Origin: Haloglycomyces albus DSM 45210
GTDB taxonomy: Bacteria; Actinomycetota; Actinomycetes; Mycobacteriales; Micromonosporaceae
Length of the DNA stretch: 64,000 bases
Reading direction: 5' to 3'
Assembly (NCBI RefSeq): GCF_000527155.1
Contig: NZ_AZUQ01000001.1
Span: forward strand, 3,237,889-3,301,888
The stretch's first letter is position 1. Each line of letters begins with the position of its first letter. The notes beneath the pieces were generated by a model. It saw only the letters and a program-made list of their open reading frames with translations, was not told the origin of the DNA and ran no database searches. Shown here one piece after another: positions 1-64,000 of this stretch. Made by a program: the position numbers and the translations under genes.

Positions 1-650
1 ATAATCGCGTCACTGTCAGGGAGCGCGGCGTCAAGGTCGTACCCCACCTCGGCCGGCCACGATTCGATACGACGCGGCATCAGTGTGGGCGGTCCGATCA
101 GGCGCACATTCGCTCCCAGGGTGTTGAGGAGCCAGACGTTCGAGCGCGCCACTCGGCTGTGCAGGATGTCGCCCACGATCGTGACGGTGCGCCCGTCCAG
201 CCTTCCCAGCCGTTGCTGCAGGGTATAGGCATCAAGTAGCGCTTGAGTGGGATGTCCGCGTAGACCGTCCCCGGCGTTGAGTATGGACGACGGCAACCAG
301 GTGGCCAGCCGTTCGGGAACCCCGGCGGCGCCGTGGCGCACCACGACCGCGTCGGCTCCCATCGCCTGCAGGGTCAAGGCGGTGTCCTTCAAACTCTCGC
401 CCTTGTTGACGCTGCTGCTCTTGGCCGCGAAGTTCACCACGTCGGCGCTGAGCCGTTTGGCGGCGGTTTCAAACGAGGTGCGGGTACGGGTGGAGTCCTC
501 GAAGAAGAGATTGACGACCGTACGGCCACGGAGCGCCGGCAACTTCGGCACCTCACGGCCCGATACGGCCCGCGACATCTCCTCGGCTTGATGCAACAGC
601 AGCTCGGCCTGCTCACGACTCAGATCAGCGGTGTCGATCAGGTGCTTCAC
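1..650 (-). CDS. pyrB: Aspartate carbamoyltransferase, 3' end cut by window
   Basis: Condenses carbamoyl phosphate with aspartate in the second step of pyrimidine synthesis, in the cytosol. Reading leftward from a GTG at 650, the protein begins [19 protein letters not shown]. It carries the carbamoyl-phosphate-binding signature [13 protein letters not shown] near residue 50 and continues in frame past base 1, so about the last third is missing. The GTG overlaps the pyrR stop by GTGA, which implies translational coupling and one pyrR-pyrB transcript. Control is probably shared with pyrR through the hairpin upstream of pyrR. The family assignment is secure; the C-terminal aspartate-binding half cannot be checked here. 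Confidence 0.95.
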
Positions 651-1237
651 TCGATCTCACCCCGTAGTTCGACCGCGTCGGTCTCATCGTATTCGTTCAA
701 AAGCACCGATACGTTCTCACTGCGTGAGGTCGGAATGTTCTTCCCAACATAGTCGGCACGAATCGGAAGTTCCCGGTGACCGCGATCGACCAGGATCGCC
801 AATTGCACCGACGACGGTCGCCCCAGGTCATAGAGGGCGTTGAGCGCCGCTCGGATAGTACGTCCGGAATAGAGCACATCGTCCACCAGCACGATGCGCT
901 GGCCGTCCACTCCCCCGGTCGGAAGATCGGTCGGGCCGAGCGGGCGCAGGCGATTCTGCCCCAGGTCGTCGCGATACAGAGTGATGTCGAGCGTTCCGGC
1001 CGGAATGGAATTGCCGGAAAAGCGTTCTATACGGTCGGCCAGTCGGCCGGCCAATGCTATTCCACGGGTTGGAATTCCCAATAGAATCGTGTTTTCGGCA
1101 CCCTTGGTCTTTTCCAAGATTTCGTGCGCCATACGGTCCAGTACCCGCGCGATATCGGAATGCGCGAGTATCTCCTTACCGTCTGGCTCTGCCGACCCAG
1201 ACGACTGGGAACCCGTTTTTCGGGCAGGCGTTGCCAC
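647..1237 (-). CDS. pyrR: Bifunctional pyr operon regulator / uracil phosphoribosyltransferase
   Basis: PyrR binds pyr mRNA when uridine nucleotides are plentiful and lowers expression of pyrimidine genes; many members also convert uracil and PRPP to UMP. The 196-residue product has the PRPP loop [16 protein letters not shown] near residue 115 and the conserved [23 protein letters not shown] stretch. I chose the GTG at 1237 because a strong AAGGAGG lies 6 bases upstream and the preceding in-frame sequence is not protein-like. It is the first gene of a pyrR-pyrB unit. A PyrR-binding-loop-like hairpin sits just upstream of the ribosome site, so autogenous translational repression is likely. Confidence 0.95.
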
Positions 1238-1252
1238 GGTTAACCTCCTTTT

Positions 1253-1268
1253 CCGCCTCACGGGACGG
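1253..1268 (-). promoter_or_regulatory. Candidate PyrR-binding RNA hairpin before pyrR
   Basis: On the minus strand the leader reads CGTCCCGTGAGGCG, matching 12 of 14 positions of the PyrR binding-loop consensus ARUCCNGNGAGGYU, including the whole GUCCNGNGAGGC core. It is closed by CCG/CGG. Its 3' edge is 2 bases from the AAGGAGG ribosome site (1244-1250), so bound PyrR could block translation, as described for mycobacterial pyrR. The consensus is known; the role here is inferred. Confidence 0.65.
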
Positions 1269-1501
1269 TACTTAAAGAATGGTTCGCTATATGCAATATT
1301 GTGACCACAATGTCCGTTTTCAACGGAGACATAACTGTGGTTGTCTGAAGAAAATTGTACGCGGCCATTTCCAAATCGCACACCCGGCGGCAAGAATGTG
1401 AGGGACCCCTACAGTCCGTTTCACACGTTTGGTACCGTTTGACAGTCGATAGGAGTAAGCGGCCCCACCATTGAGCCCTTGCCGGTGGGTATCCTCCCAC
1501 G

Positions 1502-1618
1502 ATGATCACCGACGGGCTCGACGCCCGGTTGGTCACCCGATACGGGAGGGTTCAGGCGGCTGACCGGTTCCGACGCCGCGTTCGGCCTCGCGAACAGATC
1601 GGAGGGCTCGCGGCATGA
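1502..1618 (+). CDS. Possible 38-residue small ORF, unknown
   Basis: An ATG-started frame encodes an Arg-rich 38-residue peptide beginning MITDGLDARLVTRYG. Third codon positions are rich in G and C, unlike the flanking spacer. No clear ribosome site precedes it, and I do not recognise the sequence. It could be a genuine small protein, the remnant of a decayed gene, or chance. A second ATG overlaps its stop as ATGA, but the frame that follows is not protein-like. Confidence 0.2.
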   Translation: MITDGLDARLVTRYGRVQAADRFRRRVRPREQIGGLAA

Positions 1619-1962
1619 CTACTATTGGCATACAGGGCCGATTAAACCGGCCAGGAACGCCATGTCCGCGGCAACCCGGAAGGGGTCACCGTACCCACCG
1701 GAAACAGCGGACGGGCCATATGGCCTGTCTCAGAGGCCCTGAGGCAAAGATCGCTCGCTCGGGCGGAAAGGGGGTTAGCACACCATGGTCTATCTGCGAC
1801 AATCGCGGCCCTACGACCAATCGGCGCGGCTCTCTCCATCGTGCCTGAGAAACGAGAAGTCTTACACAATCGGGGACGGAGCGCTTGTTCCGGTCACCGG
1901 TTGTAGTCAACAATAGGAACCGCCCCTTATTTATACGACACATACTTGGAGTTGATCTCAAC

Positions 1963-2463
1963 GTGGCGACATCCGAATACGCTAAAAGCCTAGGCAACCG
2001 CCTACGCGACATTCGCATGCAACAAGGTCTGTCTTTGCAGGGTGTTGAAGACAAATCCGATGGTCGCTGGAAAGCGGTCGTCATCGGGTCCTATGAGCGT
2101 GGTGACCGTTCCATCACGGTGTCGCGGTTGTCGGAACTGGCCGACTTCTACCGTGTGCCGGTCTCTGAACTGCTGCCCAACGAATTGCCGGAGCCGATTG
2201 AAAAGCCTGAGAAGATCGTTCTCAACCTTGAGGCTCTATACGACCACCCGGACCCGGATTTGGAACACATTGCCAAATTGGCCCGTAACATTCAACAGCG
2301 TCGTGGCGACTACAATGGACGGATTCTGTCCATCCGTGCCGACGACCTGGCCACCCTCGCGGTCGTATACAGCACCACCCCGAGCGGACTGGTAGAGAAG
2401 CTCGAAGACTTCGGCGTCGTTGTACACGATGTACAGGCCTTCTTCACCAAGGAAGGCGAGTAG
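1963..2463 (+). CDS. bldD: Developmental regulator BldD
   Basis: BldD is the actinobacterial repressor that, as a c-di-GMP-bridged dimer, holds back sporulation genes. The 166-residue product has an N-terminal Xre-type helix-turn-helix (about residues 6-70, with GRWKAVVIGSYERGDR) and a C-terminal ligand domain. The c-di-GMP signature RxD-x8-RxxD is intact at R114-G-D116 and R125-A-D-D128, the same spacing and numbering as Streptomyces BldD. I chose GTG at 1963 because the product then starts like known BldD (xxSEYAK); a GGAG lies 12 bases upstream. An in-frame ATG at 1885 would add a non-conserved tail. A strong terminator follows. It is transcribed away from pyrR and toward nusB. Confidence 0.95.
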   Translation: MATSEYAKSLGNRLRDIRMQQGLSLQGVEDKSDGRWKAVVIGSYERGDRSITVSRLSELADFYRVPVSELLPNELPEPIEKPEKIVLNLEALYDHPDPDLEHIAKLARNIQQRRGDYNGRILSIRADDLATLAVVYSTTPSGLVEKLEDFGVVVHDVQAFFTKEGE

Positions 2464-2492
2464 AAACGCCCCAAGCGGACAGCTGAGCATGC

Positions 2493-2528
2493 ATTGGTTC
2501 CGGGCACTGTGCCCGGAACCAATTTTTT
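2493..2528 (+). terminator. Rho-independent terminator of bldD
   Basis: A perfect 14-bp stem (2493-2506 with 2510-2523) closes a 3-base loop and is followed by TTTTT. It lies 30 bases after the bldD stop and faces the 3' end of nusB. Confidence 0.9.
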
Positions 2529-2627
2529 GTCATCACGCCAGAACCATACTGATCGAATACCCATGGTTCAAACTCGGATTACAGTGCACACTGAGCCTGG
2601 GAACGGTCCACCGCTGGATTCCGGGGC

Positions 2628-3140
2628 TTACGACGATTCGGAGCCGGTGTCGTCCGAATCCGAGGCCGTGTCCTCCTCCGGTCCCCGTTCGTGGGCCACT
2701 TTGTCCAAGACGGCGTTGAAGAACGCCGGATCATCCACAGAGCTGAGATGTTCGGCCACTCGAAGTGCCTCTTTGATCGCGACCGGCACGTCGACATCGT
2801 CCACATGCCTCAACTCGTACACCGCTATCCGCAGAATATTACGGTCCACAATCGGCATACGTTCCAGCGACCAACCGATGGCCGCGTCATCGATCGCACG
2901 ATCGATCGAAGCGCGATGTTCGCTGACGCCGCTCACCAGCTGCTGCGAATAGCTCGGGAGGCGTGGTGCCTCGTGCGGGTCGTCCATGTAGCGCCGCCGA
3001 CGTTCCCCCAGTACCAATTGAGGGTCCTCCCGGCGGCTGTCGGCCTCATAAAGGATTTCCACCGCTCGCGCTCGAGCGCGGCTACGCGCGCCCAGTTGAG
3101 CATCAATCTTACGCTGCGATTTTTTATTTTCTGAAGTCAC
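2628..3140 (-). CDS. nusB: Transcription antitermination factor NusB
   Basis: NusB pairs with NusE (ribosomal S10) on boxA RNA during rRNA transcription antitermination. The 170-residue protein shows the all-helical NusB fold signature: SRARARAVEILYEAD near residue 19, MPIVDRNILRIAVYEL near residue 94 and NAVLDKVAHE near residue 141. An acidic, low-complexity C-terminal tail (about residues 152-170) follows. It starts at GTG, 2 bases after the efp stop, so efp and nusB are co-transcribed. The efp-nusB order is the usual actinobacterial arrangement. Confidence 0.95.
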   Translation of the reverse strand: MTSENKKSQRKIDAQLGARSRARARAVEILYEADSRREDPQLVLGERRRRYMDDPHEAPRLPSYSQQLVSGVSEHRASIDRAIDDAAIGWSLERMPIVDRNILRIAVYELRHVDDVDVPVAIKEALRVAEHLSSVDDPAFFNAVLDKVAHERGPEEDTASDSDDTGSESS

Positions 3141-3142
3141 GA

Positions 3143-3703
3143 TTATGATGCCCGGGACAGATACTTGCCTTCGCGAGTGTCGATTTTGACCTTCTCGCCG
3201 GGTTCAATGAACAGCGGAACCTGTACCTCGGCACCGGTCTGCAGCGTGGCAGGTTTGGTGCCGCCCGAGGAGCGGTCTCCCTGCAGGCCTGGGTCGGTGT
3301 GCTTGATTTCCAGTTCAACTGCGGCGGGAAGCTCGACGTACAACGGCTTTCCTTCGTGCATGGCGACGGTCGCCGGGCTGTCCTCGAGGAGGAACTTGGC
3401 GGCGTCACCGACGATCGACGGCCCCAGCGGGATTTGGTCGTAATCGTCAAGATCCATGAACACGAAGTCCTCGCCGTCCTGGTAGAGGTACTGCATGTCG
3501 CGGCGGTCGACATTGGCCGTCTCCACTTTCACACCGGCGTTGAAGGTCCGGTCCACGGTCTTGCCGCTGAGGACGTTCTTCACCTTGGTGCGGACAAAAG
3601 CGGGGCCCTTGCCCGGCTTGACGTGGAGGAACTCGACAACCTGCCAGAGATCGCCGTCCAGTTTCAGGACCGTGCCGTTCTTAAGGTCGTTCGTGGTCGC
3701 CAC
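3143..3703 (-). CDS. efp: Elongation factor P
   Basis: EF-P enters stalled ribosomes and speeds peptide bond formation at polyproline runs. The 186-residue protein has the three beta-barrel domains of the family: an N-terminal KOW-like domain with [18 protein letters not shown] (the loop whose tip faces the peptidyl-transferase centre), a central OB domain, and a C-terminal domain ending [19 protein letters not shown] chose the GTG at 3703 because GGAG lies 8 bases upstream and the product then starts [16 protein letters not shown] like relatives. It is the first gene of an efp-nusB unit. Confidence 0.96.
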
Positions 3704-3922
3704 AGATAATTCTCCGTAAATAGCGGAGGGCCGCAACACGTTATGGAGTCAACCCTCGGAATTGATTTCGGTACACCGACTCTTTATCATACCGGTCGTC
3801 ACCTGCCTTATCCCCTAGCAGGGGTCGGGAAGGGTTAGTGCGCTCTCAACCGATGTTCCCACCGGAAGGGACGTTCTTTGCAGTCGACTCGCTCAGGAAC
3901 GGGGGATCGACTTTTCTCCCGT

Positions 3923-4438
3923 TCATCGTCCATCGAGAATACGCCGAGCCACCTCTTCACTGTTCACCCCGTCGGTATCGATCACCGTCGCCTCGTCCTT
4001 CAGCCACCCCATGGCCGCCTCCCAACGGTCACAATGATCCAATCGCCATTCTCTCGCCTGCGGTTCGGCACCGTCGTTCTCGATTCGCTCTTCCAAGGTG
4101 GCGCGACCGGCGTAAAGAACGAAGTGTCGGTATTCGACCTGCGACTGGTTCATACGATCGCGAATCTCGCACCAATATTCCCTGGTCAGGACGGTTTGCG
4201 GAACGACGACAGGGGCTTTCAGGCTGCCACCCAATTGTGCGACGACCTCGCCGGTCACCACACGCCAGGCGGGCCAATCTTGAAAATTCTCCACTGGGAA
4301 CTGGTCGTTGAGGAACTCCGTCAAGAATCCGCCGATACGTTCGGAGTTAAAAACCTTCGCTTCGGGAACCAGCTCCACCAGCTTCTTAGCGGTGGTCGTC
4401 TTCCCGACGCCAAAGGTTCCGTTAATCCATATAATCAT
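3923..4438 (-). CDS. TmrB-like P-loop ATPase/kinase-fold protein
   Basis: A 171-residue P-loop protein starting MIIWINGTFGVGKTTTAKKL; the Walker A motif is GTFGVGKTT at residues 7-15. The start, the DWPAWR segment and the VVVPQTVLTREYW strand resemble TmrB of Bacillus subtilis, which gives tunicamycin resistance by binding the drug. A nucleotide-binding role is therefore likely, but the substrate is unknown; small-molecule kinase is an alternative. It stands alone, with spacers of 219 bases (to efp) and 134 bases (to the YfcC gene). Ribosome site weak. It belongs to the accessory block inserted between aroQ and efp. Confidence 0.7.
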   Translation of the reverse strand: MIIWINGTFGVGKTTTAKKLVELVPEAKVFNSERIGGFLTEFLNDQFPVENFQDWPAWRVVTGEVVAQLGGSLKAPVVVPQTVLTREYWCEIRDRMNQSQVEYRHFVLYAGRATLEERIENDGAEPQAREWRLDHCDRWEAAMGWLKDEATVIDTDGVNSEEVARRILDGR

Positions 4439-4572
4439 ATGACCATTTCATCATGAGGCTCGGTCGTCCTAGCGCGAACGGATTCCCATCGACGCGTCGT
4501 CAAATTATCCCGGCAATTCTATGGTCACCGCGACGCGGGATATGGATCGGTGGAGAAGCCCGACATCCGGAT

Positions 4573-6069
4573 TTACGCAATCCATGCCGCCGCCGCTAGG
4601 AAGGCGCACACGGCCAGAAACAGGATTCCCATCAGCGGGAGCACGAAGCGAAGATACCTGTCATAACGCACCTTGGCCAAGGCGAGACCGCCCATGACCA
4701 CCGCAGAGGTGGGGGTTATCAGGTTGACCCAGCCGCTGGCCGCTTGCCAGGCGGTAACGGCCAGGGAACGTTCCACTCCGGCGAAGTCCGCCAAGGGAGC
4801 CATGATGGGCATGACCAGGGTTGCCGCTCCCGAGGAGGACGGGACGAGGAAGGAGATGGGGATGTTCACGGCGAACACCGCCATCGCGAAGACTCCCCCG
4901 TCGGTTCCCGATACGACGTTTTCCAGGGAGTGCAGCACGGTGTCGGTGACGTAGGTGTTGGTCATGATGGTGGTGACGCCGCGCGCAAGGATGATGATGA
5001 GACCGGCTCCGATGAAGTCTCCGAATCCCGTGATGATTCCATCGGTGGTTCCCTTTTCCCCGAGCCCCGCGATGGCTCCGGTCACGCAGGCCATGATCAA
5101 GAAGAGGGCCGACAGCTGCGGGAAGTACCAGTCCAGCTGCCAGGCGTAGGAGTCCGCTTGCGGCCCTTCGATCACGCTGGCCCACGGCACGATCGAGTAG
5201 ATCATGAACGCGAAGGTGGCGGCGACGAGCCACAAGATGACGCGTTGTCGCGCGGTAGGCGGCTCGGGCATAGGACTGTTGGCGGCGTCGAAGTCCCGGT
5301 CGCCGTCGAGATAGCCGGAAAGGGACCGTTCGGGGTCGCGTTTGACGCGAGTGGCATAGCGCAGGACGTAGGCTATGACGACCGACACCAATACCAGCCA
5401 CATGACGGCACGGAGAAGAATGCCGTCGCCCACTGAGACGCCGGCGATGCTGGAGGCGATTCCGGTGGCGAAAGGGTTGACGGTGGAGCTGAGGACTCCG
5501 ATGCCGGCTCCGGCGATGATCACTCCCACGGCCGTCATCCGGTCGTACCCGAGTCCCAAAATGAGCGGCACGATGATGACGTAGAAGCCCAGGGTTTCCT
5601 CGGCGAATCCCTCGACCGTCCCGGCGAGCGCGAACACGGCCATGATGACCACGATGAGGCTCAGCGACCGGTGACGGAGTCGATGCGAGAGTCGTGAGAT
5701 TCCGCGTTCGAGGGCCCCGGTCTTCATGACCACGGTGATGTAGGCGCCGACGGCGAGGACGTAGAAGAATATTCCGGCGGAACCGTAGAGTTCGCCGCTG
5801 GTAGTGGGGCTGACAAGCCCGCTGTCGGCGTTGTGTAGCCCGTAGAGTCCGTTGATCGGGCTCATGACGAGGTGTTCGAGACGTTCCCAGATGCCGAGGG
5901 TGACGTCGAACGGTTGGTAGGTTCCCTGGATGGGTCGTCCGTCGGCGTCGAGTTCGTACTGTCCGGGTGGGATGGCGAAGGCGGCCGCCCAGACGATGAG
6001 TGTGACTGCCACGAGGACCGTGTAGGCGGTGGGGAAGGTGAATTTCTTCTTGTGGGCAAGGGTGGTCAT
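4573..6069 (-). CDS. YfcC family membrane transporter, copy 1
   Basis: A 498-residue integral membrane protein of the YfcC/DcuC-like carrier superfamily, with about 12 predicted hydrophobic segments. Family landmarks are the GTVEGFAEETLGFY motif near residue 150, STVNPFATGIASS near residue 196 and PSSSGAATLVMPIMAPLADFAG near residue 410. Such carriers are usually annotated as transporters of C4-dicarboxylates, amino acids or short-chain acids; the substrate here is not deducible. It lies 63 bases downstream of a close paralogue on the same strand, with roughly two thirds of residues identical by eye and a nearly identical C-terminal 30 residues. Probably a tandem duplication, cotranscribed. 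Confidence 0.8.
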   Translation of the reverse strand: MTTLAHKKKFTFPTAYTVLVAVTLIVWAAAFAIPPGQYELDADGRPIQGTYQPFDVTLGIWERLEHLVMSPINGLYGLHNADSGLVSPTTSGELYGSAGIFFYVLAVGAYITVVMKTGALERGISRLSHRLRHRSLSLIVVIMAVFALAGTVEGFAEETLGFYVIIVPLILGLGYDRMTAVGVIIAGAGIGVLSSTVNPFATGIASSIAGVSVGDGILLRAVMWLVLVSVVIAYVLRYATRVKRDPERSLSGYLDGDRDFDAANSPMPEPPTARQRVILWLVAATFAFMIYSIVPWASVIEGPQADSYAWQLDWYFPQLSALFLIMACVTGAIAGLGEKGTTDGIITGFGDFIGAGLIIILARGVTTIMTNTYVTDTVLHSLENVVSGTDGGVFAMAVFAVNIPISFLVPSSSGAATLVMPIMAPLADFAGVERSLAVTAWQAASGWVNLITPTSAVVMGGLALAKVRYDRYLRFVLPLMGILFLAVCAFLAAAAWIA

Positions 6070-6132
6070 GGGCTAAGTCCGTTCGTCACCCGTTTGGGCG
6101 GGACATTGTAGGGAATCGTCACGTCGTCGGTT

Positions 6133-7641
6133 CTAACCAATCCAGGCAGCCATCGCGAGGAAAGCGCAAATGAGCAGGAACAATATACCCATGAGCGGCA
6201 GCACGAAGCGAAGATACCTGTCGTAGCGGACCTTGGCGAGCGCCAGTCCACCCATGACCACTGCCGTAGTGGGAGTGACGAGGTTGATCCATCCGCTGGC
6301 CGACTGCCAGGCCGTGACGACTAGGGAGCGGGGCACTCCGGCGAAGTCGGCCAAGGGGGCCATGATGGGCATCGCCAGAGTGGCGTGGCCGGAGGTGGAC
6401 GGGATCAAGAACGCCAGAGGAATATTAACAATGAAAACGCCGATCGCAAAGACTCCGGAGGAGGTGCCGGATACCACTCCTTCCAGGGAATGGAGCACGG
6501 TGTCGGTGATGTCGGTGTTGTTCATAATGACGGTGACACCGCGTGCGAGGACGATGACGAATCCCGCTCCGATGAAGTCGCCGAACCCTTTGACTATTTC
6601 AGTCGACATGGCTTCTTCTCCGAGGCCGCCGACGATACCGACGGCGACGGAGGCGAGAAGGAACAGGGCGGTGAGTTCGGGGAAGTACCAACCGAGTTCC
6701 CAAGCGTACGAGGTTGTTTCGGGTCCTTGGATGACTTCGGACCAGGGCATGATCGCGAAGATCATGAACAGGAAGGTCGCGACGACGATGGTCAGGGCGG
6801 CTTTATGCCGTCCGTTAAGCGCTTCGGGTTCATGGTCGGCGACGATGTCGCGGTCGCCAGGCTGGAATCCGGAGAGGGAGCGGGCGGGATTGTTTTTCAC
6901 GCGTTGGGCGTACCAAAGGACGTAGGCGACGGTTACCGCTGTAAGGACAAGGAACATCGCCAGTCGCCATTCGATACCGTCGCCGATGGGAATTTCGGCG
7001 GCGGAGGAGGCGATTCCGGTGGCGAAGGGATTGACTGTAGAGCAGAGGACTCCGACTCCCGCGCCGCAGATGATGGCTCCGACAGCGGTCATGCGGTCAT
7101 ATCCGAGGGCGAGCATCATCGGAATGATCAGGGCGTAGAAGCCGAGGGTTTCCTCGGCGAATCCTTCGACGGTGCCGGCGAGCGCGAACACGGCCATGAT
7201 TCCGACGATGAGGAGGAGAGAGCGGTGTCGTAGCCGGTGGGCCAGGCGTCCGATGCCGCGATCAAGTGCGCCGGTCGCGAAGGTGACGGTGATGAAGGCG
7301 CCTACGGCGAGGACGAAGAAGAACACCGCCGCCGCGCCGTACAGTTCACCACTGAGGTCGGCGCCGACCCGTTGACTGTCGGTGTTTTGGATTCCGTACA
7401 GCCCGTTGATGGGTGATAGGAGGAGGTCGTGGAGACGGTCGAGAAATCCGTAGTCGGTGTCGATGCGTTCGTAACTGCCTGCGATGGGGCGGCCGTCGTC
7501 ATCGAGCCGGTACCGTCCGGGAGGGATGAAGAACGCTGCGATCCACACGCCGAGTGCGACGAGGGCGAGGACGGTGTAGGCGGAGGGGAATTTCCAGGTT
7601 GTGGATGGTTGTTCGGTGGCGTCGGGCGTGTCGGTGCTCAT
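6133..7641 (-). CDS. YfcC family membrane transporter, copy 2
   Basis: A 502-residue paralogue of the neighbouring YfcC protein, with the same 12-segment topology and the GTVEGFAEETLGFY, STVNPFATGIASS and PSTSGHATLAMPIMAPLADF motifs. Its ATG overlaps the stop of the upstream VanZ-like gene by ATGA, so translation is probably coupled. Differences from copy 1 cluster in the first external loops (about residues 40-80) and in the middle cytoplasmic loop (about residues 240-280), which could mean different substrates. Substrate unknown; an organic acid or amino acid is the general expectation for the superfamily. Confidence 0.8.
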   Translation of the reverse strand: MSTDTPDATEQPSTTWKFPSAYTVLALVALGVWIAAFFIPPGRYRLDDDGRPIAGSYERIDTDYGFLDRLHDLLLSPINGLYGIQNTDSQRVGADLSGELYGAAAVFFFVLAVGAFITVTFATGALDRGIGRLAHRLRHRSLLLIVGIMAVFALAGTVEGFAEETLGFYALIIPMMLALGYDRMTAVGAIICGAGVGVLCSTVNPFATGIASSAAEIPIGDGIEWRLAMFLVLTAVTVAYVLWYAQRVKNNPARSLSGFQPGDRDIVADHEPEALNGRHKAALTIVVATFLFMIFAIMPWSEVIQGPETTSYAWELGWYFPELTALFLLASVAVGIVGGLGEEAMSTEIVKGFGDFIGAGFVIVLARGVTVIMNNTDITDTVLHSLEGVVSGTSSGVFAIGVFIVNIPLAFLIPSTSGHATLAMPIMAPLADFAGVPRSLVVTAWQSASGWINLVTPTTAVVMGGLALAKVRYDRYLRFVLPLMGILFLLICAFLAMAAWIG

Positions 7642-8663
7642 TGTCGAGTCCCTGCGGCAAACCGTTGTAGGAGGGCGGTTTCGGCGAGCGTGTTGTTGCC
7701 CGGTTCACTGAGTTGTACTCGTTCGTCGAGGCGGGGACGGACGTACGGTTCCCTGGCGGGCGTCGTGGTGTCGATTTCCGTTCGGTCGAGACCGATCCCG
7801 GCGTTGGCGGGTCCGTCACGAATCTGTTTACTTATGAAGTGTGTAGCCGGTTTCGTTTCAGCCGAGTAGGTGACTTCGGCCGGGAGTGTTTTGAGGACAT
7901 TGGTCGCCCCCGGCACAAGTCCGGCGATGACGTCACGGAGGCTGTTGCTGGAACGATCCACTGTTCCATGGAAGCACTCGTCATGGCTCGGGTCAGACGA
8001 TTCGGAGGATCCGGATTCCCGTGCGGTGACCGTTTTCGAGTCAAGCGATAGGTTGAACTTAAAGTTCCGACAACTGTGCCATGTCGCCCGCCGGGGTAAA
8101 CGGGGTTCTTCCAAGAGGTCAGCATCGGGTTCAGTCGTGTGGCGCAGGTGTAGTCGCCAATATCGGTAGGAGAGAAAACAACCGAAGTACGCTCCCAGGC
8201 TGTTGAGCATCAGATCGTCGATCGAAGCGACACGCCCGTTCGAGGAGACATACTGGACGGTTTCGATAGCTAGGGAGAGTGTAAAACCGATCAGCAAGGC
8301 GTGAACGGGCCGCAATGGGAACCGCACCAACAGCGCGGCGGTCAATACCGCGAAGAGAACGAGGTTGCCACCGATCTGCACGGCCACATAATCCCACTGG
8401 GTGCCCAGATTCGTCATATCGGTGAACGGAACCGTGTAGAGCACGACGGCGGGCGCATCGGTCGGGGTCAATGCCATGACCACCAACGGCAAGGTCACCA
8501 CGCACGCGGCGATGTCCCATGCCGCGATGGCCCACGGGCGACGCGATCGGTCGGTCCGAGCCCGTCTCCACGCCATCACGAGTATCGCACCGCACAGCAG
8601 TCCCAGTACCGGCCCCAACTGGTACAGCACTACGTCGGCGAACCAATGCCGGTAATTGATCAT
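7638..8663 (-). CDS. VanZ-like membrane protein with long C-terminal extension
   Basis: The first ~170 residues are a VanZ-like domain: hydrophobic segments near residues 10-30, 47-65, 95-112 and 120-137, then the family motif [35 protein letters not shown]. VanZ relatives are linked to glycopeptide tolerance and lipid carriers, but most have no proven role. Residues ~175-341 are hydrophilic, Ser/Thr-rich and match no domain I know. The frame nevertheless stays open and ends in an ATGA overlap with the YfcC gene. Only the ATG at 8663 fits; the AAGGCGG upstream is distant. Its first 533 bases overlap the aroQ frame, which is highly unusual. The extension may be a decayed gene joined in frame. 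Confidence 0.6.
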
Positions 8664-9147
8664 CGCGGTTGTCGTATTCCGCCTTCACTGTCGATCCGGA
8701 CGGCTCTGAAGACGATTCCGAGGTCAATCGGGCCAGCTGCTGCAGTGCCAAGCGGTATCCGTCCACACCCAAGCCCACAATGACGCCGGTGGCGTGCGGG
8801 GAAATAAAGGAGTGATGACGGAATTCCTCCCGAGCGAAGACATTCGACAGATGAACTTCCATCATCGGTGCCCTCAACTGGGCGACCGCATCCGCGACGG
8901 CGACCGAGGTGTGAGTCCACGCGGCCGCGTTCATCACGACCGGTGTCGATTCGTCCGCCGCCTCGTGGATCCACTCCACAAAGCGGCCTTCGTAATTGGT
9001 CTGACGAACCTCGACATCGTAGCCGAGTTCCCGGCCGACGTCTTGGCACAGTCGCACAAGCGAAGCGTAATCGTTCTGGCCGTAAATCGACGGCTCACGC
9101 TTACCGAGCCGATTCAGGTTCGGCCCGTTCAACACTACGATCTTCAC
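8131..9147 (-). CDS. aroQ: Type II 3-dehydroquinate dehydratase with run-on tail
   Basis: Dehydrates 3-dehydroquinate to 3-dehydroshikimate. Residues 1-~146 form a complete type II enzyme: [15 protein letters not shown], the lid YGQNDYASL, the catalytic-Tyr region near residue 22, [16 protein letters not shown], and [33 protein letters not shown]. Normal family length is ~145-150 residues. Here no stop follows; the frame runs another ~190 codons, mostly over the vanZ gene in a different frame, and that tail is Arg-rich and not protein-like. The true product is probably an enzyme with a meaningless or frameshift-shortened tail. GTG start with GGAAAGG upstream, overlapping the aroKB stop as GTGA. 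Enzyme part certain; the 3' boundary is doubtful. Confidence 0.8.
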
Positions 9148-10703
9148 GACGATACCTTTCCGAACGCTTCGGCTTGCAGTGACGCGGGGACGTCGGACAC
9201 CGCCGCGGGTTGCGCGATGTCGTCCAGAAGAACAAAACGCTGCGTGGAACCCCGGTTTTTCTTATCGACCACCATGGCGTGACGCAATGAGTCCCAATCG
9301 GACCCCGAATACGAGGTGGGAAGGCCGACCGACTCCAGAATACGACGGAGTCGGCGCGTCACGTTCACACGTTCGGTGAGAGCGCCCAACTCGGCGGCGT
9401 ACACCATCCCGATCGCGACGGCGAAACCGTGGCGAAGCCGGTACCGTTCCTGTTTTTCAATCGCATGCGCCAGCGTGTGCCCAAAGTTCAACCACACGCG
9501 TTTACCCTGTTCGGTAAGATCCTCCCCCACAATATCGGCCTTCACCGCTATGGCACGCCGCATCAATTCCGGGACCAGAGAACCGTTGGGATCCAGGGCT
9601 CCGGCCGGATCGTGCTCAATGAGGTCGAGAATGGTCGTATCGCAGATGAATCCGGCCTTGATGATTTCCGCCAGCCCGTTGGACATCTCCTCCCGCGGCA
9701 GAGTTCGCAACATACGGGTATCGCAAAGCACCGCCTTAGGTGGATGGAAGGCACCCACGAGATTCTTCCCGGCGGCGGTGTTGATTCCCGTCTTACCACC
9801 TACAGCGGCATCAACCGCCCCCAACAGACTGGTGGGCAGGTGGACGACGTCGACTCCGCGCAACCAGGTGGCGGCCACAAACCCCGCCACATCGCTGACG
9901 GCTCCGCCTCCCACTGAGACGACCGCATCGGTACGGGTGAAGCCCTCTTCGCCTAGGGCTTCCCAGCACTGACCGACCACGTCCAATTCCTTGCCCGCTT
10001 CGGCGTCCGGAATTTCCAGTGTGACAATACGGCGCCCTTGGGGTAGAGCCGCCAGAATGTCCCGTACCTGTGGTTCCACGGTCGGGGAGTATATGAAGGC
10101 GATTTTTTCGGCATCCGGCAGGACCTCGTCCACAAGCGTGGCCGTTCCCGGTCCGATGGTCACCGAGTACGGACGCGCGGCGTCGGGCACCTCGACGGCG
10201 CTCCAGCGTGTCAATCCGGCGATCGTGCGGGCCAGTTGCGCGGGTGAGGAACCGGTGGTGTCAATCTCGTGCTCGGCCACTTCTGCGTACCAGGGCAGCC
10301 GTTGCTCGGCGAGTGAGCGCAGTGTGGCCCTGGGGTTGATGGCCAAGAGAGGACGCGGGGCGTCGAGTTCGGCCCGGCGCAATGCCTCGGTAATGGCGAC
10401 CTGAAGGTGGATGACCGTCTGACCGCTCAGTAGTTCACGTACTTGTGGAGAGGAGACCGCCCCTCCCCCGAGCGAGATGACGCCGTCGTGCTCGGCGATG
10501 GCGGCCGCGACCGCCTTCCGTTCCAGTTCCCGGAAATGGTCCTCCCCGTGGTTGACGAAGATGTCGCTGACGCTCGTTCCGGCCGTACGGGCGATGTCGT
10601 CGTCGGTGTCGCGGAAGGGCAGGTCGAGCAGAGCGGCCAGTTCGTGTCCCACGGTGGTTTTCCCGGCTCCGGGGAGGCCGACGAGCACAATCGGTTTACT
10701 CAT
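9144..10703 (-). CDS. aroKB: Fused shikimate kinase / 3-dehydroquinate synthase
   Basis: One 519-residue polypeptide carries two shikimate-pathway enzymes. Residues ~1-165 are shikimate kinase (AroK): Walker [10 protein letters not shown] near residue 8, DTDDDI for shikimate/Mg2+ binding, the [14 protein letters not shown] motif and a lid with RPLL. Residues ~175-519 are the NAD- and zinc-dependent AroB, with [60 protein letters not shown] and the metal-binding [12 protein letters not shown]. The start is the ATG at 10703, whose first 8 bases overlap the aroC stop; the longer frame to 10742 is unnecessary. aroK and aroB are separate in mycobacteria and Streptomyces; a fusion is known in bifidobacteria. 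Both sites look intact. Confidence 0.93.
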
Positions 10704-11883
10704 CGACCGACACCGCCAACCCGTTGAGGTATCCGGCGGCATTGCGGGAGGTCTCGACGATGTTGTCGCCGCCGAACTTCTCTAGGGCCGCTTCGGCTAT
10801 CACATAGGCGACCATGCTTTCGGCGACCACTCCCCCGGCGGGAACGGCGCAGACGTCGGAGCGTTGGTTGATGGCCTCGGCGGCTTCACCGCTGTCGACG
10901 TCGACCGTCTGCAACGGTCTGGTGAGCGACGATATGGGCTTGAAGGCCGCGGAGGCACGCAGCGGCTGCCCGGTGGTGATGCCACCTTCCAGACCACCCG
11001 CGCGGTCGGTGAGGCGGTGCACGCCGGTATCGGTGGGAACCATTTCGTCATGAGCTTGGGAACCGAAGGACTGCGCTTGGGCGAATCCGTCTCCCATTTC
11101 AACGGCCTTCACCGACTGAATGGACATCAACGCGGCAGCGAGCCGAGCGTCGAGTTTACGGTCCCACTGCACGTGACTGCCGAGCCCCGGAGGGACGTTG
11201 AATCCGATGATCTCCGCGACTCCGCCCAGCGTGTTGGCGTCCTTTTTGGCAGCGTCGACTTCGGCGACCATGCGTGCGGAAGCGTCCGGATCGACCGTCC
11301 GCAAAGGATCGGCGTCGATGGACGGAAGATCGTCGGCGGAGGGGCGCCGGTCGGTCGCAATCGATACCGAACCGATCGTGGTGATATGCGAGAGGACGTC
11401 GATCCCATACGCCTGTTTGATAAAGGCTTTGACCAGAGCACCACCGGCCACGCGTGCGGCGGTCTCCCGCGCCGAGGCCCGTTCCAGAATAGGACGGGAA
11501 TCACGATGGGAGTACTTCTGCATTCCGGCAAGGTCGGCGTGTCCGGGTCGTGGACGCCGCAGGGGCGCATTGCGCGCCAACCCTTCCAGTTCGTCCTCTG
11601 GAACCGGGTCGGCGGCCATGACCTTCTCCCATTTGGGCCATTCGGTGTTGCCGATGCGGATGGCGACCGGTGAGCCAAGGGTGTATCCATGGCGAACTCC
11701 GCCGATGAACGAGACGTCGTCGGCCTCGAACTTCATTCGCGCACCACGTCCATACCCCAAGCGTCTGCGAGCCAGCTCAGCGGCGATCACCTCGGTAGTG
11801 ATCGCGATTCCGGCGGGCAGTCCGTCAACGGTCACGACCAGTTCGGGGCCGTGCGATTCTCCAGCGGTCATCCATCTCAACAC
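10696..11883 (-). CDS. aroC: Chorismate synthase
   Basis: Final shikimate-pathway enzyme; converts EPSP to chorismate using reduced FMN. The 395-residue protein has the start [15 protein letters not shown] (family motif GESHG), the [17 protein letters not shown] stretch, [36 protein letters not shown] and the C-terminal [17 protein letters not shown], all typical. It starts at GTG 11883; a TTG one codon later is an alternative, and no strong ribosome site is visible. It leads an aroC-aroKB-aroQ unit with overlapping ends, so a stoichiometric polycistronic message is likely. The prepilin peptidase gene lies 70 bases upstream, on the same strand. Confidence 0.96.
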
Positions 11884-11953
11884 ACCGGTAGTCTCTCATG
11901 TCAACGCTGTCTGACCGGGCGAGACCTGGTGGTGTCTCAGGTCCTGAACACAT

Positions 11954-12541
11954 TCAGGCACTGACAAGGAGGGCAAGTGCACTACCGGTAACCATGGCGG
12001 GGCCGTAGGGAAGCCGGCGACGTCGACGTACGAGAGCCGCCACCGCCCAAGGGGCGGATACGACGAGAGTGGCGACGACGGCGATGAGAGGAGTCGTGCC
12101 GTCGTTCCAGGCAAGACTGAAACTGAGCATTCCGGCCAGTTTCACGTCGCCCATGCCGAGTTGCCCGGCGAGAACTCCCAGGGCATACGCCGTCATCACG
12201 ATTCCGGCGGCAATCGGGATTCGTACCATACGATCGGCGTCGGCGGTGGCGATCACGACGGCGGCCAAAAGCGGGTATGGGCCGAGAGTCAAGAGATCGG
12301 GCAAGCGGAATTGGTAGTGGTCTATCCACACGGCCGGCAGCCCGGCCAGAACGGTGACCCCGAGGGCCAGATAGTGGAGGGGGTCGGTGGCGCTGTAATG
12401 CACGACCAGGACGGCGCCGACCGTGGCGGCGGTGAACAACCGGATCGGGGGACGACGAGCGACCGCCAGGGTGACAATGTGGCGCAAGAGGGGACTGAGC
12501 ACCATGGCCACCAGAACGAGAAAGGGGACCGCCGAGGGCAT
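11954..12541 (-). CDS. Minimal A24 prepilin peptidase
   Basis: A 195-residue, mostly hydrophobic protein with about six membrane segments. It shows the two aspartate motifs of A24 aspartic peptidases: D in WIDHYQFRLPDLL near residue 75 and GMGDVKLAG near residue 128 (the GxGD motif). It lacks the N-terminal zinc and methyltransferase region of long PilD-type enzymes, like other short actinobacterial versions. It would cleave type IV-like (Tad/Flp) prepilins at the inner face of the membrane; no pilus genes are in this window. ATG with GAGGG ahead. A prepilin peptidase next to aroC is common in actinobacteria. Confidence 0.85.
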   Translation of the reverse strand: MPSAVPFLVLVAMVLSPLLRHIVTLAVARRPPIRLFTAATVGAVLVVHYSATDPLHYLALGVTVLAGLPAVWIDHYQFRLPDLLTLGPYPLLAAVVIATADADRMVRIPIAAGIVMTAYALGVLAGQLGMGDVKLAGMLSFSLAWNDGTTPLIAVVATLVVSAPWAVAALVRRRRRLPYGPAMVTGSALALLVSA

Positions 12542-12883
12542 TATGTCGCCCTCAGCGGTCCGTCAGCCGGTTGTATTCGTGTTACCACACAACCTCGCAG
12601 TGAATTGTTGCGCTTTGGGGCGCAACGGTTTCTGGGTGCGTGTCACTTTAGTGAGCGAATGGGGGTTGACGGTGGCGACACGCCTTGGACGCTTCTGTCG
12701 GGATGCCGACACCGCTCATGTGGGTGATGATCACACTAGAGATCCCCGCCGCAACGAATGGAACCCGACGGATTGACGGTGCCCGTGACCGGCACCCCTA
12801 CCCAAAAAAGCAACTCCGCCGACCCGAAATGGATCGGCGGGGCGACGGTCCGCGGTGTGCCGCCGTTGCGACGGCGCACTTGA
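12542..12883. other. Spacer between uvrA and prepilin peptidase
   Basis: This 342-base spacer holds three hairpins: a 7-bp stem at 12607-12626 (GTTGCGC/GCGCAAC), the uvrA terminator at 12804-12840, and a bulged 9-bp stem at 12857-12879 directly after the uvrA stop. I see no gene; the promoter of the prepilin peptidase-aroC block probably lies in its left part. Confidence 0.5.
12804..12840 (-). terminator. Terminator downstream of uvrA
   Basis: On the minus strand, CCGCCGA pairs with TCGGCGG across an 11-base loop and is followed 6 bases later by TTTTTT, a plausible intrinsic terminator about 45 bases beyond the uvrA stop. Confidence 0.7.
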
Positions 12884-15823
12884 TTACGGCATAATCTTTC
12901 CCTTATTTCCGGCGGTGGCACGTTGACCGGCAATGGTTGAATCGGGTGACGTCGTGCTGCCCGTCAACAGCGGCCGGAGGAATCGTCCGGTGTGGCTGGC
13001 CTCGATGTCGGCGACTTCCTCGGGAGTCCCCACGGCCACCAGTTCACCACCCTTGTCGCCGCCTTCCGGACCGAGATCGATCAACCAGTCCGACGACTTG
13101 ATGATGTCGAGGTTGTGCTCGATCGTAATGACGGTGTTTCCCTTGTCCACCAAACCTTCGATGACCCCCAGCAAACGCCGTATGTCCTCGAAGTGCAGTC
13201 CCGTCGTCGGTTCGTCCAGAATGTAGACGGTTTTGCCGGTCGACCGCTTCTGCAGTTCCGAGGCGAGTTTCACGCGCTGAGCCTCTCCACCGGACAACGT
13301 GGGAGCGCTCTGTCCCAATCTGACGTAACCCAAGCCCACCTCCACCAAGGTCTTGAGGTGCCGGTGAATCGACTGAATCGGCTCAAAGAACTCGGACGCC
13401 TCCTCGATCGACATTTCCAGTACGTCGGAGATCGTCTTGCCTTTGTAGTGCACCTTCAAGGTGTCGCGGTTATAGCGCGCCCCATGGCATTCTTCGCAGG
13501 GTACGTACACGTCCGGCAGGAAGTTCATCTCGATCTTGAGTGTGCCGTCTCCGCTGCAGGTTTCGCAACGCCCGCCCTTTACGTTGAAAGAGAAGCGTCC
13601 CGGACCCCAGCCGCGTACCTTGGCTTCGGGCGTTCCGGAGAACAGCTTGCGGATCTTGTCGAACACTCCGGTATAGGTCGCCGGGTTGGAACGCGGAGTC
13701 CGTCCAATGGGAGACTGATCGACTCCAACGATCTTGTCCACGTTCTCGGTTCCCGTGACCGTGCGGTGTTTCCCGGCGACAAGCTTGGCCCCACTGATCT
13801 CGGCGGCCAAAGTGTTATACAGAATGTCGTTGACCAGGGTCGACTTTCCAGATCCGGACACCCCGGTGACGGTAATGAGCGCTCCGCCGGGGAACGGTAC
13901 CGTAATGTCACGCAGGTTGTTCTCACGCGCGCCTTCGATGACGACTTGACGATCGGTGTCCGGCACCCGTCGGCTCGGCGGAATTTCAATACGCTTGCGA
14001 TCGGCGAGGTAATCGCCGGTCAACGAGTCTTCATCGGCCTTCAACCCGGCGACGTCACCCGCATAGACCACTTGGCCGCCGTGCTCGCCGGCTCCCGGAC
14101 CCACATCGACCACGTAGTCGGCCACATTGATGGTGTCTTCGTCGTGTTCGACGACGATGAGCGTGTTGCCGAGGTCGCGGAGTCGGGTGAGCGTATTGAT
14201 GAGTCGATTGTTGTCGCGCTGGTGCAGACCGATCGACGGTTCGTCGAGCACGTACAGAACACCGACGAGGCCGGCTCCGATCTGGGTCGCCAGGCGGATG
14301 CGTTGCGCTTCCCCACCGGACAGTGAACCGGCGGAGCGAGCGAGGGACAAATAGTCCAATCCGACGTCGAGCAGGAAGCGCAGACGTTCGTTGACTTCTT
14401 TCAGAATCGGAGTGGCGATCATGACGTCGCGCTCCGACAGTTCAAATCCGGCGAAGAACTCCTTGGCGTCGGTGATGGAGAGGTCGCACACGTCGGCGAT
14501 GCTCTTGCCCTCGATCGTCACCGCCAGCACCTCGGGTTTCAAGCGAGCGCCGTGACAGCTGGAGCAGGGAATCGCGCGCATGAACTGTTCGTACTTTTCG
14601 CGGGTCCAGTCCGAATCGGTATCGGCGTGTCGCCGCTGCACCCAGGGAATGACGCCTTCGAAGCGCGTCTCGTAGGCGCGACGATGTCCACGTTTGTTGC
14701 GGTACGACACCTGGAGCGTTCGGTCGAAGCCGTACAGAACCGCGTTCTGTGCTTTCTCGGGCAGTTCGTCCCACGACGTGTCGACGGAAAAGTCCATCGC
14801 CTCGCCCAGTGCGATCAATTGATACAGGAAGTAGTCGCCCATGCCGACCGAGGACCAGGGTGCGAGTGCTCCTTGGCGAATCGAGGCCGCGTGGTCGCGG
14901 ATGACCAGTTCGGGGTCCACCTCTTTGCGCATTCCCAGTCCCGAACATGTGGGGCAGGCACCGAACGGCGCGTTGAAGGAGAACGTCCGTGGTTCGATTT
15001 CTTCCAGGGCGATCGGGTGGTCGTTGGGGCACGCCAGCTTCTCTGAAAAACGCCGAAAGCGATCCGGGTCGTCTTCCGGTTGGTCGACGAACTCGATCTC
15101 CACCACTCCGTCGGCCAGTCCGAGAGCGGTTTCGATTGAATCGGTCAACCGCTGTAGGGCGTTGGGTTTCAGGGCGATGCGGTCGACGACGACTTCGATG
15201 TCGTGTTTTTCCTGCTTTTTCAGTTTGGGGACGTCGGTGAGGGTATAGACCGTCCCGTCGACGCGAGCGCGCACGTACCCCTGTTGCTGTAGGTCGTGGA
15301 AGAGGTCGACGTACTCTCCCTTGCGTCGACGCACGACGGGCGCGAGCACCTGAAAACGGGTTCGTTCGGGAAGTTTGGCCAGGTGGTCGGTAATCTGCTG
15401 GGGAGATTGCCGGGTGATGGGCTCGCGACAGATCGGACAGTGGGCGATACCGATGCGTGCGTAAAGCAGGCGCAGGTAATCGTATATCTCGGTGATCGTA
15501 CCGACTGTGGAGCGAGGGTTGCGTGACGTCGATTTCTGATCGATCGACACCGCTGGAGACAGTCCCTCGATGAAGTCCACATCCGGTTTGTCCATCTGCC
15601 CCAGGAACTGGCGCGCGTAGGCCGACAGCGATTCCACATACCGGCGCTGCCCTTCGGCGAAGACCGTGTCGAAGGCCAAGGACGACTTTCCGGAGCCCGA
15701 GAGGCCGGTAAAAACAATGAGCGAATCGCGTGGAAGATCGACGTCGATGTCTTTAAGGTTGTGTTCGCGTGCTCCGCGCACCACGATTGAATTCGAGGAC
15801 GATTCGTACGTATTGCTTGCCAC
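12884..15823 (-). CDS. uvrA: Excinuclease ABC subunit A
   Basis: Damage-recognition ATPase of nucleotide excision repair; loads UvrB onto lesions. The 979-residue protein is full length: first P-loop GLSGSGKSS near residue 39, a first zinc finger ([13 protein letters not shown] and, at the insertion, CPNDH...CPTCSGLG), ABC signature [12 protein letters not shown], second P-loop [10 protein letters not shown], zinc finger CETCSGDG...CEECHG, second signature [12 protein letters not shown] and Walker [13 protein letters not shown]. It starts at GTG 15823 with a GAGGTTAGG stretch ahead. Monocistronic by spacing. No SOS box of the actinobacterial type is apparent. The last ~30 residues are a variable tail. 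Confidence 0.97.
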
Positions 15824-16041
15824 AGGCCTAACCTAACCTCCGGGTATGACATCTCAGGGCGACCGTCTCCGATCCGGGAGAGAGTGCTGTTCCTCACGGT
15901 GGAGACCGAGGTTCGTCCCCGATCGACGAGTCTGACGATGGACTGTACCGATACCGCGTTCACGGCGTTCCAACTGACTATGATAACTCGCCGCGGGCCG
16001 GTCGCGTACCTGTGTGCGCCGCAACTCCGGCGATTCATTGT

Positions 16042-18135
16042 CTAGGCGCGAGAACGCCACAGCAAGTAGATGAAGTAGGGCGTGCCGACCATGGCGCAGA
16101 CCAGTCCGGCGGGGATCTGAGCGGGCGCGATGATCCAGCGTCCGATCGTATCGGAGACGCTCACCAGGATCGTACCGATCAACATCGCCACCGGAAGGAC
16201 CGCCGCCGTCCGCGTTCCGACGAAGGCACGGGCCATATGCGGCGCGACGAGCCCGACGAAACCGATCACGCCGACCGTCACCACTGCCGACGCGGCCAGA
16301 ACGGCGGCCAGTCCCAACACCAGCAGACGGGTTCGTTCCAGACGGAGCCCGACCAGGCGCGGGGTGTCCTCGTCGAGTGCCATCAGATCGATGTCGCGGC
16401 GGTAGCTGAACAGGAAGGGCACGATGACGGCGAGCGCACAGGCCACGGGTACCAGACGTGCCAGGGTACGTCCGTAGGTCGTACCGGAGAGCCAGGTCAG
16501 GGCCTTGGGGGTGTTCCAGGGGTCGGAATAGGTGATGATGACGACCGTCAGAGCGGAGGCGATGGCCGAGACGGCGATGCCGATGAGGACGAGTCGCGCG
16601 GTGGACAGTCCTCCCTTCCAGGCCAGGAGGTAGATGAGTGCGAAGGTTCCCACTGCGCAGAGAGTTGCGATTCCCATGATCGACCAGGTACCGGCCTGTG
16701 GCCACCAGGTGATCAGCGCGACGGCGCCGACTCCGGCACCGGCGGTGACTCCGAGGATTCCCGGTTCGGCCAGGGGGTTGCGGCAGACGGCTTGCGTGGC
16801 GGTTCCGGAGGCGGCGAGTGCGGCTCCGGCCAGGAGGGCGGCGAGTACGCGGGGCCAGCGTTGGTCGAGTATCCAGGTGTAGGCGGCTCCAGTTTGGCCT
16901 TGTAGCCAGTTGAGGATGTCGCCGCCGAGCATGATCGTTTCGCCGGCCAGCAGCCCGAGGAACATGGCGGCCACGGTGGCGGCTGTTAGGGCGACGAGCA
17001 GGGTGAGGTACGCGGCGCGGCGCATTCCCACGGTTCGTACGTCGGTGGTGGGTGTTCCGACCGGGCTGTCGGTGATGCGGCGAGCGACCCAGACCATGAT
17101 GCCTGCGCCGACGACCGTGGTGGCCACCCCGATGGGGATGATGACGGTGACTCCCGCGCCGAGGAGACCTCGCATGGCCACGTCGGCCGATAGCAGCACG
17201 AGCATTCCCACTAGTGCCGATAGAGGTAGCAGTACTCTATGCGCACTGAGGCCGGGTAGGCGCTGTGCGATACCGGCGGCAATGACCGGCGCGGCCAGGC
17301 CGACGAATCCGACGGGACCGGCGATGGATACCGCACAGGAGGCCAGGAGCAGTGCGAGGATTACCCCGATCAGCCGCGTGCGCTTTACTCGAATCCCCAG
17401 GCTGCTGGCCGTATCGTCGCCTAGGCGGAGTACGTCGAAGCGTCCCGCCATGAGGATCGCGGCGGCGAAGCTGAGGCCGATGACCCAGGTGGAGTCGAGG
17501 AGGGCGTCGAAGTCGGTGAGGTTGAGGTTTCCCGATCCCCAGGCGAAGAGTCCGGTGGTGCGTTCCTGGAACAGCAGCAGGAGGACGTTGGTGAGTGCGG
17601 TAGCCGCCAATGCGGTGGCCGAACCGGCCAGGATCAAGCGGGTCGTGGACGCTCCACCGCCTGCCGACAGCAGTAGCACTAGTCCGGCCGTCGCGAGTGC
17701 GCCGAGGAAGGCCACTCCAATGCCGAGGTTGAACGGAAGGGTAATGCCGAATGCCGCCACGGCGGTGACGGCGAGGTACGCTCCGGCGTTGACGGCGAGG
17801 GTATCGGGGCTGGCCAGTTTGTTGCGGGATATTGATTGCAGTAGGAGTCCGGACGCTCCGAGCGCGCCTCCCACCGCGATGGCGGCGGTGGTCCGGGGCA
17901 GTCGTGAGGCGGTGACGACATTGGCGACGTGTGATGGGGCGTCTCCGAATATCAGCGACCAGATATCGCTGAAGCTGACGGTCGATGTTCCTTGGGCGAG
18001 GTGAAACGCCGCCACGACCATGATCGCGATGCCGAGTCCGGCCATGGTGGCGATACCGGCTAGTCGTTGTCGGCGGGCATCGCCTCCGGCCGGGACGGTT
18101 GGCGTGGACGGTTGTGGCGGCGTTTCGGTGTGCAT
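16042..18135 (-). CDS. Double-length FecCD-type iron-siderophore permease
   Basis: A 697-residue membrane protein made of two complete FecCD permease halves in one chain: half 1 about residues 25-350 (with PRTTAAIAVGGALGASGLLLQ and the coupling motif around RIKRTR...GPVGFVGLAAPVIA) and half 2 about residues 370-697 (PRVLAALLAGAALAASGTATQAVCRNPLAEPGILG...VGVIGFVGLVAPHMAR). About 20 membrane segments are expected. E. coli FhuB is the classic precedent; most actinobacterial systems use two separate genes. ATG directly follows the TAA of the binding-protein gene with no gap, so translation is coupled. It is the last gene of the iron operon. The exact siderophore is unknown. Confidence 0.9.
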   Translation of the reverse strand: MHTETPPQPSTPTVPAGGDARRQRLAGIATMAGLGIAIMVVAAFHLAQGTSTVSFSDIWSLIFGDAPSHVANVVTASRLPRTTAAIAVGGALGASGLLLQSISRNKLASPDTLAVNAGAYLAVTAVAAFGITLPFNLGIGVAFLGALATAGLVLLLSAGGGASTTRLILAGSATALAATALTNVLLLLFQERTTGLFAWGSGNLNLTDFDALLDSTWVIGLSFAAAILMAGRFDVLRLGDDTASSLGIRVKRTRLIGVILALLLASCAVSIAGPVGFVGLAAPVIAAGIAQRLPGLSAHRVLLPLSALVGMLVLLSADVAMRGLLGAGVTVIIPIGVATTVVGAGIMVWVARRITDSPVGTPTTDVRTVGMRRAAYLTLLVALTAATVAAMFLGLLAGETIMLGGDILNWLQGQTGAAYTWILDQRWPRVLAALLAGAALAASGTATQAVCRNPLAEPGILGVTAGAGVGAVALITWWPQAGTWSIMGIATLCAVGTFALIYLLAWKGGLSTARLVLIGIAVSAIASALTVVIITYSDPWNTPKALTWLSGTTYGRTLARLVPVACALAVIVPFLFSYRRDIDLMALDEDTPRLVGLRLERTRLLVLGLAAVLAASAVVTVGVIGFVGLVAPHMARAFVGTRTAAVLPVAMLIGTILVSVSDTIGRWIIAPAQIPAGLVCAMVGTPYFIYLLWRSRA

Positions 18136-19119
18136 TTAGCCGACGTAGATCTCTTCGAGTACGTCCAGGAAGTGCAGCGTGGCCGCCGGGCCGCCGAAGG
18201 TCCAGGTGCCGTGCGGCAGTTCTTCGAGACGGTCGTTCTGGACGAACTCCAGGGACGCCCAGATGTCGTTGTCGGACAGTACTTCGGTGTAGATGTTGCT
18301 GTTGTCGGAGTTGGAGTGCATGAAGATGAGGTCGTTGTCTTTGAATTCGGCCAGCGATTCCACGTCGGTGTTGGACAGACCCCACTGCCCGTCGCTTTCT
18401 CCGTCCCAGGCGTTCTCCAGCCCGACGGCCTTGGCGACGGCGCCGAGGTTGGAGCGTTCGGTGAAGAGGCGAACGGTCACCGCCGAGTCTTGGACGTGTC
18501 CGTCGGCGAGGAGGAAGGGAACGTCGGCGTTGTCGGATTCGCTGATGGCTTGGGTGACTTCGTCGATGCGTTCGTCGACGTCGTTCAGCAGCTCCTCGGC
18601 GGCGTCTTCGGTTCCGGTCGCGGTCGCGATGCGTTCGACGTCGCGGGCGGTCGAGCCGAGGGGGTCGTCTTCGGTGTTGCCTTCGGTGACGAGAACGGGG
18701 ACGAACTCTTCGAGCTTGTTCACCAGTTCTTCGTTGCGCATTTCGGCGACGACCAGGTCGGGATTCAGTTTGGCGATGGCGTCTTCCGAGGGCTCCTTAC
18801 GAGTCCCCACATCGGTGGTGACGTCCTCGTCCAGAGGTTCGATGGCACCGGCCCAGGTTTGGTAGCCGTCCATACCGGCGACGCCGACGGGGTCGACGCC
18901 GAGGCTGGTGAGGATTTCGGCTTCCTTCCATTCCAGCGCGACGACGTCTTCGGCCGGGCCGTCCAGGGTGATTTCCTTGTCCCGGGAGTCGGTCAGGACG
19001 ATCTCCTCGCCTGACGACTCGTCGTCGTTCGAGCCCGCTTCGGTGGTTCCACAGGCCGACAGCGCTACGACGCTGAGCAAACCGAGTCCGAGCCCGGTCA
19101 TTGTCATGGTGTTTTTCAT
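18136..19119 (-). CDS. Iron-siderophore ABC transporter binding lipoprotein
   Basis: A 327-residue lipoprotein: signal peptide MKNTMTMTGLGLGLLSVVALSACG with lipobox L-S-A-C, then a periplasmic-binding type III (FecB/FhuD) fold with DPVGVAGMDGYQTW, KLNPDLVVAEMRNEELVNKLEEFVPVLV and, near the C terminus, a segment ending WTFGGPAATLHFLDVLEEI. It captures a ferric siderophore outside the membrane and delivers it to the fused permease. I chose the ATG at 19119 (AAAGGAAAAC ahead) rather than the longer frame to 19293, because only this start gives a signal peptide at the N terminus. The acidic composition (many D/E) hints at adaptation to salt. Flanked by its ATPase and permease. Confidence 0.9.
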   Translation of the reverse strand: MKNTMTMTGLGLGLLSVVALSACGTTEAGSNDDESSGEEIVLTDSRDKEITLDGPAEDVVALEWKEAEILTSLGVDPVGVAGMDGYQTWAGAIEPLDEDVTTDVGTRKEPSEDAIAKLNPDLVVAEMRNEELVNKLEEFVPVLVTEGNTEDDPLGSTARDVERIATATGTEDAAEELLNDVDERIDEVTQAISESDNADVPFLLADGHVQDSAVTVRLFTERSNLGAVAKAVGLENAWDGESDGQWGLSNTDVESLAEFKDNDLIFMHSNSDNSNIYTEVLSDNDIWASLEFVQNDRLEELPHGTWTFGGPAATLHFLDVLEEIYVG

Positions 19120-19226
19120 GTTTTCCTTTGGTGTTCGTTGTCGGTGAGCCGGAATTCGTCCGCCTGTTTTGGACCGCGGTCGACTACGGTTCCAGGTGGT
19201 CTGAGTGTTTCCGGCTCGGTTTCGTT

Positions 19227-20054
19227 CTATGCGGTCGCTACCGCCGAGGTGCGACGCCCGTAATGTCTGCCTCTGGGTTGGCAGTTCAAACAACCCGTGG
19301 CGGGATCGTCGCTGACGTCGATAGGAATTCCGTAGACCGAGCTGAGATTCTCAGAGGTCAAGACCTCTTCAGCCGGACCGGTGGCCACCACCTTCCCTTG
19401 GGACAGCAGCACAATGGCGTCGGCCACGGCGGCGGCCTGATTGAGGTCGTGCAGGACGACCCCTATCGCCACCGTGTGCAGTTCGGCCAGGTCGCGGATC
19501 AAATCCAGGGATTCGACCTGATAGCGCAGGTCGAGGTGGTTGGTCGGTTCGTCTAGCAGCAGGGTGTCGGTATTCTGAGCCAGAGCCATGGCGAACCAGA
19601 CCCGCTGTTTTTCACCCCCGGACAGAGCGTCGACCGAACGCTGCGCCATATGGGTGACTCCGCAGATGTCCATGGCGCGGGCGATGTAGTCGGCCCCGTC
19701 GGCGTCGCCGTTTCGAAAGCGACCACGGTAGGGATGACGCCCATAGGCGATCAAATCGACCACGCGAATCCCTCCGGGGCTGGGACGCGATTGCGCCAAC
19801 AGCGCCACGTGACGGGCGAATTCCTTGGGATGCAGGTGTTCGGCCCGCGTGCCGTCCGGGAATGAAACGCTCCCGTCGGTGGGTTGGTGCAGCTGTGCCA
19901 TGGCACGCAAGAGAGTGGACTTGCCACTGCCGTTGGGCCCGATGAGGGCGGTCACCCGCCCGGGGGTGAGGTTGAGGGAGGCACCGTCGACTGCGTTCAT
20001 CCCGCCATAGGACAGGCGCAAGTCGGTACCTGTGAGTCCAGCGCGATCCGGCAT
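19227..20054 (-). CDS. Iron-siderophore ABC transporter ATPase
   Basis: A 275-residue ABC ATPase of the FecE/FepC type that powers ferric-siderophore import. Walker A GPNGSGKSTLL near residue 38, Q-loop LLAQ, signature LSGGEKQRVWFAMALAQ near residue 143, Walker B TLLLDEPTNHLDL and the H-loop VLHDLNQAA are all present. It is first in the operon: ATPase, then a 107-base gap, binding lipoprotein, permease. Two IdeR/DtxR-like boxes lie within 55 bases of its ATG, so the whole operon is probably repressed by iron. No good ribosome site is seen; the leader may be very short. The C-terminal CLNC near residue 256 is unusual but not diagnostic. Confidence 0.93.
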   Translation of the reverse strand: MPDRAGLTGTDLRLSYGGMNAVDGASLNLTPGRVTALIGPNGSGKSTLLRAMAQLHQPTDGSVSFPDGTRAEHLHPKEFARHVALLAQSRPSPGGIRVVDLIAYGRHPYRGRFRNGDADGADYIARAMDICGVTHMAQRSVDALSGGEKQRVWFAMALAQNTDTLLLDEPTNHLDLRYQVESLDLIRDLAELHTVAIGVVLHDLNQAAAVADAIVLLSQGKVVATGPAEEVLTSENLSSVYGIPIDVSDDPATGCLNCQPRGRHYGRRTSAVATA

Positions 20055-20058
20055 GAAG

Positions 20059-20077
20059 TTAGGGTAACCTACCCTAT
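20059..20077 (-). promoter_or_regulatory. Iron box 1 (IdeR/DmdR-like)
   Basis: TTAGGGTAACCTACCCTAT, an imperfect palindrome, matches about 14 of 19 positions of the IdeR/DmdR consensus TTAGGTTAGGCTAACCTAA. It begins 5 bases upstream of the ATPase ATG, where a bound repressor would block initiation. Confidence 0.7.
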
Positions 20078-20090
20078 TTTTTGACCCACA

Positions 20091-20109
20091 TCGGGTTAGG
20101 CTACCCTAA
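20091..20109 (-). promoter_or_regulatory. Iron box 2 (IdeR/DmdR-like)
   Basis: TCGGGTTAGGCTACCCTAA matches about 16 of 19 positions of the IdeR/DmdR consensus. It lies 32 bases (three helical turns) from box 1 centre to centre, which suits cooperative repressor binding on one DNA face. Confidence 0.75.
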
Positions 20110-20136
20110 AACAAGAGAATCGGAGCTGGTCACGAC

Positions 20137-21213
20137 CTAGTCGTACTGATATAGATCGTATCCGTCCATAATATCGATCAGTTTATCGGCGTACTTCGGA
20201 TCGGTGGCGTAGCCGGCTTTCTGCAACTGCCGGGCAAATTGCCGCGGATCGTCCCTCACCGCCATCGCGTCGGCGTATCGCGACCAGGTCGAAAGCAGCT
20301 CACCGTGATCACGGTAGGAATCGGCGGGTGATCGATAGGCGCGGAACGTCGCCTCCACATCCGAACACTTTCCCGTCGGAGTGCACTCGAAGGTTCCATA
20401 ATCACGACACCCCAACGCGAGGTCGCCCGGAGATCCGAAACACTTCATTCCAAAGAAGTTGTGGTCCTCCCGGGCGAGCGCGCCATGGCCCCACGCCGAT
20501 TCCAAAACGGCCTGCGCCAGGGTGACCGATGCGGGTACTCCAGTGTCGTCCTGAGATTTCTGAGCGGCGGGTGCGTGCGTTTCGAGGAAACCCGCGTTCC
20601 CACCCTTCGGAATCGACGGTGCCTCCTGCCCACACCACGGCAACCAGGCCGCGCCGTCACTCCAGCGCACATAAAATCCGGAGATGAAGCGCTGGTCACT
20701 CAAGCGAAGCCAGACGTGATCGTCGAAGATGCTCTCTCCCCAGGTCTGGCACTCCACATCTACCGTCGCACCGTTGGCCACTCGATCGACCGGCCCGCGT
20801 TTGACGTTCGCGGCGGGCCGTACATTCAGATAGGAACCGGGAGTGTGGACCGTCGCCTCGGTGGCTCGCGGCTCGCCTCCCGAACACCAGGGCACCGGGT
20901 TCTCGCCTCGTTTTAGGAACGCACCGCTGATCCAGCGTTTCGGCCCTAGAGCGATCCATGTGCTTGTCGAAGAGACGGCCCCACTGATGTGCTCGCCGCG
21001 CACCTGACACACCGGAGATACCGCCGACCCGTCGTTCACGGCGTCGACGATGCGATGCTCCACTGTCGGGCCGGATCGCACGTTCAAGCTCGACCCGCCC
21101 GTGTGGACGACCGTGGCGGCCTCCGAGGCGACGGCCGCGGTGGGCACAACAAAGACACCGCTCAATGCCGCTACCGCGATGGCGACTCCTACCCGAAAAT
21201 ACGATTTCCTCAT
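20137..21213 (-). CDS. Secreted SH3b-SH3b-glucosaminidase (GH73)
   Basis: A 358-residue exported peptidoglycan hydrolase. Signal peptide about residues 1-30 (MRKSYFRVGVAIAVAALSGVFVVPTAAVASEA), then two SH3b-like repeats (about 33-112 and 117-197, each with a SxLNVRxxxxxxxxxVDxV core and paired Cys), then a C-terminal GH73 domain: GVPASVTLAQAVLESAWGHGALAREDHNFFGMKC with its catalytic Glu, and FRAYRSPADSYRDHGELL. It would cut glycan strands between N-acetylglucosamine and N-acetylmuramic acid. SH3b domains probably anchor it to the wall. Single gene, divergent from typA. The ribosome site is weak. Confidence 0.9.
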   Translation of the reverse strand: MRKSYFRVGVAIAVAALSGVFVVPTAAVASEAATVVHTGGSSLNVRSGPTVEHRIVDAVNDGSAVSPVCQVRGEHISGAVSSTSTWIALGPKRWISGAFLKRGENPVPWCSGGEPRATEATVHTPGSYLNVRPAANVKRGPVDRVANGATVDVECQTWGESIFDDHVWLRLSDQRFISGFYVRWSDGAAWLPWCGQEAPSIPKGGNAGFLETHAPAAQKSQDDTGVPASVTLAQAVLESAWGHGALAREDHNFFGMKCFGSPGDLALGCRDYGTFECTPTGKCSDVEATFRAYRSPADSYRDHGELLSTWSRYADAMAVRDDPRQFARQLQKAGYATDPKYADKLIDIMDGYDLYQYD

Positions 21214-21366
21214 GAATGATGAGCTTAATAGTCATGACGAAAGCTATGAGCGTTTTACAGATTTTCCTTCGATTCGGGCTTAATCGACGTTTTGCGGCCG
21301 ATCCGTCGCTTCCTTGCCTTTGTAAGATGGTTCTCAGTCTCACCTGGGCGGCCTGAGCCCCACACA

Positions 21367-21384
21367 GTGACCCGAGTCGGTCAC
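21367..21384 (+). promoter_or_regulatory. Perfect inverted repeat abutting the typA ATG
   Basis: GTGACC and GGTCAC flank a 6-base spacer and end one base before the typA ATG. There is no Shine-Dalgarno sequence, so this element occupies the place of the ribosome site. It could be an operator or an RNA hairpin; function is inferred only. Confidence 0.4.
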
Positions 21385-21385
21385 A

Positions 21386-23263
21386 ATGGCCCATGTGCTT
21401 AAAGAACGTAAAGACCTGCGCAATATCGCGATCGTCGCCCACGTCGACCATGGAAAGACCACCCTGGTCGACGGCATGCTGCGCCAAGCGGGCGCCTTTC
21501 GCGAGGGAGCGCACGTCGATGAACGAGTCATGGACTCCATGGACCTGGAACGCGAGAAGGGGATCACCATTCTCGCCAAGAACACCGCCGTACATTACGC
21601 GAATCCCGACGGCGACGATATGGTGATCAACATTATCGACACCCCGGGGCACGCGGATTTCGGCGGCGAAGTCGAACGCGGCCTGACGATGGTCGACGGG
21701 GTCGTGCTCCTGGTGGACGCCTCCGAAGGACCGCTACCGCAGACCCGCTTCGTGCTGCGCAAGGCGCTGGAGGCCCGCCTGCCGATCGTGTTGGTGATCA
21801 ATAAGGTGGATCGACCCGACGCGCGCATCGACGGGGTCCTCAATGACACCTACGACCTGTTCCTGGACCTTGACGCCGACGAGGATCAGATCGAGTTCCC
21901 GATCGTTTACGCCGCGGCCATCGACGGTGTCGCCTCCACAACCCAGCCGGAGGACGGTCAGGTTCCCAGTGATTCCGAGAACCTCAAACCTCTGTTCGAT
22001 GTGCTGTTGGAGACCATTCCCGCTCCGACCTATACCGAGGACAAACCGCTCCAGGCTCAGGTCACGAACCTCGACGCCTCACCGTTCCTCGGCCGCCTCG
22101 CGCTCTGCCGCGTCCATGAGGGAACGATCTCCAAGGGACAGACGGTCGCCTGGTGCAAACGTGACGGCACCACGACCAATGTCAAGATCTCCGAAATGCT
22201 CATGACCGAAGGTCTGGAGCGCAAGAGCGCCGAACGGGCCGGTCCGGGCGACATCATCGCGGTGGCCGGAATCTCCGACATCATGATCGGAGAGACCCTC
22301 GCCGACGCCAACGAGCCCGAACCGCTTCCGCTGATTACCGTGGACCAACCTGCCGTTTCCATGACCTTGGGGACCAATACGTCTCCCTTGGCGGGGCGGG
22401 TCAAGGGCTCCAAGATCACCGCCCGACTCGTCAAGGACCGCCTCGACAGCGAATTGGTGGGTAACGTGTCCATCAAGGTCGCCCCGACCGAACGTCCCGA
22501 CACGTGGGAGGTCCAGGGACGTGGTGAACTGGCGCTGGCGATTCTGGTGGAACAGATGCGCCGCGAAGGTTTCGAATTGACGGTGGGTAAACCGCAGGTG
22601 GTCACCCAGGAGATCGACGGTAAGCTCTGCGAACCGGTGGAGCGCCTGACGGTGGACGTCCCCGAGGACTATCTGGGAGCGGTCACACAGCTTCTCGCGA
22701 CGCGCCGGGGACGCAATGAGAAGATGATCAACCACGGCACCGGCTGGGTGCGCATGGAATGGCTCATTCCCGCACGCGGCCTCATCGGATTCCGAACCGA
22801 GTTCTTGACCGTGACGCGTGGAACCGGGATCGCCCACCACGTCTTCGAAGGCTACGAGCCGTGGGCCGGCGAAATCAAAACCCGCCAAAGCGGTTCCCTC
22901 GTCGCCGACCGGTCCGGCAAGGCCATGTCCTATGCGATGTTCAATCTCCAAGAACGCGGGACCCTGTTCGTGGAGCCTGGAACCGAGGTCTACGAAGGCA
23001 TGATCGTCGGTGAGAATTCACGTCCCGACGATATGGACGTCAACATCACCAAGGAAAAGAAGTTGACCAACGTCCGTTCCGCGGCCGCAGACGAGTTGGA
23101 ACGTCTGGTTCCACCGCGCCGCCTCTCATTGGAACAGGCACTCGAATTCTGTCGTTCGGACGAGTCGGTTGAGATCACACCCGACAACATCCGCATCCGA
23201 AAGACGATTCTGAATCTCAAGGAACGCGGCCGAGCCGCCGCCCGGGCCAAGCACGGCCGCTAA
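21386..23263 (+). CDS. typA: Ribosome-associated GTPase TypA/BipA
   Basis: A 625-residue translational GTPase related to EF-G and LepA, involved in ribosome assembly and stress growth. The G domain has all motifs: G1 [10 protein letters not shown]2 region EREKGITI, G3 DTPGHADF, G4 NKVDRPDA. Domains II and III follow, and the family-specific C-terminal domain contains [21 protein letters not shown] and [22 protein letters not shown]. Length is normal. The start ATG at 21386 has no visible ribosome site and is preceded by an inverted repeat; a GTG at 21395 is an alternative. Monocistronic, with a strong bidirectional terminator shared with the PAC2 gene. Confidence 0.96.
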
Positions 23264-23280
23264 TCACGACTCCGGTAAAA

Positions 23281-23324
23281 GTCAAGGCCGGGAGGACGCA
23301 GTCGATCGTCCTCCCGGCCTTGAC
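23281..23324. terminator. Bidirectional terminator between typA and PAC2 genes
   Basis: A perfect 17-bp GC-rich stem (23281-23297 with 23308-23324) and a 10-base loop separate two convergent genes. On the minus strand it is followed by TTTTACC; on the plus strand by TTG only. Confidence 0.85.
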
Positions 23325-23372
23325 TTGTGCCTGACCGTAAAAATGCGGTAGGCCGGGTCGGCACCGAAACTC

Positions 23373-24287
23373 TCAATCGTCGCGACGCTTATCGTCCCGA
23401 TCGGCCAGGAATCGTTCAAAGGCCTCCCCGAGTTCGTCGGCGGTCGGCATACGTCCTTCTTTCAGCATGTCATCGGCGTCGGCGGCCTCAGTGAACGAAT
23501 CGTACTGCTCCTCAAGGGAATCAACGACTGACGCTACTTCCTCCGACTCATTGACCTGCTGTTCGATCTCGTCGTGTATCCGTTTGCCGTCCTCGTCAAG
23601 AGCGGCATCGGACGGCAGACTGAGACCGGTGGCGTCCTCGATCGCGCTCAAGAGGCGAACCGTAGCGGCCGGGTAGTTCATCTGCATGACGTAATGCGGC
23701 ACGTGCACCGACAATCCGACGACGTCGCGTCCCGACTCTCCCAGGCGATACTCCAAGAGCCCCGCCATATGTCCCGGTACGGTGACTTCGTTGAAGACCG
23801 GTCGGTTGTCGAAGACCAGTTCCGGCCGCGAGGCGTGCACGGTCAAACCGACCGGTCGGGTATGCGGCACACCCATCGGTATGCCTTGGAAACTCACCGA
23901 CACGGGAATATTCCAGTGATCGATGAGGCTCTCCACCGCGTCGATGAAACGCTCCCAGGCGAAATCAGGTTCCGGACCCCGCAGAAGCAGGAATGGATTG
24001 TCGTGTTCGTCGCGGAGGAGATACACCATCAACGACGGTGCGTCGTAATCGCTCCACCGGTCGATCTCAAAAGTCAATGGGGGACGGCGAGATCGGTAAT
24101 CGATGAGTTGATCCACATTGAATGAGGCAACCGGGGTGTGTTCGTACGCGTCCAAAAGGAAATCCACAACGCCTTGCCCAGCCGAACCCGCATCCATGAA
24201 TCCTTCAAAGTAGTACAGCAAAGGCGCTCCCCGCACATCAGCCGGTTCGGAGAGAATGTCACAGAGTGTCCACGGGTCTTGATTCAA
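23373..24287 (-). CDS. PAC2 family protein
   Basis: A 304-residue cytosolic protein of the PAC2 (proteasome assembly chaperone-like) family that is conserved in actinobacteria. Landmarks: APLLYYFEGFMDAGSAGQGVVDFLL near residue 20, the region FQGIPMGVPHTRPVGLTVHASRPEL, and SVHVPHYVMQMNYPAATVRLLSAIEDATGLSL. The C-terminal ~80 residues are acidic and helical, with an EQQVNESEEVASVVDSLEEQYD stretch. Its exact role is unproven. It starts at TTG 24287, supported by AGGAAA 8 bases upstream. Downstream of ftsI on the same strand, but separated by 161 bases. Confidence 0.85.
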   Translation of the reverse strand: MNQDPWTLCDILSEPADVRGAPLLYYFEGFMDAGSAGQGVVDFLLDAYEHTPVASFNVDQLIDYRSRRPPLTFEIDRWSDYDAPSLMVYLLRDEHDNPFLLLRGPEPDFAWERFIDAVESLIDHWNIPVSVSFQGIPMGVPHTRPVGLTVHASRPELVFDNRPVFNEVTVPGHMAGLLEYRLGESGRDVVGLSVHVPHYVMQMNYPAATVRLLSAIEDATGLSLPSDAALDEDGKRIHDEIEQQVNESEEVASVVDSLEEQYDSFTEAADADDMLKEGRMPTADELGEAFERFLADRDDKRRDD

Positions 24288-24348
24288 TGGCCAATTTCCT
24301 TACTGTTGGTTGACTCCAATGCTAACGCCCACCACCGGAATATTGTTC

Positions 24349-24385
24349 CACCTCTCCGGGAGGTGTCTGCCACGCGCCAAGCGTG
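24349..24385 (-). terminator. Weak paired hairpins after ftsI
   Basis: Two short stems, CACGC/GCGTG (24371-24385) and CACCTC/GAGGTG (24349-24365), lie 60-100 bases past the ftsI stop, with no T-run. They may end the mraZ-ftsI transcript. Confidence 0.3.
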
Positions 24386-24448
24386 CCCGGGACATACGCC
24401 CAAGCTAACGACCGACTGACGCGACCGGACCGGTGGGTCGAGCGAACG

Positions 24449-26608
24449 TCACCCCCATTCGTGGAACTCAGGCTTGTCGACATCCGAAGGTGCGACGCCG
24501 TAATACTCCAAAGCCAGTTCGTTCAGTTTCCCGAAGGCGTCTCCCGTGGTGGACCCACCACCGACTTCGGAGGGCACGTAAACGCTGACGGCGACAACGT
24601 AACGCGGGTCGTCGACCGGGCCGAAGCCCACGAAATTCGCCACGTTCCCCTCGGCATACCGACCGTCTTCAGCGTACAGACCGGTACCGGTCTTTCCCGC
24701 GATCCGATAACCGTCCAACTGAGCATTGTGTCCAGTACCGGTATCGGCTTCGATCGGAGCCTGCAACAGGTACTGCATGTCCTCGGCCGCTTCCTGCGAC
24801 AGAACCCGACGTCGCTCTGGTTTCTCGGAGTCGACGGCAGAACCGTCGTCGTCGAGACGTGCCGAGATCAGACTCGGTTGGACGTACTCTCCGTCGTTGG
24901 CGATCGCACCATAGGCGGCGGCCATCTGGATGGTCGTCGTGGTGTCCTCGTGCCCGATCGGTATCGAACCGTACGAGGTCCCCGACCACTGGTCGGGCGG
25001 AAGCAGCATTCCCGACGCCTCCCCGGGCATTCCCAGTCCGGTGGGAGTTCCCAGCCCGAATTCCTGTTGATACTCGTAAACCGTGTCCGCGCCGAGTTCA
25101 TCGGCGATCATGATCGTTCCGGTGTTCGACGACTGCGCCAGCATCCCTTCCACCGACAGTTCGGCACCCCCGTGGGGATAGGAATCGCGATACGTCTCAT
25201 CGCCTTTGGTGATCGTCTGTGGAACGGCCATAACCGTGTCACGCTCGATGACCCCTTCGTTCAACCCGGCACCGAAGATCAGTGCCTTGTGGACCGAACC
25301 GGGATCGGTCACCTCACCGGTCGCATAGTCCCGCATCTGCTCGTCCGACAGGTCTCCGGGACGGGCGGAGTCGTAGGTCGGCGTCGACGCCAGCGACAGC
25401 ACCTCTCCGGTGGCGGAGTCGAGAATGACCGCTGAACCGAATTCGGCACCCGCCTCCGACACGGTGTCCTGGAGAATGCGCTGGGTCTTGTACTGCAGAT
25501 CGGAATCGATGGTGAGCTGGAGGTCCTTTCCGGGAACGGTGGGGTCCTCGCGGTAATACGCCCCGGGTATACGGTGCCCGTCCACACTGCGTTCATAGGC
25601 GATCTCGCCGTCCTTGCCCGACAGCCAGTCGTCATAGGACGCCTCTACTCCCAACAGCCCGTTGCCGTCGAGGCCGGTGAAACCCAAGATGTTGGCCGCG
25701 ACGTCCCGCCACGGCACGACACGTTTCTCGTCATGCCCGACGATCAACCCCGGCTCCCCCAGTTCCTTCACCTGTTCTCCGGTCGACAGATCCACTCCAC
25801 GCTGCAGAAAGCGAAATTCGACCGGTTTCCCCTCGGTGTCGGTTTCGGTGGCGAGGAGAGGTTCGATTTCGGAGGCACTGCGCCCGATCAAAGGCGCCAG
25901 AGTTACCGCGAGGTCGGCCGGTTCGCCGGTGAGGACCGTAGGATCGACCGCGATGTAATTGGCTTCCACCGTGTAGGCCATGCGGGTCCCGTTTCGGTCC
26001 ATGATGGTGCCCCGTTGTGCCGGGACGGGCTGTACCGTCAAGCGTTGTTCATGGGCCGAGGCCGCCAGGCTGGCCGCGTCGAACACCTGCAGCTGAATCA
26101 GTCGACCCCCCGAAACCACCAGGAGAATAATGATGAAGGTGGCCATGATGCGCAGTCGCCGGTGGCTATTGCCCTGGCGGGGAAAGCCGTGGAGCGACCG
26201 AACCGTGCCGGGGGAATCCGGTGCGGCACCACGCTGACGCGGTTTGACCGCCGGGCGCGTGGTGCGCCGTTTGGGGTTCGAGCCGCCTCGACGTGCCTTC
26301 GGCTCGCGAGCGGTGTCGCCTTCCCCGGACGCTACGGTTCCGCTCCGCCGTCGGGTATCGCGGGCGATCGGGGTGGCTTCGGTGGCACGCCGTTGCCGCG
26401 AGCGCTGTGCGGCGCGTCGACGACGTTCGGCCCGGTCGTCTCCGGAGCGCGCCGCCGGTGGTTCGGGGGGATCTTCTCGCTGCGCGGAGGTGCGTTTGCG
26501 GCGGTTGGGGTTGGATTCGCGCAGCGTCCGTCCGCGTGGGGAGTAGCGGCGGGCGCGCGATATCGCCGACGGGTCGCGGTGCTGATCTGATTCGTCTGTG
26601 GGCGGCAA
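24449..26608 (-). CDS. ftsI: Division-specific transpeptidase FtsI (PbpB, PBP3)
   Basis: Class B penicillin-binding protein that cross-links septal peptidoglycan, acting with FtsW outside the membrane. Of 719 residues, the first ~152 form a long, Arg-rich cytoplasmic tail; one membrane segment follows (about 153-175). Then come the pedestal domain and the transpeptidase domain with S-V-H-K (active Ser near 438), SSN, and KTGT near residue 640. The start is TTG 26608, one base after the ftsL stop. It ends the cluster here: no murE follows. The tail is longer than in most relatives and resembles a hub for cytoplasmic division partners, but no motif is recognised. Confidence 0.94.
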   Translation of the reverse strand: MPPTDESDQHRDPSAISRARRYSPRGRTLRESNPNRRKRTSAQREDPPEPPAARSGDDRAERRRRAAQRSRQRRATEATPIARDTRRRSGTVASGEGDTAREPKARRGGSNPKRRTTRPAVKPRQRGAAPDSPGTVRSLHGFPRQGNSHRRLRIMATFIIILLVVSGGRLIQLQVFDAASLAASAHEQRLTVQPVPAQRGTIMDRNGTRMAYTVEANYIAVDPTVLTGEPADLAVTLAPLIGRSASEIEPLLATETDTEGKPVEFRFLQRGVDLSTGEQVKELGEPGLIVGHDEKRVVPWRDVAANILGFTGLDGNGLLGVEASYDDWLSGKDGEIAYERSVDGHRIPGAYYREDPTVPGKDLQLTIDSDLQYKTQRILQDTVSEAGAEFGSAVILDSATGEVLSLASTPTYDSARPGDLSDEQMRDYATGEVTDPGSVHKALIFGAGLNEGVIERDTVMAVPQTITKGDETYRDSYPHGGAELSVEGMLAQSSNTGTIMIADELGADTVYEYQQEFGLGTPTGLGMPGEASGMLLPPDQWSGTSYGSIPIGHEDTTTTIQMAAAYGAIANDGEYVQPSLISARLDDDGSAVDSEKPERRRVLSQEAAEDMQYLLQAPIEADTGTGHNAQLDGYRIAGKTGTGLYAEDGRYAEGNVANFVGFGPVDDPRYVVAVSVYVPSEVGGGSTTGDAFGKLNELALEYYGVAPSDVDKPEFHEWG

Positions 26609-26609
26609 T

Positions 26610-27155
26610 CTAGTTCCCGTTCCTCGGAATTTCGTATGTCTCGCCGGTCTCCAGGTCGAGGTAGGTTACCGTGTCCGGTTCTTCCATGCCGAGACGTTCG
26701 GCGGCGGCTTCCAAATTGTTCAGAGTGTTGAGGCGCGACAGGTCGTCTTCCAAGGCCTGTTCGGTGCGGGTCATTTCGACCTTGTCGTCACGCAATTCCT
26801 GCAGATGGAAGGAATCGCTGTTGATGGTGGTGTTGAGCAGCAGCAGCCCGACGATGGCGACCACGATCAGCGACAGTAGTCCCGCCACAAAGGCGGGCCG
26901 AGGCAGGGCGGTCAGGTCGGGGGCCGGTACCGCTTGGCGTCGTGGACGTGGTTGCCGCTGCGGCTTGGGTTCCGGTTCCGGCGACTCGATTTCGACCGGT
27001 TCGGGGTCCACGGCCAGGTTTCCGGTGGCCACGGTGGTGGGTTCTTCGGGCGCGACGTCTTCGGCTTTGCGTGCCCGTGCGGCGTTGGCGCGGGCGCGGC
27101 GGCGTGCCGAGCGAATGATCGCATCACTGTTGGCACGCGGTCCTCGTGCGGTCAT
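26610..27155 (-). CDS. ftsL: Septum formation protein FtsL-like
   Basis: A 181-residue bitopic protein between rsmH and ftsI, the standard place of ftsL. Residues 1-~100 are a charged, Pro/Arg-rich cytoplasmic region; a membrane segment follows (about 103-124, FVAGLLSLIVVAIVGLLLL), then a heptad-rich extracytoplasmic coiled coil (about 130-165: DSFHLQELRDDKVEMTRTEQALEDDLSRLNTLNNLEAAAERLGM). It would bridge FtsQ/DivIB-type proteins and FtsW-FtsI. I chose the ATG at 27155 because AGGAGG stands 7 bases ahead; the longer frame to 27272 lies inside rsmH. Sequence alone defines the topology, and the name rests on position. Confidence 0.85.
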   Translation of the reverse strand: MTARGPRANSDAIIRSARRRARANAARARKAEDVAPEEPTTVATGNLAVDPEPVEIESPEPEPKPQRQPRPRRQAVPAPDLTALPRPAFVAGLLSLIVVAIVGLLLLNTTINSDSFHLQELRDDKVEMTRTEQALEDDLSRLNTLNNLEAAAERLGMEEPDTVTYLDLETGETYEIPRNGN

Positions 27156-27157
27156 GA

Positions 27158-28117
27158 TCAACCTCCTGGTGACGAATTGTCGAGTTTTTCGGCACCGCGC
27201 AGGCGAGCGGGTGCGGAGCGTGGGTTGCGGGCGCGTTCGGCGGAACCGGGTTGTTTGGCGCGGTTGGACCACGGCTTGAGTTGTGGACCGGTTCCGGGCA
27301 GTTCCACCGGCAGTCCTGGAGGCGTGGTCGATTTCGCGCGTTCGGCCAAGGCCCGTTTGGTGATGCGATCTTCGAGTGAGTGATAGGACAGTACGGCGAT
27401 GCGTCCTCCGGGCCGCAGGAGGTCCAGTGCGACCGGCAGGGCACGTGTCCAGGTGTCGAGTTCGCCGTTGACTTCGATTCGCAGAGCCTGGAAGGTGCGT
27501 TTGGCCGGGTTCCCGCCTTTGCGCCGCGCGGCGGCGGGGATGGCCTCGCGAATCAACTCGACGAGCATCTGTGAGGTCACGATCGGTTGGGTGTCACGAG
27601 TGTTGACGATCGCCGACGCGATCCGTGGTGCGAACTTCTCTTCTCCGTATTCTCGCAGAATACGGGTCAGGTGTGCGTGGTCGTAGGTGGCGAGGATGCG
27701 TTCGGCGGTGAGGTAGTCCCCGGGGTTCATGCGCATGTCCAGGGGCGCGTGTGCCGAGTACGCGAATCCGCGTTCGCGTTCGTCGATCTGCATGGAGGAG
27801 ATTCCGAGGTCGAACAGCACGGCGTGTACCGAGGTGTGGCCGAGTTCGCGAACGACGGCGTCGATCTGATCGTATACGGACTGGACGGGGATGAACCGGT
27901 CACCGAATGCGGCAAGGCGTTCCCGGGCGATGGACAGGGCGTTGGGGTCGCGGTCCAGTCCGATGACGGTGAGTTCGGGGTGGGCGGTCAACATCGCCTC
28001 GGCGTGACCGCCGGCGCCCAGGGTGGCGTCGACGGCAATGGCCTCCGGCGTGCTGAGTGCCGGATGTAGGTAGGCGAGAATTTCTTCCAGCATGACCGGA
28101 TCGTGGGGAGTGTTCAT
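27158..28117 (-). CDS. rsmH: 16S rRNA m4C1402 methyltransferase
   Basis: SAM-dependent enzyme that methylates N4 of cytidine 1402 in 16S rRNA. The 319-residue protein shows HDPVMLEEILAYL, the SAM loop DATLGAGGHAEAML near residue 30, LDRDPNALSIARERL, LFDLGISSMQIDERERGFAYSAHAPLDMRM, and the C-terminal AVLSYHSLEDRITKRAL. All are normal for the family; the ~50-residue basic tail is variable. ATG overlaps the mraZ stop by ATGA, so the two are coupled. It is second in the mraZ-rsmH-ftsL-ftsI run. Confidence 0.96.
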   Translation of the reverse strand: MNTPHDPVMLEEILAYLHPALSTPEAIAVDATLGAGGHAEAMLTAHPELTVIGLDRDPNALSIARERLAAFGDRFIPVQSVYDQIDAVVRELGHTSVHAVLFDLGISSMQIDERERGFAYSAHAPLDMRMNPGDYLTAERILATYDHAHLTRILREYGEEKFAPRIASAIVNTRDTQPIVTSQMLVELIREAIPAAARRKGGNPAKRTFQALRIEVNGELDTWTRALPVALDLLRPGGRIAVLSYHSLEDRITKRALAERAKSTTPPGLPVELPGTGPQLKPWSNRAKQPGSAERARNPRSAPARLRGAEKLDNSSPGG

Positions 28118-28581
28118 CGGCTGTGCTCCTGTGGCTGTGTTGGATCGGGGGCGTCGTCGGCCGTGCCGGAGTCGTCCGCACCGTGGCTGAACAGCTTCTC
28201 GCTGGAGTCGAGGTATTCGTCCCAGGATCTCGCGTTCCAGATTTCGATGCGATTGGCGGCACCGTTGACAACGACATCGCGCTCAATTCCAGCGTAAGCA
28301 CGCAATCGGGCAGGTAGGGTCACGCGCCCTTGTCCGTCAGGAGTTTCGTCATGCGCTGAAGCGAAGAACACACGATTGTAGGCTCGGGTGGCGGCGTCGG
28401 CCGTGAGGCTCTGGTTGAGTTCGGCGGCCAGCCCGGTGAAGGTGTCGAGGGTGAAGACGTAGAGGCAGTGTTCCTGTCCCTTGGTGATGACCAGGCCGTC
28501 GGCGAGCGCGGGACGGAATTTGGCGGGGAAGGCGAGACGACCCTTGTCGTCGACCCGTGGGGTATGGGTCCCGAGAAACAT
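28114..28581 (-). CDS. mraZ: Division/cell wall cluster regulator MraZ
   Basis: MraZ is a ring-forming DNA-binding protein that represses the dcw operon from its own promoter. The 155-residue product has two AbrB-like SpoVT-type halves: MFLGTHTPRVDDKGRLAFPAKFR at the N terminus and ASAHDETPDGQGRVTLPARLRAYAGI near residue 70. An acidic, low-complexity tail (about residues 125-155) follows. I chose the ATG at 28581, with AGGAGGTGAGACGA ahead; the longer frame to 28815 is upstream regulatory DNA. Four MraZ-type repeats at exact 10-bp intervals lie 40-75 bases upstream. Confidence 0.95.
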   Translation of the reverse strand: MFLGTHTPRVDDKGRLAFPAKFRPALADGLVITKGQEHCLYVFTLDTFTGLAAELNQSLTADAATRAYNRVFFASAHDETPDGQGRVTLPARLRAYAGIERDVVVNGAANRIEIWNARSWDEYLDSSEKLFSHGADDSGTADDAPDPTQPQEHSR

Positions 28582-28916
28582 TCGTCTCACCTCCTGTCCG
28601 TCGCTTACGCTCCATTTTGTGCCCTTCGAGCCCCACTTTACTCCACAATTCCCCACCCGAGGGTCCGATTTTGCCTCAAATTCGGGGACGCAGGGTAGTT
28701 TTACCTGTTCATATTCGGTGGAGTGAAGTGGAATGCATTGCTTTCCGGTGGCGCAGGTGCGGATGAGTTCGATCGATATGCCACACTTGCCATGGCGTGT
28801 TGAAGCGGAGGCCAAGGCTGGTCAACACGGATATACGCCCGGTAGTCTCGAACCTTATCGAGTGGTGAACGGGGCCCTGACGGGGTTTCCGGAACTGTGA
28901 CGAGCGGAAAGGTCTG
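28582..28916. other. Divergent promoter spacer between mraZ and murT
   Basis: This 335-base spacer holds the MraZ boxes (28621-28655), the mraZ ribosome site and, nearer murT, GGAAAGG before the murT GTG. No ORF here is credible. I found no clear -10/-35 pair for either gene. Confidence 0.5.
28621..28655 (-). promoter_or_regulatory. MraZ-box repeats upstream of mraZ
   Basis: Read on the minus strand, TGGGG, TGGAG, TGGGG and a weaker AGGGC occur at exact 10-base steps (plus-strand positions 28651, 28641, 28631, 28621). Direct repeats TGGGN with 5-base spacers are the known target of MraZ. Autoregulation of the cluster is the natural reading. Confidence 0.75.
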
Positions 28917-30170
28917 GTGCCAGCGTTGAGCGGGAAGCTAACGCCGCGTGCGAAATTCGCAACGGTTCTGTTGCGAGGTGCGGCGGCACTGTCGCGTGCT
29001 ACGGGTCGCGGAGACGGCTCGGTCATCGGCGGTCGGGTTGGATTGGTCGTCGAGCCGGAGCTATTGAACCTCCTGGCCGAAGGTCGCGGCGTGGCCTTGG
29101 TGTCGGGGACCAATGGAAAGACCACCACGACCCGGTTCACCACCGCCGCGATGGAGGCGGCGGGTAAGGTCGCGACCAACTCCTTCGGTGCCAACATGCC
29201 GACCGGACATACCACCGCTTTGGCCAAAACCCCGGATGCTCAGCTGGCCGCTTTGGAAGTCGACGAGCACTATCTGGGTCAGTTGCTGGGGGCGACCCAG
29301 CCGAAGGTCGTGGGATTGCTGAATCTCAGTCGCGACCAATTGGACCGTGCCATGGAAGTGACCTCGCTGGCGGCGAAGTGGCGCGAGATCGTGGAAAAGG
29401 ACATCCACGACAGCATCGTGGTCGCCAACGCCGACGATCCCCTGATCGTGTGGGCCGCCCAACCGGCGACACATATCGTATGGGTCTCCGGGGGGCAGAA
29501 TTGGACCGCCGATTCCTCGATCTGCCCCGTTTGCGGAAAGCATCTGGACCGATTCGGCGAGTTCTGGCGCTGCACGCACTGTGGATTCACCCGGCCTAAC
29601 CCGGTGTGGACGGTCGCCGACGAAGGATCGGCCGTCATCGCGCCCGACGGCAGTCGCGTGGAACTCGATCTGCAACTTCCGGGGCGCATTAACCGCGCCA
29701 ATGCGGCGATGGCTTTGGCGATGGCCGCGCAGTTCGGGGTGTCTCCGCATCAGGCGGCCCCCAATCTCTCCACCGTGCAATCGGTGGCCGGACGGTACGC
29801 CACAGTGGAACGCGATGGTCGCCGTCTACGGCTACTGCTGGCCAAGAACCCCGCGGGTTGGCTGGAGAACTTCGACATGATACGGCCCGACCTACCGGTC
29901 ATCTTGGCGCTCAACGCTCGGGAGGTCGACGGTTTCGACACCTCGTGGATCTACGACGTCGATTTCAACTCTCTGCGCGGTCGTTCTGTTCTGGTCACCG
30001 GTGACCGGCGCACCGACCTGGCGGTTCGTCTCGAGATGGACGATGTCGACTTCACCGTCGTCGACGACGTCTCCGCGGCCATCGGCCACGCCTCCGCCGG
30101 TGACGTCGAAGTCATCGCCAATTACACCGCGTTCCAAGACATTAGGAAAGAGTTCAACCGTGTCAACTAG
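28917..30170 (+). CDS. murT: Lipid II isoglutaminyl synthase, MurT subunit
   Basis: With GatD, MurT amidates the alpha-carboxyl of D-Glu in the lipid II stem peptide at the inner membrane face. The 417-residue Mur ligase-like protein has the ATP loop LVSGTNGKTTTTRF near residue 61, LNLSRDQLDRAMEV, NADDPLI, and the family zinc ribbon CPVCGKHLDRFGEFWRCTHCG at about residues 203-223. The C-terminal domain carries NAREVDGFDTSWIYDVDF, characteristic of the pair. It starts at GTG with GGAAAGG ahead. It overlaps gatD by 11 bases. The pair sits divergent to mraZ, whereas in mycobacteria it is elsewhere in the genome. Confidence 0.94.
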   Translation: MPALSGKLTPRAKFATVLLRGAAALSRATGRGDGSVIGGRVGLVVEPELLNLLAEGRGVALVSGTNGKTTTTRFTTAAMEAAGKVATNSFGANMPTGHTTALAKTPDAQLAALEVDEHYLGQLLGATQPKVVGLLNLSRDQLDRAMEVTSLAAKWREIVEKDIHDSIVVANADDPLIVWAAQPATHIVWVSGGQNWTADSSICPVCGKHLDRFGEFWRCTHCGFTRPNPVWTVADEGSAVIAPDGSRVELDLQLPGRINRANAAMALAMAAQFGVSPHQAAPNLSTVQSVAGRYATVERDGRRLRLLLAKNPAGWLENFDMIRPDLPVILALNAREVDGFDTSWIYDVDFNSLRGRSVLVTGDRRTDLAVRLEMDDVDFTVVDDVSAAIGHASAGDVEVIANYTAFQDIRKEFNRVN

Positions 30171-30873
30171 TTACCTTCGCGTGGTATGGCTGTATCCGGA
30201 CCTACTGTCCACTTACGGAGACCGGGGCAATCTTCTCGCCATCGCCCATCGCGCTCGGAAGCGCGGTATCGAAGTGGAGCCGATCTCGGTTCGATCGGAT
30301 CAACGCGTTCCCGATCAGGCCGATATCTATCTCATCGGCGGCGGTGAGGACGGTCCGCAATCGGTGGCCGGTGACCGACTGATCCAAGACGGCACCTTGG
30401 CCCGCGCCGCCGACCGCGGTTCCCCGGTGCTGGCCGTCTGTGCGGGATATCAGCTGATGGGAGAGAGCTATTACGCCTCCGGGGAACGCCACCCAGGGCT
30501 CGGCGTTCTCGATTTGAAGTCCGATCGCGGTCAGACCCGTGCGGTGGGAGAGGTCGCGGGAGACAGCGATCCGAACCTGGGCATCGGACGTGTCACCGGT
30601 TTCGAAAACCACGGCGGACGTACCCACCTTGGCGAGGCGGTCCAGCCCCTCGCCCGAGTGTCCAACGGGATCGGCAACGAAGGCGGCACCGAAGGAGCAT
30701 GGGCGGGACACGTGATCGGGACCTATATGCACGGTCCCGCGCTGGCCCGCAACCCGCAGCTGGCCGATCTGTTGATTCGCTGGGCGGTCGGTGCGGCACA
30801 ACTGAATCCCTTGGACGACACCTGGCCGGAACGTTTGCGCAGCGAACGGTTCCACGCCCTCATGGAGGCCTAA
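30160..30873 (+). CDS. gatD: Lipid II isoglutaminyl synthase, GatD glutaminase subunit
   Basis: Class I glutamine amidotransferase that releases ammonia for MurT. The 237-residue protein starts STSYLRVVWLYPDLLSTYGDRGN; the nucleophile Cys lies in VLAVCAGYQLMGE near residue 95 and the His in GTYMHGPALARNP near residue 190. The third conserved feature is IGRVTGFENHGGRTHLG. I chose the GTG at 30160, inside the last 11 bases of murT, with a TAGGAAAGAG ribosome site; the longer frame to 30001 is out of phase with murT and not conserved. Both subunits should be made in equal amounts. Confidence 0.94.
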   Translation: MSTSYLRVVWLYPDLLSTYGDRGNLLAIAHRARKRGIEVEPISVRSDQRVPDQADIYLIGGGEDGPQSVAGDRLIQDGTLARAADRGSPVLAVCAGYQLMGESYYASGERHPGLGVLDLKSDRGQTRAVGEVAGDSDPNLGIGRVTGFENHGGRTHLGEAVQPLARVSNGIGNEGGTEGAWAGHVIGTYMHGPALARNPQLADLLIRWAVGAAQLNPLDDTWPERLRSERFHALMEA

Positions 30874-30945
30874 CCCGACAGCGGTCCGGCGAATCGGGAA
30901 CGGTTTTGACTTTTAGCCGGTAACGCCCACATTTCAGTCCTTACG

Positions 30946-32577
30946 ATGGACGCTGTGACTACCGACTCCGAAACCAAGGTCCCCGGCACCCTTTTGAGCC
31001 GACGCGACCTGATCACCCTTTTCGGTGCCCTCATGCTCACCATGTTCATGGCGGCGCTGGACCAAAGCATCGTCAGTACCGCCCTGCCGGTCATCGTCAG
31101 CGACCTGCAGGGCATGACCGAATACACCTGGGTGATCACCGCCTACCTGGTCGCACTCACCGCCACCACTCCCCTGTACGGAAAATTTTCCGACCAATTC
31201 GGACGCCGCCGGGTCATCGTCACCGCCATCGTCATCTTCCTCGTCGCCTCCGCTCTGGCCGGGATCGCACAGAACATGTGGCAACTGGTGATATTCCGGG
31301 GCCTCCAGGGAGTCGGCGCGGGTGGACTCATGACGCTGTCGTTCACCGTGGTCTCGGATGTGGTCTCACCGCGCGCTCGCGGTAAGTATCAAGGCTATTT
31401 CGGAGGAGTCTTCGCACTGTCGTCAGTGCTGGGGCCCGTCCTAGGGGGATTCTTCGCCGACTTCGACTGGCGCTGGATTTTCTATATCAACATCCCCGTG
31501 GGCATCATCGCCGTCATCGCGGTCAACACCGTCCTCGCCCGGCACCCCGCACCGCGACAATCCCACCGCATCGATATTCTCGGAGCGAGTCTGCTGGTAC
31601 CTGCGGTGGTATGCCTTATGTTGGCGTTGACCTGGGGCGGTAACGACTACGCGTGGTCGGATCCGGTCATCATCGGTCTGTTCAGCACCGCGGCCGTATT
31701 GGCCGTTGCCTTCGCCGTCGCCGAAACCCGCGCCGCAGAGCCGATTCTTCCACTTCGGATGTTCCGCCGGCCGACCTTCTCCTTGGCCGCCGGCATCGCG
31801 TTCATATTCGGAATCGCCATGTTCGCCGGACTGGTCTACATTCCCCTGTTCCTGCAATCGGTTCGGGGCTATTCTCCGACCCAGTCCGGACTCATGCTCC
31901 TACCGATGGCGGCTTCGGTCGTATCGGCTTCCATCCTCGTTGGGCAGTTGACCACCAAGACAGGGCGATACAAACCTTTCCTCGTCATCGGTGCCACCAC
32001 CTCCACCGTCGGCCTGGCTCTGTTCAGCACCCTGCACGTTCACATCGAACTCTGGGTCGGAGCAATATACCTGGTCGTCATGGGAATCGGCATGGGAATG
32101 TTCATGCAGCCCCTCGTACTGGCCATGCAGAACATCGTCGCTCAAGAGGACCTCGGTGCCGGAACGGCGACCAACAACTTCGCCCGTTCCCTGGGAGGTG
32201 CGGTCGGCACCACGGCACTCGGCGCGGTCATGACCTCGTCGCTGAATTCCGGAATGGACGAACGTATGGACGACGCCGTGGCCCAACTGACCCCACAGCA
32301 AGCTCAGAACCTACAGGAAAGCGATTTCGACAGCTCGACATTGGAATCGCCGAACGTCATTCAACATCTGCCGGGGCCGGTCAAGGAAGCCGTACAGTAT
32401 TCGTTCACCAATGCTATGGACACGGTGTTTCTCGTCGCCGCCGCCATCGCGGCCGTATCGATCGTTCTGACGTTCTTCCTGCCCGATTTGACCTTGCGGG
32501 AGGACGTCCACACTCCCGAGTCGCGCGACACCAATGCTCAGGCCGCCGACGCAAACGCCACCAAACACATCGGCTGA
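30946..32577 (+). CDS. DHA2-type MFS multidrug exporter
   Basis: A 543-residue major facilitator with about 14 membrane segments (EmrB/QacA type), probably a proton-coupled efflux pump. Motifs: LDQSIVSTALPVIVSDL (motif D1 area), GKFSDQFGRRRVI (motif A) near residue 82, GLQGVGAGGLMTLSF, and the motif C-like GGVFALSSVLGPVLGGFFADFDWRWIFYINIPVG. The extracellular loop near residues 450-490 is hydrophilic and the C-terminal tail polar. Drug range cannot be predicted. The ATG at 30946 lacks a ribosome site, and a TTGACT lies 35-40 bases ahead with a weak -10, so a leaderless message is possible; a GTG three codons later is an alternative. Confidence 0.88.
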   Translation: MDAVTTDSETKVPGTLLSRRDLITLFGALMLTMFMAALDQSIVSTALPVIVSDLQGMTEYTWVITAYLVALTATTPLYGKFSDQFGRRRVIVTAIVIFLVASALAGIAQNMWQLVIFRGLQGVGAGGLMTLSFTVVSDVVSPRARGKYQGYFGGVFALSSVLGPVLGGFFADFDWRWIFYINIPVGIIAVIAVNTVLARHPAPRQSHRIDILGASLLVPAVVCLMLALTWGGNDYAWSDPVIIGLFSTAAVLAVAFAVAETRAAEPILPLRMFRRPTFSLAAGIAFIFGIAMFAGLVYIPLFLQSVRGYSPTQSGLMLLPMAASVVSASILVGQLTTKTGRYKPFLVIGATTSTVGLALFSTLHVHIELWVGAIYLVVMGIGMGMFMQPLVLAMQNIVAQEDLGAGTATNNFARSLGGAVGTTALGAVMTSSLNSGMDERMDDAVAQLTPQQAQNLQESDFDSSTLESPNVIQHLPGPVKEAVQYSFTNAMDTVFLVAAAIAAVSIVLTFFLPDLTLREDVHTPESRDTNAQAADANATKHIG

Positions 32578-32589
32578 CGTGTCGCAGCG

Positions 32590-32616
32590 TGGGGTACGCC
32601 TAAGCAGCGCACCCCA
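32590..32616. terminator. Terminator between MFS and protease genes
   Basis: A stem of TGGGGT/ACCCCA extended inward by CGC/GCG (one mismatch, 7-base loop) lies between two convergent genes. No T-run is present. Confidence 0.5.
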
Positions 32617-32623
32617 GCCGGTA

Positions 32624-33742
32624 TTACTCGTTCCAGCCTATCGAGTAACCACCCGAACCGCTGTAGCTGTAGGCAACCCAACGGTAGTATCCAGCGCTAC
32701 CGGAGTAGTCCACTGTTTCCTCCGAGTCCGCGGAGGTGGAGCTCGCCACCGTTTGCCAGCTGCTTCCGGTCCAGCTCTGCAGGTAGAGATCGAAGTCGGT
32801 TCCGCTCTCACCCGACAGGCAACCGGAGTGGCTGCCGGACGACGAGTAGAAGTATCCCGGGCTGCCGGGGTGGGAGTTCTGTCCACCCGAGCTCAGGGTT
32901 CCCGACTCCGAAGAGTCGTAGTCGGTGCAGTTCCCGGGATCGCCCGGGTCACCCGGGTCGTCGCCGTCCACGTACTGGTCGATCCAGCCTCGGTAGTCGG
33001 CCACGCTCGTGTAAATCACGTTCGTACGTCCGCAGGTGGAGTCATAGCCGCCGGCACGCGAGGTGTCACCGACCAGAGTCCACGATCCACCGGAGTTGAC
33101 CAAGGCCGGTCCACCGGAATCGCCGTAACAGGCGGTGTCCTGCGTGGTTCCGTTGATGCACAGGTCTCCGCTGATCGCGGTCTGACAGTTCGAGTTGCTG
33201 ATAACGCTCGTGTCGAGCTGCTTCAGATACTGCGAACCACTGTCGCAACCACGCTCGGGGCAGGTCTGTCCCCAACCCAGCAGGCGCACGTCACTGCCTA
33301 CCGACGGACGTGAGTCGGTCATGGTGACCGGCTCGTAGTCGACCGCGTAACTGAGTTCCAGCAAAGCGATGTCGTAACCGCTGCCGTTACCATAACTCGG
33401 GTGGTTGATATACCGTTCCACCGGTACCACTTCACCACCGCTGGAACGGTCATGCGAACCGAGACGCACCGACAGCCCACTGGAGGTACAGTGTGCCGCC
33501 GTAACCAGCCACCGGTCCGACACCAATGAAGCACCACAGTAGTGCTGCCCATTGTTCTGAATCGAGGCCATGAACGGATAGTCCTCTGTAGCCGGACCGC
33601 CACCGACGATATTGGCGCTGACGTCGTCGTTCGCCTGCGCGGGCGCGGTCAGGCCCAATCCAAGCGCGATGGAACCGGCAATGACCAGCAACCCACGCCT
33701 GAATCGGGACCATGTTCGGGGAGAGAATGACATCATCGACAT
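32624..33742 (-). CDS. Secreted trypsin-like serine protease with C-terminal domain
   Basis: A 372-residue exported S1 protease. A signal peptide (about residues 1-37, ending AQA) precedes a short propeptide and the mature IVGGGPA start. The triad is visible as TAAHC, YDIALLEL and GDSGGP, with disulphide cysteines around them. A DPGDPGDPGN linker near residue 262 joins a C-terminal ~100-residue Ser/Gly/Tyr-rich domain resembling PPC (pre-peptidase C-terminal) modules, which bind or get cleaved after secretion. ATG start with AGGAAG ahead. Monocistronic; the upstream DNA is AT-rich. Expected to degrade extracellular protein during nutrient limitation. Confidence 0.9.
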   Translation of the reverse strand: MSMMSFSPRTWSRFRRGLLVIAGSIALGLGLTAPAQANDDVSANIVGGGPATEDYPFMASIQNNGQHYCGASLVSDRWLVTAAHCTSSGLSVRLGSHDRSSGGEVVPVERYINHPSYGNGSGYDIALLELSYAVDYEPVTMTDSRPSVGSDVRLLGWGQTCPERGCDSGSQYLKQLDTSVISNSNCQTAISGDLCINGTTQDTACYGDSGGPALVNSGGSWTLVGDTSRAGGYDSTCGRTNVIYTSVADYRGWIDQYVDGDDPGDPGDPGNCTDYDSSESGTLSSGGQNSHPGSPGYFYSSSGSHSGCLSGESGTDFDLYLQSWTGSSWQTVASSTSADSEETVDYSGSAGYYRWVAYSYSGSGGYSIGWNE

Positions 33743-34011
33743 TCACATCTTCCTGTCCTTTGTTGTGTCACACGGGCCTCGCAAATCGAAGACTGATACG
33801 TCCACATTCGCGATAGCGTGCATGTCACTGACAGATTCTATAGTGCGATGTCGATATTTACCATTGAATGAATATAAATAGTACATATTGCTAGATACTG
33901 TGGCGGGAACCGTGGAGCGACACGGCACCTTGTTCGCCCCCTGGATGAAGCCAAGGGAAAACCCTAGTGAATACCCGTCTCCATCAAGGGTGATCAAGCG
34001 GGTCCAGCGCT

Positions 34012-34677
34012 CTAAGGATCTACAATGGTCATCGTCAGGGAGTAAACCCGCTTGTACAAATCGTTCACCAGCGCCCGTCTCGGCTCTCCGATATCACCAA
34101 AATGTATCACCGTTTCCGGCAGCGTCAGGCGAGGATCGTCCACAATCCCATCGACGACTCCCCCGGTCACTACCAGATCAAGCGCCTCGGCTCCCAGAAT
34201 GCGCACCGCTGCCTCGGTCGCCTTCTTCCGAGCCGCCTTCTCCTGCTCGGCACGACGACGTGCAAACCGTTGCTGGGACTGGCCACCGGCTTTGGTTCGG
34301 CCCTGTACATACGACGTGTCGGTCTTGGAAGCAATGAACCGACCGTCCTGATCGACCACCGCGACACTATAGGCCCCTTTGCGAGCCAGTAGAAAACCAA
34401 TCCGACGCGGTAGGCGCGTTTCAACGGCCACCCGATCAGCAACGTCACGAGCGCCGTACCCGTCCGACGCCCATCTCTCCATAGCGGACGGATCGAGATT
34501 CCATTGCATGGTGACCCGCGTACCGTTCTCGGCCAGCAACTCGCCACCGGCATCGGTCAACGACGTACGCACGATACCGCCGTTACGCCGTTCAAAACGC
34601 TCGATCCAACCCTCCAGACGAGCCGGTTCGACTTCAACGGCACGTCCTCCCCCGGCCACGGGGCGCGCTTTGCCCAT
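34012..34677 (-). CDS. acVLRF1-type peptidyl-tRNA hydrolase (Vms1-like)
   Basis: A 221-residue protein resembling the actinobacterial Vms1-like release factor 1 family, which frees nascent chains from stalled 50S-tRNA complexes. It has the eRF1-like core GGRAVEVEPARLEGWIERFERRNGG near residue 9, SVAVVDQDGRFIASKTDTSYVQGRTKAGGQSQQRFARRRAEQ with a GGQ-like loop, and a final LPETVIHFGDIGEPRRALVNDLYKRVYSLTM strand. I chose the ATG at 34677, with GAGGAGGTG ahead; the open frame continues upstream to 35055 but crosses degenerate repeats and is not protein-like. It lies beside the repeat tract, 269 bases from the protease gene. Function is from family resemblance. Confidence 0.8.
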   Translation of the reverse strand: MGKARPVAGGGRAVEVEPARLEGWIERFERRNGGIVRTSLTDAGGELLAENGTRVTMQWNLDPSAMERWASDGYGARDVADRVAVETRLPRRIGFLLARKGAYSVAVVDQDGRFIASKTDTSYVQGRTKAGGQSQQRFARRRAEQEKAARKKATEAAVRILGAEALDLVVTGGVVDGIVDDPRLTLPETVIHFGDIGEPRRALVNDLYKRVYSLTMTIVDP

Positions 34678-34839
34678 CGTCGAGCACACCTCCTCAAAGC
34701 CGCAGTCGATACGCAAAAAATTAAGCGCCTGAGCAAACTCCCAGGCACTTGTTGAGATCGTACGCAGCGCCCTACCTGATCGCCGGAACCAGGCATTACA
34801 CGCGAAAACCAATAAGCACATTAATAGGAGCGACGGTAA

Positions 34840-35135
34840 TGTGAGCTGTAGCCCCAAGAAACCTCGACCACTACACCAACTCGTGACATAACCGGCGAAC
34901 TTCAAACGAAACGCAGAAGCGGTAGAGCTGCCTGTGTCCCTAAAGAGCGCCGACATCACACTTTCCCCGAGGACGAGCCAACCGGCGAGCCGCAAGTGCG
35001 AAGCACGACGCGGCGATAGAGCCGCCTGTGTTTTCCAAAAGAGCTCTACCACCACACCCTCCCCACGGATAAACCAACTGGCGAGCCGCTAGCACTGAAA
35101 GTGCGACGCGGCGGTAGAGCTGGAAAGGAGCTCAG
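34840..35135. repeat. Degenerate ~90-96-bp tandem repeat with conserved stem-loops
   Basis: Units start with AACCGGCGA or AACTGGCGA at 34890, 34980 and 35076, with a partial unit before. Each keeps a GCGGTAGAGC/GCGATAGAGC segment, and the first two add GCCTGTGT. Between these, units 2 and 3 form a two-helix hairpin: GCCGC..GTGC-GAA-GCAC..GCGGC (34989-35014) and GCCGC..GCACT-GAA-AGTGC..GCGGC (35085-35112). The outer stem is identical and the inner stem changed on both sides. Unit 1 keeps CTTC/GAAG (34900-34919). Purpose unknown. Confidence 0.65.
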
Positions 35136-35141
35136 GTTGTT

Positions 35142-35227
35142 CCAGGTGCTTCAGATTTGCGCGCGGAGGACTCGCAGCGGCCTCATGGCCGCAAGAGGCC
35201 CCCACAGCGCAAATATGGAGTGCCTGG
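35142..35227 (+). ncRNA. Candidate structured RNA, 86-base stem-loop
   Basis: The 21-base arms 35142-35162 and 35207-35227 pair along their length as plus-strand RNA with 17 Watson-Crick pairs, three G-U pairs and one mismatch. An inner hairpin GCGGCC-TCAT-GGCCGC sits at 35177-35192. As minus-strand RNA the G-U pairs would become A-C mismatches, so the plus strand is favoured. No promoter identified; it is not a known RNA family to me. Confidence 0.45.
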
Positions 35228-35230
35228 GGC

Positions 35231-35283
35231 AAGCTGAGCGGTCACCCTACCAACCAAAAGCTGAGCGGTCACCTCACCAATCA
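35231..35283. repeat. Two tandem copies of a 27-bp repeat
   Basis: AAGCTGAGCGGTCACC begins at 35231 and again at 35258, followed by similar ends; the second copy runs into the sufT stop codon. Near-identical over about 22 of 26 positions. Confidence 0.75.
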
Positions 35284-35661
35284 GACGTTGAAGCCGAGAG
35301 CTCTTAGCTGGTCCCGACCGTCGTCGGTGATCTTGTCCGGGCCCCACGGCGGGATCCATACCCAGTTGATGCGTACATCGTCGACCAGACCGCCGCCCGC
35401 GCCGGTCGTCAGGGCCGAGCGGGTTTGGTCTTCGATGACGTCGGTCAGCGGGCAGGCCGCCGACGTCAGGGTCATGTCCAGAGTGGCGATCCGCTCATCG
35501 TCCACGTGCACCCCGTACACCAGGCCCAGGTCGACGACGTTGATACCCAGTTCAGGGTCGACGACGTCCTTCATGGCCTCCAGGAGAGCCTCGGTCTCCT
35601 GGTCGGTGGCGGTGCTTTCGCCGGTTTCGGTGGCCGCGGCGTCGGCTTGCGTTTCAGTCAT
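35281..35661 (-). CDS. sufT: Fe-S cluster assembly factor SufT (MIP18/DUF59 family)
   Basis: A 126-residue MIP18-family protein that assists maturation of Fe-S proteins. After an acidic, Thr-rich N-terminal ~25 residues come LLEAMKDVVDPELGINVVDLGLVYGVHVDD and MTLTSAACPLTDVIEDQTRSAL with the conserved Cys, then VDDVRINWVWIPPWGPDKITDDGRDQLRALGF. Its ATG overlaps the sufU stop by one base (TAATG), so it is the last gene of the suf operon. The 3' end runs into the 27-bp tandem repeats. Family and context agree. Confidence 0.92.
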   Translation of the reverse strand: MTETQADAAATETGESTATDQETEALLEAMKDVVDPELGINVVDLGLVYGVHVDDERIATLDMTLTSAACPLTDVIEDQTRSALTTGAGGGLVDDVRINWVWIPPWGPDKITDDGRDQLRALGFNV

Positions 35662-36146
35662 TACTGCACTCCTCCATGCGGATTGGCAGCGGATTCGCTA
35701 TTGTCGTTGTCGGTCGCTTGAGCTTTGATCAAGGCGTCTTTGAAGGCCATCCAACCCAAGAGAGCGCACTTCACACGCATAGGGTATTTCGAAACTCCGG
35801 CGAAGGCAACCCCGTCTTCCAGCGTCTCTTCGTTGGCTTCACCTTGGCCCTTCGAGCTCATGAGGGTATTGAACTCGTCCAGACGTTCCTGAGCGGTGGC
35901 AATGTCCACCCCGTCCAGAAGCTCGTACATGACCGACGCGGAGGCCTTGGAGATCGAACAACCGACGTTGTCATAGGACACGTCGGCGACCTTGTCCCCC
36001 TCCAAGTGCACTCGTAGGGTGATTTCGTCCCCACAAGTGGGGTTCACCTGGTGCGATTCCCCTTCGTAGGGGTCGCGCAAACCCACCCCGCGCGGGTTCT
36101 TGTAGTGATCGAGGATCACTTCCTGATAAAGCTCGTCGAGGTTCAT
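35661..36146 (-). CDS. sufU: SufU-type Fe-S scaffold / sulfur acceptor
   Basis: A 161-residue IscU-like protein that receives sulfur from SufS. It has the three conserved ligand cysteines: NPTCGDEI near residue 38, VGCSISKASASVM near residue 63 and MRVKCALLGWMAFKDAL near residue 127, plus the SufU-specific insertion between the second and third. SufU of Gram-positives binds zinc and acts as sulfotransfer partner. ATG with GGAAGACCAG ahead; 36 bases after sufS and 1-base overlap with sufT. Confidence 0.94.
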   Translation of the reverse strand: MNLDELYQEVILDHYKNPRGVGLRDPYEGESHQVNPTCGDEITLRVHLEGDKVADVSYDNVGCSISKASASVMYELLDGVDIATAQERLDEFNTLMSSKGQGEANEETLEDGVAFAGVSKYPMRVKCALLGWMAFKDALIKAQATDNDNSESAANPHGGVQ

Positions 36147-36182
36147 CTGGTCTTCCTATGCTCGCTGCTCGAATTCACCGGT

Positions 36183-37451
36183 CTAGGCGAAAACGTCACG
36201 TACTTTGTCCAACGCCGACGCCAAACGGTCTATTTCCGACTTGGTGGTGTAGATATAGGCCGAGGCGCGGGTCGTGGCATTCACTCCAAAGCGAATGCAC
36301 GTGGGCTTCGCGCAGTGGTGTCCGACGCGGACGGCGACGCCGTGCGCGTCGAGCACCTGGCCGACGTCGTGAGGGTGCACCCCGTCCAAATCGAACGACA
36401 CCGTCGCTCCGCGCCCGATCGGCACTTTGGGGCCGATAACGGTCAAGCCGTCCACCTGGTCGAGCGAATCGAGCATGTAGGCGGCCAGTTCCTTCTCGTG
36501 GGAACGCACATTGTCCATTCCGATCTTGTCGAGATAGTCGATCGCTACGTGCCATCCGACCGCTTCGGTGATGGGAGGCGTTCCGCCTTCGAACTTGGCC
36601 GGTGGCGGGGCGAAGGTCGTACGTTCCATCGTCACCGTGGACACCATGGATCCACCGCTGATGAACGGCGGCATGGCCTCCAGCAGCTCGGTCTTGCCCC
36701 AGATCGCTCCGATTCCGGTCGGACCCAGCATTTTATGCCCGGTGAAGATGTAGAAATCCACCCCGAGTTCCGTCACGTTCACCGGGATATGGGGAGCCGC
36801 TTGAGAGCCGTCCATGGCGACCAGGGCACCCACCTCGCGAGCACGTTTGACGATCGCCTCGGTCGGGTTGACCGTTCCCAGCAGGTTGGAGACGTGCACG
36901 AACGACACGATCTTGCACCGGTCGGTGATGACCTCGTCGAGGTTTTCCAGTTCGATCCGTCCGTGATCGGTGATCTCCAGCCATTTCAGGGTGGCTCCGG
37001 TTCGCTCGGCCAACTGTTGCCAGGGAACGAGGTTGGAGTGGTGCTCCATTTCGGTGATGACGATCTCGTCGCCGGGACCGAGCTGAAATCGGGCGTCGGC
37101 CCCTCGCTCGGCCGAGGCGTTTTGGAAGGCATAGGCCAGCAGATTGATGCCTTCGGTGGAGTTTTTGACGAATACGATTTCTTCAGCCGCCGGTGCCCCG
37201 ATGAAGTCGGCTATGCGTGCGCGTGCCCCTTCGTAGGCCTCGGTGGCTTCCGCCCCCAAGGTGTGGACCGACCGCGAAATGTTCGCATTGGACTGCTGAG
37301 TGAATTCGCGCATCGCCTCGGTGACCTGAATCGGGCGCTGCGAAGTCGCCGCTGAGTCCAAGTAGGCGAGCGACTGTCCGTTGACGTCCCGGTTCAAGAT
37401 GGGGAAGTCGGCGCGGATGGCGTCCACGTCGAAGGTGGGTGCTGTATTCAC
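36183..37451 (-). CDS. sufS: Cysteine desulfurase SufS
   Basis: PLP enzyme that removes sulfur from cysteine and passes it to SufU. The 422-residue type II desulfurase shows YLDSAATSQRP near residue 29, TEMEHHSNLVPWQ, VAMDGSQAAPHIPV, YIFTGHKMLGPTGIGAIWG (PLP-Lys in SGHK/TGHK) near residue 231, and a short active loop RVGHHCAKPTCIRFG with the catalytic Cys near residue 377. Starts at GTG 37451 with GAAGGAA ahead. A 251-base spacer with competing hairpins separates it from sufC, but the strand and order argue for one functional operon. Confidence 0.95.
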   Translation of the reverse strand: MNTAPTFDVDAIRADFPILNRDVNGQSLAYLDSAATSQRPIQVTEAMREFTQQSNANISRSVHTLGAEATEAYEGARARIADFIGAPAAEEIVFVKNSTEGINLLAYAFQNASAERGADARFQLGPGDEIVITEMEHHSNLVPWQQLAERTGATLKWLEITDHGRIELENLDEVITDRCKIVSFVHVSNLLGTVNPTEAIVKRAREVGALVAMDGSQAAPHIPVNVTELGVDFYIFTGHKMLGPTGIGAIWGKTELLEAMPPFISGGSMVSTVTMERTTFAPPPAKFEGGTPPITEAVGWHVAIDYLDKIGMDNVRSHEKELAAYMLDSLDQVDGLTVIGPKVPIGRGATVSFDLDGVHPHDVGQVLDAHGVAVRVGHHCAKPTCIRFGVNATTRASAYIYTTKSEIDRLASALDKVRDVFA

Positions 37452-37632
37452 GGCATTCCTTCTTCACTGTTGCGAGGGGCGTGGATATAAGGCGCTTGGC
37501 CGACCCGTGTTCCGTTGTGTCGATCCGGTCGTCTCGTCGGTGTCGACGACGCCGTCCCCGGGCCGGTCATGAGGGTTTCAATTGTAGAGGGGCTGTGAAG
37601 AGCCGGAGCGGCGCCGCGCGTACGCCGCCGCT

Positions 37633-37691
37633 CACCGCCACAACGTCGCTGTGGCGGGTGCGTCCGGTCCGTGTCGTCCGGACGGCACCCG
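37633..37691 (-). terminator. Overlapping hairpins between sufC and sufS
   Basis: Hairpin B pairs 37655-37667 with 37678-37691 (13 bp, one bulge). Hairpin A pairs 37633-37642 with 37650-37660 (10 bp, one bulge). They share 37655-37660, so they exclude each other. B follows the sufC stop by 12 bases. Could be a leaky terminator, an attenuator or an RNA-stability element. Confidence 0.45.
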
Positions 37692-37702
37692 ACGGCGCGT
37701 TG

Positions 37703-38461
37703 CTACGCGGCTGCTTCCTCGTAGGCCTCGTAGCCCTCTTCTTCCAGTTTATCGGCAAGTTCCGGTCCGCCTTCCTCGGCGATCCTTCCCTTGACGAAGA
37801 CGTGTACGTAGTCGGGCTTCACGTACCGCAGGATGCGCGTGTAGTGAGTGATCAGCAGCATGCCGGTGTTGTTGTTCTCCTTGGCTTCGTTGACGCCTTT
37901 GGAGACCACACGCAGGGCGTCCACGTCGAGACCCGAGTCGGTTTCGTCGAGGATGGCCATCTTGGGTTTCAGCAGGTCCATCTGAACGATTTCGTGACGC
38001 TTCTTCTCGCCACCGGAGAAGCCTTCATTGACGTTGCGGTTGATGAAGGCGGGGTCCATTTTCAGCTCGTCCATGGCCGTGTTGAGCTCCTTCATCCAGG
38101 TGCGGATCTTGGGAGCTTCACCGTCGATGGAGGTCTTGGCCGTGCGCAGGAAGTTCGAGACCGATACACCGGGAACTTCGACGGGGTACTGCATGGCGAG
38201 GAAGAGTCCGGCGCGAGCGCGTTCGTCGACTTCCATCGCGAGGACGTCTTCGCCGTCCAGCGTCACCGAGCCCGAGGTGATTTCGTATTTCGGGTGTCCG
38301 GCCAGCGAGTACGCCAGGGTCGACTTACCCGAACCGTTCGGTCCCATGATCGCGTGGGTCTCGCCGGATTTGATGGTGAGGTTGACACCGTGCAGGATGG
38401 GCTCGGCACCGTTGTCGGTGTTGACCGAGACGTGCAGGTCGCGAATTTCCAGTGTGCTCAT
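37703..38461 (-). CDS. sufC: Fe-S assembly ATPase SufC
   Basis: ABC-type ATPase of the SufBCD scaffold complex, cytosolic. 252 residues: Walker A GPNGSGKSTLAYSLAG near residue 36, signature NVNEGFSGGEKKRHEIVQ near residue 138, Walker B AILDETDSGLDVDALRVV, and the H-loop LLITHYTRIL. Length and motifs are normal. ATG with AAAGGAAA ahead. It lies 36 bases downstream of the Rieske gene. Confidence 0.96.
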   Translation of the reverse strand: MSTLEIRDLHVSVNTDNGAEPILHGVNLTIKSGETHAIMGPNGSGKSTLAYSLAGHPKYEITSGSVTLDGEDVLAMEVDERARAGLFLAMQYPVEVPGVSVSNFLRTAKTSIDGEAPKIRTWMKELNTAMDELKMDPAFINRNVNEGFSGGEKKRHEIVQMDLLKPKMAILDETDSGLDVDALRVVSKGVNEAKENNNTGMLLITHYTRILRYVKPDYVHVFVKGRIAEEGGPELADKLEEEGYEAYEEAAA

Positions 38462-38497
38462 GTGTTTTGGTTTCCTTTGATTCTCAAGTCTGTGTTG

Positions 38498-38833
38498 TTA
38501 TTCCGCACCGTCGTTCGGTGTCAGGTCGAGGTAGACTTCGCCGTCCCGCACTTCCACCGGGTACGTGGCCACCGGAATGGTGGCCGGCGGTACCGTCGGC
38601 TTTCCCGTACGCAGGTCGAAGGTCGACCCGTGCAGCCAGCATTCGAGAGTGCAGTCCTCGACGTCGCCTTCGGAAAGAGCGATTTTGGCGTGACTGCATT
38701 CGTCTTCCAGCGCGAATACCTCGTTGCCTTTACGCACGAACGCGATCGCGAGGTCATCGATCTCCGCCCGGATGGCTTCGCCGTCCGGCAGGTCGCTGAG
38801 CGGACAGATGTGGATGAAGTCGTCGCGGGTCAT
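38498..38833 (-). CDS. Rieske-type ferredoxin in suf operon
   Basis: A 111-residue single-domain Rieske [2Fe-2S] protein (non-haem oxygenase ferredoxin type). Cluster ligands are visible as CSH in EDECSHAKIALSEG near residue 46 and CWLH in TLECWLHGSTFDLRTG near residue 65. It would carry electrons, possibly for cluster assembly or repair by SufBCD. Its ATG overlaps the sufD stop by ATGA. The D-Rieske-C order is standard in actinobacterial suf operons. Partner unknown. Confidence 0.93.
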   Translation of the reverse strand: MTRDDFIHICPLSDLPDGEAIRAEIDDLAIAFVRKGNEVFALEDECSHAKIALSEGDVEDCTLECWLHGSTFDLRTGKPTVPPATIPVATYPVEVRDGEVYLDLTPNDGAE

Positions 38834-40005
38834 CGAGTCTCCTGCGCTTCATCGAGCCGGGCCATCACCGCCGAGATGAGGTGCTCCCGCAGTTCTTCGT
38901 TGGGCACCTTCACCAGGATTTCGTTGAAGAATCCCTGTACGACGAGACGGCGGGCCTCGTCCTCCGGAATACCGCGTGAACGCAGGTAGAAGAGGTGTTC
39001 CTCATCGAACCGTCCGGTCGCGGAGGCGTGTCCGGCCGATACGATCTCACCGGTTTCGATCTCCAGGTTCGGTACCGAGTCGGCTCGGGCTCCGTCGGTG
39101 AGGATCAGGTTTCGGTTGATCTCGTAGGTGTCGGTTCCGGTCGCTTCGGCTTCGATCAGGACGTCACCGACCCATACGGTGTGCGCTTCCTGTCCCTGCA
39201 GGGCACCGCGGTAGTTGACGTTCGACCGGCAGTCGGCCACGGCGTGGTCGACGAGCTGACGGTGTTCCAGGTGTTGACCGCCGTCGGCGAAGTAGAGACC
39301 GTAGGCGTCCACGTCGGCTCCGCGCCCGGCGTAATCGACCGTGAGGAAGTGCCGTACCAGGTCACCGCCGAGCGTGACGGCCAGATGGTTGAGCTTGGCA
39401 CCGTCACCAAGGCGTGCCTTTTGGTGCTGCAGGTGAACGGAGTCGCGGTCCCATTCGACGATCGAGGTGAGGCTGAGCTCGGCATGGTTGCCGACGTTGA
39501 TCTCGATGTTGTCCGACAGTGTGACGCTGCCGGTGTGACGCATGATGACCGTCGCGGACGCTTCTTCCGCCACGTCGAGGTACATGTGCGCGTAGTTCGC
39601 GCCGTCGTTTCCCTGTCCGGTCACATCGAGTACCACGGTCTCGTCCACGGTGCCTTCGATGCTCACCAGGAGGGCGTCGCTGGATTTCTCCCAGGCGAGC
39701 GCGCTGGTGCGTTCGAAGGGCGTCAGGATTCCGCCGAGACGCGGGTCGTCCTTGGCGATGGTTTCGACTTTGACTCCGGTCGGCAGGTTTTCGGCCTGAC
39801 GGTCGAGAGTCGTGGCCGTTGGCGTGTCGGCTTGGTCCAGGCCGGCGAGTCGTTTGACCGGGGTAAAACGCCAGTCTTCTTCCCGTCCGGTGAGTTCTGG
39901 GAAATCGGCGGCCCGGAAGGAACGCAGGGCCTGTGACTTGGTTTTCGGCGGCTTCTCCGAGCCCGCACCATGACTGTGCGGCCGTGAAGCTAGCTCAATG
40001 CTCAT
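38830..40005 (-). CDS. sufD: Fe-S assembly scaffold subunit SufD
   Basis: Scaffold partner of SufB. The 391-residue protein has a helical N-terminal region (RSFRAADFPELTGREEDWRFTPVKRLAGL) and a right-handed beta-helix core, ending with ETGEIVSAGHASATGRFDEEHLFYLRSRGIPEDEARRLVVQGFFNEIL, which contains the conserved AGHASATG with the cluster-relevant His. Length is typical. ATG with only a weak ribosome site; 148 bases of structured spacer separate it from sufB. Confidence 0.94.
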   Translation of the reverse strand: MSIELASRPHSHGAGSEKPPKTKSQALRSFRAADFPELTGREEDWRFTPVKRLAGLDQADTPTATTLDRQAENLPTGVKVETIAKDDPRLGGILTPFERTSALAWEKSSDALLVSIEGTVDETVVLDVTGQGNDGANYAHMYLDVAEEASATVIMRHTGSVTLSDNIEINVGNHAELSLTSIVEWDRDSVHLQHQKARLGDGAKLNHLAVTLGGDLVRHFLTVDYAGRGADVDAYGLYFADGGQHLEHRQLVDHAVADCRSNVNYRGALQGQEAHTVWVGDVLIEAEATGTDTYEINRNLILTDGARADSVPNLEIETGEIVSAGHASATGRFDEEHLFYLRSRGIPEDEARRLVVQGFFNEILVKVPNEELREHLISAVMARLDEAQETR

Positions 40006-40064
40006 GTTTGGTGTCTGTCTTTCCGTTACGTCTCGTTGTTTTGCCCGGCTTACCAGGTGAAGGA

Positions 40065-40141
40065 TCCTGCTGCCGCGTCGGTTCGCCCGGGGCGACCGGT
40101 TCGGGCGAACCGGGCACCGGCGCGGGTACCTCGCAGCAGGA
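40065..40141 (-). other. Nested stem-loop in the sufB-sufD spacer
   Basis: A perfect outer 9-bp stem (40065-40073 with 40133-40141, TCCTGCTGC/GCAGCAGGA) encloses a perfect 11-bp stem (40079-40089 with 40102-40112, CGGTTCGCCCG/CGGGCGAACCG). It has no T-run. It may tune relative amounts of SufB and SufD or protect mRNA ends. Confidence 0.5.
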
Positions 40142-40153
40142 CACCCGGTACCG

Positions 40154-41587
40154 TTAGCCGACCGCGCCTTCCATCTGCAGCTCGATCAAGCGGTTGAGCT
40201 CCAGGGCGTACTCCATGGGCAGTTCCTTGGCGATCGGCTCGATGAAGCCGCGCACGATCATGGCCATGGCCTCGTCTTCGGTGAGACCGCGACTCATGAG
40301 GTAGAACAGCTGGTCCTCTCCGACCTTGGAGACGGTGGCCTCGTGCCCCATGTCGACATCGTCCTCGCGAATGTCCACGTAGGGGTATGTGTCGGAACGG
40401 GAGACCGTGTCCACCAGCAACGCATCACATTTGACCGTCGAAGCGGACTTGCTGGCACCTTCGTTGACCTGCACGAGTCCACGGTAGGAGGTGCGGCCAC
40501 CGCCACGGGAGATGGACTTGGAGATGATCGACGACGAGGTGTTGGCCGCGGCGTGCGTCATCTTCGCTCCGGTGTCCTGGTGCTGACCCTGTCCGGCCAT
40601 GGCCACCGAGAGAACCTCGCCCTTGGCGTGCTCACCGGTCATGACGACGGCGGGGTACTTCATGGTGACCTTGGAACCGAGGTTACCGTCGACCCACTCC
40701 ATGGTGGCTCCCTCTTCGGCGAGCGCACGCTTGGTTACCAGGTTGTACACGTTGTTCGACCAGTTTTGGATCGTGGTGTAGCGAACGCGGGCGTCCTTCT
40801 TGGCGATGATCTCCACGACCGCCGAGTGCAGCGAGTCGGAGGAGTAGACCGGCGCGGTGCAACCCTCGATGTAGTGCACGAACGAGCCTTCGTCGGCGAT
40901 GATGAGCGTACGCTCGAACTGCCCCATGTTCTCGGTGTTGATACGGAAATACGCCTGGAGAGGAATGTCCACGTGGACGCCCTTGGGGACGTAAATGAAC
41001 GATCCACCGGACCACACCGAGGTGTTCAGGGCGGCGAACTTATTGTCACCGGTGGGGATGACGGTGCCGAAGTACTCTTCGAACAGCTCCGGGTGTTCCC
41101 GCAGTCCCGTGTCGGTGTCCATGAAGATGACGCCCTGTTCCTCGAGGTCTTCACGGATGGAGTGGTAGAGCACGGTGGACTCGTATTGCGCCGCCACACC
41201 GGATACCAGCTGCTGCCGCTCGGCTTCGGGGATTCCGAGCTTGTCGTACGTCTTTTTAATGTCCTCGGGAAGGTCTTCCCAGGATTCCGCCTGGTTTTCC
41301 GATGCTTCGACGTAGTACTTAATCCGGTCGAAGTCGATGCCGGACAGGTCTGAACCCCAGTTGGGCATGGGCTTGCGATCGAAAAGCTTGATCCCCTTCA
41401 AGCGACGCTTCAGCATCCACTCGGGCTCATCTTTGCGCTTCGAGATGTCGCGGACCACGTCTTCGGTCAGACCGCGTTTGGCATCGGCACCGGCGATGTC
41501 GGGGTCGTGCCATCCGTATTCGTAGTTTTTCAGCGATTCCAGGGTTTCGTCCTGGGTCAGCTGACCGGTGTCTTTAATGTCGGTCAT
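40154..41587 (-). CDS. sufB: Fe-S assembly scaffold subunit SufB
   Basis: Core scaffold on which the Suf cluster is built. The 477-residue protein has the N-terminal [20 protein letters not shown], the central [32 protein letters not shown], the beta-helix segment [23 protein letters not shown], and the C-terminal [46 protein letters not shown]. No intein interrupts it, unlike mycobacterial SufB. ATG with GAGGTGAG ahead. It is the first structural gene after sufR. Confidence 0.96.
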
Positions 41588-41719
41588 TTAAAACTCACCT
41601 CTGACCTGTCGGCTCATGTGTCGGGTTGATGCGATTACGAAACTGCGGAGGAATCGTTCGGCGACGACCGAAACCGTTCCAGTCGGTCGGCCTCTTTCTT
41701 TCAGTCACAGGCACGCTTC

Positions 41720-42406
41720 CTAACCGGCCTTGTGCGGATCAGGCAACGGCACTGGTCCAGGGACATAGGTGGTGCATACCCCATCTCCGTTGGCGATGGT
41801 GGCTAGGCGTTGCACGTGAACCCCCAGCAGTTTGCTGATCACCCGCGTTTCCGCTTCGCACAGTTGTGGAAATTCAGCCGCCACTTCTGCCACTGGACAA
41901 TGGTGTTGGCACAGCTGCCCTCCTCCCGCCAGGGTGGAGGCCGATGCGACGTATCCTTCACCCGAGAGCGCGCCCGCCAATACTTGGGCCCGTTCCCAGG
42001 GGTTGGTGACACCGCAATCGTCCAGCAATTGTCGACACCGCGCTTCCAAAGTTGCGACCTGCGCGTCCGCAAAGTCCGACACTGCGTCGTCGCCTTCCCG
42101 GTCGCGAATCCACCGCAGCGCCTCCACAGCCACATTGTCGTAGGTGTGCCCGAAGCTCTGTCGTGCATTGACCGTCAACTTGTAGTATTTGGCGGGCCGT
42201 CCCCGTCCCGACGCTTTGGCGCGCCCGGATTCTACCTGGCCTTCCGATTCCAGCGCGTCGAGGTGGCGACGGGTTGCGGTGGTGGAGATACCAAGGGAAC
42301 GCGCCAGCTCACCAGCTGTAGCGTGGCCCTGCTCCAAGAGCAGCTCGGCCACCCGGCGGCGGGTCTCGCCGTCGGTCGAGTGGCTGTTCGTCGCCCTTGT
42401 CACCAT
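41720..42406 (-). CDS. sufR: Suf operon regulator SufR (Fe-S sensing)
   Basis: DeoR/ArsR-like winged-helix regulator at the head of the suf operon. The 228-residue protein has an N-terminal helix-turn-helix (about residues 14-62, HATAGELARSLGISTTATRRHLDALESEGQV) and a C-terminal cysteine-rich region (LCQHHCPVAEVAAEFPQLC near residues 164-182) likely to bind an Fe-S cluster, which lets it sense cluster supply and repress suf. I chose the ATG at 42406; a GTG codon follows directly and is an alternative. The longer frame to 42463 crosses the promoter. Divergent to ctaA; 132 bases before sufB. Confidence 0.9.
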   Translation of the reverse strand: MVTRATNSHSTDGETRRRVAELLLEQGHATAGELARSLGISTTATRRHLDALESEGQVESGRAKASGRGRPAKYYKLTVNARQSFGHTYDNVAVEALRWIRDREGDDAVSDFADAQVATLEARCRQLLDDCGVTNPWERAQVLAGALSGEGYVASASTLAGGGQLCQHHCPVAEVAAEFPQLCEAETRVISKLLGVHVQRLATIANGDGVCTTYVPGPVPLPDPHKAG

Positions 42407-42414
42407 TTCCACAA

Positions 42415-42429
42415 TACTAATGTTACTAA
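42415..42429 (-). promoter_or_regulatory. TACTAA direct repeat in the sufR promoter
   Basis: TACTAA-TGT-TACTAA on the plus strand, 9 bases apart, lies 9 bases before the sufR start in an AT-rich patch that likely includes the -10 region. It may be an operator for SufR itself; it differs from published mycobacterial and Streptomyces SufR sites. Confidence 0.35.
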
Positions 42430-42562
42430 AATACCCGCCCCACGTCGAACATCGGCGGCGCAAGTGTGACCGAACCTATCACCGGGGTGCCCCTCTTGCC
42501 GCCGGTTACATTCGCCCGGGTGTGACGCACGAGAAACCGAGACACCGATTATCGTCTGCGGT

Positions 42563-43558
42563 GTGTTGCATCGTCTTGTCGCCCTCGTACGGCTCATACG
42601 TCGTCGAGTGTTCGCCACCCCTGCGGCCCTCCGGTCGTGGACCCTCGCCAATGTCATCGCCAATGTCGGCATCATCCTTACCGGCGGTGCCGTGCGCCTG
42701 ACCGGCTCGGGTCTGGGTTGCTCGGAGTGGCCGAAATGCACCGAGGACTCGCTGGTGGCCACGTCCGAAATGGGGATGCACGGTGCCATCGAATTCGGCA
42801 ATCGCCTGTTGACCGGGATTCTCATCGCCGTCGCGGTGGGAACCTGGATAGCCGTGCTGGAACAACGGCCGCGCCGCCGCCCGCTTATCCTGCTCTCCGT
42901 CGCAGTCGCCTGCGGCATTCCCGCGCAGGCCGTCATCGGTGGTATCACCGTGTGGACCGAATTGAACCCCTGGGTCGTCAGCCTGCACTTCGTGGTTTCC
43001 ATGGCCTTGGTCGCGACGGCAACGATGCTGCACATCAAGGCCGGACGCAGTCGCGAGACACTGCCTCCGGACCGGTACCGCTGGGTCGTCCTGCTCGGCC
43101 GCGTCATCCTGTCCGCCGCGTGCCTCACCATCGCGCTGGGAATCATTGTGACCGCCTCGGGCCCGCACGCGGGAGACGAAAACGCCCGGCGCACCGGCCT
43201 GGATCCCGCCACCATGACGCATCTCCACGCCGATGCCGTCTGGCTCCTCATCGGCTTGACCGTCGCCTTCGTCATCGCGCTACGCGCCGTCGATGCTCCG
43301 TACGCCGTCCGGCGCGGCGCATGGATTTTCATCGCCGTCATCGGCCTACAGGGACTGATCGGATACGTGCAGTACTACACCGGTGTGCCCGAGATTCTCG
43401 TCGGCATGCACATGCTCGGTTCGGCGCTGCTCATGATCGCGGTCGTGAATCTCCAATTCACCTGGAGCTGCGAGCGAATCACCGCACCCGTACCGCCGAT
43501 ACCTCAGCCCGAAGCACCGGGTCACCGCTCTCGACCGGAACCGACCGGGAAGCGGTAA
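42563..43558 (+). CDS. ctaA: Haem A synthase (COX15/CtaA family)
   Basis: Membrane haem enzyme that oxidises the C8 methyl of haem O to give haem A for cytochrome oxidase. 331 residues, about eight membrane segments, with the family GAVRLTGSGLGCSEWPKC near residue 41, HGAIEFGNRLLTGIL near 73, LHFVVSM near 141, the second-half HLHADAVWLLIGL near 220, and GMHMLGSALLM near 288; these His residues bind the haems. The C-terminal ~30 residues are Pro-rich. It starts at GTG 42563, no ribosome site seen. Divergent from sufR; ctaB is further along this window. Confidence 0.92.
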   Translation: MLHRLVALVRLIRRRVFATPAALRSWTLANVIANVGIILTGGAVRLTGSGLGCSEWPKCTEDSLVATSEMGMHGAIEFGNRLLTGILIAVAVGTWIAVLEQRPRRRPLILLSVAVACGIPAQAVIGGITVWTELNPWVVSLHFVVSMALVATATMLHIKAGRSRETLPPDRYRWVVLLGRVILSAACLTIALGIIVTASGPHAGDENARRTGLDPATMTHLHADAVWLLIGLTVAFVIALRAVDAPYAVRRGAWIFIAVIGLQGLIGYVQYYTGVPEILVGMHMLGSALLMIAVVNLQFTWSCERITAPVPPIPQPEAPGHRSRPEPTGKR

Positions 43559-43609
43559 TCGTCAGCCGCTCAAGCTAATCCGCCACCGAAACCAAGCCGT
43601 ACTGGCATG

Positions 43610-43637
43610 TTGTCCTAGCACAGGCATGGCTTACACT
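43610..43637 (+). promoter_or_regulatory. Promoter of the ADP-ribosylglycohydrolase gene
   Basis: TTGTCC and TACACT with a 16-base spacer (43610-43615 and 43632-43637) place the start site at about 43644-43645, on the ATG itself. The gene also lacks a ribosome site, so a leaderless transcript is expected. Confidence 0.5.
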
Positions 43638-43644
43638 GTATGCC

Positions 43645-44604
43645 ATGTCTCACAACCCAACCCCGTTGGAACGTATTGAGGGCTGCCTACTGGGCGGCGC
43701 CATCGGCGATGCGCTGGGATACCAAGTGGAATTCCTGTCGTGGAAAAGCATTGCCGAGAACTTCGGCCCCGACGGCGTCACCGAACTCCGCAGCAACCTG
43801 ATTTCCGACGACACCCAAATGACGCTGTTCAGCACCCAGGGTCTGCTTCAAGCCAGGCCGGGTAAGGAGTTCGGCGCGGTGCGCAACGCCTACATGGATT
43901 GGTTGGACACCCAACGCCTCCCCATGCCCCACTCTCGCAGCCGGGGACTCGCCACCGAAGAATGGCTCTATCAACGTCGGGCACCGGGAAACGCCTGCCT
44001 CACCGGGCTCCGCGAGGGTGGGCGTCCGGGCGTCAACCCCGGTTCCAAAGGGTGCGGCAGTGTCATGCGTTCGGCTCCGTTCGGGTTGATCGACCTCGAT
44101 CCCACCGACGCTTTTGAACTGGCACAACGCTGCTCGGCGATCACACACGGCCACCCCACCGCCGGGGAGAGCTCCGGATCCTTGGCCATGATCATCTCCT
44201 ACCTCATGACCGGCCACACCATACAGAGAGCGGTGGACGAGACCATCCTCTACCTGCAACGCGACCCGGCCGAATCCGAGACCGTGCGCGCCCTCAACGC
44301 CGCCTATGAGCTGTCGGGACGAGTGCGGCCGGGCCCGAACACGGCGCGACACTTGGGAGAAGGGTGGGTTGCCGAGGAAACCTTGGCCATCGCCGTTTAC
44401 TGTGCCCTCGGCAGCGACGATCCGGCACAGGCGATCACGGCTGCCGTCTCACACGGGGGCGATTCCGATTCCACCGGTGCGGTGTGCGGCAACATCGTCG
44501 GCACTCTCTGGGGCACCGAAGGACTTCCCGACCCTTGGAAGCAGGTGGAAGGAGGCGAAACCGTCCGAAAACAAGCGCGGCTCGTCCAGCGTCAATTTCA
44601 CTGA
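43645..44604 (+). CDS. ADP-ribosylglycohydrolase family protein
   Basis: A 319-residue all-helical ADP-ribosyl hydrolase (DraG/ARH fold) that binds two Mg2+ and removes ADP-ribose from proteins, nucleic acids or small molecules. Motifs: CLLGGAIGDALGYQVEF near residue 14, SDDTQMTLFSTQGLL near residue 53, and the second metal site SHGGDSDSTGAVCGNIVGTLWG near residue 270. All metal ligands are present. The substrate is unknown, and no ADP-ribosyltransferase is nearby. It sits between ctaA and the oxidoreductase, where relatives have none, so it is likely an insertion. Probably leaderless. Confidence 0.92.
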   Translation: MSHNPTPLERIEGCLLGGAIGDALGYQVEFLSWKSIAENFGPDGVTELRSNLISDDTQMTLFSTQGLLQARPGKEFGAVRNAYMDWLDTQRLPMPHSRSRGLATEEWLYQRRAPGNACLTGLREGGRPGVNPGSKGCGSVMRSAPFGLIDLDPTDAFELAQRCSAITHGHPTAGESSGSLAMIISYLMTGHTIQRAVDETILYLQRDPAESETVRALNAAYELSGRVRPGPNTARHLGEGWVAEETLAIAVYCALGSDDPAQAITAAVSHGGDSDSTGAVCGNIVGTLWGTEGLPDPWKQVEGGETVRKQARLVQRQFH

Positions 44605-44746
44605 CGCGATTTCCTCTTGACGGCCTGATCCACCCCAGGACACCGCGCAGCCGATCACGGCAGGGGTCGTTTTCGGACGCACGGTGTCCGGCCCCTCCCC
44701 TTCCCCCAGAGTCCCAGGAAACGGCACTGAGCACATCGAGGCTTCC

Positions 44747-46630
44747 ATGCGTCTACGCTTTGATATCGCAATATTCCTATTCATTTTCATTGAAATTCTC
44801 TACGTCTACTTTCCCGGACTCATCACGGTCGTAGGCGACGCCGGCACCACCCCGCCCGAACACATGGGTCTATACGCCCTAACCTGCTTTGCCGCCCCCA
44901 TCGTCGTCATGACCGCCCTGCGTCGCACCACGAAACCGATTCGCTGGGCACGTTGGTTCGGGACGACGGCGATCGCGACACGCGTCGCACTTCAGTTCAC
45001 CCCGGGTGGATGGACGCAGATGACCATCGTGACCATAGGGCTCGTCGCGGCCCTCCTCTATCTGGCGCTCGCGACACGATTCACCCCACTACGCACCTAT
45101 TTCACCGCGCTCATGGTCGCCCTCGCCGCTCACGTCACCCTCACCGCCGTGTGGGCGGGGCCGAATCTCGTATGGCGTGACGGGACGCTCGCCACTTCGA
45201 TCATCCTCGCCGTCTGCAGCGCCGCGATCATCGCAGTCACCACTACCGACCTGCGAATACACCTCGACCATGCTCCCTCATACCTTGCCTTCGGCCCCGC
45301 CCTGTTCCTCCTGCTCCTTCACGGAGCCAACCTACACTTCGTCGTCAACGGTTCCGGACGGGCGCAGTGGTGGGAAATACTGTTGATCGTCACCGTGGCG
45401 TGGACGAGCGTGTACATCGTCGGTTTCAAACACGAGATCAAACCGGGCCCGTGGCTATGGGGCGGGATTCTCATCCTGGCAGTGACCGCCACCGGAATCG
45501 GCGGTCACCTTGACGCACCAAGCCCCCTGACCGATTCGTCGGCGCTCCTCGCCGCCCTGTCGTACGTGGCGTTGGCCTTTCTCGGCAATCAATTGGCCGT
45601 CCTCGACCGGAACCGCGACCAAAAAGGCTCGCAGAAGAGCGGCACCTATCTCCTCGCCGGAACGCTCGTATTCGCCACCGCCACCTTTGTTTACTATGCC
45701 GCCTATGACCTGGGATACGACAACTGGCCGACCGTCACCGCCGTCGCGGTCGTCATCGTGGCCGTCGCACAGACGTCCTGGCGACGCTCCCGAGAAGCCC
45801 AACCACATATAGAACTGCCGGTACGTCGCCGTGTTCTCGTCCTCGCAACGGCGTCCCTCACGGTCCTCGTTCTCACCACCACCTATCCGTCGGGATCGCG
45901 AGAGACGGTTTCGGTTCCCGAATCACTACGCATCGCCGCCTACAACATTCAAATGGGCTTCGACCTTGACGGACGCTACGCGCTTGCCCAGCAGGCGAAG
46001 ACCCTACGGGAACTCGATCCCGACATCGTGATGCTCAGTGAGGTCGATCGGGGCTGGATGCTCAACGGCGGGCAGGACTCGCTCCGCAACATGGCCGACT
46101 CCCTGGAAATGAATTTCTACTGGGCCCCGGCCGCCGATCGACTGTGGGGAGACGCGATCCTGACCAATCTTCCGCTGACGTCCTATAAAAGCCACGCGCT
46201 CGCTCCCGGCGGCCCTACCGGGGCGCAGGCTCTGGAGGCGAACGTGCGGTGGGGCAACGACGATCTCACCCTCATCTCCACTCACCTCCAGCCTCCCTAC
46301 AACGAAGAGGGCGGCTGGAGCGACACCACGCAAGCTCGCCAAGTACGCGACCTCGCCGACGCCGCGATGGACAAAGGGCACAAGGTGATCATGGCCGGAG
46401 ATTTCAACTTCGCCCCACAGGGTCCCAGCAGCGAGGCGTGGAAGGTCGTGACGGGATCCGAGACGGTGGACGCCTTCGCCGACTGGCGTCCCTTCCCGAC
46501 CACGCCGGGCGAAGGGGAAGCGGTCCAAATCGATCACGTATTTCTTTCGCCCGACCTCACCCCTTCAAATCCGGCCAACCCGAACGTGGAACATTCCGAT
46601 CACCGACCGATTGCGGTCACCGTACGTTGA
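44747..46630 (+). CDS. Membrane-anchored endonuclease/exonuclease/phosphatase protein
   Basis: A 627-residue protein with two parts. Residues ~1-365 hold about ten membrane segments, with no family I can name. Residues ~380-627 are an endonuclease/exonuclease/phosphatase (EEP) domain: LRIAAYNIQMGFD, VMLSEVDRGW, LISTHLQPP, VIMAGDFNF and the terminal HSDHRPIAVTVR with the catalytic Asp-His. The order resembles PGAP2-interacting/Cwh43-type proteins, whose EEP domain acts on lipid- or GPI-linked substrates; a phosphodiesterase role at the outer membrane face is a reasonable guess. I chose the ATG at 44747 (GAGG ahead) over the upstream GTG at 44684. Confidence 0.78.
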   Translation: MRLRFDIAIFLFIFIEILYVYFPGLITVVGDAGTTPPEHMGLYALTCFAAPIVVMTALRRTTKPIRWARWFGTTAIATRVALQFTPGGWTQMTIVTIGLVAALLYLALATRFTPLRTYFTALMVALAAHVTLTAVWAGPNLVWRDGTLATSIILAVCSAAIIAVTTTDLRIHLDHAPSYLAFGPALFLLLLHGANLHFVVNGSGRAQWWEILLIVTVAWTSVYIVGFKHEIKPGPWLWGGILILAVTATGIGGHLDAPSPLTDSSALLAALSYVALAFLGNQLAVLDRNRDQKGSQKSGTYLLAGTLVFATATFVYYAAYDLGYDNWPTVTAVAVVIVAVAQTSWRRSREAQPHIELPVRRRVLVLATASLTVLVLTTTYPSGSRETVSVPESLRIAAYNIQMGFDLDGRYALAQQAKTLRELDPDIVMLSEVDRGWMLNGGQDSLRNMADSLEMNFYWAPAADRLWGDAILTNLPLTSYKSHALAPGGPTGAQALEANVRWGNDDLTLISTHLQPPYNEEGGWSDTTQARQVRDLADAAMDKGHKVIMAGDFNFAPQGPSSEAWKVVTGSETVDAFADWRPFPTTPGEGEAVQIDHVFLSPDLTPSNPANPNVEHSDHRPIAVTVR

Positions 46631-46678
46631 CATCACTGAGGCCGGGCTCGATCATGGCGCATCACGACGGTGAGACCG

Positions 46679-47635
46679 CTAGGCTTCGTCGTCCACCACG
46701 ATGACGGCCTTACCGCGTCCCTTGCCGGCCCGCATGAATTCCAGATGTGCCGGAACATCGGACAGACTCAGCCGGAAATCCACGGGCGCCTGGATCGTTC
46801 CGGCGACCGTTGCCGCCGCGACGGTGTCCAGCAGCCCCGCATTGGCCTCCAAGCCGAAATTGATCGTCTCGATGTTGCTGGGGTTGATCGAGTCGTCCGA
46901 AACCCAGTTGGTGGTGAGCGCTACCCCGCCGTCACGAACGTAGTGGCAGTGCTGGGCAAAGACGGTGGAATCGTGGGAACTCAGATCGACCAGTGCGTCC
47001 ACTCCGCCCGGCGACTCGTCACGGACCGCGGCACCGACGTTGTCCACCGTCCGATCGATCGTTCGGGCGGCACCCAAGCTGCCCATGCGAGCCGATTCAT
47101 CGCCCTTGGTCACCGCGATGACTCGTAGGTCGCGGGCGGCGGCCAACTGCGTCAGGAACGACCCCACTCCCCCCGCCGCCCCGATGATCAGCAGATTCTC
47201 GCCCGCCTGCAGTTCCGCAGCCTCAAGGATCTGTTGCGCGGTCATTCCCGAGGTGGGCAGGGAAGCCGCCGAAATGAGGTCAAGTGGTTCGGGAACGGTG
47301 GTGACCGCGCTCTTTTCCGGCACGGTGACGATCTCCGCATAGGTTCCATGGCCTGCTGGATGGGACACGTATTGACCGAAGACTCGGTCCCCGGGGGCGA
47401 ATCGATTCACGTTCGAGCCGGTCTCCGTCACGACGCCGGCGAAATCCGACCCGTAGACGAACGGCCAGTGCCGTTCCATGTCCGGAATGATCTCCCCGCG
47501 AGCCAGTTTCCAATCAAAGGGGTTGACCGCCGCCGCTTTTACGGCCACCCGGATGTCGTCGGCGCTCATCTGAGGCTCGGATACCTCGCTGAGCACTGGG
47601 TCACTGTCGGTACCGTCTGCCGCTATAGCCCGCAT
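46679..47635 (-). CDS. NADP-dependent quinone-oxidoreductase-like enzyme (MDR)
   Basis: A 318-residue zinc-free medium-chain dehydrogenase. N-terminal GroES-like fold (VKAAAVNPFDWKLARGE, GSDFAGVVTETG) then a Rossmann domain with LLIIGAAGGVGSFLTQLAAARDLRVIAV near residue 146. The cysteine ligands of zinc members are absent, so it is grouped with quinone oxidoreductases; substrate unknown. A qor-type gene between ctaA and ctaB is common in actinobacteria, but whether this is its orthologue is not certain. ATG with GAGGAGAAC ahead. Convergent with the EEP gene. Confidence 0.82.
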   Translation of the reverse strand: MRAIAADGTDSDPVLSEVSEPQMSADDIRVAVKAAAVNPFDWKLARGEIIPDMERHWPFVYGSDFAGVVTETGSNVNRFAPGDRVFGQYVSHPAGHGTYAEIVTVPEKSAVTTVPEPLDLISAASLPTSGMTAQQILEAAELQAGENLLIIGAAGGVGSFLTQLAAARDLRVIAVTKGDESARMGSLGAARTIDRTVDNVGAAVRDESPGGVDALVDLSSHDSTVFAQHCHYVRDGGVALTTNWVSDDSINPSNIETINFGLEANAGLLDTVAAATVAGTIQAPVDFRLSLSDVPAHLEFMRAGKGRGKAVIVVDDEA

Positions 47636-47929
47636 GTCGTTCTCCTCTTCTGCGTGTAGTCGCCCTTTTCGACTCTAAAGGACAAGCTCGACATACGGCT
47701 CGGATTGGGTGCTTTCGGACAGGCTACCGCGACGATCGCTCCTCACGACCGCCTGTGCCGCCAGTTTCGTCAGCGGCGGACGACCGGGTCCCGCACAGTG
47801 CGACCGCCGGCCCGGCCGACCTTTCTCCGTTTCCGGGTCCGGGTATGTCGACGTGGCCGGGCACAGCGGTATCGTCAAACCCGTACCGACCGGAAGACCG
47901 TGCTCGACGTGTGAAGAGAGAGGAACGAT

Positions 47930-48508
47930 ATGTCAGACGCGATAGTGGGAACCGACGGACTGGCTCGATGCCCGTGGGGCGCGGAACCGGAGATCTACCG
48001 CGTCTATCACGATCGGGAATGGGGACGTCCGGTGCACGGCGACGACGCCGTCTTCGAACGACTGACGCTGGAGGCGTTTCAATCCGGCTTGTCGTGGTTG
48101 ACGGTCCTACGCAAGCGCCAGGCTTTTCGAGACGCCTTCGCCGGATTCGCGATCGAGAAAGTCGCCGCCTACTCGGACGACGACGTTGTGCGACTGCTGG
48201 GCAACGCCGACATCATTCGCAATCGCGCGAAGATCGAAGCCGCGATCGTCAACGCTCAGGTGGCACGGGACCTCGACGGCAGTGTGTCGGAACTGGTCTG
48301 GTCGTTTCAACCCGATCATCCCCGCAGCCGACCGCGTACCTTCGCCGAAATCCCGTCGACGACACCGGAATCCACTGCACTTGCCAAGCGTTTGAAAAAA
48401 CTCGGCTTCCGCTTCGTCGGGCCGACCACCTGTTATGCCATGATGCAGGCGATCGGCATGGTCGACGACCATCTCGTCGACTGTCACCGCAGTGGCGCGA
48501 TCACATGA
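47930..48508 (+). CDS. tag: DNA-3-methyladenine glycosylase I
   Basis: Base-excision repair enzyme that cuts 3-methyladenine from DNA. 192 residues with RCPWGAEPEIYRVYHDREWGRPVHGDD near residue 13, FERLTLEAFQSGLSWLTVLRKRQAFR near residue 42, and LGFRFVGPTTCYAMMQAIGMVDDHLVDCHR. The zinc-binding Cys/His of the family are present (C in RCPWG, H in YHD, H and C in DHLVDCH). ATG with AGAGAGGAACG ahead. Its 3' end overlaps that of ctaB by 8 bases, tail to tail. Not part of an operon; likely inserted between the oxidoreductase and ctaB. Confidence 0.95.
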   Translation: MSDAIVGTDGLARCPWGAEPEIYRVYHDREWGRPVHGDDAVFERLTLEAFQSGLSWLTVLRKRQAFRDAFAGFAIEKVAAYSDDDVVRLLGNADIIRNRAKIEAAIVNAQVARDLDGSVSELVWSFQPDHPRSRPRTFAEIPSTTPESTALAKRLKKLGFRFVGPTTCYAMMQAIGMVDDHLVDCHRSGAIT

Positions 48509-49451
48509 GGAAGCTGTCCACCAGCACGGTCAGGAAGAGGATCGACAGGTAGCTGGTAGACCAGTGGAACAGGCGCATGGGCTTGAGTGGTTCATGACGT
48601 TTGACCCGACCAAGCAGGCGATGGGATTCGAGAACGAACAGTCCCCCGGTAATAATCGCTACCGCCAGGTACAGCCAGGTCGCCCCGAGAGGGAACGCGA
48701 GGAGGGAGATCGCCAGCGTCGCCCAAGCGTAAATCACCGATTCCACCGCGACCCGCTTCGGACCCGCCACTGCGGGCAGCATGGGAATACCGGCGGCGGC
48801 GTAATCGTCTTTGAACTTCAAGGCGAGCGCGTAAAAGTGCGGTACCTGCCAGAAGAACACGATTCCGAACAGTACCCAAGCCATCCAGTCCATATGACCG
48901 GTGACGGCGGCCCAGCCGATCAAGACGGGAGCCGCACCGCAGGCTCCGCCCCATACCGTGTTGTAGGGGGTGGTGCGCTTGAGCCAGATGGTGTAGACGA
49001 TGTCGTAGTAGAAGATGGCGCCGAAGGTGAGCGCGGCCGGTAGAGGTCCGACGGCGGCGAGCATTCCCCCGACGGCCAGGGCACCCAGAATGATGCCGAA
49101 GATGAGCGCGTTTTTCGGCGGTATGGTGTCCTTGGCCAAGGGGCGGCGCGAGGTACGCCGCATCAGCTGGTCGATGTCGCGGTCGATATAGCAGTTGATG
49201 GCGTTGGCGCTGCCTGCCGCCAGGGCTCCGCACAGTACGACGATGACGACGTTCCAGAGGGACGGGAGCGCGTTGTGTTCGGCGCGGGCGGCGACGAACA
49301 TGGCGGGGACGGTGGTTATGAGGAGGAGTTCGACGATACGGGGTTTGGTGAGTGACACGTACCCGGAGACGCGTTCACGAACGGTGGGTGTTTCGGCCTC
49401 GGAAGTGGTGCTGGGAGGCTCGATCAGGATTTTGGGCTGCTCGCTCATCAC
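48501..49451 (-). CDS. ctaB: Protohaem IX farnesyltransferase (haem O synthase)
   Basis: UbiA-family membrane enzyme that attaches farnesyl to haem B to give haem O, the substrate of CtaA. 316 residues, about nine membrane segments; the prenyl-diphosphate motif is NCYIDRDIDQLMRRTSRRPL near residue 90, and the second Asp-rich loop is near LKFKDDYAAAGIPML. ATG start; ribosome site weak. Divergent from tkt, as in mycobacteria. It pairs functionally with ctaA in this window. Confidence 0.94.
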   Translation of the reverse strand: MMSEQPKILIEPPSTTSEAETPTVRERVSGYVSLTKPRIVELLLITTVPAMFVAARAEHNALPSLWNVVIVVLCGALAAGSANAINCYIDRDIDQLMRRTSRRPLAKDTIPPKNALIFGIILGALAVGGMLAAVGPLPAALTFGAIFYYDIVYTIWLKRTTPYNTVWGGACGAAPVLIGWAAVTGHMDWMAWVLFGIVFFWQVPHFYALALKFKDDYAAAGIPMLPAVAGPKRVAVESVIYAWATLAISLLAFPLGATWLYLAVAIITGGLFVLESHRLLGRVKRHEPLKPMRLFHWSTSYLSILFLTVLVDSFLM

Positions 49452-49721
49452 CGGTTAGATTACTGGCGTTGACGGTGTGTGCTGCGCCCGGGTCAGGTTC
49501 ACCACCTGCGCGATCGATACCTGACGGTTATTCGTGTCCGGCTTCACAGAGGTTGACCGGCCACAGTGCGGACAATTGACGGTCGTCGCGGAGCACAGTG
49601 GGTAATGTCTAAGCGTAATGTGTGCCCGAATCGGCTCCCAGGCGGTGTGCACGAGCCTGGCGATGCAAAAACGGGGATACTTGCTCTACAGCTGTATGGC
49701 AAGAATTAGAGGAGATGAACA

Positions 49722-51788
49722 GTGGCACAGTTTGAGTGGACTGACATAGATCAGCGTGCCGTGGACACCGTACGTGTCTTGGCCGCTGACGCAGTTGAGA
49801 AGTCGGGTAACGGCCACCCCGGCGCGGCCATGGCCTTGGCCCCCGCGGCGTACACCTTGTTTCAGAAGGTGATGCGCCACGATCCAACCGATACGTCCTG
49901 GGAGGGACGTGACCGATTCGTGATGTCGGCCGGGCACTCCTCGCTCACCCCCTACATTCAGCTGTACTTGGGCGGTTTCGGCCTGGAGCTGGAGGATTTG
50001 CAGAGCCTGCGGCAATGGGGCTCGCTGACGCCGGGTCACCCCGAGTACGGACACACCAAGGGTATTGAGACCACGACCGGACCGCTCGGTCAAGGCTTGT
50101 CCAATGCGGTCGGGATGGCAATGGCCGCCCGCCGCGAGCGCGGCCTCTTCGACCCGGATGCTCCGGCCGGTTCCAGCCCATTTGACCACCGTATTTATGT
50201 TATTGCCTCGGACGGGGACGTCCAGGAGGGCGTCACGCACGAATCGTCCGCTCTGGCCGGGCACCAGGAACTGGGCAATTTGATTCTGATCTACGACGAC
50301 AATCAGATTTCCATCGAGGACAACACGGACGTCGCTTTCTCGGAGGACGTCGCGAAACGTTACGAGGCCTACGGCTGGCACGTGCAGACGGTGGACTGGA
50401 AGTCCGGTCAGGAATACCGGGAGGACCCGCGCGCTCTCTACGAGGCGATTCAAGCGGCGCAGGCGGAAACCGGCCGTCCGTCCATGATTCGGTTGAAGAC
50501 CGTCATCGGTTGGCCGGCTCCCCATAAGCAGAACACCGGAGCCGTCCACGGTGCGAAGTTGGGTGCGGAGGAATTGGCGGAGACGAAGAAGGCTCTCGGC
50601 TTCGATCCCGAGGAGTCGTTCGCGGTCTCCGATGAGGTATTGAATCATACCCGTGGCCTGGTCGAACGTGGCCAGAAGGCTCATGCCGAATGGCAGACCA
50701 AGTTCGACGAGTGGGCGGACGCGAACCCTGAGCGCAAGGCGCTGCACGACCGCTTGTGGGCGGGGGAACTTCCGGAACTTGACGAAGTACTGCCCGTTTT
50801 CGAGACCGATGCGAAAGGTATCGCCACTCGTGCGGCTTCGGGCAAGATCCTCAACGCCCTGGCTCCGGTACTGCCGGAACTGTGGGGTGGATCGGCCGAC
50901 CTTGCCGGTTCGAACAACACGACGATGGAGGGCGAGCCGTCCTTCTTGCCGCAGAAGTGGCAGACCGAAAAGTTCCCCGGCAATTCTTATGGCCGTACGC
51001 TGCACTTCGGAATTCGCGAGCACGGTATGGCCGCGGTTCTCAACGGAATCAAGGTGCATGGACCGACACGCCCGTACGGTGGGACCTTCCTGGTCTTCAG
51101 CGATTACATGCGTCCCGCTGTCCGTCTCTCGGCGTTGATGCAGCTGCCGGTGACCTACGTATGGACCCACGACTCGATCGGTCTGGGTGAGGACGGACCG
51201 ACGCACCAGCCCGTGGAACAGCTGGCGGCATTGCGAGCCATGCCCGGACTCGACGTAGTACGCCCCGCCGATGCCAATGAGACCGCGGTGGCATGGCGGA
51301 CCATTCTGGAAAACACCGACCGCCCGGCCGGACTCGTGCTGACGCGTCAGGCGGTGCCGACGTTCGACCGTTCGACCTTCGGTAGCGCAGAAGGAACCGC
51401 CAAGGGTGGCTACGTTCTGCGAGACACCGAGGGCACTCCCGACGTCATTCTGATCGCCACCGGCTCGGAGGTGCACTTGGCTATGGAGGCCGCCGAGGCG
51501 CTCGGTTCCGACGGTATCGCCGCGCGTGTGGTGTCCATGCCGTCGCGCGAGTGGTTCGACGCGCAGGATGCCGACTACCGCGAATCCGTACTGCCCGCCA
51601 ATGTCACCGCTCGCGTCAGCGTGGAGGCGGGTGTGGCAATGCCGTGGCGTGATCTTATCGGCGATCGCGGCGTGGCCGTCGGTTTGGAGCATTACGGAGC
51701 TTCCGCCCCGTATCAAAAGCTGTTCGAGGAATTCGGCATCACCACTGACGCCGTCATCGAGGCGGCGCGTTCTTCGCTGGCCAAGTAG
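49722..51788 (+). CDS. tkt: Transketolase
   Basis: TPP enzyme of the non-oxidative pentose phosphate pathway. Full length, 688 residues: VEKSGNGHPGAAMALAPAAYTLF near residue 24, TPP/Mg2+ motif ASDGDVQEGVTHESSALAGHQELGNLILIYDDNQISIEDNTD near residue 164, FGIREHGMAAVLNGI near residue 429 with the catalytic Glu, and VTYVWTHDSIGLGEDGPTHQPVEQLA. Starts at GTG with AGAGGAGATG ahead. First gene of the pentose phosphate run; a hairpin and 212 bases separate it from tal, so it probably has its own message. Confidence 0.97.
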   Translation: MAQFEWTDIDQRAVDTVRVLAADAVEKSGNGHPGAAMALAPAAYTLFQKVMRHDPTDTSWEGRDRFVMSAGHSSLTPYIQLYLGGFGLELEDLQSLRQWGSLTPGHPEYGHTKGIETTTGPLGQGLSNAVGMAMAARRERGLFDPDAPAGSSPFDHRIYVIASDGDVQEGVTHESSALAGHQELGNLILIYDDNQISIEDNTDVAFSEDVAKRYEAYGWHVQTVDWKSGQEYREDPRALYEAIQAAQAETGRPSMIRLKTVIGWPAPHKQNTGAVHGAKLGAEELAETKKALGFDPEESFAVSDEVLNHTRGLVERGQKAHAEWQTKFDEWADANPERKALHDRLWAGELPELDEVLPVFETDAKGIATRAASGKILNALAPVLPELWGGSADLAGSNNTTMEGEPSFLPQKWQTEKFPGNSYGRTLHFGIREHGMAAVLNGIKVHGPTRPYGGTFLVFSDYMRPAVRLSALMQLPVTYVWTHDSIGLGEDGPTHQPVEQLAALRAMPGLDVVRPADANETAVAWRTILENTDRPAGLVLTRQAVPTFDRSTFGSAEGTAKGGYVLRDTEGTPDVILIATGSEVHLAMEAAEALGSDGIAARVVSMPSREWFDAQDADYRESVLPANVTARVSVEAGVAMPWRDLIGDRGVAVGLEHYGASAPYQKLFEEFGITTDAVIEAARSSLAK

Positions 51789-51812
51789 CCGCTCATACCG
51801 AGCACGAACGAA

Positions 51813-51848
51813 TCGACGGGGTTTCCACTGGATTGGGAACCCCGTCGA
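51813..51848 (+). terminator. Hairpin downstream of tkt
   Basis: A stem of about 11-13 bp (TCGACGGGGTT with AACCCCGTCGA, plus inner pairs) lies 25 bases past the tkt stop, without a T-run. Likely a terminator or attenuator between tkt and tal. Confidence 0.55.
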
Positions 51849-52000
51849 CTGCATCCGGTAGGGTGCCGACGCCCGGGCGACATACGGTTGTCCCAGGCGG
51901 AACGATTACTGAAATTCCATCACCGCGCGGTCAAAGCCTGTGATGATAAATAATGGTTGCATACCAACTTCCACGTGCGCATTCAGGAAGGATGCAATAG

Positions 52001-53122
52001 ATGGCTGCCAATAAAAATCTTGCCGCTCTCTCCTACGAAGGAGTGTCGGTCTGGCTCGACGACATTTCGCGCGACCGACTGCGAACCGGAAATCTCGCCT
52101 CGCTCATCGCGGAGATGAGCGTCGTGGGCGTCACGTCCAATCCCATTATCTTCGCCAAGGCGATCTCCTCCGGCGACGCCTATGAACAGCAACTACGGGA
52201 CCTGGCCACTCGCAATGTGAGCGTGGGTGAGGCGGTACGCACCATGACCGCCACCGACATCCGCTGGGCCTGCGACGTCCTTCGCACCGTCTACGATACG
52301 ACCGCCCACGTGGACGGACGGGTGTCCCTAGAGGTCGACCCCCGGTTTGCCTATGACACCGAGGCGACGATCGCCGAGGCCAAGTACCTCTGGTGGTTGG
52401 TGGACCGCCCCAACCTCATGATCAAGATCCCGGCTACCGAAGAGGGACTTCCCGCGATTTCGGCGGCCTTGGAGGCCGGAATCAGTGTCAACGTCACTTT
52501 GATCTTCTCTCTGGAGCGTTATCGCGACGTCATCGACGCCTTCATGACCGGTCTGGAACGCGCTAAGGAGGCCGGTCGCGATGTTTCCGAGATCAAATCG
52601 GTCGCCTCGTTCTTCGTCTCCCGCGTCGATTCCAAGGTCGACGGACAATTGGATCAGATCGGTTCCGATGAGGCCAAGGCTCTGAAGGGGCAGGCCGCCA
52701 TTGCCAATGCCCGACTGGCCTACCAGGAATACCTCACCGCTTTCGATACGCCGCGCTGGCAACGGCTGGCCGATAGGGGTGCCACGGTCCAACGTCCGTT
52801 GTGGGCCTCCACGTCCACCAAGGACCCTTCCTACCGCTCGGTCATGTACGTCGAGGATCTGGTCGCCGCCAATTGCGTCAACACCATGCCGGAGGCGACA
52901 ATGGAATCCTTCGCAGAAGAGGGGGAGGTAACGTCGGGGACTATTACGCCGTTCTTCACGGACGCCGCTGACGTCCTTTTGCGACTGGAAAACCTCGGCA
53001 TCGATTACCACGAAGTCGTGACCTCCCTTGAAACCGAAGGCGTCCAGAAGTTCATCGACCCTTGGGTGGAACTTCAGGATAAGGTCCAGGAAGAACTCGA
53101 CTCGCATCGGAGTGACAAATGA
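52001..53122 (+). CDS. tal: Transaldolase
   Basis: Transfers dihydroxyacetone units in the pentose phosphate pathway through a Schiff base. 373 residues with [17 protein letters not shown] near residue 18, [15 protein letters not shown] near residue 45, [14 protein letters not shown] (Schiff-base Lys) near residue 140, and [15 protein letters not shown] near residue 202. This is the long, single-function type next to a separate pgi, not a fused Tal-Pgi. ATG with GGAAGGA ahead; stop overlaps pgi by ATGA. Start of the tal-pgi-zwf-opcA-pgl unit. Confidence 0.96.
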
Positions 53123-54726
53123 CCGACATCATGGAAGCCGCCGGCGGCGTTGCGGTCACCACGCACGTGGACGCAGGCACGGGAGTAGAACGCTTGCGCA
53201 GCGACAACATCCCCCAGAAGGTTCTGGAAGGCGACGCCGGGCTATGGGGCGACGAGGCACGTGACGAGGCCGCCGTCCGATTGGGGTGGACCAATACCTT
53301 CAATTCCTCGATCGATCTCATCAAGCCCCTGTCCAAGCTGAAGGCGGAGTTGGCGGAGCTGGGGATCGATCGCATCGCCCTGTGCGGCATGGGCGGCTCC
53401 TCGCTCGCTCCCGAAGTCATCGCCCGAACCTTGGATTTGAATCTACAGGTGGTCGACACCACCGACCCCGGGCAGATCATCGCCGAACTCACCGAGGAAT
53501 CACTACGTCGCACGGCGGTCGTGGTGTCGTCCAAGTCGGGCACCACCGTCGAGACCGATTCGCAGCGTCGCGCCTTTGAGGCCGCCTTTCGGGGAGTGGG
53601 AATCGACGACGTGGCCCGACGCTTCGTCTTCGTCACCGATCCGGGATCGCAATTGGAGCGCCTGGCCAACGACCAAGGGTCACCGGTGTTCCTGGCCGAT
53701 TCTACAGTGGGTGGACGGTATTCGGCGCTGACCGCCTTCGGTCTGGTTCCCACCGCCTTGGCCGGAGCCGACATCGCCACTCTTATCGCGGAGGCCCAGG
53801 AATTCCACGCCGCCGTGGAGGGCAACGAGGACAATCCCGCCGTGCTTCTGGGAGCGTTGATCGCTCGACGCCATACTCTCACCGTCGCCGACGACGGTTC
53901 CGGAATCGCCGGACTCGGAGATTGGGCCGAACAGCTCATCGCCGAATCACTCGGCAAGGACGGCAAGGGAACCCTCCCGGTGGTCCTCGAACATCCGGCG
54001 GCTCCCGGTGCTCGGGGGACCGACCGCTTCTACTGCACGGTCGGCGGCGCCATTACCGGAGCCACACCGTCCGGATCGCAGCTGGCAACCCCGGACTTCA
54101 CCGTCAACGGGCCGTTGGGAGCACAATTCCTCTGCTGGGAACTGGCGACGGCATTCGCCGGCTACCTCCTGGAAATCGATCCGTTCAATCAACCCAACGT
54201 CACCGAATCCAAGGACAACACCAAAAAGCTGCTGGCCGACGGTCTGCCCGATACACAACCCACGGCGGTGGACGGCAGCATTGAAATATACGGCGGTCAA
54301 GCGTCCAATGTTTCGGCGGCGCTGGGTGAACTCCTGGTCGATGCCAACGCTCCCGACGCGTATCTCGCCGTTATGGCCTATCTCGACCGATTCGACGACG
54401 CCGAGGTAGCCGCGTTGCGAACCGAACTGAGCGAGCGGACTGGGGCACCGGTCACCTTCGGTTGGGGCCCGCGTTTCCTACACTCGACCGGACAGTTCCA
54501 TAAGGGTGGGCGTCCCACCGGAGTGTTCCTGCAAATCACCGGGGCGATCGGTGAAGACCTCACCGTCGAGGGCCGTGAGTTCACTTTCGGCCGGCTCCAG
54601 GCCGCCCAAGCGGCCGGTGATGCCCAAGCCCTACAGGGGCGAAATCGGCCGTTCATCCGACTGCATCTGACCGATCGCAAACGCGGTATCAACCAACTCC
54701 TTAACGCTGTAAGGGAGCTGAGCTAG
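53119..54726 (+). CDS. pgi: Glucose-6-phosphate isomerase
   Basis: Interconverts glucose-6-phosphate and fructose-6-phosphate. The 535-residue protein shows SIS-type sugar-phosphate motifs: [17 protein letters not shown] near residue 89 and [20 protein letters not shown] near residue 134, a [20 protein letters not shown] segment near residue 273, and a C-terminal [27 protein letters not shown]. It is the divergent actinobacterial/Tal-linked form, distinct from the classic 550-residue Pgi. Coupled by ATGA to tal; zwf starts 4 bases after its stop. Confidence 0.93.
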
Positions 54727-54730
54727 CATC

Positions 54731-56263
54731 ATGTCCGATAGTTTTTCCGCCAACCCGCTTCGCGATCCCCGCGATAAACGACTGCCGCGTATCCCAGAGC
54801 CCTGTGCGCTGGTCATCTTCGGGGTCACCGGCGACCTGGCGCGGAAGAAACTTATTCCCGCCATCTACGACCTGGCCAACCGCGGACTCCTTCCGGCGTC
54901 CTTCGTGGTACTCGGCTTCGCCCGCCGGGTCTGGGGAGACGACACCTTCGAAGACGTGGCCCGCGAGGCGGCGATGGAACACGCCCGCACCCCGTGGCGC
55001 GAAGAGGTCTGGAACCGGCTCAATGGACATTTCAAGTTCATCCAGGGGACCTTTGAAGACGACGAGGCGTTCGACCGTCTCAACGACGAGCTCAACGCAC
55101 TCTCGGAGTCTCACGGGATCGCCGGAAACGCCGCATTCTACTTCTCGATTCCACCGGCGGCGTTCCCCGTCGTGCTCAACCAGCTCGAGCGCACCGGAAT
55201 GGCCGACAATTCGCACAGCGGTGGATGGCGTCGTGTGGTGGTGGAAAAACCGTTCGGACATGATCAAGAATCGGCACAGGACCTCAACACCCTGGTCGAC
55301 CAGGCCTTTACTCCGCAAGACGTCTACCGAATCGACCATTATCTGGGCAAGGAGACGGTGCAGAACATCTTCGCATTGCGATTCGCCAATGCGATGTTCG
55401 AACCGATCTGGAACTCGAACTTCGTCGATCACGTCCAGATCACCATGGCCGAAGACGTCGGTATCGGCACCCGCGCCGGATTCTACGATTCGGCCGGGGC
55501 CGCGCGAGACGTTCTGCAGAACCACCTCCTCCAGCTATTGGCCATCACCGCGATGGAACAACCGGTGGGCTTTGAAGCGGAGGAGATACGCACCGAAAAA
55601 CTCAAGGTCCTGCGCGCCGTCACCCTACCCGACGACCTCGACGCCGACGCCATCCGCGGACAGTACGCTCCCGGCTGGGTCGAGGGCAAACCCGTCGCCG
55701 GGTATCTCGACGAGGACAACGTCCCCGCCGAGTCCAGCACCGAAACCTACGCGGCCGTCAAGCTCGGCATCCAGAACCGACGCTGGAACGGCGTCCCTTT
55801 CTATCTCCGCACCGGTAAACGACTTCCCAAGCGCACCACGGAAATCGCCGTGATCTTCAAAGAAGCGCCGCACATGCCGTTCGCGGACTTCGACACCCAG
55901 ATCCTCGGCCACAACCAATTGGTCATCCGCGTCCAACCCGACGAAGGCGTGACCGTCAAATTCGGTTCCAAGGTCCCCGGTACAGGTATGGAAATTCGCG
56001 ACATCAACATGTCCTTTTCCTACGGTGAAGCTTTCACCGAATCCAGCCCCGAAGCCTACGAACGGCTTATCCTCGATGTACTGCTGGGCGATAAAACGCT
56101 CTTTCCCGATGCCGCCGAGGTGGATGCCTCCTGGCGCATCATCGATCCGCTCGAGGAATACTGGGGCACCACCAAACCGGAGCGCTACGCCGCGGGCAGC
56201 TGGGGACCGGAGAAGGCCGACCTCATGCTACACGCCACCGGACGGCGTTGGCGGCGTCCGTAA
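54731..56263 (+). CDS. zwf: Glucose-6-phosphate 1-dehydrogenase
   Basis: First step of the oxidative pentose phosphate pathway, making NADPH. 510 residues: nucleotide fold LVIFGVTGDLARKKLIPAIYDLANRGLLP near residue 27, active-site RIDHYLGKETVQN near residue 200, and substrate-binding VPFYLRTGKRLPKRTTEIAVIFK near residue 354. ATG with AGGGAGCTG ahead; immediately followed by opcA, which encodes its assembly/regulatory partner. Length normal. Confidence 0.97.
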   Translation: MSDSFSANPLRDPRDKRLPRIPEPCALVIFGVTGDLARKKLIPAIYDLANRGLLPASFVVLGFARRVWGDDTFEDVAREAAMEHARTPWREEVWNRLNGHFKFIQGTFEDDEAFDRLNDELNALSESHGIAGNAAFYFSIPPAAFPVVLNQLERTGMADNSHSGGWRRVVVEKPFGHDQESAQDLNTLVDQAFTPQDVYRIDHYLGKETVQNIFALRFANAMFEPIWNSNFVDHVQITMAEDVGIGTRAGFYDSAGAARDVLQNHLLQLLAITAMEQPVGFEAEEIRTEKLKVLRAVTLPDDLDADAIRGQYAPGWVEGKPVAGYLDEDNVPAESSTETYAAVKLGIQNRRWNGVPFYLRTGKRLPKRTTEIAVIFKEAPHMPFADFDTQILGHNQLVIRVQPDEGVTVKFGSKVPGTGMEIRDINMSFSYGEAFTESSPEAYERLILDVLLGDKTLFPDAAEVDASWRIIDPLEEYWGTTKPERYAAGSWGPEKADLMLHATGRRWRRP

Positions 56264-56277
56264 AGGAAGGACGAACC

Positions 56278-57222
56278 ATGCAACTGACAGACACCTCCAC
56301 CGGCGAGATCATGGACACCCTCGCCGAGGAGTTGCACGCCGTAGGGGGCTCTTCCTCACTGGCGCTCAACCTGATCGTCTTGGCCACCGAAAACGAACGC
56401 TCCGCGATCGAGGAGGCCACTCGACAGGCCGCCCAGGAACACCCGTATCGCCTCATCATGGCGATTCCCCGCTACCCCAACAACGAGACCCCGCGCATCG
56501 ACGCGGAAGTCGCCATCGGCGAATCGGGGGGCGCGGCAGAGTCCATTGTGATGTACCTCGACGGTCCCGTCGTTCGCAACCTGACCTCCCTCATCCTCCC
56601 CATGCTGGCACCGGACATTCCCGTCGTCACCTGGTGGCTGGTCGATCCGGTCCGATTCCATCTGGAGGAAGAACTCAAAATATTCTCCGATCGCCGGATC
56701 ACGTATTCGGCGCTGACACCCGACCCGGTGGATTCGCTGTATCGCCGGTCCATCGGCTACAAGCCCGGCGACACCGATATCTGCTGGACTCGCATCACGC
56801 TGTGGCGCTCCCTCATCGCCAGTGCCCTGGACGGACTCGGGCCTTGCCATGTGGAATCGGTACGTCTGCGGGCCGATCGGCAGGATCCCAGTGCGCAGCT
56901 ATTGGCGGCATGGATAGGTTCCCGACTCAACCTGGAGACCGAAGTTCAGGACACCGAGGTGACGGTCAACGCCCCGAATCTACCGGCCATCGCCGGAGTC
57001 GACCTCACGCTCAATGACGGTCAGAAGATCGAGATCGACCGTTCCCCCGATGGGGAGACGGTTCTGCGTCAGGCCGGACTCGCCAAACGGACCGTGACGC
57101 TCCAGGGACGCAGCCTGGGCCAGTTGGTGGCCGAGGAACTGCGTATTCTCGAACCCGACCAAACCTATCGATCGGTACTAGACCGGTTTGAACTCGATTA
57201 CCAAGCTCAGAATAGAGGTTGA
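56278..57222 (+). CDS. opcA: Glucose-6-phosphate dehydrogenase assembly protein OpcA
   Basis: Activator/assembly factor of Zwf. The 314-residue protein carries the family regions VLATENERSAIEEATRQAAQEHPYRLIMAIPRYPNNETPRIDAEVAIGE and VTWWLVDPVRFHLEEELKIFSDRRITYSAL, plus SDRRITYS and RSLGQLVAEELRILEPDQTYRSVL near its end. I chose the ATG at 56278 because AAAGGAAGGAC precedes it; the frame to 56248 is inside the zwf 3' end. One base separates its stop from the pgl ATG. Confidence 0.93.
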   Translation: MQLTDTSTGEIMDTLAEELHAVGGSSSLALNLIVLATENERSAIEEATRQAAQEHPYRLIMAIPRYPNNETPRIDAEVAIGESGGAAESIVMYLDGPVVRNLTSLILPMLAPDIPVVTWWLVDPVRFHLEEELKIFSDRRITYSALTPDPVDSLYRRSIGYKPGDTDICWTRITLWRSLIASALDGLGPCHVESVRLRADRQDPSAQLLAAWIGSRLNLETEVQDTEVTVNAPNLPAIAGVDLTLNDGQKIEIDRSPDGETVLRQAGLAKRTVTLQGRSLGQLVAEELRILEPDQTYRSVLDRFELDYQAQNRG

Positions 57223-57223
57223 C

Positions 57224-57970
57224 ATGAGCTCCGACCGATCCGTGGTCGTCCATTCCGATGCCGAAGAACTGGCCACCGCAACCGCAGCGCGTCTCATCAA
57301 TACTGTGGCCGACGCACAGGCCGACCACAGGCCCGTCCACATCGCCCTCACCGGCGGACGCATTGCCGCGACGGTCTATCGCCACGTTCTGGAATCGCCG
57401 TTCCGCACTGCGGTGAACTGGAATCAAGTGCACTTCTGGTGGGGTGACGAACGATTCCTGCCGTCCGGTAACGCCGATCGCAATGAGACCCAAGCACGCG
57501 AAGCCTTTTTGGACGCTTTGGAGATCGATCCCGAACACGTCCATCCCATGCCCGCCGCCGACGCGGTGGACACCGTCGAAGAGGCCGCGGCGGTTTACGC
57601 CGAAGAGCTGAACGTGGCGGGACACGAATCCCGCGTCATGCCGCACTTCGACCTCATTCTGCTCGGTATCGGCGAAGACGCTCACGTCGCTAGTCTGTTC
57701 CCCGGCCACAAGGTGTTGGACGAGAAAGAGAAGTCAGTGGTCGGCGTCCGCACTGCTCCTAAACCGCCGTCCGAACGTACGACCCTCACCTTTCCGGTCC
57801 TGAACTCCGCCACCGAAGTGTGGGTGATCGCCTCCGGCGGCGGCAAAGCCGAAGCCGTCTCCTCCGCCTTGGAGGCCGACGACGTACCCGCCGCGCAAGT
57901 CAACGGGCGTACTACTCGTTGGCTCGTCGATCGTGACGCGGCCGGCGATCTGCACCGCTTCGATTTCTAA
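57224..57970 (+). CDS. pgl: 6-phosphogluconolactonase
   Basis: Hydrolyses 6-phosphogluconolactone after Zwf. 248 residues of the NagB/DevB fold: HIALTGGRIAATVYRHVL near residue 41, VHFWWGDERFLPSGNADRNETQA near residue 67, and LGIGEDAHVASLFPGH near residue 147. It ends with WVIASGGGKAEAVSSALEADDVPAAQVNGRTTRWLVDRDAAG. I chose the ATG at 57224 (GAGGTTGAC ahead); the longer frame to 57188 overlaps opcA. Last gene of the tal-to-pgl unit. Confidence 0.95.
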   Translation: MSSDRSVVVHSDAEELATATAARLINTVADAQADHRPVHIALTGGRIAATVYRHVLESPFRTAVNWNQVHFWWGDERFLPSGNADRNETQAREAFLDALEIDPEHVHPMPAADAVDTVEEAAAVYAEELNVAGHESRVMPHFDLILLGIGEDAHVASLFPGHKVLDEKEKSVVGVRTAPKPPSERTTLTFPVLNSATEVWVIASGGGKAEAVSSALEADDVPAAQVNGRTTRWLVDRDAAGDLHRFDF

Positions 57971-58003
57971 CACCGTCTGCGATTACTAGACAACCGCGTA
58001 TGT

Positions 58004-58034
58004 GTGCGGAGCGACCGATTCGGTCGCTCCGCAC
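58004..58034. terminator. Terminator between pgl and rbpA
   Basis: A perfect 15-bp stem (58004-58018 with 58020-58034) lies between two convergent genes, with no T-run. Its length makes it an effective bidirectional end. Confidence 0.75.
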
Positions 58035-58043
58035 GGACATGGT

Positions 58044-58391
58044 TCAACGCCGTTCACCTCGGGCGGCCGCCCGGGCCGCCAGGGCTTCAGCGAGGATGTC
58101 CTCAGCCTCCTCTTCGGTACGACGCTCACGTACATAGTCCAGATGCGTTTTGAACGGCTTGATCACCGGTCGCGCGGGTGGATTCAATGCGTCGATACCG
58201 GCGGGCCAACCGCACCGCCGACAGTCCCATTCGGTAGGAACGTTGGCGTGAGGCGCAAAATGCCTTATCGTACGGTGGCCGTTGGCGCACCAGTAGTCGA
58301 CGCGTTGATGTCCGACGGGTTCGCCGCGTTCGATATGCAGGCTTGGGGTGGCTCCGATGCGAACTCCTCGGATGGCTTGACCTTGGGTCAT
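58044..58391 (-). CDS. rbpA: RNA polymerase-binding protein RbpA
   Basis: Actinobacterial factor that binds the sigma subunit and stabilises open promoter complexes. The 115-residue protein has the N-terminal tail GQAIRGVRIGATPSLHIERGEPVGHQRVDYWCANGHRTIRHFAPHANVPTEWDCRRCGWPAG with four zinc-fold cysteine/histidine positions, the basic linker, and the C-terminal sigma-interacting KTHLDYVRERRTEEEAEDILAEAL. ATG with AAGGAGCCC ahead. A consensus-like promoter lies 228 bases upstream, giving a long leader. Single gene. Confidence 0.96.
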   Translation of the reverse strand: MTQGQAIRGVRIGATPSLHIERGEPVGHQRVDYWCANGHRTIRHFAPHANVPTEWDCRRCGWPAGIDALNPPARPVIKPFKTHLDYVRERRTEEEAEDILAEALAARAAARGERR

Positions 58392-58618
58392 TCGGGTGGG
58401 CTCCTTGTAGGACGGAATCGGGATTTACGGTGATCCTTCGGTGCCGACCGTCGATCGTGGTTCATGGCTTTGACGTCCAAGTACGAATGTGGAACGACGC
58501 TCGTAGTCCAGTGCGGGGAAACACGCTGCACGGCTGCGAAACCGAACATCCGGTCCGCAATCGCATTTGTATCGATCTACAGTCACACCTCGAGGCTGGT
58601 CAATCACCAAGTCTTGAT

Positions 58619-58647
58619 ATTATATGACATATTGCACATAATGTAAA
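58619..58647 (-). promoter_or_regulatory. Sigma-70-type promoter for rbpA
   Basis: On the minus strand TTTACA, a 17-base spacer and TATAAT form one of the best consensus promoters in the window (-35 at 58642-58647, -10 at 58619-58624). The start site would be near 58612, leaving a leader of about 220 bases. Confidence 0.65.
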
Positions 58648-58707
58648 GGCATTGAGCTCGCATCGGCCCCGATTTCGCTCTCTGGATTCCTTTCCCCTCA
58701 AATCCCT

Positions 58708-58765
58708 CAAAACACAACGAAGCCGACGACACCGGTCATGGTGTCGTCGGCTTCGTTGTGTTTTG
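58708..58765. terminator. 26-bp stem terminator after secG
   Basis: A perfect 26-bp stem (58708-58733 with 58740-58765) with a 6-base loop lies 18 bases past the secG stop, with TTTTG at its edges. It is the longest perfect stem seen in the window. Confidence 0.85.
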
Positions 58766-58783
58766 ACCAGGTGGTTCGAACCG

Positions 58784-59032
58784 TCAGTTGGGCATGGCAC
58801 CCAATACCAGCCCGTAACCGACAATCGCGGCAAACCAGATAATGCCGACCCCGACGGTGATACGGTTCAGATTTCGCTCGGCGACCGATGAACCGGTAGC
58901 CACCGAGGACATTCCGCCTCCGAACATACTGGAAAGACCGCCGCCTTTACCTTTATGCAAAAGCACGAGCAGAATGAGGAGTCCGCTGGTGATTAGCAGG
59001 AGAACCAGCAGGGAATAGGCCAAGACCGTCAT
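58784..59032 (-). CDS. secG: Protein translocase subunit SecG
   Basis: Small membrane subunit of the SecYEG channel. 82 residues with two membrane segments (about 5-26 and 60-78), separated by the Gly/Ser-rich KGKGGGLSSMFGGGMSSVATGSSVAERNLNRIT loop typical of the family. ATG with AAGGAAG ahead. It follows gap-pgk-tpiA as in other actinobacteria, here with a 291-base spacer. Confidence 0.95.
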   Translation of the reverse strand: MTVLAYSLLVLLLITSGLLILLVLLHKGKGGGLSSMFGGGMSSVATGSSVAERNLNRITVGVGIIWFAAIVGYGLVLGAMPN

Positions 59033-59251
59033 ATTCTATCGACTTCCTTCTCGGTCACACGAGGACTGTGGGGTTTCAGCTCCGCACCGCAATATGTCGT
59101 CGAGGATGGCACCCTCACCACGTACTGAAAACAAATCCGGGCCGATTCTATCCCATGGGGTACACGGCCCGCATCGTGGGTTTCCTCAGCTAGGCGGTGA
59201 GCGGTATCGCCGATGAGGTGAACTCTCGACCGATGCCGCTCACCGAACAAT

Positions 59252-59297
59252 CGTGACGCGACGGCGATGCCGGACAGGCCTCCTGCGTCGCGTCACG
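59252..59297 (-). terminator. Hairpin downstream of tpiA
   Basis: Perfect 12-bp arms (59252-59263 and 59286-59297) with a 22-base loop lie 27-72 bases past the tpiA stop, inside the 291-base tpiA-secG spacer. No T-run; a terminator or processing site. Confidence 0.45.
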
Positions 59298-59323
59298 TAC
59301 TGAGAATCCTTGTATACGGAGAG

Positions 59324-60112
59324 CTAGGCGGAGGTCGAGCGTGCGCCCACCACGATTTTCGCGAACTCGTCCGCGTCCAGGCTCGCACCGCCGACCAGGG
59401 CGCCGTCCACGTCTGCCTTCTCCATAATGCTGGCGCAGTTGGCTCCCTTGACCGAGCCTCCGTACAGGACCCGGACCTTGGCGGCGACGTCGTCGCCGAA
59501 CTTCTCGGATACCGCCCCACGAAGCGCGGCGGCGACTTCCTGAGCATCGTCCGGAGTCGCGGTGCGGCCGGTGCCGATGGCCCAGACCGGCTCGTAGGCA
59601 ACCACCACGGTCGCCATTTCCTCTTCGGTCAGTCCTTCGACCGCGGCCTTCAGCTGCCCGACGGTGTGGGCCACGTGGTCGCCCGCCTCCCGAACCTCCA
59701 GAGGCTCACCGACGCATAGAATCGGGCTCATCCCGTTGTTGAGAGCCTGGCGCACCTTCTTGCCGACGACCTCGTCGTTCTCATTATGATGCTGCCGGCG
59801 CTCCGAGTGGCCGACACAGGCATAGGTGCAGCCCAGCTTGGCCAGCATCGAACCGGACACCTCACCGGTGAAGGCCCCGGCGGTGTGCGCCGATACGTCC
59901 TGAGCCCCGTAAGTGAGACTGAGCTTGTCGCCGTCGATGAGGGTCTGTACCCCGCGAATGTCGACGAACGGCGGCAGTACCGCCGCTTCCACGGCTTCCA
60001 AATCCCCGTCATTGAGGCTGAAGGCGATCTTCTGCACCAGAGCGATGGCCTCAAGGTGGTTGAGGTTCATCTTCCAGTTGCCCGCGATCAACGGTTTACG
60101 TTCACTGCTCAT
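59324..60112 (-). CDS. tpiA: Triose-phosphate isomerase
   Basis: Interconverts dihydroxyacetone phosphate and glyceraldehyde-3-phosphate. 262 residues: [15 protein letters not shown] near residue 8 (catalytic Lys), [18 protein letters not shown] near residue 95 (catalytic His), [24 protein letters not shown] near residue 165 (catalytic Glu and lid), and [14 protein letters not shown] chose the ATG at 60112 (GGAG 12 bases ahead); the longer frame overlaps pgk. Third gene of gap-pgk-tpiA. Confidence 0.97.
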
Positions 60113-60116
60113 AATT

Positions 60117-61313
60117 TCAGTTCTCCAGTACTTCCAGGCCGGGGAGGGTCTTGCCCTCCAGATATTCAAGGCTGGCGCCACCACCGGTGGAAATGTGGCC
60201 GAAATCGTCTTCCGGCAGACCCAGTGTCCGCACCGCCGCGGCGGAGTCGCCTCCGCCCACTACGGTGAACGCCTCCGAGTCGACCAGTGACTGAGCTACG
60301 GCCTTTGTGCCCTTGGCGTATTCGGGGAACTCGAAGACTCCCATGGGACCGTTCCAGAACACCGTGGCGGCCGTATTGATGCGGTCGGCGAAGACACGAG
60401 CCGAGTCGGGTCCGATGTCGAGGCCCATCCGATCGGACGGGATCGAGTCGGCGGTAACCACTTGCGGTTCGGCCGAAGCGGAGAATTCGGCCGCAGAGGC
60501 CACGTCGACCGGCAGGAGTAGCTCCACACCCAGCCGGGCGGCCTCTTCCAAGTACCGTTGACAGGTTTCGATCTGGTCCTTCTCCAGAAGAGAGTTCCCC
60601 ACCTCATGACCTTCGGCCGCCAGGAAGGTATAGGCCATTCCACCGCCGATGATCAGAGTGTCGACCTTGGACAGAAGATTTTCGATGACGGCCAGTTTAT
60701 CGGATACCTTGGCACCGCCCAAGATGACCACGTACGGCTTATCGGCTCCACCGGTGAGGCGCGACAGCACCGACACCTCGTTGGAGATCAAAAATCCGGC
60801 GTAATGCGGAAGCATTGTGGCGACGTCGTATACGGACGCGTGTTTGCGGTGAACGGCACCGAAGGCGTCGTCGACGTACACGTCGCCGTAGGCGGCCAGT
60901 TCACCGGCGAATTCGGCCCGCTGCGTGTCGTTTTTGGAGGTTTCACCGGGATTGAACCGCAGGTTTTCGAGCAGCAGGACGTCACCGTCGTCCAAGGCGG
61001 CGTTCTTCTCGTCCGCATCGTCACCGACCGTATCGGTGGCGAACGCGACGGTGGACTCCAAGACCTCACCGAGACGCCGTGCGACCGGTGCCAGCGAGTA
61101 CTGCGGGTCAGGTTCACCCTTGGGTCGACCAAGATGCGAGCACACCGTCACCCGCGCACCGGCGTCCGCCAGTGCCTTGATGGTGGGAGCGACGGCCCGA
61201 ACGCGACCGTCGTCGGTAATCGTGGAACCGTCTAGAGGCACATTCAGGTCGGCGCGCAGAAGCACGCGCCGACCTGAGACGCCCTCCGACAGGAGTTCGT
61301 CGAGCGTTTGCAT
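60117..61313 (-). CDS. pgk: Phosphoglycerate kinase
   Basis: ATP-forming step of lower glycolysis. 398 residues: [24 protein letters not shown] near residue 16, [15 protein letters not shown] near residue 57, [16 protein letters not shown] near residue 152, [38 protein letters not shown], and GGGDSAAAV near the end. ATG at 61313; 20 bases after the gap stop, ribosome site weak. Length and motifs normal. Confidence 0.97.
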
Positions 61314-61333
61314 GGTAGTCGAGCTTACCGTCC

Positions 61334-62660
<1,327 letters not shown>

Positions 62661-63647
62661 TTATGCGGCGAGGATGTCGTCTTCGTGCAAGGCCTCGTCG
62701 GGTCCCGGTCGCCCCTCGTCGGCGGCCCGTTTGGTCGCCAGGGAGATCAACCGCCGGATCCGTCCGGCGATCGCGTCTTTGGTCAAGGGGGGATCGGCCA
62801 GGGCGCCCAGTTCCTCCAGCGAGGCCTGCCGGTGTGCCACGCGCAGTTTTCCGGCTTCGGCGAGGTGTTCCGGGGCGTTGTCTCCCAATATCTCCAGGGC
62901 ACGGGTCACCTTGGCAGCGGCGGCGACGGCGGCCCGCGCCGAGCGGCGCAGGTTGGCGTCGTCGAAGTTGGCGAGACGGTTCGCGGTGGCCTTGACCTCG
63001 CGACGTACGCGGCGTTCTTCCCACCGCAACACGCAACCGTGTGCACCTAGGCGGGTCAGAAGATCGGCGATCGCGTCACCGTCGCGTATCACCACCCGGT
63101 CGACGCCGCGTACGTCACGGGCCTTCGCCGTGACGCCGAGCCTCCGTGCGGCACCGACGAGGGCAATCGCGGTTTCCGGACCGGGACAGGTGATCTCGAG
63201 AGAGGAGGAACGCCCCGGTTCGGTCAAGGAACCACGGGCCATAAAGGCCGCTCGCCAAGCCGCTTCGGCACAACACGGATAGGCCCCGACGATATGGGCG
63301 GGCAGACCGCGAATCGGATATCCGCGCGCGTCGGTAAGTCCGATCTGACGGGCATAGGCGCTTCCGTCCGCCAAGACTCGAAGCAGATAGTGGTTCGTAC
63401 GCCGCAGACCGGCCGCTACCAAGACCTGCAGTTGAGATTCATAGTTGTACAGCTCGGCGATGAAACGATTGGCGCGCCGCGCCACCGCGCCCGAATCCAC
63501 CTCCGCCTCCACCATGACGTGAGCCCCCTCCACCAGATGAATGCCGCCGGAAAAGCGGAAAAGAGTCCCGAGTTCAGCTCTCTGACAACAGGATTTGGTG
63601 GTCTCTACTCGACTGAGCTCATCTTTGACCTCTGCGGTCATTGCCAT
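62661..63647 (-). CDS. whiA: Sporulation regulator WhiA
   Basis: WhiA is a DNA-binding regulator of sporulation and division, with a LAGLIDADG-like N-terminal domain and a C-terminal helix-turn-helix. 328 residues: start [38 protein letters not shown], the core [41 protein letters not shown], and C-terminal [36 protein letters not shown] at 63647 with AAGGTGC ahead; a second Met two codons on is an alternative. Lies between yvcK and gap as in most actinobacteria. Confidence 0.96.
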
Positions 63648-63778
63648 AGGGAAGCACCTTACTGTGTATTGTTGACCATCACTTGAGCCAGAGGACGTGC
63701 CCGCCCGCACGTCGTTCGGCGGTGGTTTTTAAGCGACGGACCGGGCCCGCCTCGGGCTCACCTACTCGCTCACGACCG

Positions 63779-64000
63779 TCATCGACTGCCATCCAGTATG
63801 AGCGTACGAAGCAGGGCCGCGAGCGCGGCGACATCGTGGGTGACCGGGTCGGCTGCGATGTCCGCAGTAACAAGTTCGGCCCCCAACGCCTCCGCCGCCT
63901 TGTTCAACGAGGCGAGTCCGTCATCGTTGCGAGAGCGCTGTGAGATTACATGGTGAAACCGAACACTTTCAGCATATTGAGTGAGGACCCGCATGTGAGC
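63779..64000 (-). CDS. yvcK: YvcK/CofD-like gluconeogenesis factor, 5' part cut by window
   Basis: Only the last 73 residues are inside the window. They include HVISQRSRNDDGLASLNKAAEALGAELVTADIAADPVTHDVAALAALLRTLI, ending like YvcK-family proteins, and the gene precedes whiA as the conserved rapZ-yvcK-whiA order predicts. YvcK binds UDP-sugars and affects carbon metabolism and wall synthesis. The frame is open to the right edge. Assignment rests on context and the C-terminal pattern. Confidence 0.75.
   Translation of the reverse strand, partial: AHMRVLTQYAESVRFHHVISQRSRNDDGLASLNKAAEALGAELVTADIAADPVTHDVAALAALLRTLILDGSR

Follow-up and report, generated by a model that had tools for sequence, protein, structure and literature searches.

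The array of diverged tandem units, the long hairpin in which it ends and the short tail that follows, found in the window (the stretch of 64,000 nucleotides of Haloglycomyces albus DSM 45210 that was analysed), are probably one copy of a mobile hairpin repeat that is non-autonomous and belongs to a new family, comparable in kind with the BOX and REP elements. The family appears to be undescribed so far, and no description of the element was recognised among the titles listed from the open-access literature searched. Its dispersal, its in-frame copies within genes and its patchy distribution together suggest a mobile element that relies on a trans-acting enzyme, and no host function is needed to account for it.

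The original prediction described diverged tandem units with stem-loops beside an acVLRF1 gene. Three such units are present (Table 1), the neighbour is confirmed by PF18859, and the quoted stems are all found in the sequence. The unit farthest from the hairpin is the most decayed of the three and has a short inner stem (CTTC/GAAG); the middle unit has the stems GCCGC/GCGGC with an inner GTGC/GCAC, and the unit adjoining the hairpin, which is nearest to the consensus and was itself among the 24 training sequences of the unit model, has GCCGC/GCGGC with an inner GCACT/AGTGC. The array is confirmed by the direct repeats D1, D3, D4 and D7 and was not reported by TRF at score 30. The acVLRF1 reading frame can be read through the array to 35055, with the coding signal beginning near 34677. 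On the other side of the array, the hairpin carries tandem U-G steps and a purine-rich internal step, and the second copy of the tail extends to the stop codon of the facing Fe-S assembly gene. The original prediction treated the array as the complete feature; the hairpin at its end and the tail escaped it, as did the dispersal, the position at stop codons and the relatives among other actinobacteria.

Table 1. Features of the element and its neighbouring genes, in window coordinates; A2 and R3 are described in the text
Feature	Position	Strand	Basis
acVLRF1 gene, far side of array	34012..34677	-	PF18859, E 4.4e-30 (Pfam)
Unit 3 counted from hairpin	34859..34930	+	unit model, own genome, 49.6 bits
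Unit 2 counted from hairpin	34944..35024	+	unit model, own genome, 64.2 bits
Unit 1, adjoining hairpin	35040..35122	+	unit model, own genome, 91.8 bits
Terminal long imperfect hairpin, subfamily I, ~110 nt	35130..35239	+	alignment A2; R3 match
Tail, GGTCACC then ACC/CCAA-rich stretch	35240..35257	+	direct repeat D2; CGGTCA
Second, displaced tail copy	35258..35284	+	direct repeat D2
Facing gene, Fe-S assembly protein, 126 aa	35281..35661	-	PF01883 (Pfam)

In a blastn search, the own genome (3.54 Mb, one contig) yielded 69 pieces. The covariance model R1, trained on 38 hairpin copies, gave 95 rows at E<=1, which correspond to 54 places after the removal of minus-strand echoes; 52 of these are clear (E<=1.6e-7, by manual count of the R1 rows), and the weak matches L069 and L070 were kept outside the counts based on the 52 loci. 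The unit model (R2), for which 24 units were used and 48 of 72 omitted, gave 95 matches at E<=0.01, which puts the array far outside what chance would produce, so that homologous units, whose absence elsewhere had been named as grounds for giving up the original prediction, do occur in this genome. The reading as a novel structured repeat is thus supported by the many homologous copies, together with the covariation of the hairpin and the absence of an Rfam match, both given below; a regulatory function, as in the RNA array that was also proposed originally, is putative.

Every element of this genome consists of repeated units, one per ~85-107 bp, followed by a hairpin of ~110 nt and a short ACC/CCAA-rich tail. 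As judged by eye, the 52 hairpins belong to three subfamilies (I, n=32; II, n=9; III, n=11), which have the outer feet and the tail in common and differ in the middle; hairpin subfamilies, linker types and inner-stem types are combined in many ways. At the locus L014, where the element lies at 2162 on the minus strand, the downstream tail has grown into a CCAA microsatellite with three further 22-bp tail repeats. A stretch of ~650 bp that extends past the array is 83% alike in L034 (2176-2817) and L067 (2049-2694), and near L034 lies a broken open reading frame which we take to be transposase-like; the stretch was rejected as a possible autonomous element, no likely gene having been seen among its open reading frames.

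The structure of the hairpin was examined in an alignment (A2) of 38 hairpins of subfamilies I and II, from which L030_4370 (cut off, and the same copy as L068) was left out. CGGTCA is invariant across the 38, and standard pairs occupy 98.9% of the cells. Compensatory changes on both sides are seen at 16 of 42 pairs, a number reached by none of 500 shuffles, and the covariation signal is lost when the partners are slid; the number of further pair types is ordinary (76 of 500 shuffles), and the cells are not independent events, since changes are common to the members of one subfamily. One of the 38, L010 (1964-2098), has a hairpin centre that runs the opposite way from that of the remaining 37. 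G-U outnumbers A-C by 187 to 2 in the paired columns of A2 (counted without L010:1952, the copy with the inverted centre) and by 59 to 7 in the nine subfamily III copies aligned without L039 and L042, in which the apex is truncated; these counts are favoured by the choice of columns by a folding program that accepts G-U. The energies of the two strands are independent of the choice of columns, and the plus strand gives the more stable fold in all 37 A2 hairpins compared and in 8 of 9 of subfamily III. The plus strand is indicated as the folded form of the hairpin; it would fold as RNA or as single-stranded DNA, the wobble and energy data fitting either. Tandem U-G/U-G is present in 34 of the 38 own hairpins, with GA opposite TA in the adjoining loop in most copies, and in 32 of 41 hairpins of relatives, where the loop that follows holds a G-A type step (GA with GG, GA or AA) in 33 of 41.

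The units behave differently. Among 72 units, the two swapped inner-stem pairs are C-G/G-C in 39 and 40 and T-A/T-A in 27; the strand preference is slight (G-U in 52 cells versus A-C in 40), with the better fold on the minus strand in 57 of the 72. The compensatory change originally claimed between the units is thus borne out by a swap seen across the 72 units, though the three window copies alone offer two adjacent pairs and one probable event. For a conserved structure, it is the terminal hairpin (35130-35239), just beyond the tract that had been described, that provides the strong evidence.

In this genome, the gene on the tail side, as called heuristically, faces the element in 30 of the 38 loci with a tail-side gene call, and its stop codon lies -3 to +9 nt from the tail end in 21 of these 30. 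The gap is mostly filled by extra tails in three further facing loci (the window copy, L033 and L014). The C-termini of 10 of the 21 stop-abutting proteins, picked as recognisable, were checked with NCBIfam. The best-scoring family ends 1-5 residues before the C-terminus in eight of the ten; the distance is 11 residues in Maf and 20 in UDP-glucose dehydrogenase, in both of which another NCBIfam family extends to the last residue. For TrkA, the match covers half of a longer model and gives no information on the C-terminus. In the other nine proteins, the match to the best-scoring profile stops 0-6 positions short of the profile end; these nine genes have therefore not been cut short. A few codons may have been replaced, since the tail can itself provide a stop codon in some frames.

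Relatives were searched for in the family, the order and the phylum with strict filters and 7-10 candidates scored per genome, so that absences and copy numbers are lower bounds. Neither the 300 genomes of the family (299 besides the own genome) nor the 397 of the order gave another genome matched by R1; among 396 phylum genomes, nine others were matched, in the families f40 and f54. Both appear to be Coriobacteriia, judging from an f54 copy that is 91% identical to Collinsella aerofaciens NZ_OY725717.1, in which the hairpin stands directly after cysS. The f54 copies have the outer arms TTCCAGGTGC-GCAGATT / GTGCCTGG, resembling subfamily I. In the 41 hairpins of relatives, including the Collinsella record, both-side changes occur at 22 of 27 pairs, and G-U exceeds A-C by 121 to 19 (an extended duplicate of one L107 copy was kept out of A4). 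A model built from these 41 alone (R3) matches the window copy at 35134-35235 on the plus strand (52.9 bits, E 3.4e-11) and finds all 41 of the own hairpins in subfamilies I and II; the 11 of subfamily III go unmatched at E<=1. R3 matches 22 of the 396 phylum genomes, the own genome included, of which 20 are in f40 and f54 and one, a weak match, is elsewhere (E 5e-4). A pattern scan of a collection of genome contigs, outside which the own genome possibly lies, gave one match, in a Solibacter MAG.

For the position in the relatives, where heuristic gene calls are noisy, a stop-codon test was used on 56 distinct copies, with reverse-strand echoes, same-copy repeats and weaker or partial matches left out. 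A stop codon in the facing frame lies between 40 nt before the 3' end and 12 nt inside it in 29 of the 56 copies, 17 of these falling 1-6 nt before the end, and 27 copies have no such stop codon; at the 5' end, the same test gave 11 of 56, with one within 10 nt. Most long hairpins in f40 have GTCAGCG ahead of them and, behind them, a CAGCGTCG spacer that leads to a second short hairpin (L079, L128, L129, L132). A stop triplet stands a few nucleotides past the second hairpin in 8 of 16 such copies inspected by eye, and in four of these (L079, L132, L133, L136) the facing genes are called 41-43 nt from the long hairpin. Among the f40 copies, some sit in frame within genes. Two genera carry them in recQ (L128, 264-2309; L131, 252-2300; Pfam RecQ_Zn_bind, RQC, HRDC), in the same linker between the zinc-binding and the RQC domains and in opposite orientation, and a third copy is in frame within priA (L130, 735-3101; Pfam PriA_3primeBD, Zn_ribbon_PriA).

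If the element is mobile, the single-stranded plus strand, as RNA or DNA, would fold into the hairpin, a trans-acting enzyme would recognise it, and insertion would put the 3' end of the element against the stop codon of an oppositely oriented gene, where it may do the least harm or to which it may be directed. Mobility alone leaves the precise contact with stop codons in distant lineages unexplained, and no candidate mobilising enzyme was found among Y1, RT and TnpB. The mobile reading also has against it the units, which do not have the strand preference of the hairpin, and subfamily III, which is not matched by R3 at E<=1. It is considered unlikely that the folded plus strand, probably as RNA, directs its own insertion exactly at facing stop codons by a transposition chemistry new to science, in an element common to the Coriobacteriia and this actinobacterium that has formed polar arrays here.

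There is also a small chance that the hairpin is a 3' boundary useful to the host, standing at the end of the gene and folding in the antisense strand so that transcripts which run antisense or converge on the gene are stopped or processed ahead of it. The same orientation and stop-codon position in distant lineages would suit such a boundary, as would the plus-strand sense of the hairpin and the location of 14 of 39 own loci between convergent genes. However, by eye the sequences inspected have no U-tract after the hairpin, be it on the plus or the minus strand, for which an intrinsic terminator was rejected; only some genes carry the element, no match was obtained in the other 299 family genomes sampled under the strict filters, and the relatives have copies within coding genes.

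The arrays are polar. The unit adjoining the hairpin outscores the next unit in 33 of 38 loci (Wilcoxon p = 3e-6) and the third unit in 13 of 14, and it is still ahead in 32 of 39 when the model is trained without hairpin-adjoining units. Extra tails within 80 nt of the element, searched with one pattern over equal lengths, occur downstream in 9 of 51 loci and upstream in none of 51; L030_4370 was left out of both this count and the polarity test, and L060, with a variant tail, out of the count. Three distant tail matches were found in the upstream 450-700 nt, at -439, -542 and -696. An older hairpin, in places even one of a different subfamily, has left part of its 3' arm, or half of it, on some of the extra tails (L034, L020, L061). 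The polarity, the downstream extra tails, the half-hairpin remnants and the inverted centre of L010 suggest that a locus is renewed at its hairpin end, and the original idea of a recombination relic proves partly right, in that decay increases with the distance of a unit from the hairpin. For a mobile element, later events at the palindrome (hairpin cleavage and ectopic repair, or re-insertion) may swap the hairpin and the adjacent unit and would leave old units upstream and old tails and half-hairpins downstream.

The same half-hairpin remnants downstream in L034, L020 and L061, the inverted centre of L010 and the shuffling of modules would be expected if recombination at the DNA level were the whole process, with long palindromes cleaved in their cruciform form, other copies serving as the template for repair, and no role for RNA. 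This is very unlikely, as the strong excess of G-U over A-C, the tandem U-G at the same place in both lineages and the spread to unrelated loci and into recQ all argue against it.

Several identities were sought and rejected. PF01797 (Y1, IS200-like transposase) gave no match in the own genome at E<=0.01, with the control positive in 6 of 14 genomes, and a REP/RAYT system was rejected for want of a Y1 transposase. PF00078 (RVT_1) likewise gave none at E<=0.01, with the control positive in 3 of 14 genomes, and a retroelement with a resident reverse transcriptase was set aside. The genome has five TnpB genes (L072-L076) with open frames, in two sequence groups, and no detected Y1 transposase; the best match of these loci to the element or the hairpin has E 0.72 or worse, and TnpB with its right-end RNA was rejected. 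Rfam gave no match in the window at the gathering threshold, a best weak match of E 0.92 in 34700-35300, and two matches at E<=0.1 in 20 loci of relatives, neither at the hairpin, so that a known RNA family was rejected. A phage or plasmid origin was rejected as well, the window element having no match in phage or plasmid collections; two patterns run on viral contigs found no match.

A retrotransposon-like cycle, in which a nick in the gene end at the stop codon would prime copying of the plus-strand RNA from the 3' tail onwards and leave the 3' end intact and the 5' end truncated, is scarcely probable: the orientation suits target-primed copying, the tails vary (with a (CCAA)n tail at one locus), displaced remnants retain the 3' end without the 5' end and the wobble pattern is RNA-like, but RVT_1 was not found in the own genome (E<=0.01), to our knowledge no nick specific to stop codons has been described, and the free combination of array units speaks against a single master copy.

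With regard to known systems, Rickettsia palindromic elements are hairpin elements of ~100 bp that lie in frame within genes; by description, they are alike in size and in-frame insertion and belong to a different lineage. TnpB/IscB right-end RNAs are structured RNAs at the 3' end of an element, with the target alongside; in contrast, the own-genome TnpB loci carry nothing similar. Integron attC sites have R-box sequences and cassette genes. The nearest in kind are the BOX elements, followed by the REPs. As described in the passages of PMC3049150 drawn on here, BOX of Streptococcus pneumoniae is interspersed and modular, with a variable number of middle modules and a predicted RNA fold, and is commoner between convergent genes and lineage-restricted, in all of which the present element resembles it by description; the order boxA-(boxB)n-boxC is similar in kind to (unit)n-hairpin, compared by layout and not by sequence. 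In contrast, BOX belongs to another phylum and has terminal inverted repeats and target duplications, and exact abutment to a stop codon is not described for it in those passages. No inverted repeat of the BOX or MITE type joins the two ends of the array in the repeat listing of the window, and no empty site or target duplication was shown in the own genome, the 20 relatives compared being all outside the genus. REPs, according to the parts of PMC3733652 used here, are palindromes of 20-40 bp tagged GTAG or CGTC, the GTAG ones with a tyrosine transposase; the likeness to them lies in being palindromic, multicopy, often 3' of genes and in tandem clusters, with some copies within replication and repair genes. 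The hairpin here is longer, at ~100-110 nt, and the own genome is without a detected Y1 transposase; by eye, the unit end holds GGTAGAGC, and no GTAG directly flanks the hairpin stem.

The findings define a multicopy element family, conserved in structure and apparently undescribed, that occurs in gut actinobacteria and in one distant relative of theirs. They make concrete and testable the question of how a small hairpin repeat without an enzyme of its own reaches stop codons exactly and in one orientation; handles on it are provided by the strand that folds, the boundary at the 3' end and the copies that lie in frame within recQ and priA. If the hairpin marks transcript ends, the annotation of gene ends in these bacteria would be affected.
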